DNA from: Candidatus Kuenenia stuttgartensis
GTDB lineage: Bacteria; Planctomycetota; Planctomycetia; Pirellulales; UBA1268
Assembly (NCBI GenBank): GCA_945870505.1
Contig: CAMBSN010000005.1
Coordinates: 1-60,877, forward strand
Direction: 5' to 3'
DNA: 60,877 bases
Below, piece by piece: positions 1 to 60,877 of the stretch (positions within the stretch are counted from its first letter, which is position 1; every line of letters begins with the position of its first letter). A program made the position numbers and the translations under genes. The notes beneath the pieces were generated by a model that was given only the letters and a program-made list of their open reading frames with translations, was not told where the DNA came from and did not search any database.

Positions 1-150
1 GTAGATATCGCCGGCGATGACGATGGCGTGAGGTTTCGCGTCGGTGGCGATCCGGACGAGTTCCTCGAGGGCATGCGACTGCGCGTCGAGCAGGTCGAAT
101 CCGGCGAAGACGCGCCCGAGGTGCCAGTCGGCGGTGTGCAGAAAACGCAT
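1..150 (-). CDS. sbcD: SbcD exonuclease subunit, N-terminal fragment
   Basis: Only the first 50 codons are inside the window; the gene runs off the left edge. The ATG is the complement of 148-150. The reading frame begins MRFLHTADWHLGR and ends AGDIY at the edge. This is the start of calcineurin-type metallophosphatases of the SbcD/Mre11 family: the D-x-H pair (Asp8, His10) and the GD of the second metal-binding motif are both present. SbcD pairs with the ATPase SbcC to open hairpins and trim double-strand ends during DNA repair. SbcC is not visible here and would lie further left if the genes are linked. A general metallophosphoesterase cannot be fully excluded from 50 residues, but TADWHLGR is characteristic of SbcD. 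Confidence 0.85.
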   Translation of the reverse strand, partial: MRFLHTADWHLGRVFAGFDLLDAQSHALEELVRIATDAKPHAIVIAGDIY

Positions 151-352
151 GCCCAACAGTCTACGGCCCAGGCCGCCACGGCAGGCGGAGGGATTGGTGC
201 GCAGATGGCGACCATGCGGCGATCCTGCCCCCGCGAGACGACTCGCACCGAGCCCGCAGCCAGATTGGGGTCGTGCGGCTGAGGCACTTCCTGAACGCGA
301 CAAATCTGGCGGTTGAAACAGCTTACACCTGAACCTCGCGTTTCGTCGCGGC

Positions 353-640
353 ACCGCAGCCGGCCGGAGACATGCTCGGCGCCGGCGGGAATGAGGTCTC
401 CGACCCACCTGCGGTGTGTGAGTTCTCTGCTCAAACGCTTCGGAGCAACCGCTGCGGGGCACAAGTCTCACCGGCTTCTGCGCGTGCCTCCGATCCGACT
501 GCTCCCCCTTCCGGAATCACACCCGAGCCCAATGCGAACGGGGAATACACACAGGTTGAAAACCTGTGCTACGAGAGGCTGCGACGGGCATGGGCAGCCC
601 CGAGCCTCGTGAACGCCTCAACTTCACGCGTGAGCCGTCT
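353..640. repeat. Composite dispersed repeat, copy 1
   Basis: This fills most of the gap between sbcD (ends 150) and the gene ending at 656; no gene is seen in 151-655. The stretch 353-573 matches 35088-35283 almost base for base, except for about 25 extra bases near 395-420. It contains a CACAGGTT-gaa-AACCTGTG palindrome at 550-568. The tail (GACGGGCATGGGCAGCCCC, then CCTCGTGAACGC) matches 35513-35545, so this copy retains only the right end of the terminal-inverted-repeat element that is longer in the other copy. Confidence 0.85.
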
Positions 641-655
641 GAGCCAGTCCCCGGC

Positions 656-2644
656 CTATGGCGACGGCATCTCCCAGGCCGTTTGGAGCGAGACGCCGTT
701 GTCATCGGCGCGGAGTGTCGTCGCGCCCACGCCGAACATCCCCCCCATCTCCTCGTCGCTCGGCAGGAGTTTCTGCACGCCCGCGAGCAGGTCGCGGTAG
801 GGCTCCTCGACATCCTCCGGCACGAGCGATAGCACCATGTCGCGGAGCACGCCCAGCGTGCCGCCCGCCCGCGAACTGTCGCTGACGCCGAACATCCGCG
901 CCGGCTCGAGCGGCAGCAGGTCGGCGGCCCGGCGTGGTACGTCGCTCTCGCGAAGCGACGATTCGCCGGCGGGTGGGTTGCGGATCGCGGTCAGCGTCTT
1001 CTCCAAGGAGTCAACGCCGATGCCGACCACGAGGTGGTCCTGGCCGAGGAACACGGCGGGGCCGTCGGGAATGCGGACGCCGCGAAACCCCTGTTCCTCC
1101 TGGAGATTACCGCCGGCCATGCCCGCGAGCCGCTGTAGGATCTTGCCGAACGGGGCGTCATCGGTGATCTGCCAGACGACCGCCACGCGGTCGGCAATCT
1201 GCCGCGCCTGCTGACCGCCGTCCCGACCGCGTGCCCGACGTGCCTCCGCGAAGGCCTCTGCCACCCGGGGCGGATAGCTCACGATCCAGTGGCGGCTGCC
1301 GAGCGACGTGAGCAGCCGAGGCAGTTCGACCCCGAGCCATCCCTGGGCCTGCATCTCGACGGCTGCGAACATGTTGGCCGCCTGCTCTCCGTCACGTTGG
1401 CTGACGGCAAACTCTTTCACCGTCTCGTAGGCCTTGCCGAGGTCGAGCGAGATCTGCGTGAAGTCGATCGCCTCACGGGTGACAAACGACGGCACCTCGG
1501 AGGCATCGCACTCCTGGTCGAGGATCCGCATCAGGCTGGTGCGTGGGGCAGGCAGTGACGCGAATATCCCGCTGCGATAGTGGCCCTCGTCGAGCGTCTG
1601 CCGCCAGGCGATCGGCCCCAGCGTGTCTGCCCCGATCATGGCAAGCCCCGCCTTGGTCGGTTCGTCGCCGAAGTTCACGAGAACGCGTGGATCGATGACC
1701 ACGTCGAGCAGCGGCAGGCCTGAGGGAAGCGTCCCAGCCATGCCGGGAGTCTCAAGCACCTCCGCGAGCGGTGACCGACCCGTGTCCGTATGGGCGGCGA
1801 GGAATCGCTCGAAGGTCTCCTTGGCCTCATCAGCTCCGCCTTCGGTGTCGAAGTCCCGCTCCTCCGCCGCTTGCTGTGCCGCGGCGGCCGTTGCCGGTAG
1901 CGTCTGTCCGACGACGAGGCGGCCTCCCAGCCGCGCGAGGAAGCCGTAGGTGTGTCCGGTCTTCACCAGCGTGGCGTTGCGGACCCGCTCCTGGAGTTCT
2001 GCGAGCCGCTTCTCAATCGCCTCCTCGTCATCTTCTTCGATTTTCACGTCGCCGAGGTCGAGCCCAGTCGGGTCGATTCCCATCACCGGCTCGACCATCC
2101 AGAGCACCTCGTGGCCCGCCATCTCGAGATCGACCCGCCTGGTCGTGCCAGTTTCGTCCTTGACGATGTCCTCCTCCAGTTTCCGCTGTGCGGCCGTGAC
2201 CATTCGGGCCGCCGTCTCCTCGCCCGGCTCGAGCCACATGAGCATCATGACGAGAGGGGGCAGGCCGGCGTCCCGCTGGCGAAGCACGAAGCCGGCGCCG
2301 ACGTCCCCTCGAAAGGCGGCAGAAAGGTCCTCGGTGCGCAGGTCGTACCGACCGAGGGCTTGATCGAGGTCCTCGAGGTTGCCCGCCGCTCCATCCGCGC
2401 GGACCTTCTCCAGCAAGATCTTCCCGAATCCCTGCAGCCGCGTTTCAGACAGCGCCGCCGCGCCGAACTTCGTCCGCGCCCGGATCGCCTCGAGAAACTC
2501 CGTTGGCTGCGGCATGCGGAGCATCACCGCGGTCCCCTCCGGGAGGCATTCCCAACTGGGCCGCAGATCGCCAGCGCTGGCGAGCCTGGAGGTGGCGGCG
2601 AGCAGGAGGACGACGGACGCGAGCCAGCCGGCGCGGAAGCGCAT
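656..2644 (-). CDS. Secreted DUF3352-like protein of unknown function
   Basis: This 662-residue protein has a clear signal peptide (MRFRAGWLASVVLLLAATSRLASAG, cut after about residue 24). No catalytic motif is visible. The mature part is a long alternation of alpha and beta segments and resembles, in style and in its opening (a proline-rich 'P-x-G-T' start followed by an amphipathic helix), the exported protein encoded at 20192-22528. I group both loosely with DUF3352-type planctomycete proteins, by inference only. An AAAGGA ribosome site lies 8 bases before the ATG. It is the last gene of a minus-strand operon, 53 bases after the HtrA-like protease gene, so the three exported products are probably co-expressed. 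Confidence 0.75.
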   Translation of the reverse strand: MRFRAGWLASVVLLLAATSRLASAGDLRPSWECLPEGTAVMLRMPQPTEFLEAIRARTKFGAAALSETRLQGFGKILLEKVRADGAAGNLEDLDQALGRYDLRTEDLSAAFRGDVGAGFVLRQRDAGLPPLVMMLMWLEPGEETAARMVTAAQRKLEEDIVKDETGTTRRVDLEMAGHEVLWMVEPVMGIDPTGLDLGDVKIEEDDEEAIEKRLAELQERVRNATLVKTGHTYGFLARLGGRLVVGQTLPATAAAAQQAAEERDFDTEGGADEAKETFERFLAAHTDTGRSPLAEVLETPGMAGTLPSGLPLLDVVIDPRVLVNFGDEPTKAGLAMIGADTLGPIAWRQTLDEGHYRSGIFASLPAPRTSLMRILDQECDASEVPSFVTREAIDFTQISLDLGKAYETVKEFAVSQRDGEQAANMFAAVEMQAQGWLGVELPRLLTSLGSRHWIVSYPPRVAEAFAEARRARGRDGGQQARQIADRVAVVWQITDDAPFGKILQRLAGMAGGNLQEEQGFRGVRIPDGPAVFLGQDHLVVGIGVDSLEKTLTAIRNPPAGESSLRESDVPRRAADLLPLEPARMFGVSDSSRAGGTLGVLRDMVLSLVPEDVEEPYRDLLAGVQKLLPSDEEMGGMFGVGATTLRADDNGVSLQTAWEMPSP

Positions 2645-2697
2645 GACGAATCCTTTCGCAATGGAGAGATCGTGGGCCGATGGAGTCGGCCGGCCCG

Positions 2698-3654
2698 CTA
2701 CGGCGCCGCTTTCGCCCCCTCGGCCGCCGTCCCATCGGCTTGATGCGGAGGGGGCAGGTAGGTGACGCCGTTCTGGGGCTGCGACTCGTCGTAGGGATAC
2801 GTGTCGCGATGGACGATGAAGTCGATCAGTTCGTTGGCGGGGATGCCGAACGCTAGACCCTCGAAGACGGCCGCCCCCGCGCAGGCGACGGCGACCACCT
2901 CGCCGCGGGCGTTGAAGATCGGCCCGCCGCTGTTGCCCGGGTTGATCGCCGCGTCGGTCTGGATGAGCCGCATCTGGTCGATGGTTCGCGTCGTGCTGCT
3001 GACGATGCCCTGCGTCACGCTCCGCTCGAGGCCTGCCGGGTTGCCGATCGCGAACACGAGGTCACCGACGCGGAGGTCGTCGCGGTCGTTGATCACGACC
3101 GGCTCCGGCAGCCGCCCCTTGGTCTCCTCCGGATCGACCTGGAGGATCGCAAGGTCGCGGAGCGGCTGCAGCGCGACGATCTTCACCTTGCGAAACTCGG
3201 TCTTCTCGAAGCCCTTGTCGGTCTTGCGGAAGAGCGTCACCTGGATTCGCGTGTTGTTCTCGACGACGTGGTAGTTGGTCACGAGGTGGCCGTCCGGGCT
3301 GATGAGGAAGCCGGTGCCGAGGCCGCCGGGATTGCGGACCATGACCACCGCCTCGCCAAACCGCTTGACCAGCTCCGGCACCTCGCGGGCCTCGAGCCTG
3401 GCGGTGCGGAAGATGTCGTGTTGGCTCTCCTCTCCCCCCTCGGCCTCCGGCGCTTCGGATCGGACATCGAGCAGCTTCTTAGCCGGAATCTGCAGCACGT
3501 CAAAGCCGAGGTCGAGTACGACGCCGTCGTCGTTTCGCCGCAGGAGCGGGGCCGTCACCCGGCTTCCGCCGACGACTGTCACGGTCACCATCTCAGCCGC
3601 ACCGACCCAGCCACACCAGGCCACGGCCACCAGAAGAAGCCACCGCGCGGTCAT
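2698..3654 (-). CDS. HtrA/DegP-like exported serine protease without PDZ domain
   Basis: This 318-residue protein begins with a signal peptide (about residues 1-20), then a roughly 80-residue N-terminal region and a trypsin-like S1C domain. The catalytic triad is readable: His129 in VTNYHVV, Asp167 in RDLAIL, Ser242 in NPGNSGGP. HtrA proteases normally carry one or two PDZ domains after the protease domain. Here the protein ends about 45 residues after the domain in a Pro/Ala-rich tail, so substrate sensing must differ. The likely role is periplasmic protein quality control or processing of a neighbour. Its ATG overlaps the stop of the upstream FG-GAP gene (ATGA at 3651-3654), implying translational coupling. 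Confidence 0.9.
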   Translation of the reverse strand: MTARWLLLVAVAWCGWVGAAEMVTVTVVGGSRVTAPLLRRNDDGVVLDLGFDVLQIPAKKLLDVRSEAPEAEGGEESQHDIFRTARLEAREVPELVKRFGEAVVMVRNPGGLGTGFLISPDGHLVTNYHVVENNTRIQVTLFRKTDKGFEKTEFRKVKIVALQPLRDLAILQVDPEETKGRLPEPVVINDRDDLRVGDLVFAIGNPAGLERSVTQGIVSSTTRTIDQMRLIQTDAAINPGNSGGPIFNARGEVVAVACAGAAVFEGLAFGIPANELIDFIVHRDTYPYDESQPQNGVTYLPPPHQADGTAAEGAKAAP

Positions 3655-5966
3655 CGTCCTGCCTCGCCTTGTTCTTCGGTGCGATCGTGTTCCCCATCGC
3701 CGTCGTGATGCTCAGGGTGCCCGTGGTTCTCGGGGCGATCCTCAGCCGACAGATAGACGACGAGCCGATCCTGGCTGATCATCGCCAGGTCGCGGTCACC
3801 GTCGCCGTCGGCGTCGAGCCCGGCGATTCGCCGCGGTTCCGGCACCATGTCCTTCGACTCGCCTCCGTCGTAGGGATACTTCCGGTCCTCGAATACCTTC
3901 CACGTCACCGACCGCTGCAGGCCTTCAGGCCGGCGGAGCAGAGCCGTGAGTTGGTGCTTTCGGTCGTCGCAGAGGGCCACGTCGTCACTACGATCGCCGT
4001 CGAGATCGCTGGCCAGGATCCGATGGATCGTCGACTCGCTGACTCCGCTCCGGCGGCCGACGCGGCCGTCGATGCTCTCGAGGAGTTTTAGCTCCCAGGG
4101 CTTGCCTCGCGACAGCCGCACCACGCGGTCCTGATCGACCAGCAGCAGGCCGAGGACGGGATCCCATCGCAGGCCGGTTCCGGCAGGCGGCTTGACGCTC
4201 GCCGCGACTCGCATCACGCCCGCCTCGTCGGCCGCGAGCCGATGGAGGAATCCTCCACCCTGCTCGAGCCCCCAGGCCTCGGCGGGTTGGCCGGCGACCG
4301 CGGGAAGCGGGAGGTAGCTGGCAATCTTTTGGCCTTCCGTCAGCATCACCTGATCAACCGGGTGGAGGTCGTCGCCGAGCCACTGGAGCACACCGTCGGT
4401 GAGCCGGGCCTTGCGAAGCCGACCATCGACTTCCAGCAGCAGATACTCGGAGAGATCGACCTTGGCGAGCAGCGCGGGAGTCTTCACGTCGGGCTTGCCA
4501 TCGACGAGCGTCACGAACTTGCCTGCCGTCGCGTAGGCATCCTGCACGAGCAGCGCGTCGCCGCCAAGCCACACGACCTGCTCGACCTTGGGGCCGAGGC
4601 CCGGATAGTGGGTGACGGCTGGCTCCGGCTTGTCGGCGGGCCAGACGAACAGGTCGAGGTCGGAGCCGACGCGCTGCGCCCACCAGACGGTCGAACCGAC
4701 CGAATCGAGGGCAAGGATCTTGCGGTCCTTCCCCTCGCGCTCCCACGGCTGTGGGTAGGTCAGCCGGCCGTTTTCCCAGCGGCAGCGATGCAGATCCGAG
4801 GCATCCTTCGCCCAGACGAGGAGCGTGCCAGGCTGACCAGCCGGCGCAGCCAGCGACTTCACGCCGCCGATCGAGGGAAACGATTCCTCGGCGAGCCAGC
4901 CGCCGGCACCGAGCCGGTGCATGCGAAGCCTGGGCTGCGCGGTATCGACGGCGACGATCGCAGGCACCGCCGCCACGCCCTCGCCCGCCAGCATGCCGCA
5001 CCAGCTGTGGCGGGCGGCGCCGACGAGCGGTAGCGCCTCCTGGCGGCCGACATCGGTCGGCTCGCCTTCGGCGACCTGATACCGCCGCAGCACGCCCTTG
5101 TCTGAGCCGCCAAGCAGGTAGACGTCGGCTGGCCCGGATGGGCGGGATCCGACCTGGAGCCCTTCGATCGGCTGATCGTGGAGGGTCTGTGCGGGCAGGA
5201 GACTGCCATCACCACCGCAGGGATACCAGCGGACGACCTGCCGGGCCACGCTCGACCACTCCACGAGATCCTTGTCGCCATCGCCGTCGAGATCGGCGAG
5301 GTGCCAGTCGAGGCGGCCACGATTCTCGCGCGGCGCGAGCCACACCGCCCGGCTGCCGCGGGTGAGCGGTAGCTGCTGGATGCCCTGCTCGCAGCTCACG
5401 AGCAGTTCGTGCCGGCCGCCGGATAAGTCGCGGACGAGCAGGCATCCCGATTTGCCGGTCGGCGTGCCAGCGAGCAGGTTCCAATCGCCGGTCTTCTTCC
5501 AGGCGGCTTTCGCGTCAACCGCCTTGTCTGCCGACTGGGAATAGATCGAGAGCCGGTTCGATGGGGCGGTGAGCACGAGCAGTTCGGGCCGGCCGTCTCC
5601 ATCGACGTCGTGGGCGACGGCATCGATCGGCATTTCGTCGATCGACACTTCGCCGTGCGTCCAGTCGGTCGCCAGCGGCAGTTCGTTGGGCCGATCCGGA
5701 TCGCCGGCGGAGTCGCGAACCCTGTCGGCCTCCGGCAACCAGCGGTAGAGGTCGAGTCGCGCCTGCCGCGGGTTGACCACGATCACGTCATCGCGGCCGT
5801 CGGCGCCGAGATCCGCGACGATCAGCCGCTCGGCCCGGCCCTCAAGCGGGATCACCCGCATGCCCTGCCAGCCGTCAAAGTCATGGGCCACGGCCCTGGC
5901 TGGAGACACGGCCGCGGTGGTGATCGCGAAGATGGTCGCTGCAATGCGAAACGGAAAGCAGTTCAT
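3651..5966 (-). CDS. Exported FG-GAP/VCBS repeat protein
   Basis: This 771-residue protein has a signal peptide (MNCFPFRIAATIFAITTAAVSPARA). It contains several calcium-binding FG-GAP/VCBS-type repeats with the D-x-D-G-D-x-x-D/E core: DVDGDGRPELL, DLDGDGDKDLVEW, DLDGDRSDDVA and DADGDGDRDLA. These form integrin-like beta-propeller blades. The C-terminal 30 residues are very rich in His, Asp and Glu, which could bind metal. No enzyme motif is seen. It is the first gene of an operon with the HtrA-like protease (4-base overlap) and the DUF3352-like protein, so a role in the periplasm or at the cell surface is likely; the ligand is unknown. Confidence 0.85.
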   Translation of the reverse strand: MNCFPFRIAATIFAITTAAVSPARAVAHDFDGWQGMRVIPLEGRAERLIVADLGADGRDDVIVVNPRQARLDLYRWLPEADRVRDSAGDPDRPNELPLATDWTHGEVSIDEMPIDAVAHDVDGDGRPELLVLTAPSNRLSIYSQSADKAVDAKAAWKKTGDWNLLAGTPTGKSGCLLVRDLSGGRHELLVSCEQGIQQLPLTRGSRAVWLAPRENRGRLDWHLADLDGDGDKDLVEWSSVARQVVRWYPCGGDGSLLPAQTLHDQPIEGLQVGSRPSGPADVYLLGGSDKGVLRRYQVAEGEPTDVGRQEALPLVGAARHSWCGMLAGEGVAAVPAIVAVDTAQPRLRMHRLGAGGWLAEESFPSIGGVKSLAAPAGQPGTLLVWAKDASDLHRCRWENGRLTYPQPWEREGKDRKILALDSVGSTVWWAQRVGSDLDLFVWPADKPEPAVTHYPGLGPKVEQVVWLGGDALLVQDAYATAGKFVTLVDGKPDVKTPALLAKVDLSEYLLLEVDGRLRKARLTDGVLQWLGDDLHPVDQVMLTEGQKIASYLPLPAVAGQPAEAWGLEQGGGFLHRLAADEAGVMRVAASVKPPAGTGLRWDPVLGLLLVDQDRVVRLSRGKPWELKLLESIDGRVGRRSGVSESTIHRILASDLDGDRSDDVALCDDRKHQLTALLRRPEGLQRSVTWKVFEDRKYPYDGGESKDMVPEPRRIAGLDADGDGDRDLAMISQDRLVVYLSAEDRPENHGHPEHHDGDGEHDRTEEQGEAGR

Positions 5967-6018
5967 GCCGGCAAGAATACTCCCACGACAGACCGGCTGC
6001 CACGAAGCCCGGGCTGGG

Positions 6019-7509
6019 TCATTCGAGCTCCGGGAGCATTTCCTCGGCGAGGGCTGCCTCGCGGAGCTTCTCCAGAGCCTTGGCCTCGATCTGCCGCACC
6101 CGCTCCTTGGTCACGCCGAGCGCCGAGCCGACTTCTTTGAGGGTCTGGGGCTCGTGCTGGTGGTCGAGGCCGTAACGGCGAACGATGATCGTCTGCTCTC
6201 GGGAGTCGAGCCGGTTAAGGAACTTGCCGACCTGGGCGAGCCGGTCGCTGGCCGCCATCCGCTCTTGGAGCTCGTCTGACCGCCGGTCGGCGGCTGACTG
6301 GAGGAGTTCCATGTCGGCGGCCCGGAACCGGTCGCGGTGCTTGTGCTCGTCGGGGATGGAGCGGGCGTAGTTCTTCATGATCGCCCACGACGCGTAAGTG
6401 CTGAACTTGTTACCACGGGCGTAGTCGAACTTCTCCACGGCGCGGATCAGCGACATGTTGCCGTCGCTAACGAGGTCGAAGAAGCTATCGCCGGGGGAGA
6501 CGCGGCGCTTGGCGATCGAAACCACCAGGCGGAGGTTGGCCCGCACGATGCGGTTTTTGATCTCGACGATCTCGGCGTAGATCCGCTCGATCTGATCCAT
6601 CAGCCGGGCGCTTGGCCGTTCGACATCCAGCTGTTCGCGGAGCGTCATCGCCTTGTGCTTGAGATAGTTGAACTTCCGGAACAGCCAGACCTCCTGCTCG
6701 CGAGTGAGCAGTGGCACCTCGTACAGGCTCGCCAGGTAGGCGGGCAGCCCACTGGGCCGCCGGACCCGCTTGGCGTCGGGGACACCGGGGAACGGCTGGT
6801 CGACCACCTTCTCCGCGCTTGTCCTCGAGAACAGGGCGTTGGGGATGTTGTCGAGCGGCAACTGGATCACCTGCTCGGCCCGCCGGGCCAGGATCACGCG
6901 GTAGATGCTTGCCTTCGACCGGTGGTAGCGGCGGGCGATGGACTCGACGGGCTCGCCGGAAAGATGGTGTTGGTAGATGCGGGCGCGGCTCTCTGGACGC
7001 AGGTGGCCGTCAGCCGTCGGAAACACGGCGGTGTCGGGGTGCTCCTGGTCGTACCGCTTGAGCGTGTAGCGGATCGTCTCCACGCTCCTGCCGAGCCGTT
7101 CGGCGATGCGACGATGCACGTCGGCGGGGCAGGCCCCCGCGACCGCGAGCCGCCGGGCCCACGAGACGATTTTCTCGTGCTCATCGTCGTTGAGTTGGCT
7201 GAACCTGCTGCCCCGCTCGATCCGCAGCGGATTCTCGAGGATGAACTGCTCGACGGCGCTGGCGAGGAAGCCGACCCGCCTTCGGCCGTCGACCGTGTAC
7301 CGCTGGGCGACGAGGCCATGGTCGCGCCACCGCGAGATCGTCTTCGTGGACACGCTGAACCGCCCGGCCAACTCCTCGATGGACAGCACGTGCTCGCCCG
7401 CCTGGACGTCGCCGCCCGGCGCAACCGAGGGTTGCGAGTTTGCGAGACCATCGGTGGTCACGTCTTCGAACAGTCGGATGAAGTTCTCACTGGTAGCACT
7501 GGAACGCAT
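6019..7509 (-). CDS. Sigma-70 family sigma factor with three N-terminal HTH segments
   Basis: The frame is open to 7698, but I start at the ATG ending at 7509 because AGGAG lies 7 bases upstream, giving 496 residues. From the N-terminus I read a MerR/excisionase-like HTH (43-90, with SIEELAGRFSVSTKTISRW), a second HTH-like helix set (110-153, with IAERLGRSVETIRYTLKRY) and a third (175-210, with SIARRYHRSKASIYRVI). Then follow sigma region 1.2 (about 258-286), region 2 (319-390, with ANLRLVVSIAKR, DLVSDGNMSLIRAVEKFD and FSTYASWAIM) and region 4 (433-482, with LGVTKERVRQIEAKALEKLR). Region 3 is reduced to about 40 residues and region 1.1 is absent. It is monocistronic. It should direct RNA polymerase to a specific promoter set, possibly recognising DNA or a signal through the extra HTHs. 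Confidence 0.92.
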   Translation of the reverse strand: MRSSATSENFIRLFEDVTTDGLANSQPSVAPGGDVQAGEHVLSIEELAGRFSVSTKTISRWRDHGLVAQRYTVDGRRRVGFLASAVEQFILENPLRIERGSRFSQLNDDEHEKIVSWARRLAVAGACPADVHRRIAERLGRSVETIRYTLKRYDQEHPDTAVFPTADGHLRPESRARIYQHHLSGEPVESIARRYHRSKASIYRVILARRAEQVIQLPLDNIPNALFSRTSAEKVVDQPFPGVPDAKRVRRPSGLPAYLASLYEVPLLTREQEVWLFRKFNYLKHKAMTLREQLDVERPSARLMDQIERIYAEIVEIKNRIVRANLRLVVSIAKRRVSPGDSFFDLVSDGNMSLIRAVEKFDYARGNKFSTYASWAIMKNYARSIPDEHKHRDRFRAADMELLQSAADRRSDELQERMAASDRLAQVGKFLNRLDSREQTIIVRRYGLDHQHEPQTLKEVGSALGVTKERVRQIEAKALEKLREAALAEEMLPELE

Positions 7510-8030
7510 GATCATTCTCCTGCCAGCAGCCGTGCCAGCCGTTGTGGCGAAGCATGGCAACTGCACGGGCTTAATGCCCGGGCACCCGCCCCGCTCCGAC
7601 CGAGTTGTGATCGAGACACACCGTCCCACGCGTGTGGCGGACATCCATGACCGCCGTCCGTGCCTGAGAACGTGCTCTTTATACGGAGGGGGGGCCACAC
7701 AGGTTCATGGACAACTGGGATTCTTGAGGATTTTTCAATTGACACCCGCGGCTTTGCGGTCCGGTTTCGATCCTAAGTCTTTTCCAGCAAGCGACTTACG
7801 GATGGCTCGGACGGCGACAGGATTCTCGTTTCCGGCCAGCACGTGGGCATTCGGACCATGAAATCAGCGGAAAAGTTTCACCAGACACTTTCGCTGAGGC
7901 GGGTTGGCGGCGGTGTCACGGAGAACTTTGGCATGCCGCCACCCGGTAGCGACGAATGTCTCCCCGACGAGACGAAAAGAAGTTTGGCGGCCACTGGGGC
8001 CGCTGAACGAACACGACGGGGGGAGGGCAG
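7510..8030. other. Divergent intergenic region, sigma factor / secreted protein
   Basis: This gap separates two divergent genes, so it should contain both promoters. I cannot place either promoter with confidence. The part nearest the sigma gene (7670-7740) is less GC-rich than the surroundings and contains TTATAC at 7679-7684. A short hairpin GTCTC-cccgac-GAGAC lies at 7958-7973. None of the dispersed repeats found elsewhere in the window is present here. No gene is supported. Confidence 0.4.
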
Positions 8031-9680
8031 ATGGCTGTGACATCGATGACCCGGGGGCGATCGCTGGTGGTCGAGTTGTTGACCGCTGCCTTGCTGGGGT
8101 GGGCCGCTCTGGTGTGGGCGAACGAAGAGGCCTCGGTCGACAGCCCTGTCACCGTGAACGAACCGATCGATGAGGTCGAGGACGTCCCCGACGCGGAAGC
8201 CCAGGCACCGGAACTGACCCAAGCCGACGCGCCCCAGGCCGAACAGCCCTCTGGCGAACCCGACGAGTCGGGTGAGTCCGAAGCACCCCTTGCGGGGGTG
8301 GCTGTCGAGACTGTCACCGAACCCACCGCCGAGCCCATCGCCGAATCAGTCCACTCCCACCGCATTCGGATCAAACTCGATGTCGCCGGCGAGATCTTCG
8401 CGCCGGCGGGCCGAGACGTGCCGCCAGTGCGGCGGCCGATCGCGGTCGACGCCCGGTTCGACTTCGTGCAGACCCGCTCCGACGAGCAGGGCCAAAACGT
8501 GACGCGGCACTACCGCGACGCGGCAGCCGACGTGCGGGTCGATGACGCCGTTCGGACAGCGCGGCTTCCGAATGATGCCCGTACGATGCGGGTCGTGCTC
8601 GAAGGCGCGACACCGATCCCATTCTTGGAGATGGGATTCCTGAGTCGTGAGGAGTTCGACCTCCTGGAGACGCCATTCGACCCGCTGCTGCTCGACCACC
8701 TCCTGCCGGATCAGCCGGTGGCGCTTGGCGACTCGTGGACTGTGGCGGCCGACGCGGTCGCCGGACTGCTCGCGATCGACACTGTGGAATCAGGCGGCCT
8801 CGATGCGAAACTCATCGAGGTCGTCGATGGCCGTGCCGCGGTGAAGCTCTCGGGAATCATCGACGGCGCCGCCGATGGTGTGCCGACGCACGTCGTCGTC
8901 GAAGGCACGTGCGCCGCGGCGGCCAGCGATGCCGATGGCGGTGTGCGCCTCGGCAGCGGGATCACAAACCTCGCCGTGACGCTCCAGGAGCGGCGCGAGG
9001 CCAGTCACGTCGCTCCCGGCTTCGACGTCGAGGCCCGGCTCACGGTCGCCCAGGCGGCGGTGGAGGAGCGGGCCGGTGCCGATGTCGCCGCTGCGGAACA
9101 GCCCGGTGTCGGGAGCCGTCTCCGCGGTGCCGGCAAGCCGGGATTCATTTGGCAGCGTGATGCGGCCGATCGCTACGACCTTGTGCACGACTCGCGCTGG
9201 CGGGCGATCGAAGACGGTCCCGACGGCCTCGTGATGAGATTCGTCGATCGCGGAGCCCTGGTCGCGCAGTGTTCGATCACCGCCCTGCCCCGTGCGCCGT
9301 CGCAGTCGCCTCCCACAATCGCGGAGGTCGAACGCGATCTCGAGCGGTCGCTCGCCGGGCAGTTCGGCAGGCTTGAGCACTCGTCAGAGGCGACACGGAG
9401 CGACGGTATCCGGCTGGTGCGAGTGGTGGCAACCGGACGGGCCGACGGCCTCCCATTTCGCTGGGTTCACTGCGTGCTCACTGACGGGACTGGCCACCGA
9501 CTCGTCGTGACCTGCACGCTCGAGCAGTCGCAGGAAAAACGGTTTGGAACGTCCGATCGGGAACTGGTGGACGGCATTCGGCTCCCGACGGATGGGGAAT
9601 CCGGGCCGAAAACCGTTGATGATGACGGGCTGACCTCTGGCCGCCAGGCCCGGCTCCCGCAGGAATCCCGCACGCCTTGA
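8031..9680 (+). CDS. Secreted protein of unknown function
   Basis: This 549-residue protein has a signal peptide ending at about Ala30 (LGWAALVWA). An acidic, Pro/Ala/Glu-rich low-complexity linker follows (about 31-105), then a globular part of about 230 residues, a short linker rich in Ala and Gly, and a C-terminal domain of about 180 residues. The C-terminal section (RLVRVVATGRADGLPFRW onwards) has the strand pattern of PsbP/DUF1795-like domains, which is a weak inference. GGGGGAGGG lies 5-10 bases before the ATG. It is followed 170 bases later by infC but is probably not part of that operon. Confidence 0.75.
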   Translation: MAVTSMTRGRSLVVELLTAALLGWAALVWANEEASVDSPVTVNEPIDEVEDVPDAEAQAPELTQADAPQAEQPSGEPDESGESEAPLAGVAVETVTEPTAEPIAESVHSHRIRIKLDVAGEIFAPAGRDVPPVRRPIAVDARFDFVQTRSDEQGQNVTRHYRDAAADVRVDDAVRTARLPNDARTMRVVLEGATPIPFLEMGFLSREEFDLLETPFDPLLLDHLLPDQPVALGDSWTVAADAVAGLLAIDTVESGGLDAKLIEVVDGRAAVKLSGIIDGAADGVPTHVVVEGTCAAAASDADGGVRLGSGITNLAVTLQERREASHVAPGFDVEARLTVAQAAVEERAGADVAAAEQPGVGSRLRGAGKPGFIWQRDAADRYDLVHDSRWRAIEDGPDGLVMRFVDRGALVAQCSITALPRAPSQSPPTIAEVERDLERSLAGQFGRLEHSSEATRSDGIRLVRVVATGRADGLPFRWVHCVLTDGTGHRLVVTCTLEQSQEKRFGTSDRELVDGIRLPTDGESGPKTVDDDGLTSGRQARLPQESRTP

Positions 9681-9720
9681 CGCTGCCCGGTTTGACGGCG
9701 ACACTCTTTTTTGTGTGGAA

Positions 9721-9747
9721 ATACCCCCTTCGTCCGCGTCGGGGTAT
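9721..9747 (+). promoter_or_regulatory. Hairpin in the infC leader
   Basis: ATACCCC (9721-9727) pairs perfectly with GGGGTAT (9741-9747) around a 13-base loop, about 100 bases before infC. A possible -35 element TTGACG lies at 9692-9697, and a weak ACAC/GTGT stem with a T-run follows it. infC-rpmI-rplT leaders are commonly regulated by L20 or by attenuation; whether this hairpin does so is not shown. Confidence 0.35.
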
Positions 9748-9837
9748 GGTCGCACTCCAAATTCGACAGGAGATTCGCCGGCCCGGTGTGCGAGCAGCAC
9801 GACGTCGTTCCGGTTGGCGATCATCCGATCCGCGGCC

Positions 9838-9853
9838 GGAGGCGTGAGCCATC
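9838..9853 (+). promoter_or_regulatory. infC: infC ribosome binding site and AUC start codon
   Basis: GGAGG at 9838-9842 stands 8 bases before ATC at 9851-9853. The frame is closed upstream by TGA at 9845-9847, and no ATG, GTG or TTG exists before GTG at 9902. The codons from 9851 encode the conserved IF-3 N-terminus ([18 protein letters not shown]), so translation must begin at the ATC. Confidence 0.85.
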
Positions 9854-10351
9854 GAGAAGCAGCATCGCATCAACGAGCAGATCCGGATCACCCCAATCCG
9901 GGTGATTGCGGCCGACGGTGGACAACTCGGCATCATCTCCACCGACGAGGCGATGAGCCTTGCGCGCGGGGCCGGCCTCGATCTTGTAGAGGTGGCGCCT
10001 AACGAGAAGCCGCCCGTCTGCCGGATCATGGACTTTGGCAAGTTCAAGTACCAACAGAAAAAGAAGCATCACAAGACCCACGTCCACCACGCGAAGATCA
10101 AGGAGATCCGCCTCCGTCCCAAGACGGGAGAGCACGACATCGAGTTCAAGGTCAATCAGGCGAAGGGCTTCCTCATCCACAAGGACAAGGTGGTTGTCTC
10201 GGTCGTCTTTCGTGGCCGTGAACTTGCCCACATCGACGAAGGCCAGCGTGTCATGAAGCAGATCGTCGCGCAACTCGAGCCCGTCAGCAAGATCGAGGCG
10301 CCGCCGCAGCAAATGGGACGCAGGCTCGTCTGCACGCTCTCGCCCAAGTAA
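9851..10351 (+). CDS. infC: Translation initiation factor IF-3
   Basis: This 166-residue protein matches IF-3 along its whole length: RINEQIR-x-x-P-x-RVI, [45 protein letters not shown], then the C-terminal domain with [20 protein letters not shown] and the IVAQLEP region. IF-3 binds the 30S subunit, prevents premature 50S joining and rejects non-standard start codons. The start is a non-standard AUC. Choosing the first ordinary start (GTG 9902) would remove 17 conserved residues. A rare start codon is known to make infC translation respond to IF-3 level in other bacteria (AUU in Escherichia coli), so the same feedback is likely. It heads infC-rpmI; rplT lies downstream after a long repeat-filled gap. 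Confidence 0.97.
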
Positions 10352-10409
10352 TCACGCCCCGCACTATCCAGCAGTTCCCGCACACATTTCCCGAACGAGG
10401 AGAGTTGTC

Positions 10410-10613
10410 ATGCCAAAGCAGAAGACCCACAAGGGCGTCAAGAAGCGTTTCCGGATCACTGCCACCGGCAAGGTGAAGCATCGCCGCGCCGGCACGAGCC
10501 ACCTTCAGGTCCGCCTGACGGCGAAGCGGAAGCGGAAGCTCCGCGGCACGGGCGTGTTGGCGGAGTCCGACGTGCATCGGATCCACGACGCGCTCGGCAA
10601 GTACAGTTACTGA
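10410..10613 (+). CDS. rpmI: Ribosomal protein bL35
   Basis: This 67-residue, strongly basic protein has the L35 signature: MPKQKTHKGVKKRFRITATGKVKHRRAGTSH at the start (KTHKG and FK/R-x-T-x-x-GK-x-K-x-x-x-A) and a Lys/Arg-rich middle (TAKRKRKLRG). It is a component of the 50S subunit. GAGGAGAG lies just before the ATG. It follows infC by 58 bases, the usual order. The normal next gene, rplT, is displaced by 606 bases of repeats. Confidence 0.97.
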   Translation: MPKQKTHKGVKKRFRITATGKVKHRRAGTSHLQVRLTAKRKRKLRGTGVLAESDVHRIHDALGKYSY

Positions 10614-10659
10614 ATACAAGCATGCACCGCTCTCGTGATACACGCCTGCACCGCCCTCG

Positions 10660-10847
10660 TGGCCGGTGCAGGCTGGGCCTGAGAGCCCGCCGTCCGGGCG
10701 GGCAGCGGGTTGGCGCTGCTTGGCCGTGTGCAGGCTGGGCCTGAGGGCCCGCCGTCCGGGCGGGCCGTTGGGTGGCGGTTCTTGGCCGGGTGCAGGCTGA
10801 GCCTGAGAGCCCGCCATCCAGGAGGGCTGTTGGGTGGCGCCTCTTGC
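10660..10847 (+). repeat. Three tandem copies of a 62 bp unit
   Basis: The phrase TGGCCGG-TGCAGGCTGGGCC, then GAGAGCCCGCCGTCCGGGCGGGC, recurs with GGCTGGGC/GGCTGAGC at 10671, 10733 and 10795, a period of 62. The third copy has diverged. Each unit contains a GCCCGCC-gtcc-GGGCGGGC hairpin. The gap is 10614-11219. Further on, 10877-10896 and 10986-11000 carry the GCC-GTGAGGCGTGGG palindrome family also found at 27483-27667. No gene is seen. Confidence 0.8.
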
Positions 10848-11219
10848 GGGCTCCGCGTGATCCTCGCGTACAAGCCCAACGCCGTGAGGCGTGGGACGCG
10901 GCCAGAACAGACTCGGCATCCTCTCGACCGCGCCCGAGGCCTTACGGCCTTCGGCTTGCACGGGCGGCTACCCACTGTCCGTACAAGCCGTGAGGCGTGG
11001 GGACCAACCGCCACCACATGCCGCCGGCCGCGAGCATGTCACCGCCGGCGGCTCGCCCTTCCGTTTGATCTCGCGCCCCTTCCCGCCCCTACCAGCGCCG
11101 CCGCTCACGAAAACCCGCCGAATTTTCCCAGCGCCCTTGCAATTGCGGCGATTGACGCCAGATTTTAAGGTTCCCTAGTCCGGGCCCACCGGGCCCCCAG
11201 CCGTCCAAGGTTTCGATCC

Positions 11220-11597
11220 ATGCGTACCAAGAGCGTTGTCCCGCGTCTCCGTGCCAAGAAGCGTCTCTTCAAGCGAGTGAAGGGATCCGTCGGTGGTCGC
11301 CGCCGCCTGCTCCGCACAGCCAAGGAGTCGATCATCCGCGCGGGCGTGTACGCACGGCGGGACCGGCGGCGCAAGAAGCGTGACTTCCGCCGCCTCTGGA
11401 TCGTGCGGCTCAACGCAGCCTGCCGCGAGCGGGGTTTCCGCTACAGCCAGCTGATCGCGGGTCTCGTCAAGATCGGCTGCGAACTCGATCGGCGTACGCT
11501 CGCGGAGATGGCGGTGCTCGACCCGACCGGGTTCGATGCCATCGCCGCCGAGGTGCGGAAGGCCCTCGACCTGCCGGAACCGGCCGCGGTCGCGTGA
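11220..11597 (+). CDS. rplT: Ribosomal protein bL20
   Basis: This 125-residue protein carries the L20 signature: [52 protein letters not shown], then the globular C-terminal domain ([31 protein letters not shown]). L20 is an early 50S assembly protein and in several bacteria represses its own operon through a leader RNA. The upstream sequence ends AAGG-x9-ATG, a weak ribosome site. Because of the 606-base gap after rpmI, it may have its own promoter: the AT-richer stretch 11100-11175 just upstream is the likely location. pheS starts 4 bases after its stop. Confidence 0.97.
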
Positions 11598-11601
11598 AGC
11601 C

Positions 11602-12621
11602 GTGACAGCCGTGCCGCTCGACACGTTCCGCGCTGAACTGGAGCGGCTGCGCACCGATGCGGAGGCTGCCCTCGCGGCGGCTGGCGATGCGGCGGCAGTC
11701 GAGGCTGCCCGCATCGAGTTTCTCGGTGCCAAGAGCGGCCGCCTCAAGGCGATCCAAAAATCGCTCGGTGGCCTCGCCGCAGCCGAGAAGCCGGCCGGCG
11801 GCAAACAGTTCAACGACACGAAGAACGCGATCACGGCCTGCTTCGAGGCGGCGCAGGCCCGGGTCGCGGGCGGGGCCTCCGGACCGGCGGTTGAGGCGAT
11901 CGACGTCACGCTTCCCGCGGACCGTATCCGCCTCGGTCACCTCCATCCGATCACCAAGACGATTCGCCGCGTTCAGGAGATCATGGGACGCCTGGGCTTC
12001 GAGAGCGTGGACGGGCCCGAGGTCGAAGACCAGTGGCACAACTTCGAAGCCCTGGCGATTCCGGCCGAGCACCCGGCCCGCGACCCGCTCGACAACTTCT
12101 ATCTCGCGGTCGCCCGCGGGGCCGATCCGCTGCTGCTCCGGTCGCAGACGAGCACCGTGCAGATCCGCGTGATGGAGAAGCGTGAGCCGCCGCTGCGGAT
12201 CGTGTCGCTCGGCCGCGTCTACCGCCCCGACACGGCCGATGCCACGCACTACCCGATGTTCCATCAGGTGGAGGGCCTGCTCGTTGAACCCGGCACCACG
12301 ATGGCCCACCTCAAGAGTGTGCTGCGGATGTTCGCTTCGAGTTTCCTCGGCGGCGACGTCAAGGTTCGCTTTCGGCCGTCGTTTTTCCCGTTCACCGAGC
12401 CGAGCGTCGAGGTCGACATGGAATGGGGCGGCCGTTGGGTGGAGATGGGCGGCGCCGGGATGGTCGATCCCGCGGTGCTCGAGTCGGTGGGCTACGACCC
12501 CGATACGGTCACCGGCTTCGCGTTTGGGCTGGGGGTGGAGCGGATCGCCGCCCGCCGCCACGGCGTGGAAGACATCCGGGACTTTTACCGCAACGACGTC
12601 AGGTTCCTGAGGCAGTTCTGA
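11602..12621 (+). CDS. pheS: Phenylalanyl-tRNA synthetase alpha subunit
   Basis: This 339-residue protein is translated from GTG at 11602 (GTG 11611 is an alternative), directly behind rplT. An N-terminal coiled-coil region (residues 1-85) is followed by the class II catalytic core: [20 protein letters not shown], motif 2 with [22 protein letters not shown], and motif 3 with [31 protein letters not shown]. It forms an alpha2-beta2 enzyme with PheT, whose gene begins 4 bases after its stop. The enzyme charges tRNA-Phe in the cytoplasm. Gene order infC-rpmI-rplT-pheS-pheT is the classical one apart from the gap before rplT. Confidence 0.97.
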
Positions 12622-12625
12622 CGCC

Positions 12626-14686
12626 ATGATCATCTCGACGAACTGGCTGGCGGATTACGTGCAGGCCCCGGGGTCGGTCGACGACATGGTCGAGCGACTG
12701 CTCATGTCGGGGCTCAACCACGAGTCCACGACGGCAGTGGGCGACGACACAGCGGTTGAGATCGAAGTCACCAGCAACCGCCCGGACTGCCTCGGCCACA
12801 TCGGCGTGGCCCGGGAGGTGGCAGTGCTCTTCGGTCGGCCGCTCCACGTGCCCGACCCGCGGCCACTCGAGGGTGTCGGCGAGGTAACGCGGAGCGTCGC
12901 CGTTGAGATCCTGTCACCCGAGATCTGCCCCTGCTACACGGCACGGGTGATTCGCGGGGTGAAGGTTGGCCCCAGCCCGAAGTGGCTCGTCGATCGGCTG
13001 GCCACCGTGGGGGTGGCGAGCGTCAACAACGTGGTGGACGTCACCAACTATGTGATGCTGGAGAGCGGTCAACCGCTGCACGCCTTCGACCTCGCGAAGA
13101 TCCGGGGCGGCCGGATCGTGGTGCGGCGGGCTGTCGAGGGAGAGCCGTTCGTTGCCATCAACCACAAGACCTACACGCTCTCCGAGCGGATGTGCGTGAT
13201 CGCCGACGCGGAGCGGCCAGTGGCGCTCGCCGGCGTGATGGGCGGCGCCGACACCGAGATCGCCGCCGACACGACCGATGTGCTTCTCGAATCGGCGCAG
13301 TTCGCGCCCCTGCCGGTGCGGGCCGCGGCCCGCGGGCTCGTGCTCGCGAGCGCCTCGTCGTATCGTTTCGAGCGCGGCCCCGACCCTGCGATGGTCGATT
13401 GGGCGAGTCGCCGGGCCGCCTCTCTGATCCTCGAACACGCGGGTGGGTTGCTTGAACGGGGCGTCGTGGTGGCCGGCCACGTGGCCTGCGCCCCGGCCGA
13501 GATCCGGCTGGCCGCGGACCGCGTGGGTGAGGTGCTCGGCGTCGACATCGCCGACGCTCGGCAAAGGCAGATCCTCACAGCACTCGGATTCGTCGAGGCC
13601 CGCGGTGCCGCGCCGCATGATCACCTCTGGCGAGCCCCCACGTGGCGGCGCGACTGCTGGCGAGAGATCGATCTCGTGGAGGAAATCACGAGGATCGAAG
13701 GCTACGGCCACGTGCCCGAGAACGCCGTGATCGCGGCGCGACCGGTTGAACTCTCGGCCCGCGAGCGGACCGTGCGCCGGGCCTCCGAGGTGCTCGTCGC
13801 CGCGGGGCTCTGTGAGGCGATGACGCGCAGCGTGGTCGCCGAAGAGATGGCCTCGATGCCGAGTCCGTGGGGCGAGGCCGCGCCGCTCGTGATCGCGCCG
13901 CCGCTGGTACGAGGTGCCGACCGCCTGCGGCGAAGCCTCCTGCCGAGCCTGCTCGAAGCCCGCGCCGGGAACGCCGCCGTCGGTGTGGACGACGCCGACC
14001 TGTTCGAGATGGCCCGCGCCTACCTCGCCCGTCGGGATGGTGACGATCCCCGGCGAGGCCCGGTTGAGGAGCCGCTGCTGGCTGGCATCGTGGTAGGCGG
14101 AGATTTTTCCCGGGTGAAGGGCCTGTGCGACGTCGTGCTTGCCGGACTGGGCCTCGATGGCGACGGAGTCTGTCTCGGCTATCGGCCCATCGATCTTGCT
14201 CCCTTCGCGCGTGGCCGTGCGGCCGAGGTGGTGCTCGAGCGATCCGGCCACGCCGCGGAGCGGGTGGCGGTCGTGGGCGAGGTGGCCGCGGACGTTGCCG
14301 GGCGGCTCGGCCTGCCGGGCCCGGTGTCGGCCGCCGAGGTGCGACTCGACCGGCTCACCTTCGCCGCGTCGATCGAGCGGCCGCTCGTGAAGCCGAGTGA
14401 TTTTCCCGCCGTGCAGCGGGACGTGAACCTCGTGGTGGACGAGGGCGTGCCGTGGGGCGAGGTCGAGGCGGCCATTCGCGAGGCAGCAGGCAATGTCTTG
14501 GAGGGCTGCCGGCTCGTGCAGGTCTGGCGCGACGCCGACCGTCTCGGCGCCGGCCGCAAGAGCTTTGTCGTCGCGATGGCGCTCCGCAGTGCCGCCAGCA
14601 CACTCTCCGGCGACGAGGCCGGCCGGATCGTCGACGGCGTGGTCGCTGAGTGCGGCCGCCGCGTGAACGCCGTCCTCAGGTCGTAG
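12626..14686 (+). CDS. pheT: Phenylalanyl-tRNA synthetase beta subunit (short form)
   Basis: The length is 686 residues against about 800 for the Escherichia coli protein. The start (MIISTNWLADYV) and the segment VEIEVTSNRPDCLGHIGVAREVA are typical, but the OB-fold tRNA-binding (EMAP) domain that normally lies between them is missing. The B3/B4 editing domain (about 120-300, with VNNVVDVTNYVMLESGQPLHAFD), the B5 domain and the catalytic-like core follow. The C-terminus is the FDX-ACB anticodon-binding domain (about 590-686, FPAVQRDVNLVV onward). Absence of the EMAP domain occurs naturally in some bacterial lineages, so this is not a broken gene. Confidence 0.96.
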   Translation: MIISTNWLADYVQAPGSVDDMVERLLMSGLNHESTTAVGDDTAVEIEVTSNRPDCLGHIGVAREVAVLFGRPLHVPDPRPLEGVGEVTRSVAVEILSPEICPCYTARVIRGVKVGPSPKWLVDRLATVGVASVNNVVDVTNYVMLESGQPLHAFDLAKIRGGRIVVRRAVEGEPFVAINHKTYTLSERMCVIADAERPVALAGVMGGADTEIAADTTDVLLESAQFAPLPVRAAARGLVLASASSYRFERGPDPAMVDWASRRAASLILEHAGGLLERGVVVAGHVACAPAEIRLAADRVGEVLGVDIADARQRQILTALGFVEARGAAPHDHLWRAPTWRRDCWREIDLVEEITRIEGYGHVPENAVIAARPVELSARERTVRRASEVLVAAGLCEAMTRSVVAEEMASMPSPWGEAAPLVIAPPLVRGADRLRRSLLPSLLEARAGNAAVGVDDADLFEMARAYLARRDGDDPRRGPVEEPLLAGIVVGGDFSRVKGLCDVVLAGLGLDGDGVCLGYRPIDLAPFARGRAAEVVLERSGHAAERVAVVGEVAADVAGRLGLPGPVSAAEVRLDRLTFAASIERPLVKPSDFPAVQRDVNLVVDEGVPWGEVEAAIREAAGNVLEGCRLVQVWRDADRLGAGRKSFVVAMALRSAASTLSGDEAGRIVDGVVAECGRRVNAVLRS

Positions 14687-14733
14687 GAACACCGGTCGGG
14701 CTCGACCGGCTCACCCATCGGGAGCGGTTGTTC

Positions 14734-16050
14734 ATGCCCGAGCCGCGACAGATCACCGTCGCCCCGCACGGCCACGTGCTCACGAACTCCGGCACCTGGT
14801 CGCCCGACTCGCGGTGGATCGTCTACGACATCCGCTCCGCGGCCGACGGCTCGACCTTTGACGGCACGCGGATCGAGCGGGTCGATGTGGAGACCGGGCG
14901 AGTTGAGGTGCTCTATGAGTCGCGAAACGGCCCGCATTGCGGCGTGGTGACATCGAGCCCGGTGGATGACCGGGTCGTGTTTATCCTCGGGCCGGAGTCG
15001 CCGACGCCCGACTGGTCGTACGGTGCTGCCCGCCGCCAGGGTGTCGTGGTGCGGGCGTCGCGGCCTGGCGTGATGGAGAACCTCGATGCCCGCGATCTCA
15101 CGCCCCCATTCACGGCCGGCGCCCTCCGTGGCGGCAGCCACGTGCATGTGTTCTCGCCCGACGGCGCGGCGATGAGTTTCACGTACGAGGACGCTGTGCT
15201 CGAGGCGGCGGCTGCCGGTCATGTGGCCACTGAGCAGAGCCTTCGCGGCGTGGGGGTGAGCGTCTGCGGGAGGCCGATCCTGGTGCCGAAGACGCACCCG
15301 CGCAACCACGACGGCTCCGCGTTCACGGTGCTCGCCTCCCAACTCAGCGATTCCCCGCGTCCCGGCAGCGACGAGATCTCGAAAGCCTTTGAGGAAGCCT
15401 GGATCGGCACGAACGGCTACGTGCGTGCCGACGGCTCGCGGCAGCGGCGGGCGATCGCCTTCCAGGGCAACGTCGTGACCGCCACGGGGGCGACGATCAG
15501 CGAGGTCTTTATCCTCGATCTACCCGATGATCTCACCGCTCTCTCCGTGACGGGCGACGGACCGATTGCCGGCACGGCCGTCACGCGGCCCGCTCCGCCG
15601 CGCGGCGTCACGCAGCGGCGGCTGACGTTCACGGCCGACCGCCGGCATCCGGGCATCCAGGGGCCGCGGCACTGGCTGCGATCGAGTCCGGACGGGTCGC
15701 GAATCGCGTTTCTGATGCGGGACGACGCCGGCGTCGTCCAGATCTTCACCGTGAATCCCGCCGGCGGCGAGTCGCGGCAGTTGACGCACGATGCCCTTGG
15801 CATCGCCAGTGCGTTTTCCTGGAGCCCCGACGGCCGGCACCTCGCGTGCGTCATCGACGGCAGCGTGTGTCTCGTCGCTGCCGACGGCGGCGCGGTGACC
15901 AGGCTCACGCCGCCGGTTTGCGACGGGTCGGCGCCGCGGCCGGAGGCCTGCGTGATTTCGCCCGATGGGAGGCGAATCGCCTACGTGCGTCACATCGCCG
16001 GCAGCGATGGCCAGGCGTGGAATCAGATCTTCACCGTCGAGACACGCTAG
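14734..16050 (+). CDS. TolB-like beta-propeller protein (DUF3748 type)
   Basis: This 438-residue protein starts at the ATG at 14734, which has GGGAG about 9 bases upstream; the frame is open further back but overlaps pheT. It has no signal peptide. It contains repeated S-P-D-G/S blades: TWSPDSRWIVYDIRS, FSPDGAAMSFTYED, SSPDGSRIAFLM, SWSPDGRHLACV and ISPDGRRIAYV. These form a WD40/TolB-type propeller. The N-terminal half resembles DUF3748 proteins, including the stretch on KTHPRNHDGSAFTVLASQL. It is likely cytoplasmic and binds or monitors a ligand; the substrate is unknown. It follows pheT by 47 bases but is probably not functionally linked to it. Confidence 0.8.
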   Translation: MPEPRQITVAPHGHVLTNSGTWSPDSRWIVYDIRSAADGSTFDGTRIERVDVETGRVEVLYESRNGPHCGVVTSSPVDDRVVFILGPESPTPDWSYGAARRQGVVVRASRPGVMENLDARDLTPPFTAGALRGGSHVHVFSPDGAAMSFTYEDAVLEAAAAGHVATEQSLRGVGVSVCGRPILVPKTHPRNHDGSAFTVLASQLSDSPRPGSDEISKAFEEAWIGTNGYVRADGSRQRRAIAFQGNVVTATGATISEVFILDLPDDLTALSVTGDGPIAGTAVTRPAPPRGVTQRRLTFTADRRHPGIQGPRHWLRSSPDGSRIAFLMRDDAGVVQIFTVNPAGGESRQLTHDALGIASAFSWSPDGRHLACVIDGSVCLVAADGGAVTRLTPPVCDGSAPRPEACVISPDGRRIAYVRHIAGSDGQAWNQIFTVETR

Positions 16051-16054
16051 AGCT

Positions 16055-16165
16055 CTCGGGGCTCCCCCCGTAGCACAGGTTGTCAACCTGTGTGTCTTTC
16101 CGTTTCGCACTGCGCTCAGGGTTGCCCATGCCCCGTCGCCGGACGTTCACTGCGGGCATCCTGCC
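16055..16165 (+). repeat. 111 bp direct repeat, copy 1
   Basis: It is identical to 16218-16328 apart from one base in the palindrome core (GTCAACC against GTTAACC). Each copy has a CACAGGTT/AACCTGTG palindrome (16074-16092 here) followed by the left arm of the terminal-inverted-repeat element (GGGTTGCCCATGCCCC). The gap 16051-16491 has no supported gene. Confidence 0.9.
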
Positions 16166-16217
16166 AATCCTGTTCGGCGCGGCAGATACAGGGCGGGTCG
16201 ACTCGTATCTGGCCTGG

Positions 16218-16328
16218 CTCGGGGCTCCCCCCGTAGCACAGGTTGTTAACCTGTGTGTCTTTCCGTTTCGCACTGCGCTCAGGGTTGCCCATGCCCCGTC
16301 GCCGGACGTTCACTGCGGGCATCCTGCC
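16218..16328 (+). repeat. 111 bp direct repeat, copy 2
   Basis: This is the second copy, 163 bases after the first. Its palindrome (16237-16255) reads CACAGGTT-gtt-AACCTGTG. Only this copy continues into a complete element with a right arm. Confidence 0.9.
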
Positions 16329-16411
16329 CTCCGCTCACTCGATGCCGGCTGCGCTCTCGGCATCCTGCCTTCGCTTGCCGCCAACGCCTGCTCTCGGAGC
16401 ATGGGCAACCC
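16281..16411 (+). repeat. Terminal-inverted-repeat element, variant copy
   Basis: GGGTTGCCCATGC at 16282-16294 is the exact inverse complement of GCATGGGCAACCC at 16399-16411. The interior (CGCCGGACGTTC near the left arm and a GCCAACGCC segment near the right) aligns with the copies at 33392-33529 and 49590-49725. Confidence 0.75.
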
Positions 16412-16491
16412 CTCGCATATCCCCATCGCTCACTCGATTGGGCTTCCTGTCCCCGCGTGCGCTTTGATTGACGAGGGGTAGCGGTGCCGCT

Positions 16492-19020
16492 TTAGCGGTC
16501 GGCATACACCCGCGTGATCTCTTCCTTCGTGATCGGTGCGGGCTGGTCGGCGCTCGTGAGCTGCACCTGGATCCGCTGATCGCCGGCGCGGCGACCCTTG
16601 GCGCGGATGCGGAACACCGCTTCCTCGGCCGGAGCGAGCTTCGCGAGCGGCTCGAACGTGATTGTCAGGTTGTCGACGCGGTGGCCGCCTGGGCCCTGGG
16701 CCTCGACCGGCTCGAGGTCACCGAGAAGCGTGGCTGCGAGCCGCACGCCCGTGGCGGGCTTGGTGCCCTGGTTACCGACGCGGACGACGTATTCAGTCAC
16801 GCCGTCGATTTCGATCGGATCCTCGCTATCCACGACATCGAATGAGAGTGCGGCGAGGCCCTCGACGTCGCAGGTGTGCGATACCTGATCGGCGAGGCCG
16901 TCGGCGCTGCGGGCGGCGGCCACGATTTTCTGCGGGCCGAGTTCGACTGGCATGACCACCATCTGGACTGAGCCCGTCTCGCCAGGAGGCAGTTCCTCGA
17001 GGTTCCAGAGCACGCGGTGCGTGCGGTCGTCGTGCCAGCCGGCGTTGTTGGCCTTCACGAACTTCATGCCCGGCGGGAGCTGCGCCGCCAGTTCCACGGC
17101 CCGCGCTGGTGCGGTGCCCGCGTTGGTCATCGCGACCGTGCACGTCGCCGGACGTTGGAGAAATCGCCGCAACGGCATATCGATCGCGATTTCGAGCGTG
17201 GGCGCCGTCACCTCCATCGGTAGCTCGTGGATCACCTCCACGCCGCCGTCGGCGCGGGCCGCGAGCCGCGCCGCATGGACGCCCGGGCCGCGGGTGCCGA
17301 GCACGAGATCGATCGTGCGGGATTCACCTGGCCGTAACTGGCCGACGTCGAACTCGAGTTCGCGGCCCGAGCGGTGCGAAACGTTTTCGGGCAGGAATCC
17401 CTCGAGCACCACGCCGGTTGCCACACCCGTGCCAGGGTTGGTGACGGTGACCGTGACCTGCAGGTCACGGCCAATGAGGACGGGCTCGGGTGGCGTGCAC
17501 TCGATTCGCAGGTCGGGCTTCGTGGCCCGTGACCGGACCGAGGCGTCGGTCCGGAAGCTGACGCTGGCTACGCTGCCAACTTCACCCTCGACCTGAGGCA
17601 TCACCTCCATGGTGACCGCCGCCTGGCCGCCGGGAGGGAGCGTGCCGAGCGACCAGAGAAGCGCCCCGTCGGCGTCGCCGAAGGCCGGGGTGACGGGGCT
17701 CGCGGGAGGCGTGGTGGCGACGAGTGCCGTACCCTGCGGGATGGCGTCGCGGAGGATGACCTCGTGGGCGGTGGCACTGCCGACGTTGCGGACCACGATT
17801 TCGTAGCGGGCCGGCTTGCCCACGGAAATCTCGCGCGGGCCACGCTTTTCGACCGAGACCTGCGGCGTCTGCACGCCCTCGAGTTGCATCGGGCCGGGAC
17901 GTCCCTGGCCGGTCGGCCGCGGTTGTCCGGGCGTTTCGGCCGCCGACGGGGGCTGCTCGGAATCCGTAGTGGTCAGGTCGCCAGGCATCACGGCTGGGGC
18001 GGCCGCGAAGAGCGAGCCGCCGGACGCGACGGCGGTGGTCACAGGGGGCGGCATCGGGGGCATCGCGGCCGCAGGCTGCGCGGCCGGAGGCGGCATGAAC
18101 GCCGGCGCGGGCGGCTGCGGGGGCATCGGTAAGGGCGGCGCGGGACCTGAGAACGGCGGTGGTGCGGCACCGAAGGCGGCGGCCATCGATGGGTTTGTCG
18201 GCGCGGGGGCAATTGGTGCCGTCGCCACAGGGGAAGGGGAAGCAGGCTCACCTACGGCGAGGTCTCCCGCGTCCTCGGGGAGGTTTTCCGGCGAAGGAGC
18301 GTTCGGCCCCGTCGTGCTCATCTTCGGGGTCGCGGGCATCGCCGAGGACGGTGCGGGCGGAAGGTCGGTGGAGTGTGACTCGGGCGGTGGCGCGAGATCG
18401 GCCGGATAGGTTCCTGGCGGCTGATCGGAAGGGATGTCGGCGGCCACCGGCATCACCGTGCCAGGCACCGGTTCCAGATCGGCTGCCTCAAACTGCGGAA
18501 GCGGCCGCGGTGTGGCGTGGTCACCGGCTGCTGGGAGCACAGCATCGGGCATGTCGAGCGATGTTGGCCGCACGCCGTATCGCTCGTCGGTGGAAGAGGT
18601 CGAAGGTGTCTCGTGGCCCGCGGGGCGGCCGTTCCACCGGCCTTCTCCTGCGGATGGCTGCGCCGGAACCGCCTCATCGACGAGCGGCAACATGTCGGGT
18701 TCCTGCCGTCGGACCGCGGCACTCGCATCGTCTGGAGGGCGGGATGATTCGTGCGAGTCGTTCGCCCGTGCCATGGTCGGTGCGTCCGGTGGCGAGTCGC
18801 TCGACGCCTGTGGCCCGCGGCCGATGCCGAGCCCCCAGACGAGGCCGAAACCGGCCACAGCGCAGAGGCAGATGCCGATCACGGCCGAGAGGTTCGACTG
18901 CCGGGGAGGCACCACCAGGTCCTGACGCGATGGACGAGGACCTGGCGTCGTCGCCGGCACGGCTGCGCGCGCGGTCTCGGGAGTGGCTTCGGGTGCAGTT
19001 TCGGGCATGGATTCAGACAT
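16492..19020 (-). CDS. Membrane-anchored DUF11 repeat protein
   Basis: This 842-residue protein has a short Pro/Ala/Thr-rich cytoplasmic N-terminus and one transmembrane helix (about 43-66). A region of roughly 300 residues rich in Pro, Ala, Ser and Asp follows, probably a flexible wall- or periplasm-spanning linker. From about residue 385 it has consecutive DUF11/CARDB-type immunoglobulin-like repeats, each with the pattern 'Y-x-V-x-V-x-N-x-G-x-x-x-A-x-x-V-x-L-x-D-x-x-P-x-G' (for example VRNVGSATAHEVILRDAIP, VTNPGTGVATGVVLEGFLP and MTNAGTAPARAVELAAQLPPG). Such repeats occur in OmcB-like and surface-layer proteins. It is monocistronic and bounded by repeats downstream. The likely role is structural, in the cell envelope. 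Confidence 0.88.
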   Translation of the reverse strand: MSESMPETAPEATPETARAAVPATTPGPRPSRQDLVVPPRQSNLSAVIGICLCAVAGFGLVWGLGIGRGPQASSDSPPDAPTMARANDSHESSRPPDDASAAVRRQEPDMLPLVDEAVPAQPSAGEGRWNGRPAGHETPSTSSTDERYGVRPTSLDMPDAVLPAAGDHATPRPLPQFEAADLEPVPGTVMPVAADIPSDQPPGTYPADLAPPPESHSTDLPPAPSSAMPATPKMSTTGPNAPSPENLPEDAGDLAVGEPASPSPVATAPIAPAPTNPSMAAAFGAAPPPFSGPAPPLPMPPQPPAPAFMPPPAAQPAAAMPPMPPPVTTAVASGGSLFAAAPAVMPGDLTTTDSEQPPSAAETPGQPRPTGQGRPGPMQLEGVQTPQVSVEKRGPREISVGKPARYEIVVRNVGSATAHEVILRDAIPQGTALVATTPPASPVTPAFGDADGALLWSLGTLPPGGQAAVTMEVMPQVEGEVGSVASVSFRTDASVRSRATKPDLRIECTPPEPVLIGRDLQVTVTVTNPGTGVATGVVLEGFLPENVSHRSGRELEFDVGQLRPGESRTIDLVLGTRGPGVHAARLAARADGGVEVIHELPMEVTAPTLEIAIDMPLRRFLQRPATCTVAMTNAGTAPARAVELAAQLPPGMKFVKANNAGWHDDRTHRVLWNLEELPPGETGSVQMVVMPVELGPQKIVAAARSADGLADQVSHTCDVEGLAALSFDVVDSEDPIEIDGVTEYVVRVGNQGTKPATGVRLAATLLGDLEPVEAQGPGGHRVDNLTITFEPLAKLAPAEEAVFRIRAKGRRAGDQRIQVQLTSADQPAPITKEEITRVYADR

Positions 19021-19144
19021 GCGAGAACCCTCGTGGTCTCGTGGCGACGGCGGGGCGCACCCCGTCGTCTGCGGGAAGTAGCAAAGCCGGCGGCCAGGGA
19101 GAAGGCCAGTCGGTCACGGTGGGTGACCGGGCAGGGAGCGGCGA

Positions 19145-20038
19145 TCAGGCCGACGCGAGAATCTGGTGAAGATGGAAATGAAATTTCCCTAGGGCGCCCC
19201 CATAGTTGCCCGCCGAGATCGCCGGCACGTCGTCCCCGCTGGCAGCCCGGATGCCGGCGGCCATCGCAGTCGCCACGGCCTGCTCGGTTGATCCGTCGAT
19301 CACGATCTCCAGGCAGGCGGTCGCGTCGGCGTGGAGGCTGGTGGGGTCACGGCCCACGAGGCTCGGGCAGAAGGCCTCGTTCGTAGAGGCCCGCAGCGAT
19401 TCGTAGATGGACCCAACCTTGCTTCCAGACCGAACAACGCCTCCCGGAAACGGCGTGATCGTGCCCGGCACCGGTTCGATGGCGACCACGGCCCGGCGGG
19501 CGGCGTCGAGCGCGGCCTCAAGCGACCTCCCTTGCACGATGATGTTGCCGCCCCCAATCCCCTTGGCAACGCCCGCAGTCTCCTCGACGAGGAACTCGCC
19601 GTCCATGACGGGGATCCGCCAGTAGCGGCGGCCTTCGATCACCTTGGTTTTCTCGCGGCCATCGCCGAAAAACCGCACGTGGCCGCCGAGCGAAACCCGC
19701 TCTGATTCTGAAGGGAGGCCGTCGTAGACCGCCGTGGTCGGGCAGGTGAGGAGGCACTGGCTCGTCCGGTTGGCGACCGCCTTGGCGAGGGCCTCGGCGG
19801 AAAAGGCAAACAGCAGGAGCGCGGCTCCGGGACGGCCATCCGGCGTGTCGTTCTCGTCGATTCGCCGCTCGACGCCGACCTCGGCATCGCAGCCGATCAC
19901 GCTTGTGCCGTAACCGCATGCCGCCCGGATCGCCGCGTCGAGCCAATGGTCGTCGTGGGCGGTGACGAGGAGGCGGGCGAATCGGAGGCGGAATGCCTCG
20001 GCGAAGGTGTCGACGACGAGCGTGGTGCCGATGTGCAC
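19145..20038 (-). CDS. ftr: Formylmethanofuran:tetrahydromethanopterin formyltransferase
   Basis: This 297-residue protein matches archaeal and methylotroph Ftr/FhcD end to end: DTFAEAF near the start, GYGTSVIGCDAE-G-ER, TPDGRPG, QCLLTCPTTAVY-GLP, FFGDGREK-x-x-x-x-GRRYWRIPVMDGEF, KGIGGGN, TPFPGGVVRSGSKVGS, ASTNEAFCP and ISAGNYGGALGKFHFHLH. The enzyme moves a formyl group between methanofuran and tetrahydromethanopterin. In bacteria it works in the Fhc formyltransferase/hydrolase complex that oxidises formaldehyde-level C1 units to formate. The other complex subunits (fhcA, fhcB, fhcC) and fae, mtdB and mch are not in this window, so the pathway must be scattered or lie elsewhere. The gene is divergent from the one at 20192. 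Confidence 0.95.
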   Translation of the reverse strand: MHIGTTLVVDTFAEAFRLRFARLLVTAHDDHWLDAAIRAACGYGTSVIGCDAEVGVERRIDENDTPDGRPGAALLLFAFSAEALAKAVANRTSQCLLTCPTTAVYDGLPSESERVSLGGHVRFFGDGREKTKVIEGRRYWRIPVMDGEFLVEETAGVAKGIGGGNIIVQGRSLEAALDAARRAVVAIEPVPGTITPFPGGVVRSGSKVGSIYESLRASTNEAFCPSLVGRDPTSLHADATACLEIVIDGSTEQAVATAMAAGIRAASGDDVPAISAGNYGGALGKFHFHLHQILASA

Positions 20039-20191
20039 GCGGGGTTCTCCTTGCGGGGTGGAAAGTGTCCGGTGGCGGGGCGCCGAGTCGAAACAGGTGT
20101 TCCCACCGTTGAGGGATCGCGTATCTTAAGGTTTCCTGCCGCGCGCCTGGGTTGCGGCTGGCTGAACGTCCCGACGGGAAGGATGCCGCCG

Positions 20192-22528
20192 ATGATGTCG
20201 CTATTTCTCTGGGTGATACCCCGCCGGGCATGGTTAGGAGCGGCCGGCCGCCGAGTTTCGCTCGCCTGCCTCGCGACGCTGATGGCGTCAGCCACGTCGG
20301 TGGCCGACGAGCCCGCCACCTCGCGCCTCGGGAGTCTTGGGGTGGCGATGGTCCCCCAGGACGCTGCCTTCGTCTCGTCGTCGCTGCGGGTGAGGGAGCA
20401 GTATGACGCGGTCGTGAATAGCAACGCCTTCAAGTCGATCATGCAGCTCCCTGCGATCAGACGGGCTCTCGACTCGCTCGACGAGCAGCGCATGACACCC
20501 GGGAGTCCGTTCTCCACGTTCGACACGTTCATGCAGCTTCCGGAGAACGAGGATGCCGTCGAACTCCTCGCCGACATGGCGGCGACCGACACGTTCGTCT
20601 ACGGCGAGCCATCGTGCGTGTCGTTCTGGCGTCTCATTCGCAAACTGGGCGAAGCCCAGCAACAGGCCGGCGTCGGCGAGGCGACCGGCGGTGAGGCCGA
20701 CATCGTCGTCGAGTCGATCGAGGAGGATGGCGACGGAGATCTCGAGGTTCGCGGCGCGGAGGTCGAGTCGCTCGATGCCGCCCGCCAGGCGCGCGCCGTT
20801 GTTACGGCGTTGGCGGGCAATCTCGACCTGCTCGTGGTGCCCGACGTCGTCTGGGGCTTCAGGACTGCGAAGCGAGACGTCGCCACCGATCAGATCAAGC
20901 GGCTGGAGATCCTCGCCACCCTCATGCTCCAGGGTGACCCGGATCTGGCCCGCGCGGTGGCGCGAAGGAAGCTTGCCGGCGGTGAGATCCTTACGTTCAC
21001 GCTGGATGGGGCTCAGGCGCCCTGGGAAGAACTCGAACGGTCGGCCGTTGAACTGACCGACGATGCCGAAGGCGTGGCGAAGGTCTTTGGACGCCTGAAG
21101 ACGCTCGACGTGGTGCTCGCGATCGGGCTTGTGGACAACTGGGTGATCGTGTCGCTCGGTGACTCGGCCGACCACCTCGAGAAGCTGGCCCTGCCAAACG
21201 GCGGGCGGAAGGGCATCCTCACGCTGCCGGCGTTTGCGCCGCTCGCGGAGCACGGTGATAAGCGACTCACCGGCATCTCCTACATGAGCGAGTCGCTCTG
21301 CGAGGCGGTGAACTCATCGCGGTCCGACATGGAATCGCTCCTTGGGGTCGTCGACCAACTCGATGAATCGTCGGGCGTGACGGTTGAAGCCAAGAAAGAC
21401 TTTCGTGGGCTCGCGGAGAAGGTCGTCGACGAGTGGGGGAAGCGACTGCCGGATCCGGGGCCGTGGATGGCATTCTCGTTTCTCGCCGAGCGAGGGTACG
21501 AGGGCTATTCCTGGAACTGGGCGCGGAACCAGCCGTTTGACGGGGCCAAACGACTCGATCTGCTCGAACATGCCGGCGGCGCGCCCCTGGGCGTAATGGT
21601 TTCCAGGATGAAGAGCGACCCGGAGGGGATCGATGCGCTGGTCGAACTCGTTCGCGGGGCATGGGCGCTCCTCCAGAAGCACGGTCGCGGTGAGCTGGGG
21701 GTCGACGAGCGCGAGAAACTCGACGCCTTTTCCGAGCACGTCGCGCCGTTGGGCGTGAAGTTTGCGGCGATCCTCCGTGACAAGATCGCGAAGTCGTTGG
21801 CCGACGGCCAGGTTGGCCTGGTGCTCGACTCCAAGGGGCGAACGAAACGGGTCCAGGGAGACCTGCCGCCGTCGGCTGAACCGCTCCCGCTCGTCGAGCC
21901 GGCAGTGGTGGTGTCGCTCAAAGACCCAAAGCTGTTCCGTGAGGGCCTCAGCGACCTGTTCGCGCTCGGCGACGAACTGACCGAGGCCCTGCGGCGGATG
22001 GATCCCGACGCGGTTCCCGAGGGCTACCAGATTCCCGAGCCCGAGAAGGCCAAGGTAGACGAAGGCTCGGTGTGGTCGTGGAAGCTCGTGAATAGCCGTC
22101 TGGATGAGCAGATTCGTCCGGCAATCGGCGTGGGCGACCAGGTGGCAGTCTTTTCGATGGTGCCCAAGCAGGCCGGGCGGATGCTCGTCGAGAGCCGGCT
22201 CGAAACGGGTTCGCAGCTCGCGAAGTTCGACGAGCCGCTGACGTCGGTTGCGGCCATGGATTTCGCGGGGGTGATCGACGCCCTCGAGCCGTGGGTCACC
22301 TACCTCACCCGCTACGGCTGCGTGCAGGAACGGGATGGTGTCGTCGACCCCGACGTCGAACTGACTGCAGCCGACGAGAACGAGCAGGCCAAGGAGGTGC
22401 TCGAGCACGTGCGAGTCGTACTGGCCGTGGCGAAGTCACTCCGGGCGGCTGCCGCTGAGACGTCGTTCCAGGGCGACGCCCTGGTCACTCATTGGCAGAA
22501 CGTGATTCGCGACACGCCGGCGAAGTGA
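20192..22528 (+). CDS. Exported DUF3352-like protein of unknown function
   Basis: The frame is open from 19946, but that part overlaps ftr. I start at the ATG at 20192 (20195 is equally possible), with GGAAGG about 10 bases upstream, giving 778 residues. A signal peptide runs to about residue 40 (ASATSVADE). The mature protein is acidic, mostly helical, and has no catalytic motif that I recognise. Its opening (VPQDAAFVSSSLRVREQYDA) is of the DUF3352 style and resembles the protein encoded at 656-2644, suggesting paralogy. Its 3' end overlaps the 3' end of convergent ribD by 44 bases. Confidence 0.78.
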   Translation: MMSLFLWVIPRRAWLGAAGRRVSLACLATLMASATSVADEPATSRLGSLGVAMVPQDAAFVSSSLRVREQYDAVVNSNAFKSIMQLPAIRRALDSLDEQRMTPGSPFSTFDTFMQLPENEDAVELLADMAATDTFVYGEPSCVSFWRLIRKLGEAQQQAGVGEATGGEADIVVESIEEDGDGDLEVRGAEVESLDAARQARAVVTALAGNLDLLVVPDVVWGFRTAKRDVATDQIKRLEILATLMLQGDPDLARAVARRKLAGGEILTFTLDGAQAPWEELERSAVELTDDAEGVAKVFGRLKTLDVVLAIGLVDNWVIVSLGDSADHLEKLALPNGGRKGILTLPAFAPLAEHGDKRLTGISYMSESLCEAVNSSRSDMESLLGVVDQLDESSGVTVEAKKDFRGLAEKVVDEWGKRLPDPGPWMAFSFLAERGYEGYSWNWARNQPFDGAKRLDLLEHAGGAPLGVMVSRMKSDPEGIDALVELVRGAWALLQKHGRGELGVDEREKLDAFSEHVAPLGVKFAAILRDKIAKSLADGQVGLVLDSKGRTKRVQGDLPPSAEPLPLVEPAVVVSLKDPKLFREGLSDLFALGDELTEALRRMDPDAVPEGYQIPEPEKAKVDEGSVWSWKLVNSRLDEQIRPAIGVGDQVAVFSMVPKQAGRMLVESRLETGSQLAKFDEPLTSVAAMDFAGVIDALEPWVTYLTRYGCVQERDGVVDPDVELTAADENEQAKEVLEHVRVVLAVAKSLRAAAAETSFQGDALVTHWQNVIRDTPAK

Positions 22529-23633
22529 TCATCGGCCCTCCGATCGTGCCGCGGATCAGCACGTCGCCACCGGGGAACGACACGTCTTCAACCGCGAGCC
22601 GGGGCACGTCCGGAAGGGGTGGCGGGCCGCCAGCGTTGCCACCCCCGAGGATCAGCGGTGCGATGAAGGCCCAGACTTCGTCGATCTGATCGGCCGCGAA
22701 CATCCCAGCGAGGAGCGTCGGCCCACCCTCCACGAGCAGGTTTGTCAGCCGTCGCCGGCCGAGCTCGACAAGGAGCGCTGCCGTTCGGGTGGCAGTGTCG
22801 GCCGCATCGCCCCGCCAAACCTCGCAGCCAGACGCTTCGAGTGCCGCCACCTTGTCATGTGGCGCCTGCGGTCCGACGGCGACGAGCACCGGCATGTCGT
22901 GCGCCGTCTGCACGAGTTTGCTCGCCAGTGGCAGCCGAGCCTGGCCGTCGAGCACGATCCGCAGTGGCTGCCGGGGGCCTGCCGTGGATTCCGCCACGGG
23001 CCTGGCCGTCAGCAGTGGGTCGTCGGCCACCGCCGTGGCGATCCCGACGGCGATCGCATCGACACGGCTCCGCAGGTCGTGGACGAGTCCGCGCGACTCA
23101 ACCGAGGAGATCCAGCGGTCCTGGCCCGGCGCGGCCGCCAGTCGGCCGTCGAGGCTCATGGCCCACTTGGCGATTACCCAGGGACGGCCTCGCGTGACGA
23201 GCGTGCGAAACGGTGCCGTGAGTCGCTCGGCCTCGGCGGCGAGGAGGCCGGTCTCGACGTTGATGCCGGCCGCGCGAAGCGTCTCGACGCCGCGGCCGGC
23301 GACCGCGGGAAACGGGTCACCGGTGGCGACGACCACACGGGCGATCCCCGCAGCACGGATGGCGTTGGTGCAGGGGGGCGTCTTGCCGTGGTGGCAGCAG
23401 GGCTCGAGCGTGACGAAGAGGGTTGCGTCACGGGCCTTGGGGCCGGCGGCGCCGAGCGCTATGACCTCCGCATGCGGTCCGCCGAATCGCTCGTGCCAGC
23501 CTTCACCAACGATCTCGCCGTCCCTGACAACGACGGCGCCCACCTGCGGATTCGGCTCCACGAAGCCGCGGCCGCGGGTCGCGAGTTCGAGCGCCCGCCG
23601 CATCGCCGCCTCGTCGAAGGGGCTCCACGCCAT
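22485..23633 (-). CDS. ribD: Bifunctional riboflavin deaminase/reductase RibD
   Basis: This 382-residue protein has two domains. The N-terminal deaminase has the zinc site His54-Ala-Glu56 and P-C-C-H-H-G-K-T-P-P-C (Cys79, Cys88). The C-terminal reductase starts at about residue 150 (WVIAKWAMSLDGRLA, then DPLLTAR and NLLVEGGPTL). It deaminates and reduces the pyrimidine intermediate after GTP cyclohydrolase II in riboflavin synthesis, using NADPH. The other rib genes are not adjacent. The start overlaps nothing; the SEC-C/TPR gene ends 7 bases upstream, so the two are likely co-transcribed. Confidence 0.96.
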   Translation of the reverse strand: MAWSPFDEAAMRRALELATRGRGFVEPNPQVGAVVVRDGEIVGEGWHERFGGPHAEVIALGAAGPKARDATLFVTLEPCCHHGKTPPCTNAIRAAGIARVVVATGDPFPAVAGRGVETLRAAGINVETGLLAAEAERLTAPFRTLVTRGRPWVIAKWAMSLDGRLAAAPGQDRWISSVESRGLVHDLRSRVDAIAVGIATAVADDPLLTARPVAESTAGPRQPLRIVLDGQARLPLASKLVQTAHDMPVLVAVGPQAPHDKVAALEASGCEVWRGDAADTATRTAALLVELGRRRLTNLLVEGGPTLLAGMFAADQIDEVWAFIAPLILGGGNAGGPPPLPDVPRLAVEDVSFPGGDVLIRGTIGGPMITSPACRESRSANE

Positions 23634-23639
23634 GGGACG

Positions 23640-25832
23640 TCAGTTCGGCGTCCAGATGACCTTCTTCTCGCCCCCGGCCGATGCCGACGACTCGCCTCCC
23701 GGCGTCCAGAGCTTACCCGCCTCGGCAGCCGAGGCGGCCGCGGGGATCGCGGCACCGGCGGCGGGGCCGCCTGCGCCGCCCGGCATGGAGCGTCCGGCCA
23801 GAGCCGACAGGTCGACGCCCGCCTCCATCAGCACCTCGGCGAACGCCTGGATCACCTGCTGGTCGCGGCCGTGCTCGCGGCGAACGTGTTCGAGCAGTCG
23901 GACCGCATCGGCCTCGTCACCCCGCTGCATCCGCACGCGGAGTTCGGCCACGTCGAGCATGCCGTCGTTGGCCTTGAGCGTCTTGGCGATGTCGCGAAGC
24001 TCGGCGATGATCTCGAGCTTGCGGACGCTCGACGCGGCCCGCTCCTCGAGCACCCCGAGGGCCTCCCAGCGATCGGCGGGCGTGGCGTCGGACCGTGCGG
24101 CAAGCGCCTCGGCCGCCAGCCCGGCGGCCTTTTCGAAGCCCGCATCGAGAGACGTCACCAGGACTCCGCGGAGTTCGTCGATCGAGAGTTTCGCCATGTC
24201 GAGCCGGTGCCATCGCAGAGGCGGCACAGCGTCGTCGAAGGGATGCGTCGATTCGATGGTCGCCGGCGGCGCGATGCCAAGCCGCTCCCGGAGGGCGGTC
24301 CATGCCGTCGAGGCGTCGGGCCGCCGGGACGTCGCTTCGCCCTCGTTCACCAGCGACTCGACCCGTCGCGCGGCCTGGGGATCGCGGAGCGCCTCGCGGG
24401 GCGTCTTGCCGAGTAGTTCGGGCAACGGCGTGTCGGGCCAGACGGCAAGGAATCGGTCCCAGGTTGCCTTTCGCTGCTCGTCGAGAATCGAGTCGAAGAC
24501 GGAGGGCTGTCCGGCCGGTGCGGGGGCAGGTGCAGACGTGGGCGGCTTCATCCGGAACTGGGAACCCATCAGCCAGTTCGTGGGTGTGACCGCGGGCATC
24601 GCGTCGGTTGTCATCTCCTCGCCGAACGTGCAACCGACTGCCGCCTCGACCGCGGGCCGCGCCTGCTCGATGTCGGCCGCGAAGCCCTGGAGCACGGCCT
24701 CGGGATCCCGATCGGTCTGCCGGCCGAAGATCAGGAGTGTCGCCAGCAGCCGGGCCGGTGACCCTTCGTCGTAGACCCGCCAGGCAGACCGGGGCGGTGC
24801 GGCACCCCGCGAAACCCACTGGGCCCGGTCGAAGGCCGCCTGGTCGAAGCGACCGGCGTGGCGGATTCGGTCCTCCAAAAGGTCGATGGTGGCATTGCCC
24901 TCCTCGCCCGCGGGAACCGCGAGCGGGGCGATGCGGCTGGCGAATCTCACGAGGGGTGAACGGTCGGGATCGGCCTCGTTCTCCAGCGCGATCGCCCGCC
25001 CGGTCATCTCGACGGCGTCATCCGGAGATGTGCCAGTCATCTTCGCCACCGCCAGCCAGGCCTCCGCGGCCTCAAAGGGTTGGGCAAGCATTTCGCAGAT
25101 CACGGCGATATTTGTGAAGAGTTGCCGGCACTCGCCCGCCACGGCTTTGAGGCTGCGGAACGTGGTCAAGGCCTTCGCCAGTCGCCAGTGCCGCGCGTGG
25201 TCAAGGGCGGCTTCGAACTCCACCCGCCAGGGTGAGTCGCCCTCAAGTGGCTCCAGCCGCATCCTGGTTCGCAATGCCGCCGGCACGCCCGACGAGCCTA
25301 CGATCGCCGCCAGGAGCCGCCGCTCCTCGTCGGTGCCGAGCCCCGATTCGCCGAGCCAGTCGACGATCCCCTGGGCGAAGCCGATGTGGCCGAGTTGGGC
25401 TGCCGCCTGCACGAGTGTGGCGGCGATTCGCACGAGTTCGGCCGACGCTTCCTTCCCCTCGGCTGCGGCCGAGGCGCGGGCCTTGTCGAACGACGCCGCG
25501 GCCTCCTGCATCCGGCCGGCGAGTGCGTCGGTGATCGCAGCGTGACCGAGCGCCAGCGGGTTGTCGGGGAAGGCGTCGAGGAAGGCCATGCTGCTGGCAG
25601 CCGACTCCTCATACCGCTTCGACGCGAGTTCCAACTTCGTCCGCGTGGCCATCAGGCAGGCGCGGCCGGGGTGCTTTTCCTCCAACCGCTTCACCTGGTC
25701 GAGGGCGGCCGAGATCTGGTCGCCCTCCACGAGCGTGTCGAGTTGTTCGAGGTCGCCGACGAGATCGGCGCAGCAAAACTTGATCTTCTTGCCGGTGCCG
25801 CCAGGACAGGGGGCGTAGGTGTCGATCGCCAT
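23640..25832 (-). CDS. TPR-like protein with N-terminal SEC-C-type motif
   Basis: This 730-residue protein starts at the ATG ending 25832, where the conserved part begins. Residues 5-22 (TYAPCPGGTGKKIKFCC) form a SEC-C-type zinc motif, but the second Cys of the usual P-C-x-C-G is replaced by Gly. The motif is normally found at protein C-termini (SecA and others). The rest is a long helical array with TPR-like units (for example AALDQVKRLEEKHPGRACLMATRTKLELASKRYEE is read as one antiparallel pair), then a less regular acidic region and a Gly/Ala/Pro-rich end. No enzyme motif is visible. It is co-oriented with ribD, 6 bases apart. Confidence 0.8.
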   Translation of the reverse strand: MAIDTYAPCPGGTGKKIKFCCADLVGDLEQLDTLVEGDQISAALDQVKRLEEKHPGRACLMATRTKLELASKRYEESAASSMAFLDAFPDNPLALGHAAITDALAGRMQEAAASFDKARASAAAEGKEASAELVRIAATLVQAAAQLGHIGFAQGIVDWLGESGLGTDEERRLLAAIVGSSGVPAALRTRMRLEPLEGDSPWRVEFEAALDHARHWRLAKALTTFRSLKAVAGECRQLFTNIAVICEMLAQPFEAAEAWLAVAKMTGTSPDDAVEMTGRAIALENEADPDRSPLVRFASRIAPLAVPAGEEGNATIDLLEDRIRHAGRFDQAAFDRAQWVSRGAAPPRSAWRVYDEGSPARLLATLLIFGRQTDRDPEAVLQGFAADIEQARPAVEAAVGCTFGEEMTTDAMPAVTPTNWLMGSQFRMKPPTSAPAPAPAGQPSVFDSILDEQRKATWDRFLAVWPDTPLPELLGKTPREALRDPQAARRVESLVNEGEATSRRPDASTAWTALRERLGIAPPATIESTHPFDDAVPPLRWHRLDMAKLSIDELRGVLVTSLDAGFEKAAGLAAEALAARSDATPADRWEALGVLEERAASSVRKLEIIAELRDIAKTLKANDGMLDVAELRVRMQRGDEADAVRLLEHVRREHGRDQQVIQAFAEVLMEAGVDLSALAGRSMPGGAGGPAAGAAIPAAASAAEAGKLWTPGGESSASAGGEKKVIWTPN

Positions 25833-26006
25833 GCGCGGAGGGGCTCCAGAAGGCGGCGAAAACGCTGAATCAAACCTCGACCGAATGTACCAGAGCTCCT
25901 TGGGGGCGAAAGCGGCGGCGGCGGTTGCCCCGCGCGACAAGCGGTTGCATACTTGTCGCGGCAGGCGCACGGTTGGCGGCCACAAGCGCCCCGAGGCTTC
26001 GGTTTC

Positions 26007-27398
26007 GTGCAGCAGCCCCGCATCATCATCATCGATTCGGCCGGCGCCACCGCCCTGCCCTACGCGCGGCTCGTGGCGAGGCTCCAGCCGCTCGAAGTGC
26101 GGGTGGAGACCTCACTCGATGGGGCGCTCACCACGCTGTCTCGTGACTCCTGGGATCTCGGCGTGGTCACGGCCCGATCGGGGCCGACTGCCGATGTGCT
26201 CTATGCGGCCCTTCGCAAGGCTGATCCACAGTTGCCGATGGTGGTGATCGATCCCCGGCCGAGTGTCGACACAGCCCGCGCCTGCCTGAACGCCGGCGCG
26301 GGCGACTACCTCGACATCACCCACATCGAGACCGACCTCGAAGACGCAATCGAGAAGCTGCTGCTGACGTCGCGACGGCGGGCCCAGGAGGAGGTGCTCC
26401 GCCGGGCGGTCGAGCGGCCCTACTCGTTCGCCGAGTTTCTCGGCGAAAGCGGGGCGATGCAGCAGGTGTATTCGATCATCGATCGCGTGGCGACGAGTTC
26501 CGTCGACGTGCTCGTCACCGGCGAGACGGGAACCGGCAAGGAGCTCGTCGCCCGGGCCATCCACTCCCGTAGCCGGCGGGCCGAGGGTCCGTTTGTGCCG
26601 GTGGACTGTGGGGCGATTCCCGATGCCCTGATCGAGAGCGAGCTCTTCGGCCACGAGCGCGGGGCCTTCACGGGCGCCGACGCCAGGCGAATGGGGCTCG
26701 TCGAGTTCGCCGACGGCGGCACGCTGTTCCTTGACGAGGTGGGCGAACTGCCTCTCCCTTTGCAAGCGAAGCTGCTCCGCGTGCTCCAGGAACGCCGTGT
26801 CCGCCGCGTGGGGGCCCGTCAGGAGAACCCAGTCGACGTCCGCGTGGTGGCCGCCACGTCTCGCGAGATCGACCAGATGGTGCAGCGGGGTGAGTTCCGC
26901 CGCGACCTCTACTATCGCATCAACGTGGTGCGCGTCGACCTGCCGCCGCTCCGGACGCGGGGCGACGACATCGGTCTGCTGGCCGAGCACTTCGCCAATA
27001 AGGCGGCTGCGGAGATGGGGCGGAGCGTCGGCGGCCTCTCGACCGACGTGTATCAGGTGCTCAAGGGCTACCACTGGCCGGGCAACGTCCGCGAACTGCA
27101 GAACGTGGTCCGCCGAGCGATCGCCATGACGAGGTCATCGACGGCCGGAATCGACGACCTGCCCGACGAGGTGGTGAGCGCGGCGGGTAGGACCGCCAGC
27201 GCCGAGGCGGAGGCCGTCGGTTTCTTCGCGCAGCGGGCCGATCATGTGGCCCGGTTCGAGAAGCAGTTTCTCACCGACCTGCTCGCGCGGCATCTCGGCG
27301 ATGTGTCAGCGGCCGCTCGCGAGGCGCGACTGCCGCGGGGCACGCTCTACCGGCTCATGAAGGGGCACGGCCTCGACGGCGGCCAGTTTCGCAAGTGA
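26007..27398 (+). CDS. NtrC-family sigma-54 activator with degenerate receiver
   Basis: The start is uncertain: I use GTG 26007 (463 residues), though the frame opens at 25953 with an ATG. The receiver-like domain (1-120) lacks the phosphate-accepting Asp (Thr55 stands there) and the conserved Lys (Ile104), and has only one of the acidic pair (Asp10). The AAA+ domain is intact: Walker A GETGTGKE (172-179), GAFTGA (219-224, the sigma-54 contact loop), Walker B TLFLDEVGE (239-247), and RRDLYYRINVV. The C-terminal Fis-type HTH (DVSAAAREARLPRGTLYRLMKGHGL) binds enhancers. It should open sigma-54 promoters such as the one at 32857, but must be controlled without classical phosphorylation. Confidence 0.92.
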   Translation: MQQPRIIIIDSAGATALPYARLVARLQPLEVRVETSLDGALTTLSRDSWDLGVVTARSGPTADVLYAALRKADPQLPMVVIDPRPSVDTARACLNAGAGDYLDITHIETDLEDAIEKLLLTSRRRAQEEVLRRAVERPYSFAEFLGESGAMQQVYSIIDRVATSSVDVLVTGETGTGKELVARAIHSRSRRAEGPFVPVDCGAIPDALIESELFGHERGAFTGADARRMGLVEFADGGTLFLDEVGELPLPLQAKLLRVLQERRVRRVGARQENPVDVRVVAATSREIDQMVQRGEFRRDLYYRINVVRVDLPPLRTRGDDIGLLAEHFANKAAAEMGRSVGGLSTDVYQVLKGYHWPGNVRELQNVVRRAIAMTRSSTAGIDDLPDEVVSAAGRTASAEAEAVGFFAQRADHVARFEKQFLTDLLARHLGDVSAAAREARLPRGTLYRLMKGHGLDGGQFRK

Positions 27399-27687
27399 TC
27401 CAGTTCACACCGGATCCTCGCGCTCGGGTGCGAGGCGAGTGAAAGCCGACCGGCCGTGAGGCCGCGGGCGAACGACGCTGGACGCTGCGTCTGGTGGTGG
27501 TTCACCCCACGCCTTACGGCGTTGGGCTTCTGCGATGCGAGGCGAGTAGCACAGGTTTTCAACCTGTGCCGGATGTGCCGCAGGTTGAAAACCTGCGCTA
27601 CGGGAGCGCATCGCGCTAGCCGCTGCGTCTGGTGGTGGTTCACCCCACGCCTCACGGCGTTGGGCTTGGACAGGGGCGTGCCGACGA
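27399..27687. repeat. Cluster of three palindromic repeat families
   Basis: 27434-27469 is the exact inverse complement of 35609-35644 (36 bp). 27483-27529 and 27621-27667 are direct copies of a 47 bp unit with one mismatch (CGCTGCGTCTGGTGGTGG, then CACGCC-t-ACGGCGTTGGG). Between them lie CACAGGTT-ttc-AACCTGTG at 27550-27568 and GCAGGTT-gaa-AACCTGC at 27580-27596. No gene is supported. Confidence 0.85.
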
Positions 27688-29826
27688 TCAGTTCTTCTTC
27701 TGGCGGTTCCAGGTCTGGCCCGCTTTGTAGCGGGTCGCCCGCTCGACGAGTTCGTCGTTCTTCGTGATCCCGAGGACCTTGTCGAGCGCCGCGGTGAACT
27801 CCTCCTTGTGAGCGTCGCGGAGCTTCTGGTGGTGGGCGAGTTCCACCACGCTACCGCAGGCCGATTCGGTAATCGCCGGGTCATCGACGTAGGGCACGAC
27901 GAACCGGAAGGTCTCGATCGTCCGGATCGCGTTGGCTCGCTCGAGCACCTTCGCCTTGTCTTCGTTGCGTTGGCAGAGAGCCATCGTCTTCACGAGGAGG
28001 TCGAGCTTCTGGCCGTCGTCGAGCTTGTTGTCGGGCAGGGGCGCGATCCGAATGAGCGTGCCGAGCAGCAGATCCTTGTCCTGCGGGTCCGTCGCCTTCC
28101 CGAAGAGTTCAAGGAGCTGGTCCTTGACGGTGGCGTCAGGCCACTTGGAGAGAGCGTCGAGCCCCTGTGGCCGCTTCGCCGGATCGGCGAGCATCGCGTC
28201 GATCATCGCCATCACCTTCGGACCGCCAATGCGGGCGAGGGCGGGCAGGAGTACCTGGCGGCTCGCTTCGTCCGCAGCCTCATAGGAGGCGATGGCCGCG
28301 TTGGCGGCCGCTTCGGCATCGCGACTGGACGTGCAGACCCTCACGATCGCCAGTTCGGCGGCCTTCCGCTCGTCGCCCGACGACTTGATGAGCGACGCCA
28401 CCATCGCCGGGATCTCGTTCGGGCCGCCGAACGCGGCCAGGCCGCGCATCGCCGCCTGGCGGATCGCGGCGTCGTCGCCACCGGCCGCGGCGACCAGGAG
28501 CGGCACGGCGCCGCGGTCACGGCGTTCGACGAGGATGTCAAGGATCGTGACTCGCGACGAGGCTGAACCGGTCTCCGCAGCCTTGCGGATCGCCGTGGCG
28601 GCATCGGGGCCGGAGAGGTCCACGAGCGCTCGCCGCGCCGCTGCCGGTATCGAACCGTCGCCAGCGAGTGCCACCACGAGCGCCGGCACGTCGGCTCCGC
28701 GACCCAGTTTGCCCACAACGCGGATCGCCGCGAGCCGAACGTCGGCATCGCCCGCTGACTTGAGGAGGCTCGTGGCGGCAGCCACGGCCGCAACGTCGCC
28801 CCGGTCGGCCAGCGCCGAGAGAACTTCGACCTGCCGGCGTGGATCGAGCGTGGGCAGTTTGGTAACGAGAGCCTCGGTGAACCAGGTGCCGTGGAGCCCG
28901 TACCGAACTCGCTCGAGAGCGACAGCCCGCAGGTCGGCGTCGCCCGCCGCGATGGCGGCGAGCACGCTTTCGGCCGCCTGCTTGGCGGTGGCGGAGGGGG
29001 CCGGAGCGACAACTTCCGCGTGCGCCATCGGAACTAGCAGGGCGAGGGCAAGCCACGCCGCCATAAAGCCTCGGCGGATGGTCTGGCCGATGGTGTCGTC
29101 GAGCGCGGCAAGGATGCCGCTACGGGCCGCCGTCCGCAGGGCACGGCCACGACGGGTGGTCGGTGCATCGCCGATCCCTGCGGCGACCGCCTCGTAGATC
29201 GCCTTCGCGGCCCCGCGATTTCCCGCGGCGAGCAGGGCGTCGGCACAGGCGAGCCGGGCATCGATCACGGCATCGGCGACCGGCCCCGGCTGAACCTTTG
29301 CCGCGGCGAGCGCGGCGGCCGCGTCCACTGTGGCGATCCGGCCGAGCGCGGAAGCCGCTGCTGCTGCGATCTTCGCGTCGCCGGCGAGAAAGTTCGCCAG
29401 TGGCTTCACGCTCGCTGTGTCGCGCCGGTTGGCGAGCGACGAGATCATGCCGATGACGAGGTCACCGCGGACCTTGCCGAGCGCCTGCCGCAGGGCATCG
29501 CCCGCCGCCGGAGCGGGGATCCGCTCCAGCGCGAACCGGGCCATGTGTGATTCGTCGGGATCGGTGAGCAGCGACGCGAGACCCGGCACCGAGGCCGCCG
29601 TGCCGATCATCGAGAGCTTGCGGCAGGCGTATTCCTTCGCCGCCCGCGACGAGGCTCCCGAAATGATCGAGCCGAGCCGCTTCTCCAGGTTGGCCGTCAG
29701 CGCGGCATCTCCGTGGGCCGCCACCACGGCGGCATCGATCACGCTGAGCGGGGCGGCATCAGCGCCCCAGTCGAACGCGGCGAGCGCGGCGAATGGACTG
29801 TCGAGGGTGGTGGTATCGAAGGGCAT
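27688..29826 (-). CDS. HEAT-repeat protein
   Basis: This 712-residue protein starts at MPFDTTTL (ATG ending 29826), with GGAG 9 bases upstream. It consists of tandem HEAT/PBS-lyase-type helical pairs with the 'A-x-x-A-L-G-R-I/L-A' and 'L-x-A-L-A-D-R-G-D-V-A-A-V' patterns over most of its length. A single hydrophobic stretch lies at about residues 265-285 (GFMAAWLALALLVPMAHAEVVAP). It resembles a signal peptide with a cleavage site but lies inside the protein, so it may be a transmembrane segment. HEAT proteins are scaffolds. It follows the Gfo/Idh oxidoreductase gene by 14 bases, so the two are co-expressed. Confidence 0.85.
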   Translation of the reverse strand: MPFDTTTLDSPFAALAAFDWGADAAPLSVIDAAVVAAHGDAALTANLEKRLGSIISGASSRAAKEYACRKLSMIGTAASVPGLASLLTDPDESHMARFALERIPAPAAGDALRQALGKVRGDLVIGMISSLANRRDTASVKPLANFLAGDAKIAAAAASALGRIATVDAAAALAAAKVQPGPVADAVIDARLACADALLAAGNRGAAKAIYEAVAAGIGDAPTTRRGRALRTAARSGILAALDDTIGQTIRRGFMAAWLALALLVPMAHAEVVAPAPSATAKQAAESVLAAIAAGDADLRAVALERVRYGLHGTWFTEALVTKLPTLDPRRQVEVLSALADRGDVAAVAAATSLLKSAGDADVRLAAIRVVGKLGRGADVPALVVALAGDGSIPAAARRALVDLSGPDAATAIRKAAETGSASSRVTILDILVERRDRGAVPLLVAAAGGDDAAIRQAAMRGLAAFGGPNEIPAMVASLIKSSGDERKAAELAIVRVCTSSRDAEAAANAAIASYEAADEASRQVLLPALARIGGPKVMAMIDAMLADPAKRPQGLDALSKWPDATVKDQLLELFGKATDPQDKDLLLGTLIRIAPLPDNKLDDGQKLDLLVKTMALCQRNEDKAKVLERANAIRTIETFRFVVPYVDDPAITESACGSVVELAHHQKLRDAHKEEFTAALDKVLGITKNDELVERATRYKAGQTWNRQKKN

Positions 29827-29840
29827 GGTGGTTCTCCGGG

Positions 29841-31121
29841 TCAGAGCGTCCAGGGTTCGCGGCGGGCGCGGTCGAGCAGGCGATTGGCTTCCTCGTCGTT
29901 CATGAACCGCTGCGCCGAGCGGTCCCATTCAAGCGATCGTTCGAGCCGCTGGGCGATGGCGACCATGTGTGGTGCGGTCATCGTGTTGACGCAGAGTTCG
30001 AGGTCGCGGAACGGCCGCTCGCGAGTTTTGACGCACTCGATGAAGTCGCCGTAGATGCCACCATTGCCCCTGTAGGAAGGCACTGGCTTGGGGGTGATCG
30101 ACGTGCCGTCACCGCGAATCACGATGCCCCGCTCCTGCGACACAGTCGCCGCAGTATCGCCCGGCCACAGCTGTTTGGGACGGTTGCAGTGGAGTTCGAC
30201 GCCGCTCGGGTAGACGAGCGTGACGTAGGCCGCCTCCTTGCCGTCGCTCGTTGCCGGGTGCCAGGTCATCGAGGTGGGCTGCTCGTTGAGCAGGCCGGCC
30301 GCGAAGATCGTGCCGCCGACGTTGTGGGCGCCCCAGTCGGTGAGGCTGCCGCCGGAGTAGTCGATGTATGACCGCCAGCTGTTGCCGCCGGTGCCGAAGT
30401 TCCCGTCGCAGCGACCGGGGTTGTAGGGCTCCCAGGGGGCGGGGCCCAGCCAGAGATCCCAGTCGATGTCGGGGGGCGTGGCGACGGCTGGCAGATAGCA
30501 GGGCATCGACCGCGGGCCGATGGCGAGATCGATCGACTTGATCGCGCCGAGTTCGCCCGCCCAGCAGGGATTGACGATGTCGCGGTAGTCCTCCAGCACC
30601 CGCTGGCTGCCACCGGAGACCACGCGGCCGTAGCGGCGGGCCGCCTGGATCATGAGTGGACCCTCACGGAGCGTGAGCGTCTCAGGCTTTTGGAGGTAGA
30701 TGTCTTTGCCCGCGCGGCAGGCGGCGATCGTCATGATCGAGTGCCAGTGGTCGGGCGTGGCGATGTGGACGGCGTCGATGTCGTCGCGGGCAAGCAGTTC
30801 GCGGAAGTCGATGTAGGCCGCGCAATCTTTGGAACCATACTTCCCGTCAACGCGGCCCTTGGCGTCGTCCCGCCACTTTTGCCGCACGTCGCAGACGGCG
30901 ACGTACTGCACGTCGGGCCGGCCGAGGAAAGCCCCTTGGTCCCCCGAGCCCATGTTGCCCATGCCGATGCCTCCCATCACGATCCGGTCGCTCGCCGGCG
31001 GCGTGACAGCATCGCCGAGCGCCTTCGAGGTGATCACGTAGGGCGCGGCGACCGCGGCTGCGGAGGCCTGGAGCGAGGCCGCCAGAAAGCGGCGCCGGTT
31101 GGGCGAGGATTTTTTCGGCAT
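29841..31121 (-). CDS. Tat-exported Gfo/Idh/MocA-family oxidoreductase
   Basis: This 426-residue protein starts at MPKKSSPNRRRFLAAS, a twin-arginine signal (Arg9-Arg10-Arg11). The NAD(P)-binding Rossmann domain has GIGMGNMGSGDQG, CDVR and the catalytic-loop motif with Lys in LQKPETLTLREG (the family motif is E-K-P). HIATPDHWH is the conserved substrate-site segment. The second domain is the usual alpha/beta sheet. Planctomycetes carry many such exported enzymes that oxidise or rearrange sugars. It lies between a CE15-type esterase and a HEAT protein gene on the same strand, suggesting a role in sugar or polysaccharide breakdown. The exact substrate is unknown. Confidence 0.92.
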   Translation of the reverse strand: MPKKSSPNRRRFLAASLQASAAAVAAPYVITSKALGDAVTPPASDRIVMGGIGMGNMGSGDQGAFLGRPDVQYVAVCDVRQKWRDDAKGRVDGKYGSKDCAAYIDFRELLARDDIDAVHIATPDHWHSIMTIAACRAGKDIYLQKPETLTLREGPLMIQAARRYGRVVSGGSQRVLEDYRDIVNPCWAGELGAIKSIDLAIGPRSMPCYLPAVATPPDIDWDLWLGPAPWEPYNPGRCDGNFGTGGNSWRSYIDYSGGSLTDWGAHNVGGTIFAAGLLNEQPTSMTWHPATSDGKEAAYVTLVYPSGVELHCNRPKQLWPGDTAATVSQERGIVIRGDGTSITPKPVPSYRGNGGIYGDFIECVKTRERPFRDLELCVNTMTAPHMVAIAQRLERSLEWDRSAQRFMNDEEANRLLDRARREPWTL

Positions 31122-31265
31122 AGGGCCCTCTGCGAGTGCGGTGCGTCGGGTCGAAATGTACCGGGCTCCCACGCGTGAAACAAACCCCGGAATGGGTGAG
31201 ATCGTCCTTCCGGGCCGCGCTGCGTGGACGAGCGGTGTACCAAACCGGTATCGCGAACCCGCAGC

Positions 31266-32591
31266 CTATTCGGTCGGTCGATCGACGCTCGCTGGCCGCT
31301 CGATCCCGAGGAGCGTACGATCAGCGAAGTCAGCGAAGCGCAGCCAGTCGTATTCCAGAAGATCGTGCTTTCCAGTGCGGACGTGGTAGCCGATCGTGCG
31401 GCCCACGGGGGTGTCGATCGGCGGCCACTCGGTCGCTCCGAGGTCCTCCAGCCCGAAGAGTCCCCAGACGGGGCCGGCGGCGACGGCGGCGAGGAACTCT
31501 CCCTTTGGGTCAGCCCAACGGTCTTCGACGGCGCTGGCCACATAGAGCGGACGCGGTGCCGTCATGGCGAGCGTCACATGAGCGTCGACGGGCAGTGATT
31601 CCTCGCGGTCGGCATACGTCCGGAAGGCGGGGCAGAACCAGTGGGGGAACCGCCTCGTGATCGCCTCGACCGTCTCGCCGTAGTTTCGCCGCTCGAGCGC
31701 CGCTCCGCCGCAGCCCGACTCGTTGGAAACCACCATCGCAAACCGCTCGTCGCAGCCCCCGGCCCAGACGGCCGCCTTGCCGTTTCGCGAGTGCCCCACC
31801 ACGATCACCTTCGTGGCATCGACCTCGGGCAGCGTGACGAGCCAGTCGAGGATCCGCGAGAGCTGCCACGCCCACGTGGCGATCGCGCCAGGTTCGTCGG
31901 GCTGCGCGGCGGCATCGGTGGTCGGCCGGAGATACGGCAGGGCGCTTGCCGCACGGCCGTCGGCGCGATCAGGGAAGACGTCGCCGTAGCAGGCCGTGGC
32001 CACGCCGTAGCCACGGTCGAGAAGCTGCTCAACGGGCCAGTGCCTCGCATCCTTGGCCCGCGAGGCTTCTGTGGCGCGGTCTGCCACGATCTCCCCCCGT
32101 GTGTCATCGGGCAGCCAGGCTTCACACATGCGGATGCCGGGGTCGGGATGCTCTGCCTGGTTGCCCTTGAAATTAAGGTGCAGGAACACGGGCACCGGCC
32201 GGTCGCTCCGTGGCAGATAGACGAGCACGTCGGTCGTGACGGCCTGCGGCGTGTCGCCGAGTCGCAGCCGGGCCTGGAGCCGAGTGGCCTTGATACCGTC
32301 GGCGAGCGTCGCCTCGGTGCGTGCGACGTCGCCTATCACGCTCACGGGCACTGCGGGCAGGTGGCGGCCGTAGACGTTCGTCTCGAGGAGCGCGAACTGA
32401 TGCGGCCGCACCGTCGTCCGCCACGCGTCGGCCGTCACCGCGGCCTTGCCGTCGGGGCCGGCGAGCACGTCGGGGAGCGTGTAGGCGCGGACGGCCGACT
32501 CGTCGTAGTTGGCCTGCTCGGCGGCGTCGATCACCGTCATCGAGATGGCCCCGCAGAGGATCGCCCTCACGGCATGGCAAGCAGTCGGCAT
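31266..32591 (-). CDS. CE15-type glucuronoyl esterase-like hydrolase
   Basis: This 441-residue exported alpha/beta hydrolase has a short signal sequence (ILCGAISMTVIDAAEQ). The nucleophile is Ser268 in GHSRNGKAA and Glu291 follows in NESGCGGAA, a spacing of 23 residues that equals the Ser-Glu spacing of characterised CE15 enzymes. The likely His is in RTGKHDLLEYDW near the C-terminus. The motif GCSRNGK of fungal and bacterial CE15 is GHSRNGK here. Such enzymes cleave ester links between glucuronic acid residues of xylan and lignin alcohols. GGGGGA lies upstream of the ATG. It is the first gene of a three-gene minus-strand cluster. Confidence 0.88.
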   Translation of the reverse strand: MPTACHAVRAILCGAISMTVIDAAEQANYDESAVRAYTLPDVLAGPDGKAAVTADAWRTTVRPHQFALLETNVYGRHLPAVPVSVIGDVARTEATLADGIKATRLQARLRLGDTPQAVTTDVLVYLPRSDRPVPVFLHLNFKGNQAEHPDPGIRMCEAWLPDDTRGEIVADRATEASRAKDARHWPVEQLLDRGYGVATACYGDVFPDRADGRAASALPYLRPTTDAAAQPDEPGAIATWAWQLSRILDWLVTLPEVDATKVIVVGHSRNGKAAVWAGGCDERFAMVVSNESGCGGAALERRNYGETVEAITRRFPHWFCPAFRTYADREESLPVDAHVTLAMTAPRPLYVASAVEDRWADPKGEFLAAVAAGPVWGLFGLEDLGATEWPPIDTPVGRTIGYHVRTGKHDLLEYDWLRFADFADRTLLGIERPASVDRPTE

Positions 32592-32697
32592 TGTAATCCC
32601 CCGTTCCGCAGCAGCGTGGTGGCGCCGTGTTGCCAGTCGGTCGGCCTCACGATGTTGTAACCAATGACTTCGAAGCGATGAGGCATTGCAACAATCC

Positions 32698-32723
32698 GCA
32701 GAAGGCCTCGATGAGCCTTCTGC
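32698..32723 (+). promoter_or_regulatory. Inverted repeat upstream of glnB, possible enhancer site
   Basis: GCAGAAGGC (32698-32706) is the exact inverse complement of GCCTTCTGC (32715-32723), with an 8-base spacer. Its centre is about 170 bases before the likely start of the sigma-54 transcript, a normal enhancer distance. There is no T-run, so it is not a typical terminator. The rest of the gap 32592-32969 has no gene. Confidence 0.45.
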
Positions 32724-32828
32724 CGCGACTCAGGGTGACGGTGAGAGGCCAGTTCGAGTGTCGCGCCGCTGCGACGCGACACCAGCGGATTCACGCTCGC
32801 GCGACAGGTTTTGGCAGGTGGCCTATGA

Positions 32829-33308
<480 letters not shown>

Positions 33309-33315
33309 ATGTCAC

Positions 33316-33346
33316 GGCCGCGGGGCCATCCATGGCCCCCGCGGCC
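33316..33346 (+). terminator. Hairpin terminator after glnB
   Basis: GGCCGCGGG-GCCAT pairs with ATGGCCCCCGCGGCC around a 2-base loop, with one bulge. It starts 8 bases after the glnB stop. There is no long T-run. The core GGCCATCCATGGCC is identical to that at 55246-55260. Confidence 0.65.
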
Positions 33347-33391
33347 TTGGCCCGTCGCGGGAGCATTCCTATGCGCACCATCGCACGGTGA

Positions 33392-33529
33392 GCGAGGGGC
33401 TGCCCGTGCCCGGGAGCCGGCGTTGCTGGCCGAGCGAAGCCACGATGGCGAAGCGAGGGCAGCATCGAGTGAGCGGATGCCACGACGGCATCCGCGAACG
33501 TCCGGCGATGGGCACGGGCAGCCCCTCGC
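33392..33529. repeat. 138 bp terminal-inverted-repeat element
   Basis: GCGAGGGGCTGCCCGTGCCC (33392-33411) is the exact inverse complement of 33510-33529, a 20 bp perfect terminal inverted repeat. Inside is a second perfect hairpin, GCGGATGCC-acgac-GGCATCCGC (33473-33495). It is the best-preserved copy in the window and has no coding capacity. It lies between glnB and the homospermidine synthase gene. Confidence 0.88.
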
Positions 33530-33605
33530 GGTGCCGCGGGCATGGACAGGCGCGATCCCATCGCACAGAATCCGCGGGAGTCCGATCCTCTCCCGGAGTG
33601 AGCAC

Positions 33606-35051
33606 ATGACGAAGTGGCCCGTCCACGGCAAGATTGATGGCCCCATCGTCATGATCGGTTTTGGGTCGATCGGCCGGGGCACGCTGCCGCTGCTCGAGCG
33701 GCACTTCGAGTTCGACCGCTCCCGGCTGGTGGTCATCGACCCGGACGACAGCAGCCGTGAGATCCTCGACCGCCATGGGGTCCGGTTCATCCATCAGGCT
33801 GTGACGCCTGACCGCTACCGGCAGCTCCTCGAGCCGCTGCTCACCAGCGGCGGCCAGGGATTCTGTGTCAACCTATCCGTCGACACCTCATCGCTCGACA
33901 TCATGCGGCTCTGCCGGGAGGTGGGGGCCCTCTCCATCGACACGGTGGTTGAGCCCTGGCCGGGCTTTTATTTCGACCGTAGCGCCGGACCCGAGGCTCG
34001 TACCAACAACGCCTTGCGGTCGACCGTCCGCGAGGAGAAGGCCCGTCATCCCGGCGGCACCACCGCCGTGTCCTGCTGCGGGGCCAATCCGGGCATGGTC
34101 TCCTGGTTCGTGAAGCAGGCGCTGGTGAACCTCGCCCGTGACTGTGGCCGCAAGCTCCCCACTCCGTCCTCCGACGACCGGGCCGGCTGGGCCCGCATGA
34201 TGTGCGACCTCGGCGTCAAGGGAATCCACATCGCGGAGCGTGACACGCAGCGATCGCGAAACCCCAAGCCGATGAATGTGTTCGTCAACACGTGGTCGGT
34301 CGAAGGGTTTCTCTCCGAGGGAATGCAGCCCGCCGAGTTGGGCTGGGGCACCCATGAGAAGTGGCTGCCAGAGAACGGTCGCCTGCAGACGATCGGCGCC
34401 CGGGCCGGTGCTTACCTCCTCCAGCCCGGGGCCAACACCCGGGTGCGTTCGTGGTGCCCGACTCCCGGACCCCAGTACGGCTTCCTCGTCACCCACAACG
34501 AGTCGATTTCGATCGCCGACTACTTCACGGTGCGCAATGATTCGGCATCCGACCGTGACGGCGTTGTCTACCGGCCCACCTGCCACTACGCCTATCATCC
34601 CGCCGACGATGCCGTGCTATCCCTGCATGAGCTCTTCGGCCGGGCCGGTGTGCGCCAGGAGCGGATTCATATCCTCGACGAGAACGAGATCGTCGACGGC
34701 ATCGACGAACTGGGAGTGCTGCTCTACGGCCACGAGAAGAATGCCTACTGGTACGGTTCGCAACTCTCGATCGACGAGACTCGCGACCTGGCTCCCTACC
34801 AGAATGCCACCGGCCTCCAGGTTTCCTCCGCCGTCCTGGCGGGGATGGTGTGGGCTCTGGAAAACCCCGCCGCGGGCATCGTGGAGGCCGACGAAATGGA
34901 CTTCCAGCGATGCTTAGAGGTCCAGCGGCCTTACCTGGGGCCCGTCACCGGCCATTACACCGACTGGACGCCGCTCACCGGCCGCCCCGGGCTATTCAGT
35001 GAGAACATCGACCCCAGCGATCCCTGGCAGTTCAAGAACGTCCTCGTCTAA
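33606..35051 (+). CDS. hss: Homospermidine synthase
   Basis: This 481-residue protein starts at the ATG at 33606, with GGAG 7 bases upstream. It resembles bacterial homospermidine synthase: NAD-binding VMIGFGSIGRGTLPLL (about 15-30), VVIDPDDSS, VNLSVDTSSLDIM, DTVVEPWPGFY, CCGANPGMVSWFVKQAL, NTWSVEGFLSEGMQPAELGWGTHEKWLP, GAYLLQPGANTRVRSWCPTPGPQYGFLVTHNE and the C-terminal YLGPVTGHYTDWTPL. The enzyme makes sym-homospermidine from two putrescine molecules (or putrescine plus spermidine) using NAD+. Polyamines stabilise nucleic acids. It is preceded by the 138 bp repeat element; a promoter of its own is likely but not clearly visible. Confidence 0.95.
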   Translation: MTKWPVHGKIDGPIVMIGFGSIGRGTLPLLERHFEFDRSRLVVIDPDDSSREILDRHGVRFIHQAVTPDRYRQLLEPLLTSGGQGFCVNLSVDTSSLDIMRLCREVGALSIDTVVEPWPGFYFDRSAGPEARTNNALRSTVREEKARHPGGTTAVSCCGANPGMVSWFVKQALVNLARDCGRKLPTPSSDDRAGWARMMCDLGVKGIHIAERDTQRSRNPKPMNVFVNTWSVEGFLSEGMQPAELGWGTHEKWLPENGRLQTIGARAGAYLLQPGANTRVRSWCPTPGPQYGFLVTHNESISIADYFTVRNDSASDRDGVVYRPTCHYAYHPADDAVLSLHELFGRAGVRQERIHILDENEIVDGIDELGVLLYGHEKNAYWYGSQLSIDETRDLAPYQNATGLQVSSAVLAGMVWALENPAAGIVEADEMDFQRCLEVQRPYLGPVTGHYTDWTPLTGRPGLFSENIDPSDPWQFKNVLV

Positions 35052-35087
35052 TACGGCCCACACTTGATGCTCGCGCGTTGGAGGGCC

Positions 35088-35567
35088 ACCGCAGCCGGCC
35101 GGCGACATGCTCGGCGCCGGCGGGACGTGTGAGTTCTCGGCTCAAACGCTCCGGAGCGACCGCCGAGGGCACACGTCTCACCGGCTTCTGCGCGTGCCTC
35201 CGATCCGGCTGCTCCCCCTTCCGGAATCGCACCCGAGCCCAATGCGAACCGGAAAGACACACAGGTTGAAAACCTGTGCTACGTGATGCAGCGAGGGGCT
35301 GCCCGTGCCCGGGAGCCGGCGTTGCTCGGGCACCGATCCGCCGCCGGCGGATTGGTCGGCGCAGCCATGGATGGCGGAGCGAAGTCAGCATCGAGCGAGC
35401 GCAGGCCTGGATGCTGGGAGCCGGGCTGCGCCCGGCGACCGTAAGCCGGAGCTGACGCCGGGACGGCGGCGACGGCGTGACAGTCGCATGGGCGCAGCGA
35501 GCGTCCGGCGACGGGCATGGGTAGCCCCGAGCCTCGTGAACGCGCGAGCATCAAGTGTGAGCCGTAT
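35088..35567. repeat. Composite dispersed repeat, copy 2
   Basis: 35088-35283 repeats 353-573, including the palindrome CACAGGTT-gaa-AACCTGTG at 35260-35278. It is followed by a terminal-inverted-repeat element with GCGAGGGGCTGCCCGTGCCC at 35291-35310 and a degraded right arm near 35513-35533. The shared end CCCCGAGCCTCGTGAACGC, then GTGAGCCGT, matches 597-637. The D-family 36 bp unit lies at 35609-35644. The gap 35052-35801 holds no supported gene. Confidence 0.85.
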
Positions 35568-35801
35568 AACACGGGTCACGCTTAAAGCGGGCCCCATCGC
35601 GAGGGGACGCCCGCGGCCTCACGGCCGGTCGGCTTTCACTCGCCAGGCACTCGAGTGTTGGCGAAGCCGGCCGCCTGCAGCCCGGGGTTTTGCCGTGCTG
35701 CGACCCGATCGTTGTGGAGCCAGGATGGCCTGCTACCCTTGTCGAACTCGATTCATCGTTCGCCTCCGGAAGCGTTTTCCGCCGGGGTTGAGAGAGTTTC
35801 C

Positions 35802-37919
35802 ATGCGCTGCATCCTGGTCGTTGTCGTCGTGCTCGCGTCACTCGGGTGGTCGGCCTCTGCCACCGCCCAGCTGCGGATCGTCAGCTACAACGTCAACAAC
35901 AGCGACCCCGCCGCCTTCGGGCCGCGGACCGGCATGGACGCAGTGTTTCGCGGGATGAACGCGTCGGCGAAGGGGGGCTTCGCCAGGGCGATCGACGTGC
36001 TGATCCTGGAGGAGGCCGAGTCGGTCGCCACGACCGGCACCGCCTACGCGGCCCTGCTCAACACCGTCACTGCGGGAACGTCGTACCAGCGATCGACGGT
36101 GGATGCGGGCTCGACCGGATCGGGACGCCCCATCGCCATCTACAACTCGTCGTCGGTATCGCTGATCGCCGAGAAGAAGATCGGGTCGACTTCGGGCGCT
36201 GCCAGCCAACCCAGGCAGACGATGCGATATCAGTTCCGGCCCGTCGGCTATGGCACGACCGCCGACTTCTATGTGTACGCCAGCCACTACAAGGCATCGA
36301 CGGGCGGCGCAAACGAGGCGGAGCGAAACGTGGAGGCCCGCGCGATCCGCGCTGATGCCGATGCGATCGGGCAGGGGGCGAGCATCATCTACGCCGGTGA
36401 CCTCAACTTCTACACGTCGAGTGAGTCCGGGTTCCAAACGCTCACCGGTACGGGGAACGGGCAGGCCTTTGATCCCATCAGCCGCGTCGGCTCGTGGAGC
36501 GGCAGCACGACCTACAAAGACGTCCACACCCAGTCGCCGGCCACGACGGGCGTGTTCAACGGTCAGGTAACGGGAGGGATGGACGATCGGTTCGACTTCC
36601 AACTGATCACCGATGAGGTCCGTGATGGAGGCGGGTTCGACTACATCGCGGGCTCCTACTGGGCGTTTGGCAACACCGCGACCCATGCGATCAACCAGGC
36701 AATTTCGACCGGCAGCGCCGCCACGCTGGCCGCACGTATTCCAGGCTATACGACGACCCAGGCCCAGACGGTGCTCACGAGTCTCACGCAGGTCACCGAC
36801 CACCTACCTGTGCTGGCCGATTATCAACTACCGGCGAAAATGACGGCGACGCTCGCAGCGCTCCCGGCCCGGGTGATCCGCGGTGGGACGGTCTCGGCCA
36901 CGCTGACGGTGGCCAACTCCGCCCCTGTCGCGGTCGCGGCCGGAGCAGACCAGCTCGACTACGCCTATACGGCAGCGGGCGCGGTGGCCGCGAGCGGCAC
37001 GGGGAGCGACGCCGCACTCGGGGCGTCGAACACACACGTGCTCAACCTCACGACCGCATCGGTGGGCCTGCGGAGCGGTACGGTGGGCGTGATCGCCTCG
37101 AGTCCGCAGGCGATGAGCCCCACGTTCAGCGGCACGATTTCCACAAGCGTCCTTGATCACGCGATTGGCTCGTTCGCCTCTGCGGCGACAACGACGTCGC
37201 TGACGATCGACTTCGGCACGCTGATCCGTGGTGGCGCCCCGGGGAGCAGTTCCTTTACGCTCTTCAACCGGCCGGCAGCCTCGGGCACGGCGTGGACCGC
37301 GAAGCTCGACCTCGACGGGGTGTCTTCCACCGCTCCCGCGGGCGTGTTCTCGACCACGCTGGCCCCGCTCGCGAACCTGGCGTCGGGGTCGTCGCGCGGC
37401 TACGCGGCGTCGATGGGATCGGGCACGGCCGGCACCTTTTCCGGCACCTACACGCTCGCCCTGTCCGACGAAGACCTCCCCGGGGCGGTGTTCCAGCAAC
37501 TCTCGCTTGCGGTTCTGGGGAGCGTGATCCCCCCTGCCACAGGCGACACCAACTTCGACGCCTTCGTTGACTTGATTGACGCGGGGAACGTGCTTGCCGC
37601 CAGGCGATACGACACCGGAGAACTCGCCACCTGGAGCGAGGGCGATTTCAACGCCGACCAGGTGGTGGACATTCTCGACATCAGCGACTTACTCGGGGCG
37701 GATCTCTACGACCAGGGAGACTACCGGCCGCTCGTCGCCGGGTTGGGGCACCTCGGAGCCGTGGCGGCCGTGCCCGAACCGTCGACATCGGTGCTCGTCA
37801 GCGCAGCCCTGGCGGTGGTGGCGGTGCTCGGGTCGCGAAGGGTTTCGCGGCGGATCAGGCCGGGAGCGGACGCGTCATCTCCACCGGCACGACCCACTGG
37901 TCGTACTGCTCCGGCGTGA
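35802..37919 (+). CDS. Secreted endonuclease/exonuclease/phosphatase protein, PEP-CTERM
   Basis: This 705-residue protein starts at the ATG at 35802, just after GAGAGAG. It has a signal peptide to about residue 22. An EEP-fold domain (24-345) has the expected active-site motifs: [27 protein letters not shown] and [10 protein letters not shown]. Then come beta-rich repeats, a dockerin-like segment (about 581-640, [17 protein letters not shown] and [19 protein letters not shown], with calcium-loop Asp and Asn residues), and a C-terminal PEP-CTERM sorting signal (VPEPS at 657-661, a hydrophobic helix and an Arg-rich tail). It is likely a cell-surface or matrix nuclease or phosphatase. Its 3' end overlaps fumC by 65 bases on the opposite strand. 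Confidence 0.88.
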
Positions 37920-39267
37920 CGTAGCCCAATGCCACCGCGGCCTCCTTGAGGCTTGTTCCTTCGACGTGGGCCTTTTTGGCGATCTTCGCCGCCTTCTCGT
38001 AGCCGATGTGGGTATTGAGCGCCGTGACGAGCATCAGTGAGTCATCGAGGTGGTGCTTGATCCGGGCCAGGTTCGGCTCGATGCCCATGGCGCAGTGGAT
38101 CCGCATCGAGTCGCAGGCGTCGGCAATGAGATCCGCGCTCTCGATCACGTTGTGGACCATCAGCGGCTTAAAGACGTTGAGCTGGAAATGCCCCTGCGAC
38201 CCGGCGAAGGCGACGGCCGCGTCGTTGCCGAAGACCTGAACGCAGGCCATCGTCATCGCCTCGCACTGCGTCGGGTTCACCTTTCCCGGCATGATCGAAC
38301 TGCCCGGCTCGTTTTCCGGAATCGAGATCTCGCCGATGCCGCACCGCGGCCCGGACGCCAGCAACCGGATGTCACTGGCGATCTTGAACAGGGCCATCGC
38401 CAGGCCGCGCTCCGCGGCGCTCATGTCCACCATGGCGTCGTGGGCGGCGAGAGCCGCAAACTTGTTGGCCGCCGACACGAATGGATGTCCTGTCTCCTTG
38501 GCGATGAAGGAGGCAGCCACATCGCCGAACCGCGGATGGGCGTTGAGGCCAGTGCCTACTGCGGTGCCACCGATCGCCAGTTCGTAGAGCCCGGGCAACT
38601 CCCGCTCGATCGCCGCGATCCGGTCGTCGAGCTGGGCCCGCCAGCTCGAGATCTCCTGACCCAGCGTGATCGGTGTCGCATCCTGGAGGTGGGTGCGGCC
38701 GATCTTCACGAGGTCGGCGTGCTTCTTCTCCAGGCCGAGGAAGACATCGCGGAGCTGTTGCACTGCCGGAAGCAGCCGGCCGTGGATCACCTCGACGGCC
38801 GCGATGTGCATCGCCGTCGGAAAGGTGTCATTTGACGATTGGCCGCGGTTGACGTCGTCGTTGGGGTGGACTGGCTTCTTCGAGCCCATCACGCCGCCGG
38901 CGATCTCGATCGCCCGGTTCGAGATCACCTCGTTGGCGTTCATGTTCGACTGCGTGCCGCTGCCGGTCTGGAAGACGACCAGCGGAAAGTGTTCGTCGAG
39001 CTTCCCCGCGATCACCTCATCCGCCGCCTGCACGATCAGCTTCACCGTCTCGGCAGGCAGTTGGCCGAGTTCGCCGTTGGCGAGCGCCGCACACTTCTTG
39101 AGGATCCCGAGGCTCTTCTTGACGGCGCGGCCCCACTGGAAACGTTCGACCCCGATCTTGAAGTTGTCCCGCGAACGTTCCGTTTGTGCCCCCCAGTAGC
39201 GGTCGGCAGGGACCTTCACGTCCCCCATGCTGTCAGACTCGATGCGGAAGGCAGGCGCTGCGGACAT
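37855..39267 (-). CDS. fumC: Class II fumarate hydratase
   Basis: This 470-residue protein begins [30 protein letters not shown]. It contains [16 protein letters not shown], the [22 protein letters not shown] segment, [16 protein letters not shown] and the fumarase/aspartase signature [16 protein letters not shown]. The combination ([16 protein letters not shown] plus [14 protein letters not shown]) favours fumarase over aspartase or argininosuccinate lyase. It interconverts fumarate and malate in the citric acid cycle. It is encoded alone. Confidence 0.96.
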
Positions 39268-39351
39268 CGGCGTGGCTCCGGAAGGTGGGATGCGGACGGT
39301 GCCGCATTGTAGATGGCGAGCACGGCGCCGACACGGGCGAGCCGTCTGGGC

Positions 39352-42039
39352 TCAGCGCCGCAGAATCCGCTGGGGAAGTTCGGTTGGCCGGTGCGCCGTC
39401 GCCGACGTCTTGCCCGATGCGGCCGCCGTCCCTGGTGCCAGGGCGATGGCAAGCCAGCCGTCGGCGGTCACCGCCTGCACCGCCTGCACGCCGGCAAACC
39501 GCGGGTTGCCCACCAGCTTCTCGGGCACCAGTGGCACCGGCCGCTCCTTGGGAAACATCTTCCCGAAGATGGTCCGCAGCCCAAACTCCATCCGCCCCTT
39601 CTGGCCGGGGCCGCTGAGCTGCACGGGCCCATCGCGTTCGAGCTTCACCTGCATCCCTGACACCGTCGGCCGGTAGGCCACATGAGCGACGATCTCGTAC
39701 CAGTTGTTTCGACGGCCGCTTTCGAGCGCATCGAGGGCCACGCGGACGTGCACGAGCCCGTCGCGGCATTCCACACGAACTGGATCGACCTCGGCGAATG
39801 TCACCTCGACGCCCTCCGGAAGGTCGTCGGGAACGGTCGGTGGAAGCCCGAGCTGAGTGCAGACGTGGCGGGTCAGTTCCTCGAGGCCCAGCTTCTGCCC
39901 GGCGAGTCCGAGGCGCTCGCAGGCGTTGTTCACCGTCGACTCGTGCACCTGGATGCTGAACAGCGCGTCTTCAGGGGCGCGCGGTCGCGGCGTATGGGCG
40001 GCGAGTTGGGTCGGGGCCGCCAGCCGGAGCCTCGCTGTGGCCGCTTCGGCCGTCGTCTCGAGCGCGACCGCAGTGGGCTCCAGGCCCAGCCGCTCCATCG
40101 GAGCCCAGAACCGCTCCTGAGCGCGTTTTGTCGCGGCGGTGAGTTGGGGTTCCGTCAGTGCATCGACCTCTCGACAGGCACGGCTCACGATTTTCACGTT
40201 GACTTCACGGGTCGCCTCGTCGAGGTTTCCGTCGTGCTGAGTGCGGGCGATGCTGCGGACGAGCGAGCCCATCAGCGGCACCGAATCGAACCCGGTCTCG
40301 ATGCCGGCGAGCCGTGAATGATTCGAGGCCGTGCCGCGAGCGGCATCGAAGCCCAGCCCGCGAGGCGACACCTGGATCGGCTTGTAGACGGTAAAACTCG
40401 ACTGGCCGCGGGAGTGGATCGACACGGATCCGGCATCGGTGACCGTCCGCGATGCGACCTCGCCACTGACGAGGAGATCGAGGCGAATCTCGGTGGGGTG
40501 CGGATCGAAGAGGACGGCCGTCGACTGCTCGACGGTCTTCGTGCCGCGGACCTGGCGACCGAGCACATAGTCATGCAACGGGCTGGTGGTGACCGTCGTC
40601 TCCGGCAGCAGTTTCTCCACGAACTGCTCGTTGACGGAGATCCGGACGTTGGGCGAGAGGTAGTGGTCGTGGACGGAACGACCAATGCCCTCGGCGGTTA
40701 CCAGAGGCGCTGCTGCAACGATCTGCGCCGCCTCACGCACGCTGCGGGCGTCGGCCGGATCGTGAGACGATTCAAACCGTTCGATCGCGTCGAGCAGGAC
40801 TGCCAGTTCAGCAGCCGTATCCGCGGTGGCGATGCCCGGGCTGATCTCGGCAGAAGGATCGCCGCGCGGCGTGGCGGCGATTTCAACGCAGCAGGCTGAG
40901 GCTGCCCGCCACACCGTCACCCGTCGGGCGACCGCCAGCGCGGCCCGGCGTGTCCGCGAGGCGAGCCCTTGGTCGGGAAGCGCGTCGGCTACCTGCATCC
41001 CTTCGGCGACGGAGTCTCCGAGCGTGATCAGGGCAGGCTCGCCAGCGGTGTCGCGCGGGCCAGCCGTGGCCAGCACCCCGGCGAGGCTCGTGAGGGTGGC
41101 GGTGGCCCACGCCGTGGCAGGATCGGGTCCTCGTCCTGAGGCGAGTGAGTCGAGCTGCCCGCGCAGCGACGCAGGCTCCGGCCAGCGGGAGCCGTCCAGA
41201 GGGAGAGCCGCATCGGTGACCCGTTGTTCCTCCCCTTCGCCGGAGTCGTCCGGCCTCGGACTGAACCGGTCTCGGACCCGGTCGAGGAGGCGGCCGGTCA
41301 TCGGGGGGCCGGCACCGGATGTCGCCCGGTCGGTCTCGCCGCGCCGCTCGACCAGCCTGCCAAGCAGCCGGCCGCCGCGGTTCGGTGTCGCCGCTCGCGG
41401 CTCGGTCTCCGTGGTCGGTGAGTCGGTCCAGTTGGTGCCATCGGGATCGGTCCATGCTTCGCCCGGCAGGGGTGCTGCGGGACTCGTCGGAGGATTCGCG
41501 CTCGTGGGCGACGCCGGCTGGGCGACCGGCGTCTCGTTGGACTGCAGGCGGGAGATCAGGGCCCGAAGTTCAGGCGACTCCTCCGGAACCGGTGGCGGCG
41601 ACTCGGCTTCGGGCACCGCGATGACTGCGGATGGTGCGGGAGTGGGTACAAGGTCGGCGTCCGCCGTGGCCGCTGTCGGCGTGGAGTCACGAGGGTTGTC
41701 TTCGCCGACCTTCGTGTCGCCCGACGTCGGGAGTGCCTGCGCGATGATCGCGTTGACGATGGGCGCTGCCGCATCCGCGAGCGCGAGACGTTCTGGCGAA
41801 GCAGCGGCGGCACGTGGCTTGGCCGCGAGCAGCACGGCCGCATGCGGAAGATCGTCAGCGACCTCGATCGGCGGCCGTTCCGCCTCGACTGCGGCCTCTT
41901 CGATCTGGAACGATGACTCGGGAGGCGGTCCCCAGGCCGCTGGGCCGACCACCAGGATCGCGACCGCCAGGCCGGCGAAGAACGCCGACGCCACGATGGA
42001 GCCGGCGCGGCCGTCGGCGGTCCGCTGGGTCGTCGCCAT
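39352..42039 (-). CDS. Membrane-anchored protein of unknown function
   Basis: This 895-residue protein starts at MATTQRTADG (ATG ending 42039). An N-terminal hydrophobic segment (about 15-35) is probably an uncleaved anchor. Residues 40-330 are low-complexity, rich in Pro, Ala, Ser, Thr and Asp. The conserved C-terminal half begins around residue 430 and includes RISVNEQFVEKLLPE, VTDAGSVSIHSRGQSSFTVYKPI and ATREVNVKIVSRACREVD. It is a mixed alpha/beta region without enzyme motifs. I do not recognise a family. An envelope function is likely from the anchor-plus-linker layout, as in the DUF11 protein at 16492. Confidence 0.78.
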   Translation of the reverse strand: MATTQRTADGRAGSIVASAFFAGLAVAILVVGPAAWGPPPESSFQIEEAAVEAERPPIEVADDLPHAAVLLAAKPRAAAASPERLALADAAAPIVNAIIAQALPTSGDTKVGEDNPRDSTPTAATADADLVPTPAPSAVIAVPEAESPPPVPEESPELRALISRLQSNETPVAQPASPTSANPPTSPAAPLPGEAWTDPDGTNWTDSPTTETEPRAATPNRGGRLLGRLVERRGETDRATSGAGPPMTGRLLDRVRDRFSPRPDDSGEGEEQRVTDAALPLDGSRWPEPASLRGQLDSLASGRGPDPATAWATATLTSLAGVLATAGPRDTAGEPALITLGDSVAEGMQVADALPDQGLASRTRRAALAVARRVTVWRAASACCVEIAATPRGDPSAEISPGIATADTAAELAVLLDAIERFESSHDPADARSVREAAQIVAAAPLVTAEGIGRSVHDHYLSPNVRISVNEQFVEKLLPETTVTTSPLHDYVLGRQVRGTKTVEQSTAVLFDPHPTEIRLDLLVSGEVASRTVTDAGSVSIHSRGQSSFTVYKPIQVSPRGLGFDAARGTASNHSRLAGIETGFDSVPLMGSLVRSIARTQHDGNLDEATREVNVKIVSRACREVDALTEPQLTAATKRAQERFWAPMERLGLEPTAVALETTAEAATARLRLAAPTQLAAHTPRPRAPEDALFSIQVHESTVNNACERLGLAGQKLGLEELTRHVCTQLGLPPTVPDDLPEGVEVTFAEVDPVRVECRDGLVHVRVALDALESGRRNNWYEIVAHVAYRPTVSGMQVKLERDGPVQLSGPGQKGRMEFGLRTIFGKMFPKERPVPLVPEKLVGNPRFAGVQAVQAVTADGWLAIALAPGTAAASGKTSATAHRPTELPQRILRR

Positions 42040-42224
42040 GATCGATGGTGTTCCGCCTGCCAAACGAGTGGGGCGTTCCGAATCGGTACGACCCCTGCCG
42101 TGGGATCGACAGGCACACGCGGAAAAATCGATCCGGGCCGCTGTGGCCGGCACGGTCGCCGCGGATCATCGCCGTCACGCGGCACTCTGGGCGAGCTGCG
42201 CGGTTGCGAGAAGGGCCCAAAGGC

Positions 42225-43280
42225 TCACCGCAGCCGGCCGAGCCGCGGCTCCTCGAGCACTGCGGACCAGGCGTCAACCAGCATGCCAAGGTTGGCATTT
42301 CGGTCGATCGCGTCGGCGGCATCGAGCGTGCGGTCGACGGCGGCGGCAGCAGCATCGATGTCGGTGGTCCAGGCCGCTGCAGCCCTGTCGAGCGTGGGAT
42401 CGCCGGTGCTGGCCCCCGTGCCGCGTCGCGACGCGTGCCGGAGAACGTCGAGTGTGGCGTCGAGCACCATACGGAGCCGGGCCCGGCGCGGCGGCGCGTC
42501 TTTACCCGCAGCCTCCACGAAGGCGAGCGTCTCGCGCGAGAGATCGACACCATGCAGCGGCCGCATCGCGAGCAGGTCGAAGAGCCAGCTGCGAAACGCC
42601 GTCACCTCGGGGTCTACCAGGAGCCGCGCACGGGCGAGGCTGCCGTCGGCCGCGAGGCTGCAACGGTCGAGGGCCGCCGGATCGAGCGGTGTGCCGGCGG
42701 CGGCTGTCTCCCGCTCGAGAAGCCGCCGCACGACGTCGGGCGGGAGGGCCGCGAAGCGGATCACCTGGCACCGTGAGCGGATCGTGGGCAGTTGCCGCTC
42801 AAGCGCCGTGCCGACAAGGATGATCGCCGCCCCATCTGGCGGTTCCTCGAGCGTCTTCAGGAGGCAGTTGGCCGCCTCCTCTGAAAAGTGGTCGGCGTCC
42901 ATGATCACGGCGACCTTGCGGGAGCCAAGTGCCGGCTTGAGGAGAATCCGCCAACAGAGCCCCTGCCGCATCCGGTGCTCATCGTCGCCGATCAGCAGTT
43001 CCAGCGGGATCGTCGACCGGTCGTCTGGCTTGCGGACAACATCGATGTCGGGGTGGCTGCCGGCATCGGCCTGCACGCACGACGCGCAGCCGCCACACGC
43101 CACGAGCCCCGGTTGCGGTCGTTCGCAGGTGAGCGATTTGGCCAGTGCCAGCGCGAACGTCCCTTTGCCGACGCCGGGTGGGCCGACGAAGAGATACGAA
43201 CCCGAGATCCGCCCCCGGGCGTGTGCGGCGACGAACCGCTCGGCGATCGCGTCGTGCCCTTCGATGCCCTGCCAGGCCAT
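42225..43280 (-). CDS. holB: DNA polymerase III delta' subunit
   Basis: This 351-residue protein has a HolB/DnaX-type AAA+ fold: Walker A GPPGVGKG (33-40), a zinc module with Cys52, Cys62, Cys65 and Cys68 (CGGCASC), Walker B-like VAVIMDADHFSEEAANCLLKTLEEPP, sensor 1 IILVGTALERQLPTIRSRCQ, and a helical C-terminal domain. It is the clamp-loader subunit of the replicative polymerase. It starts 8 bases after tmk, the common arrangement (tmk-holB), so the two are translated from one message. The N-terminal Met is preceded by the tmk stop at 43289. Confidence 0.93.
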   Translation of the reverse strand: MAWQGIEGHDAIAERFVAAHARGRISGSYLFVGPPGVGKGTFALALAKSLTCERPQPGLVACGGCASCVQADAGSHPDIDVVRKPDDRSTIPLELLIGDDEHRMRQGLCWRILLKPALGSRKVAVIMDADHFSEEAANCLLKTLEEPPDGAAIILVGTALERQLPTIRSRCQVIRFAALPPDVVRRLLERETAAAGTPLDPAALDRCSLAADGSLARARLLVDPEVTAFRSWLFDLLAMRPLHGVDLSRETLAFVEAAGKDAPPRRARLRMVLDATLDVLRHASRRGTGASTGDPTLDRAAAAWTTDIDAAAAAVDRTLDAADAIDRNANLGMLVDAWSAVLEEPRLGRLR

Positions 43281-43288
43281 GCGTCCTC

Positions 43289-43915
43289 CTACGCCGTCTC
43301 GGGTAACCGAGCGGCCACGGCTCGGCGGATCGCCGCCGCCACGTCGTCGATCCCCCCGGTCGCGTCGATCGTGACCATGCGATCGGGCTGGCTGGCGGCC
43401 TCGGCGAGATAGCCGGCCCGCAGCCGCGCTCGGTATTCGTCGCCACGATTCTCGAGCTTGTCCAGCGGCCGCGCGAGCCGCCGCGCGCTCGTCTCGAGGT
43501 CCACATCGAGGAGGAGCACGAGGTCGGGCATCCTGCCGGCGGTCGCGATCCGCCCCACGTCGCGGATCGCCTCGGGATCGAGGCCACCAGCGTATCCCTG
43601 ATAGACCACGTTGGAGAGAAGATAGCGGTCGGAGACGACCCACTCCCCGCGGGCGAGTGCCGGCTCGATCACCTCAGCCACCATCTGCGCCCGCGCCGCC
43701 ATGTAGAGAAACATCTCCGCGGTCGCCGCCAGTTGAAGATCGTGTCGGTCGAGGAGGATCGCGCGGACGGCGTCGCCGACCGGCGTGGAGCCCGGATCGC
43801 GGCAGGTGGTGACGTGGCGTCCTGTCGACCGCAGCCAGTCGGCGAGCCGGGTGATCTGCGCCGACTTGCCGGCGCCGTCGATGCCCTCCAGCGAGATAAA
43901 GCGGCCAGTCGTCAC
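43289..43915 (-). CDS. tmk: Thymidylate kinase
   Basis: This 208-residue protein uses a GTG start (43915) preceded by CTGGAG; the longer open frame upstream to 44179 is not conserved. It has the P-loop GIDGAGKS (11-18), the ARAQMVAEVIEPAL segment, DRYLLSNVVYQGYAGGL and PDLVLLLDVDLETSARRL. The DRY-x-x-S-x-x-YQG motif is diagnostic for thymidylate kinases. It phosphorylates dTMP to dTDP. It is co-transcribed with holB. Confidence 0.94.
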   Translation of the reverse strand: MTTGRFISLEGIDGAGKSAQITRLADWLRSTGRHVTTCRDPGSTPVGDAVRAILLDRHDLQLAATAEMFLYMAARAQMVAEVIEPALARGEWVVSDRYLLSNVVYQGYAGGLDPEAIRDVGRIATAGRMPDLVLLLDVDLETSARRLARPLDKLENRGDEYRARLRAGYLAEAASQPDRMVTIDATGGIDDVAAAIRRAVAARLPETA

Positions 43916-44051
43916 CTGAGTCTCCAGGTCATGGAACCCACCACGGGGGAGGCGGAGGAACGGGGCGAGGACGGCGAGCGTCGGCTCTCCTGCCGTTGGC
44001 GAGCCGCTTCGCTCCGTCCCGCAGCCGGGTTTGTGGCGTTGAGCATGAACG

Positions 44052-44972
44052 CTAAAAACCTTGTGCGGCAAGCCAGCGGCAGCATTCGTCGGTCCAGGGA
44101 TGGAGCGTCTTCGAGGGCTCGTAGGGACGCACGCCGAGGCCGAGGCCGTGCCGGCCGGTCTCGTAGACGTGCAGTTCATAAGGCCGAGCGTGCGACTTGA
44201 GCTTCACGCAGAGTTCGAGGATCGGTTCGAGCTTCACTGCCTTGTCTTCCCAGGTGTGCCAGATAAACAGCGGCGGCACGCTCTCGTGAGCGGCGAGTTC
44301 GCCTGAGAGCTGGCGGGCCACCTCTTCGTCGGGCGCTTCGCCGAGGAGATTTTTCCGCGATCCGCCGTGCGTCTTCTCCGGTAGCATGCTCACCACGGGA
44401 TAGCAGAGGATTCCGAGATCGGGTCTGGCCGACACGCGGTCGATCGGGTCGGCCGCCTGCTCGTCGCCGGGGCCGCCGCGGATGCACGACGTGAGGGCGA
44501 GGTGACCGCCAGCCGATGAGCCCATCACCCCGACCCGCTTCGGGTTGACGGCGAACCGCTGATGGCTATGCCGCACGAGCCGGATCGCCCGCGACACGTC
44601 GCCGAGCATCACCGGATGGCGATAGCCGTTGGTGCCGAGCCGGTAGCGGAGCACGAAGGCCGAGATGCCGTGCGTGTTGAGCCACCGGGCGTAGTCGCTT
44701 CCCTCGTGGTCGGCGAGGTGGCCGTAGCCGCCACCGGGACAGATGACGAGGGCCGCTGACGGAGCTGCCTGCTTCGCTGCCGGCCACCAGGCGACCACCG
44801 GCACGTCGTGGTCGGCGTTGCCCAGCGTGCCCGGCGGTTCGCCTTCCCAGAGGCGGATGGTCTCGGCGGCGGTCGCCGTTGTCGCTGGGGCATCTTCGGC
44901 GCGTGCAGCGGCGATGGTCGCCAGGAGACTGTAAGCCACGAGGACGAGGATCGCAGGGAATCGATTCTGCAT
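44052..44972 (-). CDS. Secreted alpha/beta-hydrolase esterase
   Basis: This 306-residue protein starts at MQNRFPAIL (ATG ending 44972), with GGAGAAGG upstream. A signal peptide runs to about residue 25. It contains the oxyanion segment ICPGGGYGHLADHEG, the nucleophile motif GSSAGGH (Ser), an Asp in the IWHTWEDKAV segment and a C-terminal His in ETGRHGLGL. The family is close to acetyl xylan esterase and other carbohydrate esterases that planctomycetes secrete. The substrate is unknown. It is on the same strand as tmk but 136 bases upstream, probably with its own promoter. Confidence 0.88.
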   Translation of the reverse strand: MQNRFPAILVLVAYSLLATIAAARAEDAPATTATAAETIRLWEGEPPGTLGNADHDVPVVAWWPAAKQAAPSAALVICPGGGYGHLADHEGSDYARWLNTHGISAFVLRYRLGTNGYRHPVMLGDVSRAIRLVRHSHQRFAVNPKRVGVMGSSAGGHLALTSCIRGGPGDEQAADPIDRVSARPDLGILCYPVVSMLPEKTHGGSRKNLLGEAPDEEVARQLSGELAAHESVPPLFIWHTWEDKAVKLEPILELCVKLKSHARPYELHVYETGRHGLGLGVRPYEPSKTLHPWTDECCRWLAAQGF

Positions 44973-45032
44973 CGCAAGACCTTCTCCGCAGACGGATGAC
45001 GCGACCGACATGATACGGCCTGCGGCCTGTCG

Positions 45033-45569
45033 CTACCGCCCGGCGATCCGCTGGATACCGAGCGGGTCGGTGGGGTCGAGCGCGGCCAGCCGCTGGCAGA
45101 CGTCCTTCGCGGCCTGCTTTCGGCCGAGCTCCATCAGGCTGTGCACGAGCCCCTTCGCCGCCTGGAAGAACGGCTTGTTGCTCTCCAGTTCGTAGGGCAG
45201 CGGTTGCGGTGCGCCGGCGGCGTCGAGGGCGCGGATCGCGAGTTCGTAGGCCCGGCCAAAGTGACCTCGGGCAAGCTTGGCGTCGTCGTCCTCGAGGGCG
45301 ATCAGGCCGAGCTGAACGTGGGCTTCGAGGAAGTCGGGGCACTCGGAGAGCAGCCAGACGAGCTCGTCGTGGGCGATCTCGGTCTCGCCCTCCTCCACCA
45401 TCGCCTCGACCTCCTCGATGTCTTCGCGCCGCTTCCGGCTGCAGCGGGGATGGACGAGTTCCCAGGCGGTGCCCCCGGGGGTGTCGCGGCGGGTGACGGC
45501 AAGCTTCTCCTTGCCGCCGGCCTTACGCGGTCGGCGGCCCGCTCCGTCATGGTGTCGATCGTTGCTCAT
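45033..45569 (-). CDS. Small TPR-like protein
   Basis: This 178-residue protein starts at MSNDRHHDGAGRRPRK; the longer frame is an overlap with mutY. A basic N-terminus is followed by helical repeats with TPR-like spacing (VEEGETEIAHDELVWLLSECPDFLEAHVQLGLIALEDDD read as one unit, then KLARGHFGRAYELAI, then KPFFQAAKGLVHSLMELGR and KDVCQRLAALDPTD). It has no catalytic motif and no signal peptide. It is read divergently from mutY, with a 72-base gap for both promoters. Confidence 0.82.
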   Translation of the reverse strand: MSNDRHHDGAGRRPRKAGGKEKLAVTRRDTPGGTAWELVHPRCSRKRREDIEEVEAMVEEGETEIAHDELVWLLSECPDFLEAHVQLGLIALEDDDAKLARGHFGRAYELAIRALDAAGAPQPLPYELESNKPFFQAAKGLVHSLMELGRKQAAKDVCQRLAALDPTDPLGIQRIAGR

Positions 45570-45641
45570 CGCCAGCATCCGCGGCCGCGAAACGTTTACT
45601 ACACTGCCAACGGTTTGAACGCACGGGACCGGAGAGTGCAA

Positions 45642-46793
45642 GTGTCGCGGGTTCGCCAGGCTGCCGGAAAACGGTCCAACGCCCGTGCGGCTGACGTCGC
45701 CGGGATCACCGATCCGGCTGGTGTGCGGCGGCGGCTGACACGCTGGTATGCGCGGGCCAAACGGGACCTGCCGTGGCGGCGGACCCGCGATCCCTACGCC
45801 GTGTGGGTCAGCGAGGTGATGCTGCAGCAGACGCAGGTCGAGCGGGTGAAGGATTTTTTTGCGAGGTTCATGCAGCGGTTTCCCGCCGTCGGCGACCTCG
45901 CGGCCGCCCGTGAGCCGGAGGTGCTCAAGCACTGGGAGGGGCTCGGCTACTATCGCCGAGCGCGGCAGCTGCATGCGGCGGCGAAGGCGGTGATCGCCGA
46001 TCACGGCGGTGAGTTTCCGCGGTCGGTCGATGGGCTGCTAAGCCTGCCCGGGATCGGCCGCTACACCGCCGGCGCAATCGCTTCGATCGCATTCGATCAT
46101 CCGGCACCGATCGTCGAGGCCAACTCGCGGCGGGTCCTCGCCCGGCTCGCCGGCCACGATCAGCCCGTTGGCGGCACAGGTGACGAGCCGATCTGGGAAA
46201 TCGCGGTGGCGGTCGTGCCACGCCGGGGTGCGGGCGTCTTCAATCAGGCGCTGATGGATCTTGGCGCGATGGTTTGTACGCCCGCGCGACCGCTCTGCGA
46301 ACGCTGTCCGCTGAAGGGTGATTGCGCGGCAGTCGCGCAGGGCCGCGTGGCGGAGATTCCGGTAATGGTCGCGCCGCGGGCGACGAAGGAAATTCGCGAG
46401 ACGGCGGTCGTGACGCGGTGCGGCGACCGAGTGCTCGTCATCCGTCGGGGCCCGGGAGAATGGTGGGAGGGGCTCTGGGATTTTCCGCGCGAGCCACGCG
46501 GGGCTGCAGGACGGCGGATCGGCCGCGTGGCCTACGGTGTCACGCACCATCGGATTGAGTGCACGGTGGTCGAACGACGGGTGCCGCGCGCTGGACCGGC
46601 ACCCTCCGGCGGCCGCTGGGTGAGCATCACAGCGCTCGCAGGGCTCGCGATGACATCGCCGGGCCGAAGAATCGCCGCGCTGGTGGCTGACCATGGGGCG
46701 GCATCGGACCGGTCCGGATCGCCGCGGGGCGGACGTAGGTTGATCCGGGGCAAACGCAGTGCGAACCTTGTAAAGCCGTCGCGCGTCGAGTGA
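45642..46793 (+). CDS. mutY: A/G-specific adenine DNA glycosylase
   Basis: This 383-residue protein uses a GTG start at 45642 with GGAGAG upstream (45636 is possible). It has the HhH-GPD core: WVSEVMLQQTQV with Glu58, GYYRRARQLHAAA, LPGIGRYTAGAIASIAF, then IVEANSRRVLARL. The position of the catalytic Asp of the family (LDGN/VDGN) holds Glu159 here. The iron-sulfur cluster motif is complete (C-x6-C-x2-C-x5-C, CTPARPLCERCPLKGDC). A C-terminal NUDIX-like 8-oxoG recognition domain begins near residue 240 (RETAVVTRCGDRVLVIRRG). MutY removes adenine opposite 8-oxoguanine. Confidence 0.93.
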   Translation: MSRVRQAAGKRSNARAADVAGITDPAGVRRRLTRWYARAKRDLPWRRTRDPYAVWVSEVMLQQTQVERVKDFFARFMQRFPAVGDLAAAREPEVLKHWEGLGYYRRARQLHAAAKAVIADHGGEFPRSVDGLLSLPGIGRYTAGAIASIAFDHPAPIVEANSRRVLARLAGHDQPVGGTGDEPIWEIAVAVVPRRGAGVFNQALMDLGAMVCTPARPLCERCPLKGDCAAVAQGRVAEIPVMVAPRATKEIRETAVVTRCGDRVLVIRRGPGEWWEGLWDFPREPRGAAGRRIGRVAYGVTHHRIECTVVERRVPRAGPAPSGGRWVSITALAGLAMTSPGRRIAALVADHGAASDRSGSPRGGRRLIRGKRSANLVKPSRVE

Positions 46794-46833
46794 CTTCGGC
46801 CGCGCCCGTTCCCACTTCGACAGGAGTTTCTTC

Positions 46834-48075
46834 ATGGCCCTCGTCCGCCCGTGGTTCGCTTTGCTTTTGGCCGCGGCCGCGGTGGCCTGGGCCATGGTGG
46901 TGCCGGCACGGGCCGTCGAGCCGGCGCAGGCGGCCGCCGAGGGGATCGACGCGATCGCCTGGGACCTCGTGCGGGCCGCCGGTGCGGGTAACGTGGTGGT
47001 CTCGCCGGCGAGCATCTGGGAGGCCTTGGCGATGACGCACCAGGGGGCCCGCGGCGAGACCGCGGCCGAGATCGCCGGCGTGCTTGGCCTTCCCGATGAC
47101 CGCGCGGCGATTGCGGCAGCGGCCGAGGCGCTGCGAACGTCATTCAACGAGGCGAAGGGGAAGGCGATCACGCTCGACGTGGCCAACCGGCTCTGGACGC
47201 AGCGTGGCACACCGCTCGAACGGGAGTTCACCACAACGCTCGAGCACCGGTTTGGCGCAGGGGTGGGTGTGGTCGACTTTTCGGCGGCGCCAGAGGCGGC
47301 CCGCGGCACCATCAACGAATGGGTGGCCGGTCACACGGCGAAGAAGATCCCCGAACTGCTGAAGGCCGGGGTGATCACGCCGCTGACGCGACTCGTGCTT
47401 ACCAACGCTGTCTATCTCAAAGCGCCGTGGGCGAAACCGTTTGAGAAGTCGGCCACGCGACCGGAGCCGTTTCAGCTCGCCGCGGGGAATGCCGTGGACG
47501 TGCCCTTCATGCACGCTTCCGAGCTGCTCGTAGCGGGACGGGTGGGCGCGGCCGAGCAGGCCGCGGTGGTGTGTGAGATCCCCTACGAGGGCCGCCGGTT
47601 GATGATGGTCATCGTGGTGCCAGACGTGGTGGACGGTCTGGACGAGGTGCTGGGCGAACTCGACGGCACCTGGCGGGCGAAGTGGGCCGGCGCGGCGCGC
47701 GGCGATATTCGCGCCCGAAAGGTCGTGCTCTCGCTGCCGAAGTGGACCGCCCGCAAGCCGCTCGGTCTGAACGAGGCACTCAAGTCGCTCGGGATGAGGA
47801 AGGCCTTCGACGCTGGCGCGGCTGACCTCTCGGGCATCGATGGCACGCGAGATCTCTTTGTGTCTGCCATCGTGCACGAGGGATTCGTGGACGTGTCCGA
47901 GGAAGGCACCGAGGCCGCGGCCGCGACGGGCGTGGTGGTGGGCGTGAGGAGCATGGCACCGAGTCGCGACGAGCCGCTCGTCATCAAGGCCGACCGGCCG
48001 TTCGCCTGGGCGATCGTCGATCGCGAGACGGGCGCTGTGCTGTTCGCCGGCACGGTCATCGACCCACGTGGGTGA
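46834..48075 (+). CDS. Exported serpin (serine protease inhibitor)
   Basis: This 413-residue protein has a signal peptide (cut near residue 27, VPARA). It is a serpin throughout: NVVVSPASIWEALAMTHQGARGETAAEI, TNAVYLKAPWAKPFE, the IPYEGRRLMMVIVVP strand, then VHEGFVDVSEEGTEAAAATG at the hinge. Aligned with alpha-1-antitrypsin numbering, P14-P9 is T-E-A-A-A-A, as needed for an inhibitory serpin, and P1-P1' is Arg372-Ser373, as in antithrombin. The shutter and breach residues near RPFAWAIVDRETGAVLFAG are present. It should trap a trypsin-like protease outside the cytoplasm. AGGAG lies 7 bases before the ATG. Confidence 0.95.
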   Translation: MALVRPWFALLLAAAAVAWAMVVPARAVEPAQAAAEGIDAIAWDLVRAAGAGNVVVSPASIWEALAMTHQGARGETAAEIAGVLGLPDDRAAIAAAAEALRTSFNEAKGKAITLDVANRLWTQRGTPLEREFTTTLEHRFGAGVGVVDFSAAPEAARGTINEWVAGHTAKKIPELLKAGVITPLTRLVLTNAVYLKAPWAKPFEKSATRPEPFQLAAGNAVDVPFMHASELLVAGRVGAAEQAAVVCEIPYEGRRLMMVIVVPDVVDGLDEVLGELDGTWRAKWAGAARGDIRARKVVLSLPKWTARKPLGLNEALKSLGMRKAFDAGAADLSGIDGTRDLFVSAIVHEGFVDVSEEGTEAAAATGVVVGVRSMAPSRDEPLVIKADRPFAWAIVDRETGAVLFAGTVIDPRG

Positions 48076-48106
48076 CGACCCGCCCCGGTGGCCTCGGCGG
48101 CCCACG

Positions 48107-49567
48107 TTACGCAAGGATCGGCTTCACGACCTTCGCTGGTTCGACGCCGGTGAGCTTTGCGTCGAGCCCCATGAAGGGGAACGTGAACCGCATGGGGTCG
48201 ATGCCGAGTAGGTGCAGCATCGTGGCGTGCAGGTCGCGGACGTTCACGGGATCGGCGACCGCGAAGTAGCCAAACTCGTCGGTGGCGCCGTGGGTGACGC
48301 CTCCTTTGATGCCGCCGCCGGCGAGCACCATGCTGAAGCCCTTGATGTGGTGGTCGCGGCCGATCTTGTTGCCCTCTCCTTGCCCCATCGGCGTCCGCCC
48401 GAACTCGCCGCCGATCACCATCAGCGTGTCGTCGAGCATGCCGCGGCGGGCGAGGTCGGCGAGGAGGCCGGCCGCGGCGGTGTCGGTGGGCGGGCAGATC
48501 TCCTGCATGAAGCCGTCGATGCCGCTGTGGTGGTCCCAGTCGCTGGCGTAGACGTGCACGAACCGCACGCCCCGCTCCACGAGCCGCCGGGCCATGAGGC
48601 AGTTGGTGCCAACCGTCGCCGTGCCCGGGTCGGCGCCGTAGAGGGCGAGCGTCTCGGGCGTCTCGTCGGAAAGGTCGGCGAGCGTGGGCACGCTGGTCTG
48701 CATTCGGAAGGCGAGTTCATACTGCTTGATCCGCGTGGCCACGTCGGGGTCGTGGAGCGAGGTGAGCCGATGCCGCTCGAGCGCCGCGACGGTGTCGATC
48801 AGGTCGCGCTGCTGGGCCGCCGTCACGCCCGGCGGATTGGCGACGTAGTGCACCGGGGCGCCACTGGTCGCGAACTCGACGCCCTGAAACTGGCCCGGAA
48901 GAAAGCCCGAGTGCCACTGACGGGCAGCGATTGGCTGCGGGTTGCGGCCGAGCTTGCTCGTCATCACCACGAAGCCCGGCAGGTTGTCAGCCTCGCTGCC
49001 GAGGCCGTAGGTCACCCAGGCCCCCATGCTCGGCCGACCGGAGAGGGCAGTGCCGCAGTTCATGAACGTGTGCGCGGGATCGTGGTTGATCTGCTCGGTC
49101 ACCATGCTCCGCACGATGGCATACGAGTCGGCGAGCGCCCCGAGTTTCGGGAAGAAGTCGCTCACCTCCGCGCCGCAGGTCCCGTAACGGGAGAACTTCG
49201 TCCGGGGCCCGAGGCAGATCAACTTCTTGCCCTGCAGCTGTGCGATCGGCTGACCGGCCGTCACGCTCTCGGGCATCTCCTGACCGTCGAGTTCCGTGAG
49301 CTTTGGTTTCGGGTCGAACGTCTCGAGGTGGCTCGGGCCACCCGCCAGGCACAGGAAGATCACCGCCTTCGCCTTGGGCGCGTGGTGTCGCGGGAAAACG
49401 GCGCCGGGATAGTGGTCGCTGGCGAGCGACGTCGGTGCGGAAACCGCGGCCAGCCCGTCGCGGGCGAGCAGTCCCGATAGCGCGGCGCCGCCGAGCGACA
49501 GGCCCGATCGGGCGAGAAACGTGCGGCGGTGGATCGAAAGGTCGGGCATCTGGTTCGGCTCACTCAT
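48107..49567 (-). CDS. DUF1501 sulfatase-like exported protein
   Basis: This 486-residue protein begins with a Tat signal (LSIHRRTFLARSGLSLGGAALSGLLA). It is a typical DUF1501 protein of the alkaline-phosphatase-like superfamily: AVIFLCLAGGPSHLETFDPKP, EVSDFFPKLGALAD, NHDPAHTFMNCG, RFVHVYASDWDHHSGIDGFM, LMVIGGEFGRTPMGQGEGNKIGRDHH and DLHATMLHLLGID. Such genes are nearly always partnered with a DUF1549/DUF1553 cytochrome gene (here 49809-52283). The function is unknown but is thought to involve sugar or polymer breakdown. The two genes are normally adjacent; here 241 bases of repeats separate them. Confidence 0.94.
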   Translation of the reverse strand: MSEPNQMPDLSIHRRTFLARSGLSLGGAALSGLLARDGLAAVSAPTSLASDHYPGAVFPRHHAPKAKAVIFLCLAGGPSHLETFDPKPKLTELDGQEMPESVTAGQPIAQLQGKKLICLGPRTKFSRYGTCGAEVSDFFPKLGALADSYAIVRSMVTEQINHDPAHTFMNCGTALSGRPSMGAWVTYGLGSEADNLPGFVVMTSKLGRNPQPIAARQWHSGFLPGQFQGVEFATSGAPVHYVANPPGVTAAQQRDLIDTVAALERHRLTSLHDPDVATRIKQYELAFRMQTSVPTLADLSDETPETLALYGADPGTATVGTNCLMARRLVERGVRFVHVYASDWDHHSGIDGFMQEICPPTDTAAAGLLADLARRGMLDDTLMVIGGEFGRTPMGQGEGNKIGRDHHIKGFSMVLAGGGIKGGVTHGATDEFGYFAVADPVNVRDLHATMLHLLGIDPMRFTFPFMGLDAKLTGVEPAKVVKPILA

Positions 49568-49589
49568 GAATCGGAGGCGTTCTTGAGGC

Positions 49590-49725
49590 GCGGGGCTGCC
49601 CATGCCCCGTCGCCGGACGTTCGCTTCGGGCATCCTGCCCTTCGCTCGCTCGATGCTGCCTGCGCTCCGCCATCCATGGCTGCGCTGGTCAGCAACGCCG
49701 GCTCCCGGGGCACGGGCAGCCCCGC
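49590..49725. repeat. 136 bp terminal-inverted-repeat element
   Basis: GCGGGGCTGCCCATGCCCC (49590-49608) pairs with 49707-49725 at 18 of 19 positions. The interior is the inverse complement of 33412-33509 in outline: GCCGGACGTTCGC near the left arm and AGCAACGCCGGCTCCC near the right. A CACAGGTT-ttc-AACCTGTG palindrome follows at 49754-49772. Confidence 0.85.
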
Positions 49726-49808
49726 ATCTGGCCTGGCGCGGTGCCCCCCGTAGCACAGGTTTTCAACCTGTGTCTGTCCATCGCGGCGGCTCGCGTGTGT
49801 CATCGTGC

Positions 49809-52283
49809 TCAATACCTCGCGATGGCTTCGTGGAGGTTGAGGACGGCGCGGGCGGTGGCGGTCCAGGCGGCGAGTTCACGCTCGTCAAGATTCATGTCGC
49901 GGGGGGCGACGCCGACGGCGAGCAGTTCCGCAGCGGCCTTGGGGTCGGCGGCGTAGTCGGCGCGGCGGCGGGCGAGGAGGCCCCTGGCAAGGGCGAGCTC
50001 TTCGGTGTCGGGCGCACGGGAGAGCGTTCGCTTCCAGAGGAAGGAGAGCTTCTCGTCGTCGGAGCCGCCGTCCTTGATCGCAAGCTCGGCGAGTTTTCGC
50101 GCGGCTTCCACGAACGTGGGGTCGTTGAGGAGCACGAGGGCGGCCTTGGGCGTATTCGACCTCATCCGCACCGCGGTGCACTCCTCGCGGGTCGGGGCGT
50201 CGAACGCGAGCAGTTGCGGGTGGAGAAACATCCGCTGCCAGTGGACGTAGAGCCCCCGCCGCCACTGGCGGTCATCGTCGTCTTGCTCGTATTCCCGCTG
50301 CGGGAAGTTGAGGTGCCGGTAGTAGCCGGCCGGCTGGTAAGGATGCACGCTCGCGCCGCCGAGCCGCTCCACGAGCAGGCCGCTCGCGGCGAGCGCAGTG
50401 TCGCGAATGCTCTCCGCGGGGAGCCGCCAGCGGCCCTGCCGGGCGAGAAGTCGGTTGTCGGGATCGCTGGCGAGCAGGTCCGGCGAGGCCGCCGACGACA
50501 TCCGGTAGGCCCGGCTCGTCACGATCGTGCGGATGAGGTCACGGATGCTCCAGCCGTGATCCATGAACTCGAGCGCCAGCTCATCGAGGAGTTCCGGATG
50601 GTCGGGCAGTTCGCCCTGGCCGCCGAAGTCGCCGAGGCTCTGGCAGAGGCCGGCGCCGAAGAAGATCGCCCAAATCCGGTTGGCAGTGACGCGGGCGGTG
50701 AACTCGCCGATTCCGCCGTCCTTCACCGGGGTAACGAGCCAGCGGGCGAGATCGGCCCGCGTGGGGCGGATTCCCGACGACGCCTTGAGCGTGCCGAGGA
50801 AGGCCGGGATCGCCGGCTCGACCACCGCCCCCGAATCGTCCATCCAGTTGCCACGGGGCAGGATGCGGACCGTGCGGGGCTCCTCGAGCGCTTTCGTGAT
50901 CATCAGGTCGCGGTCGAGTGAACTCCGCTCCTTTGTCAATGACCTGAGCCGCTTCCGGTCGGCGACGAGCGCATCGGCCTCGGGCTCTGGCGGCTGGGCC
51001 CGCGGCGGGAGCACGAGCGGCGGCAGATGGCTTTCAAGCGAGTGGATCTCGGCTTCGAGTTGCTCCGCCCGGGGCCGTTCGAACGGACCAACGATCGCCA
51101 TCTCGGGGGAGCGAATCGTTGGCAGGCTGTTGAGGTTCTGCTTGCCAAAGCCGCTCCTGTCGAGATGCATCTCGTCGTCAATGTCGGCAAAGAAGGCCCC
51201 GAGGCGATAAAAGTCGGCGGCCGTGTAGGGGTCGTACTTGTGATCGTGGCACTGGGCGCAGCCGACCGTGGCGCCCATCCAGGCGCCCGACACGCTGCGG
51301 ATCCGGTCGGCCTGATAGATCGCGCGGTATTCCTTCGCCTGCAGACCACCTTCGTGCGTCGTCTGCAGGAGCCTGTTGTAGGCACTCGCCAGCACCGGAT
51401 CCTCGGCATGCTCGCCCTCGCCCGGGCCGACGAGGTCGCCGGCCAGCTGCAGTTCCGTGAACCGGTCGAAGGGGACGTCGTCGAGGAATGCCTTGATCAC
51501 CCAGTCGCGATACGGGGAGATGTTGTGCGGTTGGTCGCCGTGGTAGCCCACCGTGTCGGCGTAGCGGACGAGGTCGAGCCACCAGGCAGCGAGCCGCTCG
51601 GCGTGGCGGGGAGAGGCGAGGAGCCTTTCGACCAGGTGTTCGTAGCGGTCGGGCCTGGTGTCGGCGAGGTAGGCATCGACCTCGTCGGGCGACGGCGGCA
51701 GACCAGTGAGATCGAAGGTCGCCCGGCGGAGGAGCATGAGCGGGTCGGTGTCGGCGGCGGGAGCGAGGTCCTCCGCCTCCAGCCGCGCCAGCACGAACCG
51801 GTCGATCCAGTTCGTCGGCCACGACGCATCCTTCACTGCGGGCGGACCATGCCGCCGCGGTGGCACATAGGCCCAATGCGGGGCGTATGGGGCACCTGCG
51901 GCGATCCACTTCGCGAGGAGTTCCTTTTGGACCACGGTGAGCACGTGGTTGCTCTCGGGCGGTGGCATCACCACGTCGGGGTCGGTCTCGTGGAGGCGGG
52001 CCACGAGTTCGCTCTCCTCGGGATGGCCCGGCACGATCGCCCGGCTACCGCTGTCGAGTTCCGCGACCGCCGCGTCGCGGTCGTCGAGTCGCAGGCCGCC
52101 GCGGCGGTCGTGCTCGTCGGGACCGTGGCAGGCGAAGCAGTTGTGCGACAGGATCGGCCGGATGTCCCGGTTGAAGTCGGGCGGTCGGTCGGCGGCCAGC
52201 AGGGTGGCGCAGGTGATGGCGCACACCACCGCCCCGCAGGCCGCGGGCCGGGTCCATCGCACGACAACCACCAGATTCGTCAT
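49809..52283 (-). CDS. PSD1 (DUF1549/DUF1553) cytochrome-type exported protein
   Basis: This 824-residue protein starts at MTNLVVVVRW (ATG ending 52283), with GAGG 6 bases upstream. The signal peptide or anchor covers about residues 1-31. A planctomycete cytochrome C domain (PSCyt1) carries one c-type heme motif, C-F-A-C-H at residues 49-53. DUF1549 follows (WIDRFVLARLEAEDLAPA, RRATFDLTGLPPSPDEVDAYL, ERLAAWWLDLVRYADTVGY) and then DUF1553 (LARWLVTPVKDGGIGEFTARVTANRIWAIFFG onward, NDPTFVEAARKLAELAI). This is the characteristic planctomycete partner of DUF1501 proteins. It probably works in the periplasm on polymeric substrates. Confidence 0.95.
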   Translation of the reverse strand: MTNLVVVVRWTRPAACGAVVCAITCATLLAADRPPDFNRDIRPILSHNCFACHGPDEHDRRGGLRLDDRDAAVAELDSGSRAIVPGHPEESELVARLHETDPDVVMPPPESNHVLTVVQKELLAKWIAAGAPYAPHWAYVPPRRHGPPAVKDASWPTNWIDRFVLARLEAEDLAPAADTDPLMLLRRATFDLTGLPPSPDEVDAYLADTRPDRYEHLVERLLASPRHAERLAAWWLDLVRYADTVGYHGDQPHNISPYRDWVIKAFLDDVPFDRFTELQLAGDLVGPGEGEHAEDPVLASAYNRLLQTTHEGGLQAKEYRAIYQADRIRSVSGAWMGATVGCAQCHDHKYDPYTAADFYRLGAFFADIDDEMHLDRSGFGKQNLNSLPTIRSPEMAIVGPFERPRAEQLEAEIHSLESHLPPLVLPPRAQPPEPEADALVADRKRLRSLTKERSSLDRDLMITKALEEPRTVRILPRGNWMDDSGAVVEPAIPAFLGTLKASSGIRPTRADLARWLVTPVKDGGIGEFTARVTANRIWAIFFGAGLCQSLGDFGGQGELPDHPELLDELALEFMDHGWSIRDLIRTIVTSRAYRMSSAASPDLLASDPDNRLLARQGRWRLPAESIRDTALAASGLLVERLGGASVHPYQPAGYYRHLNFPQREYEQDDDDRQWRRGLYVHWQRMFLHPQLLAFDAPTREECTAVRMRSNTPKAALVLLNDPTFVEAARKLAELAIKDGGSDDEKLSFLWKRTLSRAPDTEELALARGLLARRRADYAADPKAAAELLAVGVAPRDMNLDERELAAWTATARAVLNLHEAIARY

Positions 52284-52446
52284 GAAGCGCCTCGAATCCA
52301 TCGATTCTAGCCCACGCTGCGGCCGCAGGCACCGCGGCGGCGCTCGCGTTGACGATGCCCGACCGCGAACGTAGATTCGGACGGCTTTTGCGGAGAAAAA
52401 CCTCGGGTTTTTCCCCATCCACACCACGAAAGGGATCGTCCTGCCC

Positions 52447-55233
52447 ATGGCCACGTCGACCAAGAAGTCCGCCGCCAAGAAGTCTGCCAAGAAGTCGGGA
52501 GCCAGCGGTGGCAAGGCGGGCAAGATGACCTACTACTTCGGGGTCAAGAAGTGTGACGGCGACGGCACCATGAAGGCCCTGCTCGGCGGCAAGGGGGCCA
52601 ACCTCGCCCAGATGACGAAGATCGGGCTACCGGTGCCCCCGGGCTTCACGATCACGACCCAGGTCTGCATCGACTACTACAAGCACGGCAAGAAGTTCCC
52701 CAAGGGCCTCGAGGACGAGGTCGCCGCCGCCATGAAGCTCATGGAGAAGGAGACGGGGAAGAAGTTTGGCGACATGAAGAACGCGCTCTTGGTGAGCGTT
52801 CGTTCCGGCGCCCGCGACAGCATGCCGGGCATGATGGACACGATCCTCAACCTTGGCCTCAACGACGAGACCGTGAAGGGGCTCGCCGAGGCCACGGGCA
52901 ACCCCCGCTTCGCCTACGACTCCTATCGCCGCTTCATCCAGATGTATGGCGACGTCGTGATGGGCGTGCAGAAGCGGCACGAAAACGAGCACGATCCCTT
53001 CGAGGAGGCGATGGAGGGGCTGAAGCACCAACTCGGCATCCACGACGACACCGACCTCACCGAGTCGCACCTTCGGGAGCTGATCGGTCGCTACCTGCGG
53101 CTCATCAAGGATCGGACCGGCAAGGGCTTTCCGCAGGATCCGTTCGACCAGCTGATGGGTGCCGTGGGCGCCGTGTTCGGCAGCTGGATGAACGAGCGAG
53201 CCATTATCTATCGCCGCAAGTACAAGATCCCCGACGAGTGGGGCACGGCCGTCAACGTGCAGAGCATGGTGTTCGGCAACATGGGCGACGACTGCGCGAC
53301 CGGCGTGGCCTTCACCCGCGACCCCGCCACCGGTGAGGACGTCTTCTACGGCGAGTATCTCGTCAACGCCCAGGGCGAAGACGTGGTGGCCGGCGTGCGG
53401 ACGCCGAAGCCCGTGGCCGAGATGAAGCATGAGGCGATGTTCGCCGGCACCTACAAGGAGCTGGAGAAGGTCCGCCAGACGCTCGAAAAGAAGTTCGGCG
53501 ACGTTCAGGACTTCGAGTTCACCGTCGAGAAAAAGAAGCTCTACATGCTGCAGACGCGGCACGGCAAGCGGACCGCGCTGGCGTACGTAAAGATCGCCCA
53601 TGACATGGTGAAGCAGAAGCTGATGACGGCCGAGCACGCCATCCAGTCGGCCGACCCCGACGCCCTCTCGCAGCTGCTCGCTCCGATCTTCGACCGCCAC
53701 GACTACGAGGCGGCGAGGAAGAGCGGCCGGGTGCTCACGACTGGCCTGCCCGCCGGCCCGGGTGCGGCCACTGGCCAGCTCGTGTTCACGGCGGCCAAGG
53801 CCGAGGAGCTGGCCCACAAGGGCGAGAAGGTTGTCCTGGCCCGCGTCGAGACGAGCCCTGAAGACCTCCGCGGCATGATCGCCGCCGAGGGCATCCTCAC
53901 CAGTCGCGGCGGCGTGTCGAGCCACGCGGCGCTCGTGGCCCGACAGATGGGCAAGGTCTGCGTGGCCGGTGCCGGTGCGATCCAGATCGACTACGCCGCG
54001 GGCACGCTCAAGTGCGCCGGCAAGACGCTCAAGGAGGGCGACGCGATCTCGATCAACGGCTCGACGGGCGAGGTGTTCGCCGGCGGCATCAAGACCGCTG
54101 ACAGCGAGCTCAAGCAGGTGCTGATCGCGCAGACCATGAAGCCGGCCGACTCGGAGGTCTTCCAGTACTATGACTTCATCATGAAGCTCGCCGACAAGCA
54201 TCGGAAGCTCGGGATCCGCACCAATGCTGACACCCCTGAGCAGGTGCGGCACGCGATCGCCTTCGGTGCCGAGGGGATCGGCCTCACCCGGACCGAGCAC
54301 ATGTTCTTCGAGGGCGACCGCATCGACGCGATGCGGGAGATGATCCTCGCCGAGACCGAGGAGGCCCGGCGGGCCGCCCTCGGCAAGCTCCTGCCCTACC
54401 AGCGGGACGACTTCGAGGGCATCTTTAAGGCGCTCGACGGCCGCCCGGCCACGATCCGCTTCCTCGACCCGCCGCTGCACGAGTTCGTGCCGCACGACGA
54501 GAAGGCCCAGGCCGACCTGGCCAAGAAGCTGAAACTCCCGCTCGAGACCGTGAAGGCTCGTGTGGCGGCGCTGCACGAGTTCAATCCGATGCTCGGCCAC
54601 CGCGGCTGTCGCCTCGGCATCAGCTATCCGGAAATCTCCGAGATGCAGGCCCGGGCCGTGTTCGAGGCTGCCGCCAAGGTTCAGAAGGCCGGCATCAAGG
54701 TGAAGCCCGAGATCATGATCCCGCTCGTCGGCTTCAAGAAGGAGCTCGACAACCAGGTGGAGATCGTCCACGCCGTCGCCGAGAAGGTGCAGGCGGAGAC
54801 GGGCCAGAAGATCAAGTATCTAGTCGGCACGATGATCGAGATCCCACGCGGAGCCCTGACCGCTGACGAGATCGCCGAGACGGCTGAGTTCTTCTCATTC
54901 GGCACCAACGACCTCACCCAGACGTGCCTCGGCATGAGCCGCGACGACATGGGGTCATTCCTCGGAAAGTACACCGACGAAGGCATCTTCAAGGCCAATC
55001 CGTTTGCCTCGATCGACGCCTCCGGCGTGGGCCAACTGATGAAGATCGCCGTCGAGAAGGGGCAGAAGACCCGGAAGGACATCAAGCTCGGCATCTGCGG
55101 CGAGCACGGCGGCGACCCGCACTCGGTGGTGTTCTGCCACCAGATCGGGCTCGACTACGTGAGCTGCTCGCCATTCCGCCTGCCAGTGGCCCGGCTCGCG
55201 GCGGCCCAGGCGGCGCTCGGGAAGACGTACTGA
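52447..55233 (+). CDS. ppdK: Pyruvate phosphate dikinase with Lys-rich N-terminal tail
   Basis: This 928-residue protein is pyruvate phosphate dikinase: [76 protein letters not shown], the swivelling phosphohistidine domain ([22 protein letters not shown], His493) and the C-terminal TIM barrel with [19 protein letters not shown] and [10 protein letters not shown] (active-site Cys). It interconverts pyruvate, ATP and phosphate with PEP, AMP and diphosphate. The N-terminus has an added tail of about 25 residues made mostly of Lys, Ala, Ser and Gly, before the usual TYYFG start. No ribosome site is strong; AAAGGGA lies about 15 bases upstream. It is followed by a hairpin terminator. Confidence 0.96.
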
Positions 55234-55239
55234 TTTCAC

Positions 55240-55270
55240 GCCCGCCGGGCCATCCATGGCCCCGGCGGGC
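55240..55270 (+). terminator. Hairpin terminator after ppdK
   Basis: GCCCGCCGGG-CCAT pairs with ATGGCCCCGGCGGGC around a 2-base loop, with one bulge, 6 bases after the ppdK stop. Its central GGCCATCCATGGCC core equals that of the terminator after glnB (33316-33346). Confidence 0.7.
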
Positions 55271-55306
55271 TGACTCAGGTGGCCGGCCTTCCGGGCCGGC
55301 TGGATC

Positions 55307-55456
55307 GCGGGTTTTCAACCTGCGCTACGTGAGGAGCGTTTGATGCGCCCCGTAGCCGCAGGTTGGTAACCTGCGGGAGCTTTGGCACAGGTTGCCAACC
55401 TGTGCTACGTGAGGAGCGTTTGATGCGCCACGTAGCCGCAGGTTGGTAACCTGCGG
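55307..55456. repeat. Cluster of CACAGGTT/CGCAGGTT palindromes
   Basis: Four palindromes lie in 150 bases: a degenerate one at 55307-55324, CCGCAGGTT-ggt-AACCTGCGG at 55356-55376 and again at 55436-55456, and CACAGGTT-gcc-AACCTGTG at 55386-55404. The segment CTACGTGAGGAGCGTTTGAT, then GCCGCAGG..., is directly repeated with an offset of 80. The gap 55234-55504 has no gene apart from the terminator. Confidence 0.85.
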
Positions 55457-55504
55457 TGAAGCCGGGCACAGGCAGCCCCTCGCGGCGCGGCTACACTCGC
55501 CGCC

Positions 55505-56917
55505 ATGGACCTCTCGCCCGAAGCGCTGCGGCTGGCGTTTATTGTCGCGGCCGTCATCGTCCTCTGGTTCACCGAGGCGTTGCCGCTGGCCGTCACGGCG
55601 CTGCTCGGCGCGGTCGCCTGTGTTGTCGCGGGCGTGGCGCCGGCCAAGGAAGTCTTCAGGCCGTTCGCCGACCCGCTGATCTTCCTGTTCATCGGCTCGT
55701 TCCTACTCGCCGAGGCGATCCGCCAGCATCGCCTCGACCGCCGGCTTGCCTACGGCGTGCTATCGCTGCCCGCGGTCGGTGAGCGGCCGGTGGGCATCCT
55801 CGCCGCCGTGGTGGCCGTGTCGGTGCTGATCAGCGCCTTCATCTCCAACACCGTCACCGCGGCGATGATGATGGCCATCGTCACAGGAATCCTCGCGGCC
55901 ATCGAAGAGTCGGCCACCGTGTCGGGAGTCCGTCCAGCGGCCAGGTTCGCGACGGGGCTTTTTCTGTCGATCGCCTTCGCCGCGTCGATCGGCGGGCTGG
56001 CCACGCCGATCGGCACTCCCACGAACCTGATCGGGCTGGGGTTCATCCGCAACCAGCTGGGCGTGAGCATCTCGTTTCCGGGCTGGTGTGCGATCAGCCT
56101 CCCGGTGGTTGCGATCCTGGCGACGATTCTCGTGATGGTCATGTCACGGCTCTTTCCGGCGGGCGTTGACCGGCTCGAGGGCGTGCAGGATTTTGTGCGG
56201 GGCGAGCGGACCCGGCTCGGCCGCTGGACCACGGGCCAGAAGTCGACCGCACTCGCGTTTGGGGCGACGGTGGCGATGTGGGTGGTGCCGGGCGTGCTCC
56301 TGGTGGTGCTCGGGGCGGATCATCCAGCAAGCGTCTGGCTTCGCGACCGACTGCCCGAGGGCGTGGCGGCCCTGATCGGGGCGATTCTGCTCTTCCTCCT
56401 GCCCGGGGATCGCGGGGCCGACGGCCAAACACCGCGGGCGATGTCGTGGAGCCACGCCCGCATCGACTGGGACATCGTGCTCCTCTATGGCGGCGGCCTG
56501 GCGCTCGGCGAACTCTGCTTCTCCACGGGGCTGGCCGCCGCGGCGGGCCGGCAGATCACCGGGTGGATTCCCCATGGGCCCAACGCGGCGGCCGCGCTCG
56601 TGGCGGTGGCGGCCGTCGTGGCCGTCGTGACGAGCGAGTTCACCAGCAACGTCGCCAGCGCCACGATGGTGGTGCCGATCGTAATTGCCATGGGGCAGGC
56701 CGTCGGCGTCGAGCCCGTGGCGGCGGCGCTCGCGGCCACGATGGCGGCGAGCCTTGGCTTCATGATGCCCGTCAGCAGTCCATGCAACGCGATCGTCTAC
56801 GGTTCCGGGCGGATCCCGCTACGCGCCATGATGCTTTCCGGCGCGATCCTCGACGTGATCGGGTGGAGCGTGATCACGACCGCGATGCTCGTGGCGTCAG
56901 GTGCGTTCGGCCGTTGA
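55505..56917 (+). CDS. SLC13/DASS-family anion transporter
   Basis: This 470-residue inner-membrane protein has about 11-12 transmembrane segments. It carries two family signatures with inverted-repeat symmetry: ISNTVTAAMMM with ATPIGTPTNLIGL in the first half, and TSNVASATMVVPI with PVSSPCNAIVYGSG in the second. These Ser-Asn-Thr-type motifs bind sodium and the anion. It probably imports dicarboxylates or sulfate with sodium; the substrate cannot be set from sequence alone. No clear ribosome site precedes the ATG. It is separated by a hairpin terminator from the convergent gene downstream. Confidence 0.92.
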   Translation: MDLSPEALRLAFIVAAVIVLWFTEALPLAVTALLGAVACVVAGVAPAKEVFRPFADPLIFLFIGSFLLAEAIRQHRLDRRLAYGVLSLPAVGERPVGILAAVVAVSVLISAFISNTVTAAMMMAIVTGILAAIEESATVSGVRPAARFATGLFLSIAFAASIGGLATPIGTPTNLIGLGFIRNQLGVSISFPGWCAISLPVVAILATILVMVMSRLFPAGVDRLEGVQDFVRGERTRLGRWTTGQKSTALAFGATVAMWVVPGVLLVVLGADHPASVWLRDRLPEGVAALIGAILLFLLPGDRGADGQTPRAMSWSHARIDWDIVLLYGGGLALGELCFSTGLAAAAGRQITGWIPHGPNAAAALVAVAAVVAVVTSEFTSNVASATMVVPIVIAMGQAVGVEPVAAALAATMAASLGFMMPVSSPCNAIVYGSGRIPLRAMMLSGAILDVIGWSVITTAMLVASGAFGR

Positions 56918-56938
56918 TCGGCCTCCCAGAAACGACGC

Positions 56939-56975
56939 CGCGGCCCGGCCGGGGGCACATACCGGCCGGACCGCG
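56939..56975. terminator. Bidirectional hairpin terminator
   Basis: CGCGGCCCGGCCGG (56939-56952) pairs with CCGGCCGGACCGCG (56962-56975) with one mismatch and a 9-base loop. It lies between the stops of convergent genes at 56917 and 57035, so it probably ends both transcripts. No T-run is present, as is common in high-GC genomes. Confidence 0.7.
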
Positions 56976-57034
56976 TGAGAGGGTGTCGTCGTCCGTTGCC
57001 GCCGGATCAGGCGTCGCGTCGAGGGGGGCTGAGC

Positions 57035-57445
57035 TCAAAAGCCTCCCTCGATGACCGCGCCACACTGATGGCAACGGGGCAGGGCCAGCGGCTTGGGCGT
57101 GGGCATATAGCCCTCCGCGCACAAGGTGTGGAGCCTCGGGAAACACGGCGGCAGCGTGACGCAGCCATGACGGTGGATGTCATGCTTCGCCCGAAGTTGG
57201 CCGCAGGGATCCGCGTGGAACACGCCGCAAGGGTGGCAGGTCGGTCCGCACGCAGGACCGTTCACGCTGCCATGCCAAGGGGGCTGCTGCATGTTCCGGC
57301 ATCCGCAGGCGTTCCCCGACCCATCCGTGGACATCATCGAGGACTCGTCCGTGACGGTCGTCTCTTGGGCTGTCGCGAGGCCAATCGCGAAGAGCGACGG
57401 CAGGGCGAAGACGACGGCGGCGATGATGCGGTAGGGTGAACGCAC
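57035..57445 (-). CDS. Small Cys-rich exported protein
   Basis: This 136-residue protein uses a GTG start (ending 57445), with GGGAG 8 bases upstream. A signal peptide runs to about residue 26 (AIGLATAQ). The mature chain of about 110 residues has 11 Cys and 7 or more His, arranged as C-G-C, C-x3-C-x2-C, single Cys residues, and a final C-x2-C (CHQC). This suggests disulfides or metal binding. No family is recognised. It is convergent with the SLC13 gene. Confidence 0.7.
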   Translation of the reverse strand: MRSPYRIIAAVVFALPSLFAIGLATAQETTVTDESSMMSTDGSGNACGCRNMQQPPWHGSVNGPACGPTCHPCGVFHADPCGQLRAKHDIHRHGCVTLPPCFPRLHTLCAEGYMPTPKPLALPRCHQCGAVIEGGF

Positions 57446-57571
57446 GGTGGGGTCTCCCGGTAACGTGGTGCAGGCCTCACTGGCCACGAGGCCTTCTTCG
57501 ACCGGCCGAGCCTGCCGGGATAAACGGCCGCACCGTGAGGACCGGTCGTGACGGTCGCGGAGACTCTGACG

Positions 57572-59977
57572 TTAGTCGAGGGCCACGTCGGTGACGGTGA
57601 AGGCCTCCAGCCCCTCGCGAGTTGCCAGCACGATGTGCCCCCGCTCGCCCTGCCGGTAGCCGCCGATCCCCACCAGCGGCTTGCCGTGCTGGTAGCGATC
57701 AACGACCCTGCCATCGGCCCAGGCAACGGTGACAGACCCATCGGGGGCGGCAATGAGCCACTGCCGCCGCGGCGTGCCGAGCAGGTCGGCCCAGGCCACG
57801 GGCTCGATCGGCCCGTCGCGGTGCACGCCGTCGCCCAGGGGCAGCGTCCAGGACCGCGACAGGCTGGATGGGTCGATCCCGACTGCCATTTGGCTACCGA
57901 TCCTCTCGGAGGCGATGCCGACGAGAGCCCAGGCGCCTGCCTCAGCGACGGGGCCCGACGCCAGTGAGATCAGCGGTGCCTCAGATGGCGGGGTCGAGCC
58001 TGCCTTGCCTTGCGCATCGCCGGAGGCCTGCACGATGCGGCCATCGCCCGCGACGACGAGAACCTCGCGAGTTGTCCCACCGGCTGCCGGGGGGCCCACG
58101 GCAACGTCGACCACGGGCGTCGCCGAGCGGTCGCGCCACAGCCGTTCGCCGGCGAGCGTGGCCACCTGCACACCCACGGTGCCGAGATAGCCCACCACGA
58201 TTTCGGGCGTCCCGTCGCCGTCGAGATCGGCAATCTCAGCGTCGCTGATTCCTTCATGCACGGTGCCGCCGGGCTCGGGATAGGTCAGGTGGAGTCGCCA
58301 CGCGTCATCGAACACGAACACGTGCTGCCCTCCGCGGCGGCCTGCCAGCCACCAGCGGCCGCCGTCTTTCCCCGGGGCCGTTCGTAGAAACCCGATGCCC
58401 GCATCGGCCGGTAGGTCGAGCTCGTGTCGGCCGCGTTCCGCTCCTTGGGCGTCGAGTTCGACGATCGTCCTCCAGCCGTCGAGCGCGACGATCCGCGGCG
58501 CGGCTGGATCCTGGGCCACATCGAGGCAGATCACGTTGCCCGGCAGTGCCACGCCACCTGCCCGCCAGGCCCGCTCCAGCTTGAATCTCACGGGCTGCTT
58601 CCGCGGCGCGATCACCTGTTCCGGCAGTCGCGTCACGCCGCCGGCGGCCCGGTCGAGGTCGCGGCGATACTCGCGGAGCCGCCGCTCGTGCCGCGTGCGC
58701 ACGAGCGGCTTCGGGTCGGTGCCGCGTTCCACGGCTGCGAGTGTCTCGACGACGTCGGCTGCGATCCGGGAGTGGTCGCCGACGATCACGTCTGCGATTT
58801 GGCCGTCACCCGCGATGATGACCGTGGCCGGAAACGATTCGAGGCCGAGGGCTTGGGCCGACACGCCCTGCGGATCGAGGGCGAGCGTCCCCACGCCGCC
58901 GAACTCGGCGAGCTTCTTGCGGATGGCCTGCAGGGGTTCGTCATCGGGATCGAGGCTCACGGCGACATGCTTGAGCGCCGGCCTCTCGCCGCCGTGGTCA
59001 CGGGCGTGGGCGGCGGCAAAATCGGCGATGCCCGTGGCGACCTGGGGGAGAGACCTGGCCGCAGGGCCGCATCCTGCGAAGAAGAAGTCGAGGACCAGCG
59101 GGGCATCGCCGAGCGATTCGCGGGTGAGCGGCAGGCCGTCGACTGTCTCAAGCGGGGGTAGTTCGGCTTTCGTGCCGATCCGGGGATGGAGCGGCTGCGG
59201 CTGCTCGAGGGGTTCGAGCCGTGCCACTTTGGCGGCTCCGGCTGGCACATCAAACGTGAATGCCTCGGCCGGCACCTCGGCTTCGAACGAGGCTTCGGCA
59301 AACTCGACCTCGACCGAGATGCCGACAGGTGCTCCTGCTTCCCGCGAGAGTCCTGTGGCATAGGCAGCCGTCGGCACCCTCATCTTTCGCAGCAGCTTCG
59401 ACTCACGATCGATCCAGAGACCGAGCACGCCGTCCGGCTTCGTGATCTCAATATGGCTGCAGGCGCGTCCATCGACTGTCTCGGTACCGATGATCCGCGG
59501 TGGTGACTCTGATGCCGCGAGGATCAACTCGAGGGTGTCGTCGGCGAGCAGGAGCGGCAGTTGTGTCGGGCAGCCGGCCTCCCCCTCAGCGAGCGTGGAC
59601 CGCAGGGCATCGTCGGTGAAGAGTTGATCAAGCGCCAGTGGACTCTGGATCGGTTCGACGAGCACCTGGCCGGGCACGGTGCCTACCGCCGCGTGGAGAG
59701 TCGTCCCGTCGGCGGCGACGCGGGCGTCGTAGGCCTCGATACGGATCTTGTTGGGCCGCACGAAGGCGACCCGATACGGATAGGTCACTTCCGTGGACGA
59801 GTCGCCTTGTGTCTGCCGCACGGTGACGCGGGCGTCGTCGGAGTAGCGGGCCGCGGTGCGGTAGGCCCGCCCCATGTCGTCGAGGATCTGCCGGGGATCG
59901 TCGCCACATCCGGCCAGAAGGAGGGTCGCCGTGGCGAACAGGACTTGCGACGACCGCGGCGGGAGGATGCGTTTCAT
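57572..59977 (-). CDS. Lipoprotein with thioredoxin-like and FG-GAP propeller regions
   Basis: This 801-residue protein starts at MKRILPPRSS (ATG ending 59977). A lipobox (LLLAGC, Cys24) marks a lipoprotein. Residues 30-270 resemble LolA/DUF2092-type outer-membrane lipoprotein domains (TVRQTQGDSSTEVTYPYRVAFVRPNKIRIEAYD). About 320-450 is TlpA-like (LVLDFFFAGCGPAARSLPQV, then FPATVIIAGDGQI) but with only one Cys where the family has C-x-x-C. The C-terminal 350 residues form a propeller with an FG-GAP motif (DLDGDGTPEIVVGYLG). The unusual three-part layout occurs in planctomycetes; the function is unknown. It is divergent from the LarA-like gene. Confidence 0.82.
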   Translation of the reverse strand: MKRILPPRSSQVLFATATLLLAGCGDDPRQILDDMGRAYRTAARYSDDARVTVRQTQGDSSTEVTYPYRVAFVRPNKIRIEAYDARVAADGTTLHAAVGTVPGQVLVEPIQSPLALDQLFTDDALRSTLAEGEAGCPTQLPLLLADDTLELILAASESPPRIIGTETVDGRACSHIEITKPDGVLGLWIDRESKLLRKMRVPTAAYATGLSREAGAPVGISVEVEFAEASFEAEVPAEAFTFDVPAGAAKVARLEPLEQPQPLHPRIGTKAELPPLETVDGLPLTRESLGDAPLVLDFFFAGCGPAARSLPQVATGIADFAAAHARDHGGERPALKHVAVSLDPDDEPLQAIRKKLAEFGGVGTLALDPQGVSAQALGLESFPATVIIAGDGQIADVIVGDHSRIAADVVETLAAVERGTDPKPLVRTRHERRLREYRRDLDRAAGGVTRLPEQVIAPRKQPVRFKLERAWRAGGVALPGNVICLDVAQDPAAPRIVALDGWRTIVELDAQGAERGRHELDLPADAGIGFLRTAPGKDGGRWWLAGRRGGQHVFVFDDAWRLHLTYPEPGGTVHEGISDAEIADLDGDGTPEIVVGYLGTVGVQVATLAGERLWRDRSATPVVDVAVGPPAAGGTTREVLVVAGDGRIVQASGDAQGKAGSTPPSEAPLISLASGPVAEAGAWALVGIASERIGSQMAVGIDPSSLSRSWTLPLGDGVHRDGPIEPVAWADLLGTPRRQWLIAAPDGSVTVAWADGRVVDRYQHGKPLVGIGGYRQGERGHIVLATREGLEAFTVTDVALD

Positions 59978-60090
59978 GGCGGCATCTTGCGCCAAACCCC
60001 GCGTCCTGGGCCAGATCATTCTCTGGCGACGAAGCAGCGATAAGATGGCCTTTTTCCCAGCCGCCCCTTCCTCATACCGCCCCGCCGCCC

Positions 60091-60877
60091 GTGGATACCA
60101 ACTTGCTTGAGTACGGTGCCGAAGAGCCACTCGTGCTCGAGTCACTCGAAGGCGGCGTCGCGGCGTTTGCCCCGCCAGCCGGTGTCGTCGGTGTCGACGC
60201 GCAACGGCTCGTTCGGGAAGCCATTTCGGCACCGCTCCACGGTCCACCGCTCGCTGCGCACGTCGTGCCCGGCGACCGGGTGGTGATCGCGGTTGCTGGC
60301 GATGTCGCGCAGGCCGCGGCGGTCGTGGATGCGATCCAGGAATGCCTGGTGTCTGCAGGGGTGGCGGAGTCGGATACGACGGTGCTCCAAGGGCCGTCGC
60401 TTGGATTCGTGGCGTCGTGCGGTGCGAACCCTCCTCCGGTGATTGCGAGTGCCGAGGTCTTCGATCCCGCCGTCGAGTCGGCCACCGCCTACTTGGCCGC
60501 CGACGAGGCCGGCCGACCGCTCCACCTTGCCCGTGCGCTTGTTGATGCCGACGTGGTCGTCGCCGTTGGCGAGTGGGGCCTGAGTCCCGCGCTCGGCGGC
60601 CGCTCGATCGAGGGTGAACTCTGGCCGACGTTTGCGCGGGCGGAGTGCCGCCGCGACCTGCTCATGGCGCTCGCCCGTCGCGGCCGCGGCGCCCTGGGCG
60701 ACTGGAAGAGCGGCATGCAGGAGATTGCCTGGCAGCTCGGCGTGTGTGCGAACCTGCGGCTCGTTCGCGGGGCACACGCATCGCTCGCCGCGGCACGATT
60801 CGGACTGCCCGACGAGGCATTGCGTCAGGCCCGCGAGGCGGCGGCGTGCTGGTGTCCTGGAATCGACCCCGTGGCTG
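60091..60877 (+). CDS. LarA-like (DUF2088) protein, N-terminal part
   Basis: The gene runs off the right edge; 262 codons are visible from GTG at 60091. The N-terminal domain follows the lactate racemase (LarA/DUF2088) pattern: ISAPLHGPPLAAHVVPGDRVVIAVAGDV, the AAAVVDAIQECLVSAGVAESDTTVL loop, RPLHLARALVDADVVVAVGEWG and the SIEGELWP segment. LarA uses a nickel-pincer cofactor made by LarB, LarC and LarE to racemise lactate or other 2-hydroxy acids; the C-terminal domain with the remaining ligands lies outside the window. A DUF2088 protein of different substrate range is equally possible. It is divergent from the lipoprotein gene. Confidence 0.75.
   Translation, partial: MDTNLLEYGAEEPLVLESLEGGVAAFAPPAGVVGVDAQRLVREAISAPLHGPPLAAHVVPGDRVVIAVAGDVAQAAAVVDAIQECLVSAGVAESDTTVLQGPSLGFVASCGANPPPVIASAEVFDPAVESATAYLAADEAGRPLHLARALVDADVVVAVGEWGLSPALGGRSIEGELWPTFARAECRRDLLMALARRGRGALGDWKSGMQEIAWQLGVCANLRLVRGAHASLAAARFGLPDEALRQAREAAACWCPGIDPVA

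Follow-up and report, generated by a model that had tools for sequence, protein, structure and literature searches.

Introduction

Small extragenic repeats of bacteria are usually attributed to RAYT or IS transposases. Several kinds have been described in detail. REPs are enriched in convergent gaps and rare in divergent gaps, as is the planctomycete repeat described here, and planctomycetes are already known to have GTAG REPs (PMC3733652). For the ERIC/IRU elements, an orientation-dependent effect on mRNA has been reported (PMC2229807), and the BOX element is known to grow by internal modules (PMC3049150).

Results

A folded repeat between two genes

We analyzed a window of 60,877 nucleotides (the whole stretch of DNA, contig CAMBSN010000005.1), in which the original prediction had marked positions 33392-33529 as a non-coding element with perfect 20-bp terminal inverted repeats, a perfect 9-bp internal hairpin and several related copies. 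The 20-bp arms are indeed perfect and become 21 pairs once folded, the 9-bp hairpin lies at 33473-33495, and no gene call overlaps the copy. To its left, a short gene ends at 33308, and to its right, a homospermidine-synthase-like gene begins at 33606. The latter has saccharopine-dehydrogenase domains, and its closest named relatives are found in Planctomycetota MAGs (e.g., JAGWWA010000003). In the predicted fold, a closing stem of 21 bp encloses two hairpin arms:

33392-33529, + strand: full repeat copy in sense orientation, 138 nt
33392-33412, + strand: 5' arm of the closing stem P1 (predicted fold)
33509-33529, + strand: 3' arm of the closing stem P1 (predicted fold)
33416-33420, + strand: 5' side of the inner stem P1b, GCCGG, partner of 33502-33506
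33502-33506, + strand: 3' side of the inner stem P1b, CCGGC, partner of 33416-33420
33421-33467, + strand: P2 arm, a hairpin with a GNA/GNA-type internal loop and covarying pairs
33469-33499, + strand: P3 arm, with covarying pairs and including the perfect 9-bp hairpin

The sense strand of this copy folds at -107.1 kcal/mol, compared to -63.9 kcal/mol for 200 dinucleotide shuffles (z -10.4); the opposite strand reaches z -9.4.

Every related copy named in the original prediction is real, including the half copy given as 584-600, which is a 3' remnant, and there is one further 3'-half copy (16114-16167):

49588-49725, - strand: second full copy
16277-16416, - strand: full copy between convergent genes
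16114-16167, - strand: 3'-half copy inside a 163-bp tandem duplication
35291-35533, + strand: expanded copy with inserted hairpins in P2 and P3
581-605, + strand: 3'-end remnant within a mosaic array (ends approximate)
49743-49773, - strand: associated REP of GTAG type (CACAGGTTGAAAACCTGTGCTAC), located upstream of the copy at 49588

Mosaic arrays house most copies of the ~140-bp repeat, and some arrays hold two copies with a 191-bp period. Two related mosaic blocks lie in the window, at 318-638 and 35045-35573, the second with 35-bp inverted ends (TAATACGGCCCACACTTGATGCTCGCGCG...). The motif TCACACNTGATC is found at some array ends (5 sites, 0.2 expected). Separately, positions 10666-10851 of the window comprise three 62-bp tandem units with inner hairpins, the later two 87% and 77% identical to the first. 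The relative L081 lacks a segment of ~2.8 kb (window 35048-37850) that holds the expanded repeat copy and the gene for a PEP-CTERM protein; the genes flanking this segment are adjacent in L081.

One strand's fold is conserved

The copies share a fold with an outer stem (~20 bp), an inner stem (GCCGG/CCGGC) and two arms. Both arms have an internal loop that resembles GNA/GNA and end in a small loop of AGGAT type. Both bases have changed in 32 of the 47 pairs and 96.7% of the pair cells are standard, figures flattered by an alignment that had been fitted to the fold model; with slid partners as a control, pairing falls to 26-43%. G-T (125) far exceeds A-C (23), and the same holds for the outer stem alone (92 versus 9). 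Given that an inverted repeat under neutral decay is expected to acquire G-T and A-C equally, this imbalance argues that one strand is selected for pairing. The sense strand folds better than its complement in 61 of 61 copies with DNA parameters and in 60 of 61 with RNA parameters. At the level of sequence, these patterns demonstrate that the conserved entity is the pairing of one strand, a predicted three-way-junction fold kept by compensatory changes.

In the outer stem, positions 3-4 carry either a true complement or GA opposite GA, and the GA/GA step would fit sheared G-A pairs. The ends of the repeat read GCGAGGGG.../...CCCC(TC or GA)GC. The arms can grow, as seen at 35291-35533, which has additional hairpins within both. 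No family of Rfam 15 scores above its gathering threshold in the window (best score 18.7 bits, threshold 52).

Copy number and distribution

"Several copies" proved an understatement. Using a profile of 30 copies, we detected 61 copies of full length across 1.147 Mb of this genome, the part of the 3.35-Mb assembly from which all copy statistics for this genome are drawn. When two contigs picked for having copies are removed, 55 remain in 1.107 Mb, which corresponds to ~50 full copies per Mb and an estimated ~165 copies in the 3.35-Mb MAG. The other 21 genus genomes all have the repeat, and it is abundant in 22 of 22. A covariance model run over 146 genomes of the order detected it in 21, all belonging to one family (21 of the 23 sampled genomes of that family, from 10 genera, G022 and G023 being the two that lack it), and in none of the ~120 sampled genomes from the order's other families. 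Searches of plasmids and phages also returned no match. Given this restriction to one planctomycete family and the lack of plasmid or phage matches, inheritance within the family is the simplest reading.

Filled and empty sites

Between close relatives, exact gene junctions differ in having or lacking the repeat, which demonstrates mobility at the site level. One such junction in the window is:

49550-49806, - strand: block of ~257 bp made up of the repeat, a GTAG-type REP and end sequence, which three close relatives lack

In these three relatives, one of which is ~95% identical at the locus, the stop and start codons nearly touch (TATTGAGC-ATG). As all three lack the block, the simplest reading is that this lineage gained it. 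The block shows no clear duplication.

At the junction of nuoD and nuoE (names assigned from translations), the genes overlap at ATGA in eight genomes, and at least nine genomes carry the repeat with an outer stem particular to this locus (GGACGGGG / CCCCGTCC). In these orthologous copies, 91% of the cells still pair and 23 double changes are seen, while the flanks diverge. Presence of the repeat is scattered on the gene tree, which implies either repeated gain or precise loss; the ATGA on both sides would permit the latter. Interior types vary among the orthologous copies, suggesting that sequence exchange occurs between repeat copies. In the search for target-site duplications, the inserted blocks exceed the repeat, and the only candidate was the ATGA at nuoD-nuoE, which is required there by the codons anyway. 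The junction (L045:3013-3144, G000:C4:63013; L294-L318) is also a small hot spot for three unrelated kinds of palindromic insertion, which differ by species: the main repeat, a AAAAATGGGGACGGGAGCGATTT palindrome (G015) and a AAAAGGTGCC type (G014).

The original prediction of a folded, non-coding, multi-copy repeat of mobile type is thus upheld by copy number and empty sites. It had held that few copies, or copies in syntenic positions only, would argue against mobility; copies are numerous and mostly at differing places, the nuoD-nuoE site being common to several species.

Genomic position and replication polarity

Copies keep clear of the promoter regions that separate divergent genes and are enriched at the 3' side of convergent ones. 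None of the 57 intergenic copies is in a divergent gap, compared to 130 of 594 gaps overall (p about 1e-6), and 26 of the 57 are in convergent gaps, compared to 98 of 594 (p 3e-7). The exception is genome G018, in which 4 of 8 copies lie between divergent genes.

Copies in tandem gaps initially appeared to follow the sense of the genes (16 of 18 in the first 453 kb), but the ratio weakened to 21:10 (p 0.07) in a 2.5x larger sample and is near even in relatives (1:1, 4:6 and 5:4; 9:10 for G009 and G123 together). Gene-sense orientation was rejected, and as its signal faded in the larger sample, replication polarity took over as the reading. Orientation is opposite in sign to the local GC skew for 48 of the 61 copies in this genome (p about 3e-4 by random flips of whole contigs), and this polarity persists after correction for the coding strand. 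Across four genomes, it holds for 83 of 106 copies. G009 repeats it (19 of 22), and G018 (6 of 8) and G123 (10 of 15) show the same trend, which is non-significant in G123 alone and significant in G018 only without the contig correction. The GTAG REP, where it is located away from the main repeat, has no replication polarity.

The G-rich strand is usually the leading strand. The genes rpoB, rpoC, groEL, infB and most of the ribosomal genes found are on the G-rich strand (one exception, rpsL). Combined with the skew polarity, this gene placement indicates that the better-folding strand is mostly off the lagging-strand template; it tends to lie on the C-rich strand, which is the nascent lagging strand, i.e., the leading-strand template. 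The polarity could arise if insertion favors one strand, or if deletion preferentially removes the opposite orientation.

A GTAG REP neighbor and the search for a mobilizer

The neighboring repeat CACAGGTT-AACCTGTG-CTAC is a reversed GTAG-tagged REP, located ~7-10 nt upstream of the main repeat and often downstream too. This REP (GTAGCACAGGTTTTCAACCTGTG) has 126 copies in the 1.147 Mb, only 2 of them in divergent gaps, and is found in the window at 539-577, 16057-16093, 16220-16256, 27533-27606, 35249-35287, 49737-49773 and 55295-55456.

Two Y1_Tnp genes are encoded in this genome, both flanked by other repeats. Across the 22 genus genomes, we found 11 Y1_Tnp (RAYT-like) loci, and neither the main repeat nor the GTAG REP occurs in the flanks inspected (about 1.5 kb per side, shorter near contig ends). 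Y1_Tnp was undetected in 13 of the 22 genomes, though the repeat is abundant there; MAG incompleteness weakens single absences, and several of these genomes are 95-97% complete. On these two counts, a RAYT was rejected as the mobilizer. A reverse transcriptase was also rejected, as only 5 of the 22 genomes yielded one and the genome analyzed here is not among them. Across 2.3 Mb from four genomes, no paired end fragments of the repeat flank any gene or transposase.

The check advised in the original prediction, to look for a RAYT or transposase gene flanked by the same ends, led to no such gene, and neither label offered there is supported. The REPIN label fails on the 11 RAYT-like loci without these ends and the 13 genomes without detected Y1_Tnp; the REPIN architecture (two inverted REPs of 20-25 nt with a GTAG-type head) is also lacking, the GTAG belonging to the separate neighbor. 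As for the MITE label, the repeat has terminal inverted repeats, is non-coding and is below 200 bp, but it is GC-rich, with no assignable duplication, no TA ends and, in the 2.3 Mb searched, no transposase bearing its ends. The repeat does have the general features of small interspersed palindromic repeats, namely dispersed extragenic copies, a conserved fold and presence or absence at sites.

The RAYT-like gene at L031:1130-1950 has an inverted AAAAAGGTGCCAGCCACCAAATCTGGGTA repeat on its flanks. A second, at L032:590-1560, sits among CCAACGCCGTRAGGCGT REPs, which also occur in the window (10868-10895 and 27644-27671), making this gene a candidate RAYT for that REP.

Discussion

We give a probability of about one half to the reading that this is a non-autonomous small interspersed repeat of ~140 nt, restricted to one family, that is handled in single-stranded form at replication forks and is tolerated or used as a structured RNA. 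It would spread or be retained via single-stranded DNA at the forks, moving alone or as a block with the neighboring GTAG REP, and the handling enzyme would be none of those recognized here. Insertions would be found where strong folding of a transcript harms least or helps mildly. The active strand in IS608-type transposition is the lagging-strand template, and a mechanism of that type should have conserved the opposite strand, which counts against this reading. A narrower version, in which an enzyme other than RAYT/IS200 or reverse transcriptase recognizes the three-way junction and moves the folded single strand at forks, we regard as doubtful. Slightly better placed, although still on the unlikely side, is the possibility that insertion is unbiased and that the polarity arises secondarily, through replication-linked loss of copies with their more stable hairpin on the lagging-strand template. 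It is in line with the sense strand forming the stabler hairpin in each of the 61 copies and being mostly off that template, and deletion between the direct ATGA repeats at nuoD-nuoE could restore the gene overlap precisely, but the gene tree there is compatible with gain as well as loss.

BIME/REP and ERIC sequences reportedly act on transcripts by blocking exonucleases or recruiting a nuclease. If the planctomycete repeat were a cis-acting host RNA whose transcribed fold sets flanking transcript levels in this way, then the tolerance of G-U and the better folding on the sense strand, the divergent gaps without copies and the kept pairing of the nuoD-nuoE copy (91% of cells, 23 double changes) between diverging flanks would all be expected. 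We nevertheless consider it unlikely, given the tandem-gap orientation of only 21:10 (p 0.07) and 9:10 in G009 plus G123, the many copies in convergent gaps in either orientation, and the lack of the nuoD-nuoE copy in at least eight genus genomes. Movement in trans by a RAYT acting on single-stranded hairpins, as for a REPIN, is largely refuted: the GTAG-tagged REP often 7-10 nt away, the pair of Y1_Tnp genes in this genome and a polarity consistent with a single-strand mechanism are outweighed by 11 RAYT-like loci with neither repeat in their flanks, by copy-rich genomes without detected Y1_Tnp (13 of 22, several at least 95% complete) and by the lack of polarity of the REP away from the repeat. 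Equally improbable is a classic MITE, a deletion derivative of a DNA transposon with a transposase binding its terminal inverted repeats. The inverted repeats of ~20 bp, the high copy number and the empty sites agree with it, but the repeat's ends show no assignable duplication, the inserted blocks being larger than the repeat, end fragments flank no transposase in the 2.3 Mb, and plasmids and phages have no matches. Moreover, the arms are often GA/GA rather than complementary, which is odd for transposase-bound inverted repeats, and the entire interior fold is conserved, beyond the ends.

The family is abundant and vertically kept, and combines a conserved one-strand fold with a measurable link to replication direction, yet has no recognizable mobilizer. 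Two questions thereby become accessible to testing: the identity of the handling enzyme, and whether hairpin repeats in bacterial genomes owe their orientation to insertion or to deletion linked to replication.

Among known systems, the ERIC/IRU elements of enterobacteria (about 127 bp) are alike in size, in being non-coding, palindromic and intergenic, and in their transcribed-type positions. There is no detected sequence relation (no Rfam match), and the planctomycete repeat differs in its 21-bp closing stem, two covarying arms, GC richness, lack of TA ends and of an assigned duplication, and in its measured replication polarity. With REP/BIME and REPIN plus RAYT systems (GTAG- and CGTC-tagged), it shares high copy number, GT stem pairs and frequent clustering, and a true GTAG-type REP adjoins many of its copies; unlike them, it has a three-way-junction fold of ~140 nt instead of a 20-40-nt hairpin, and lacks both a GTAG/CGTC head and a RAYT bearing its ends. 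Bacterial MITEs such as Correia/NEMIS and RUP (PMC2229807) are similar in their terminal inverted repeats, length below 200 bp, non-autonomy and empty sites, but the assigned target duplication, TA ends, A+T richness and matching IS of those elements are missing here. The BOX/SPRITE repeats of pneumococcus (PMC3049150) are likewise folded, modular and enriched in convergent gaps; their sequence is unrelated, and the planctomycete repeat is confined to one family. The repeat is a member of no family tested, and is a real, high-copy, family-specific structured repeat, a variant of the REP/ERIC/MITE kind.
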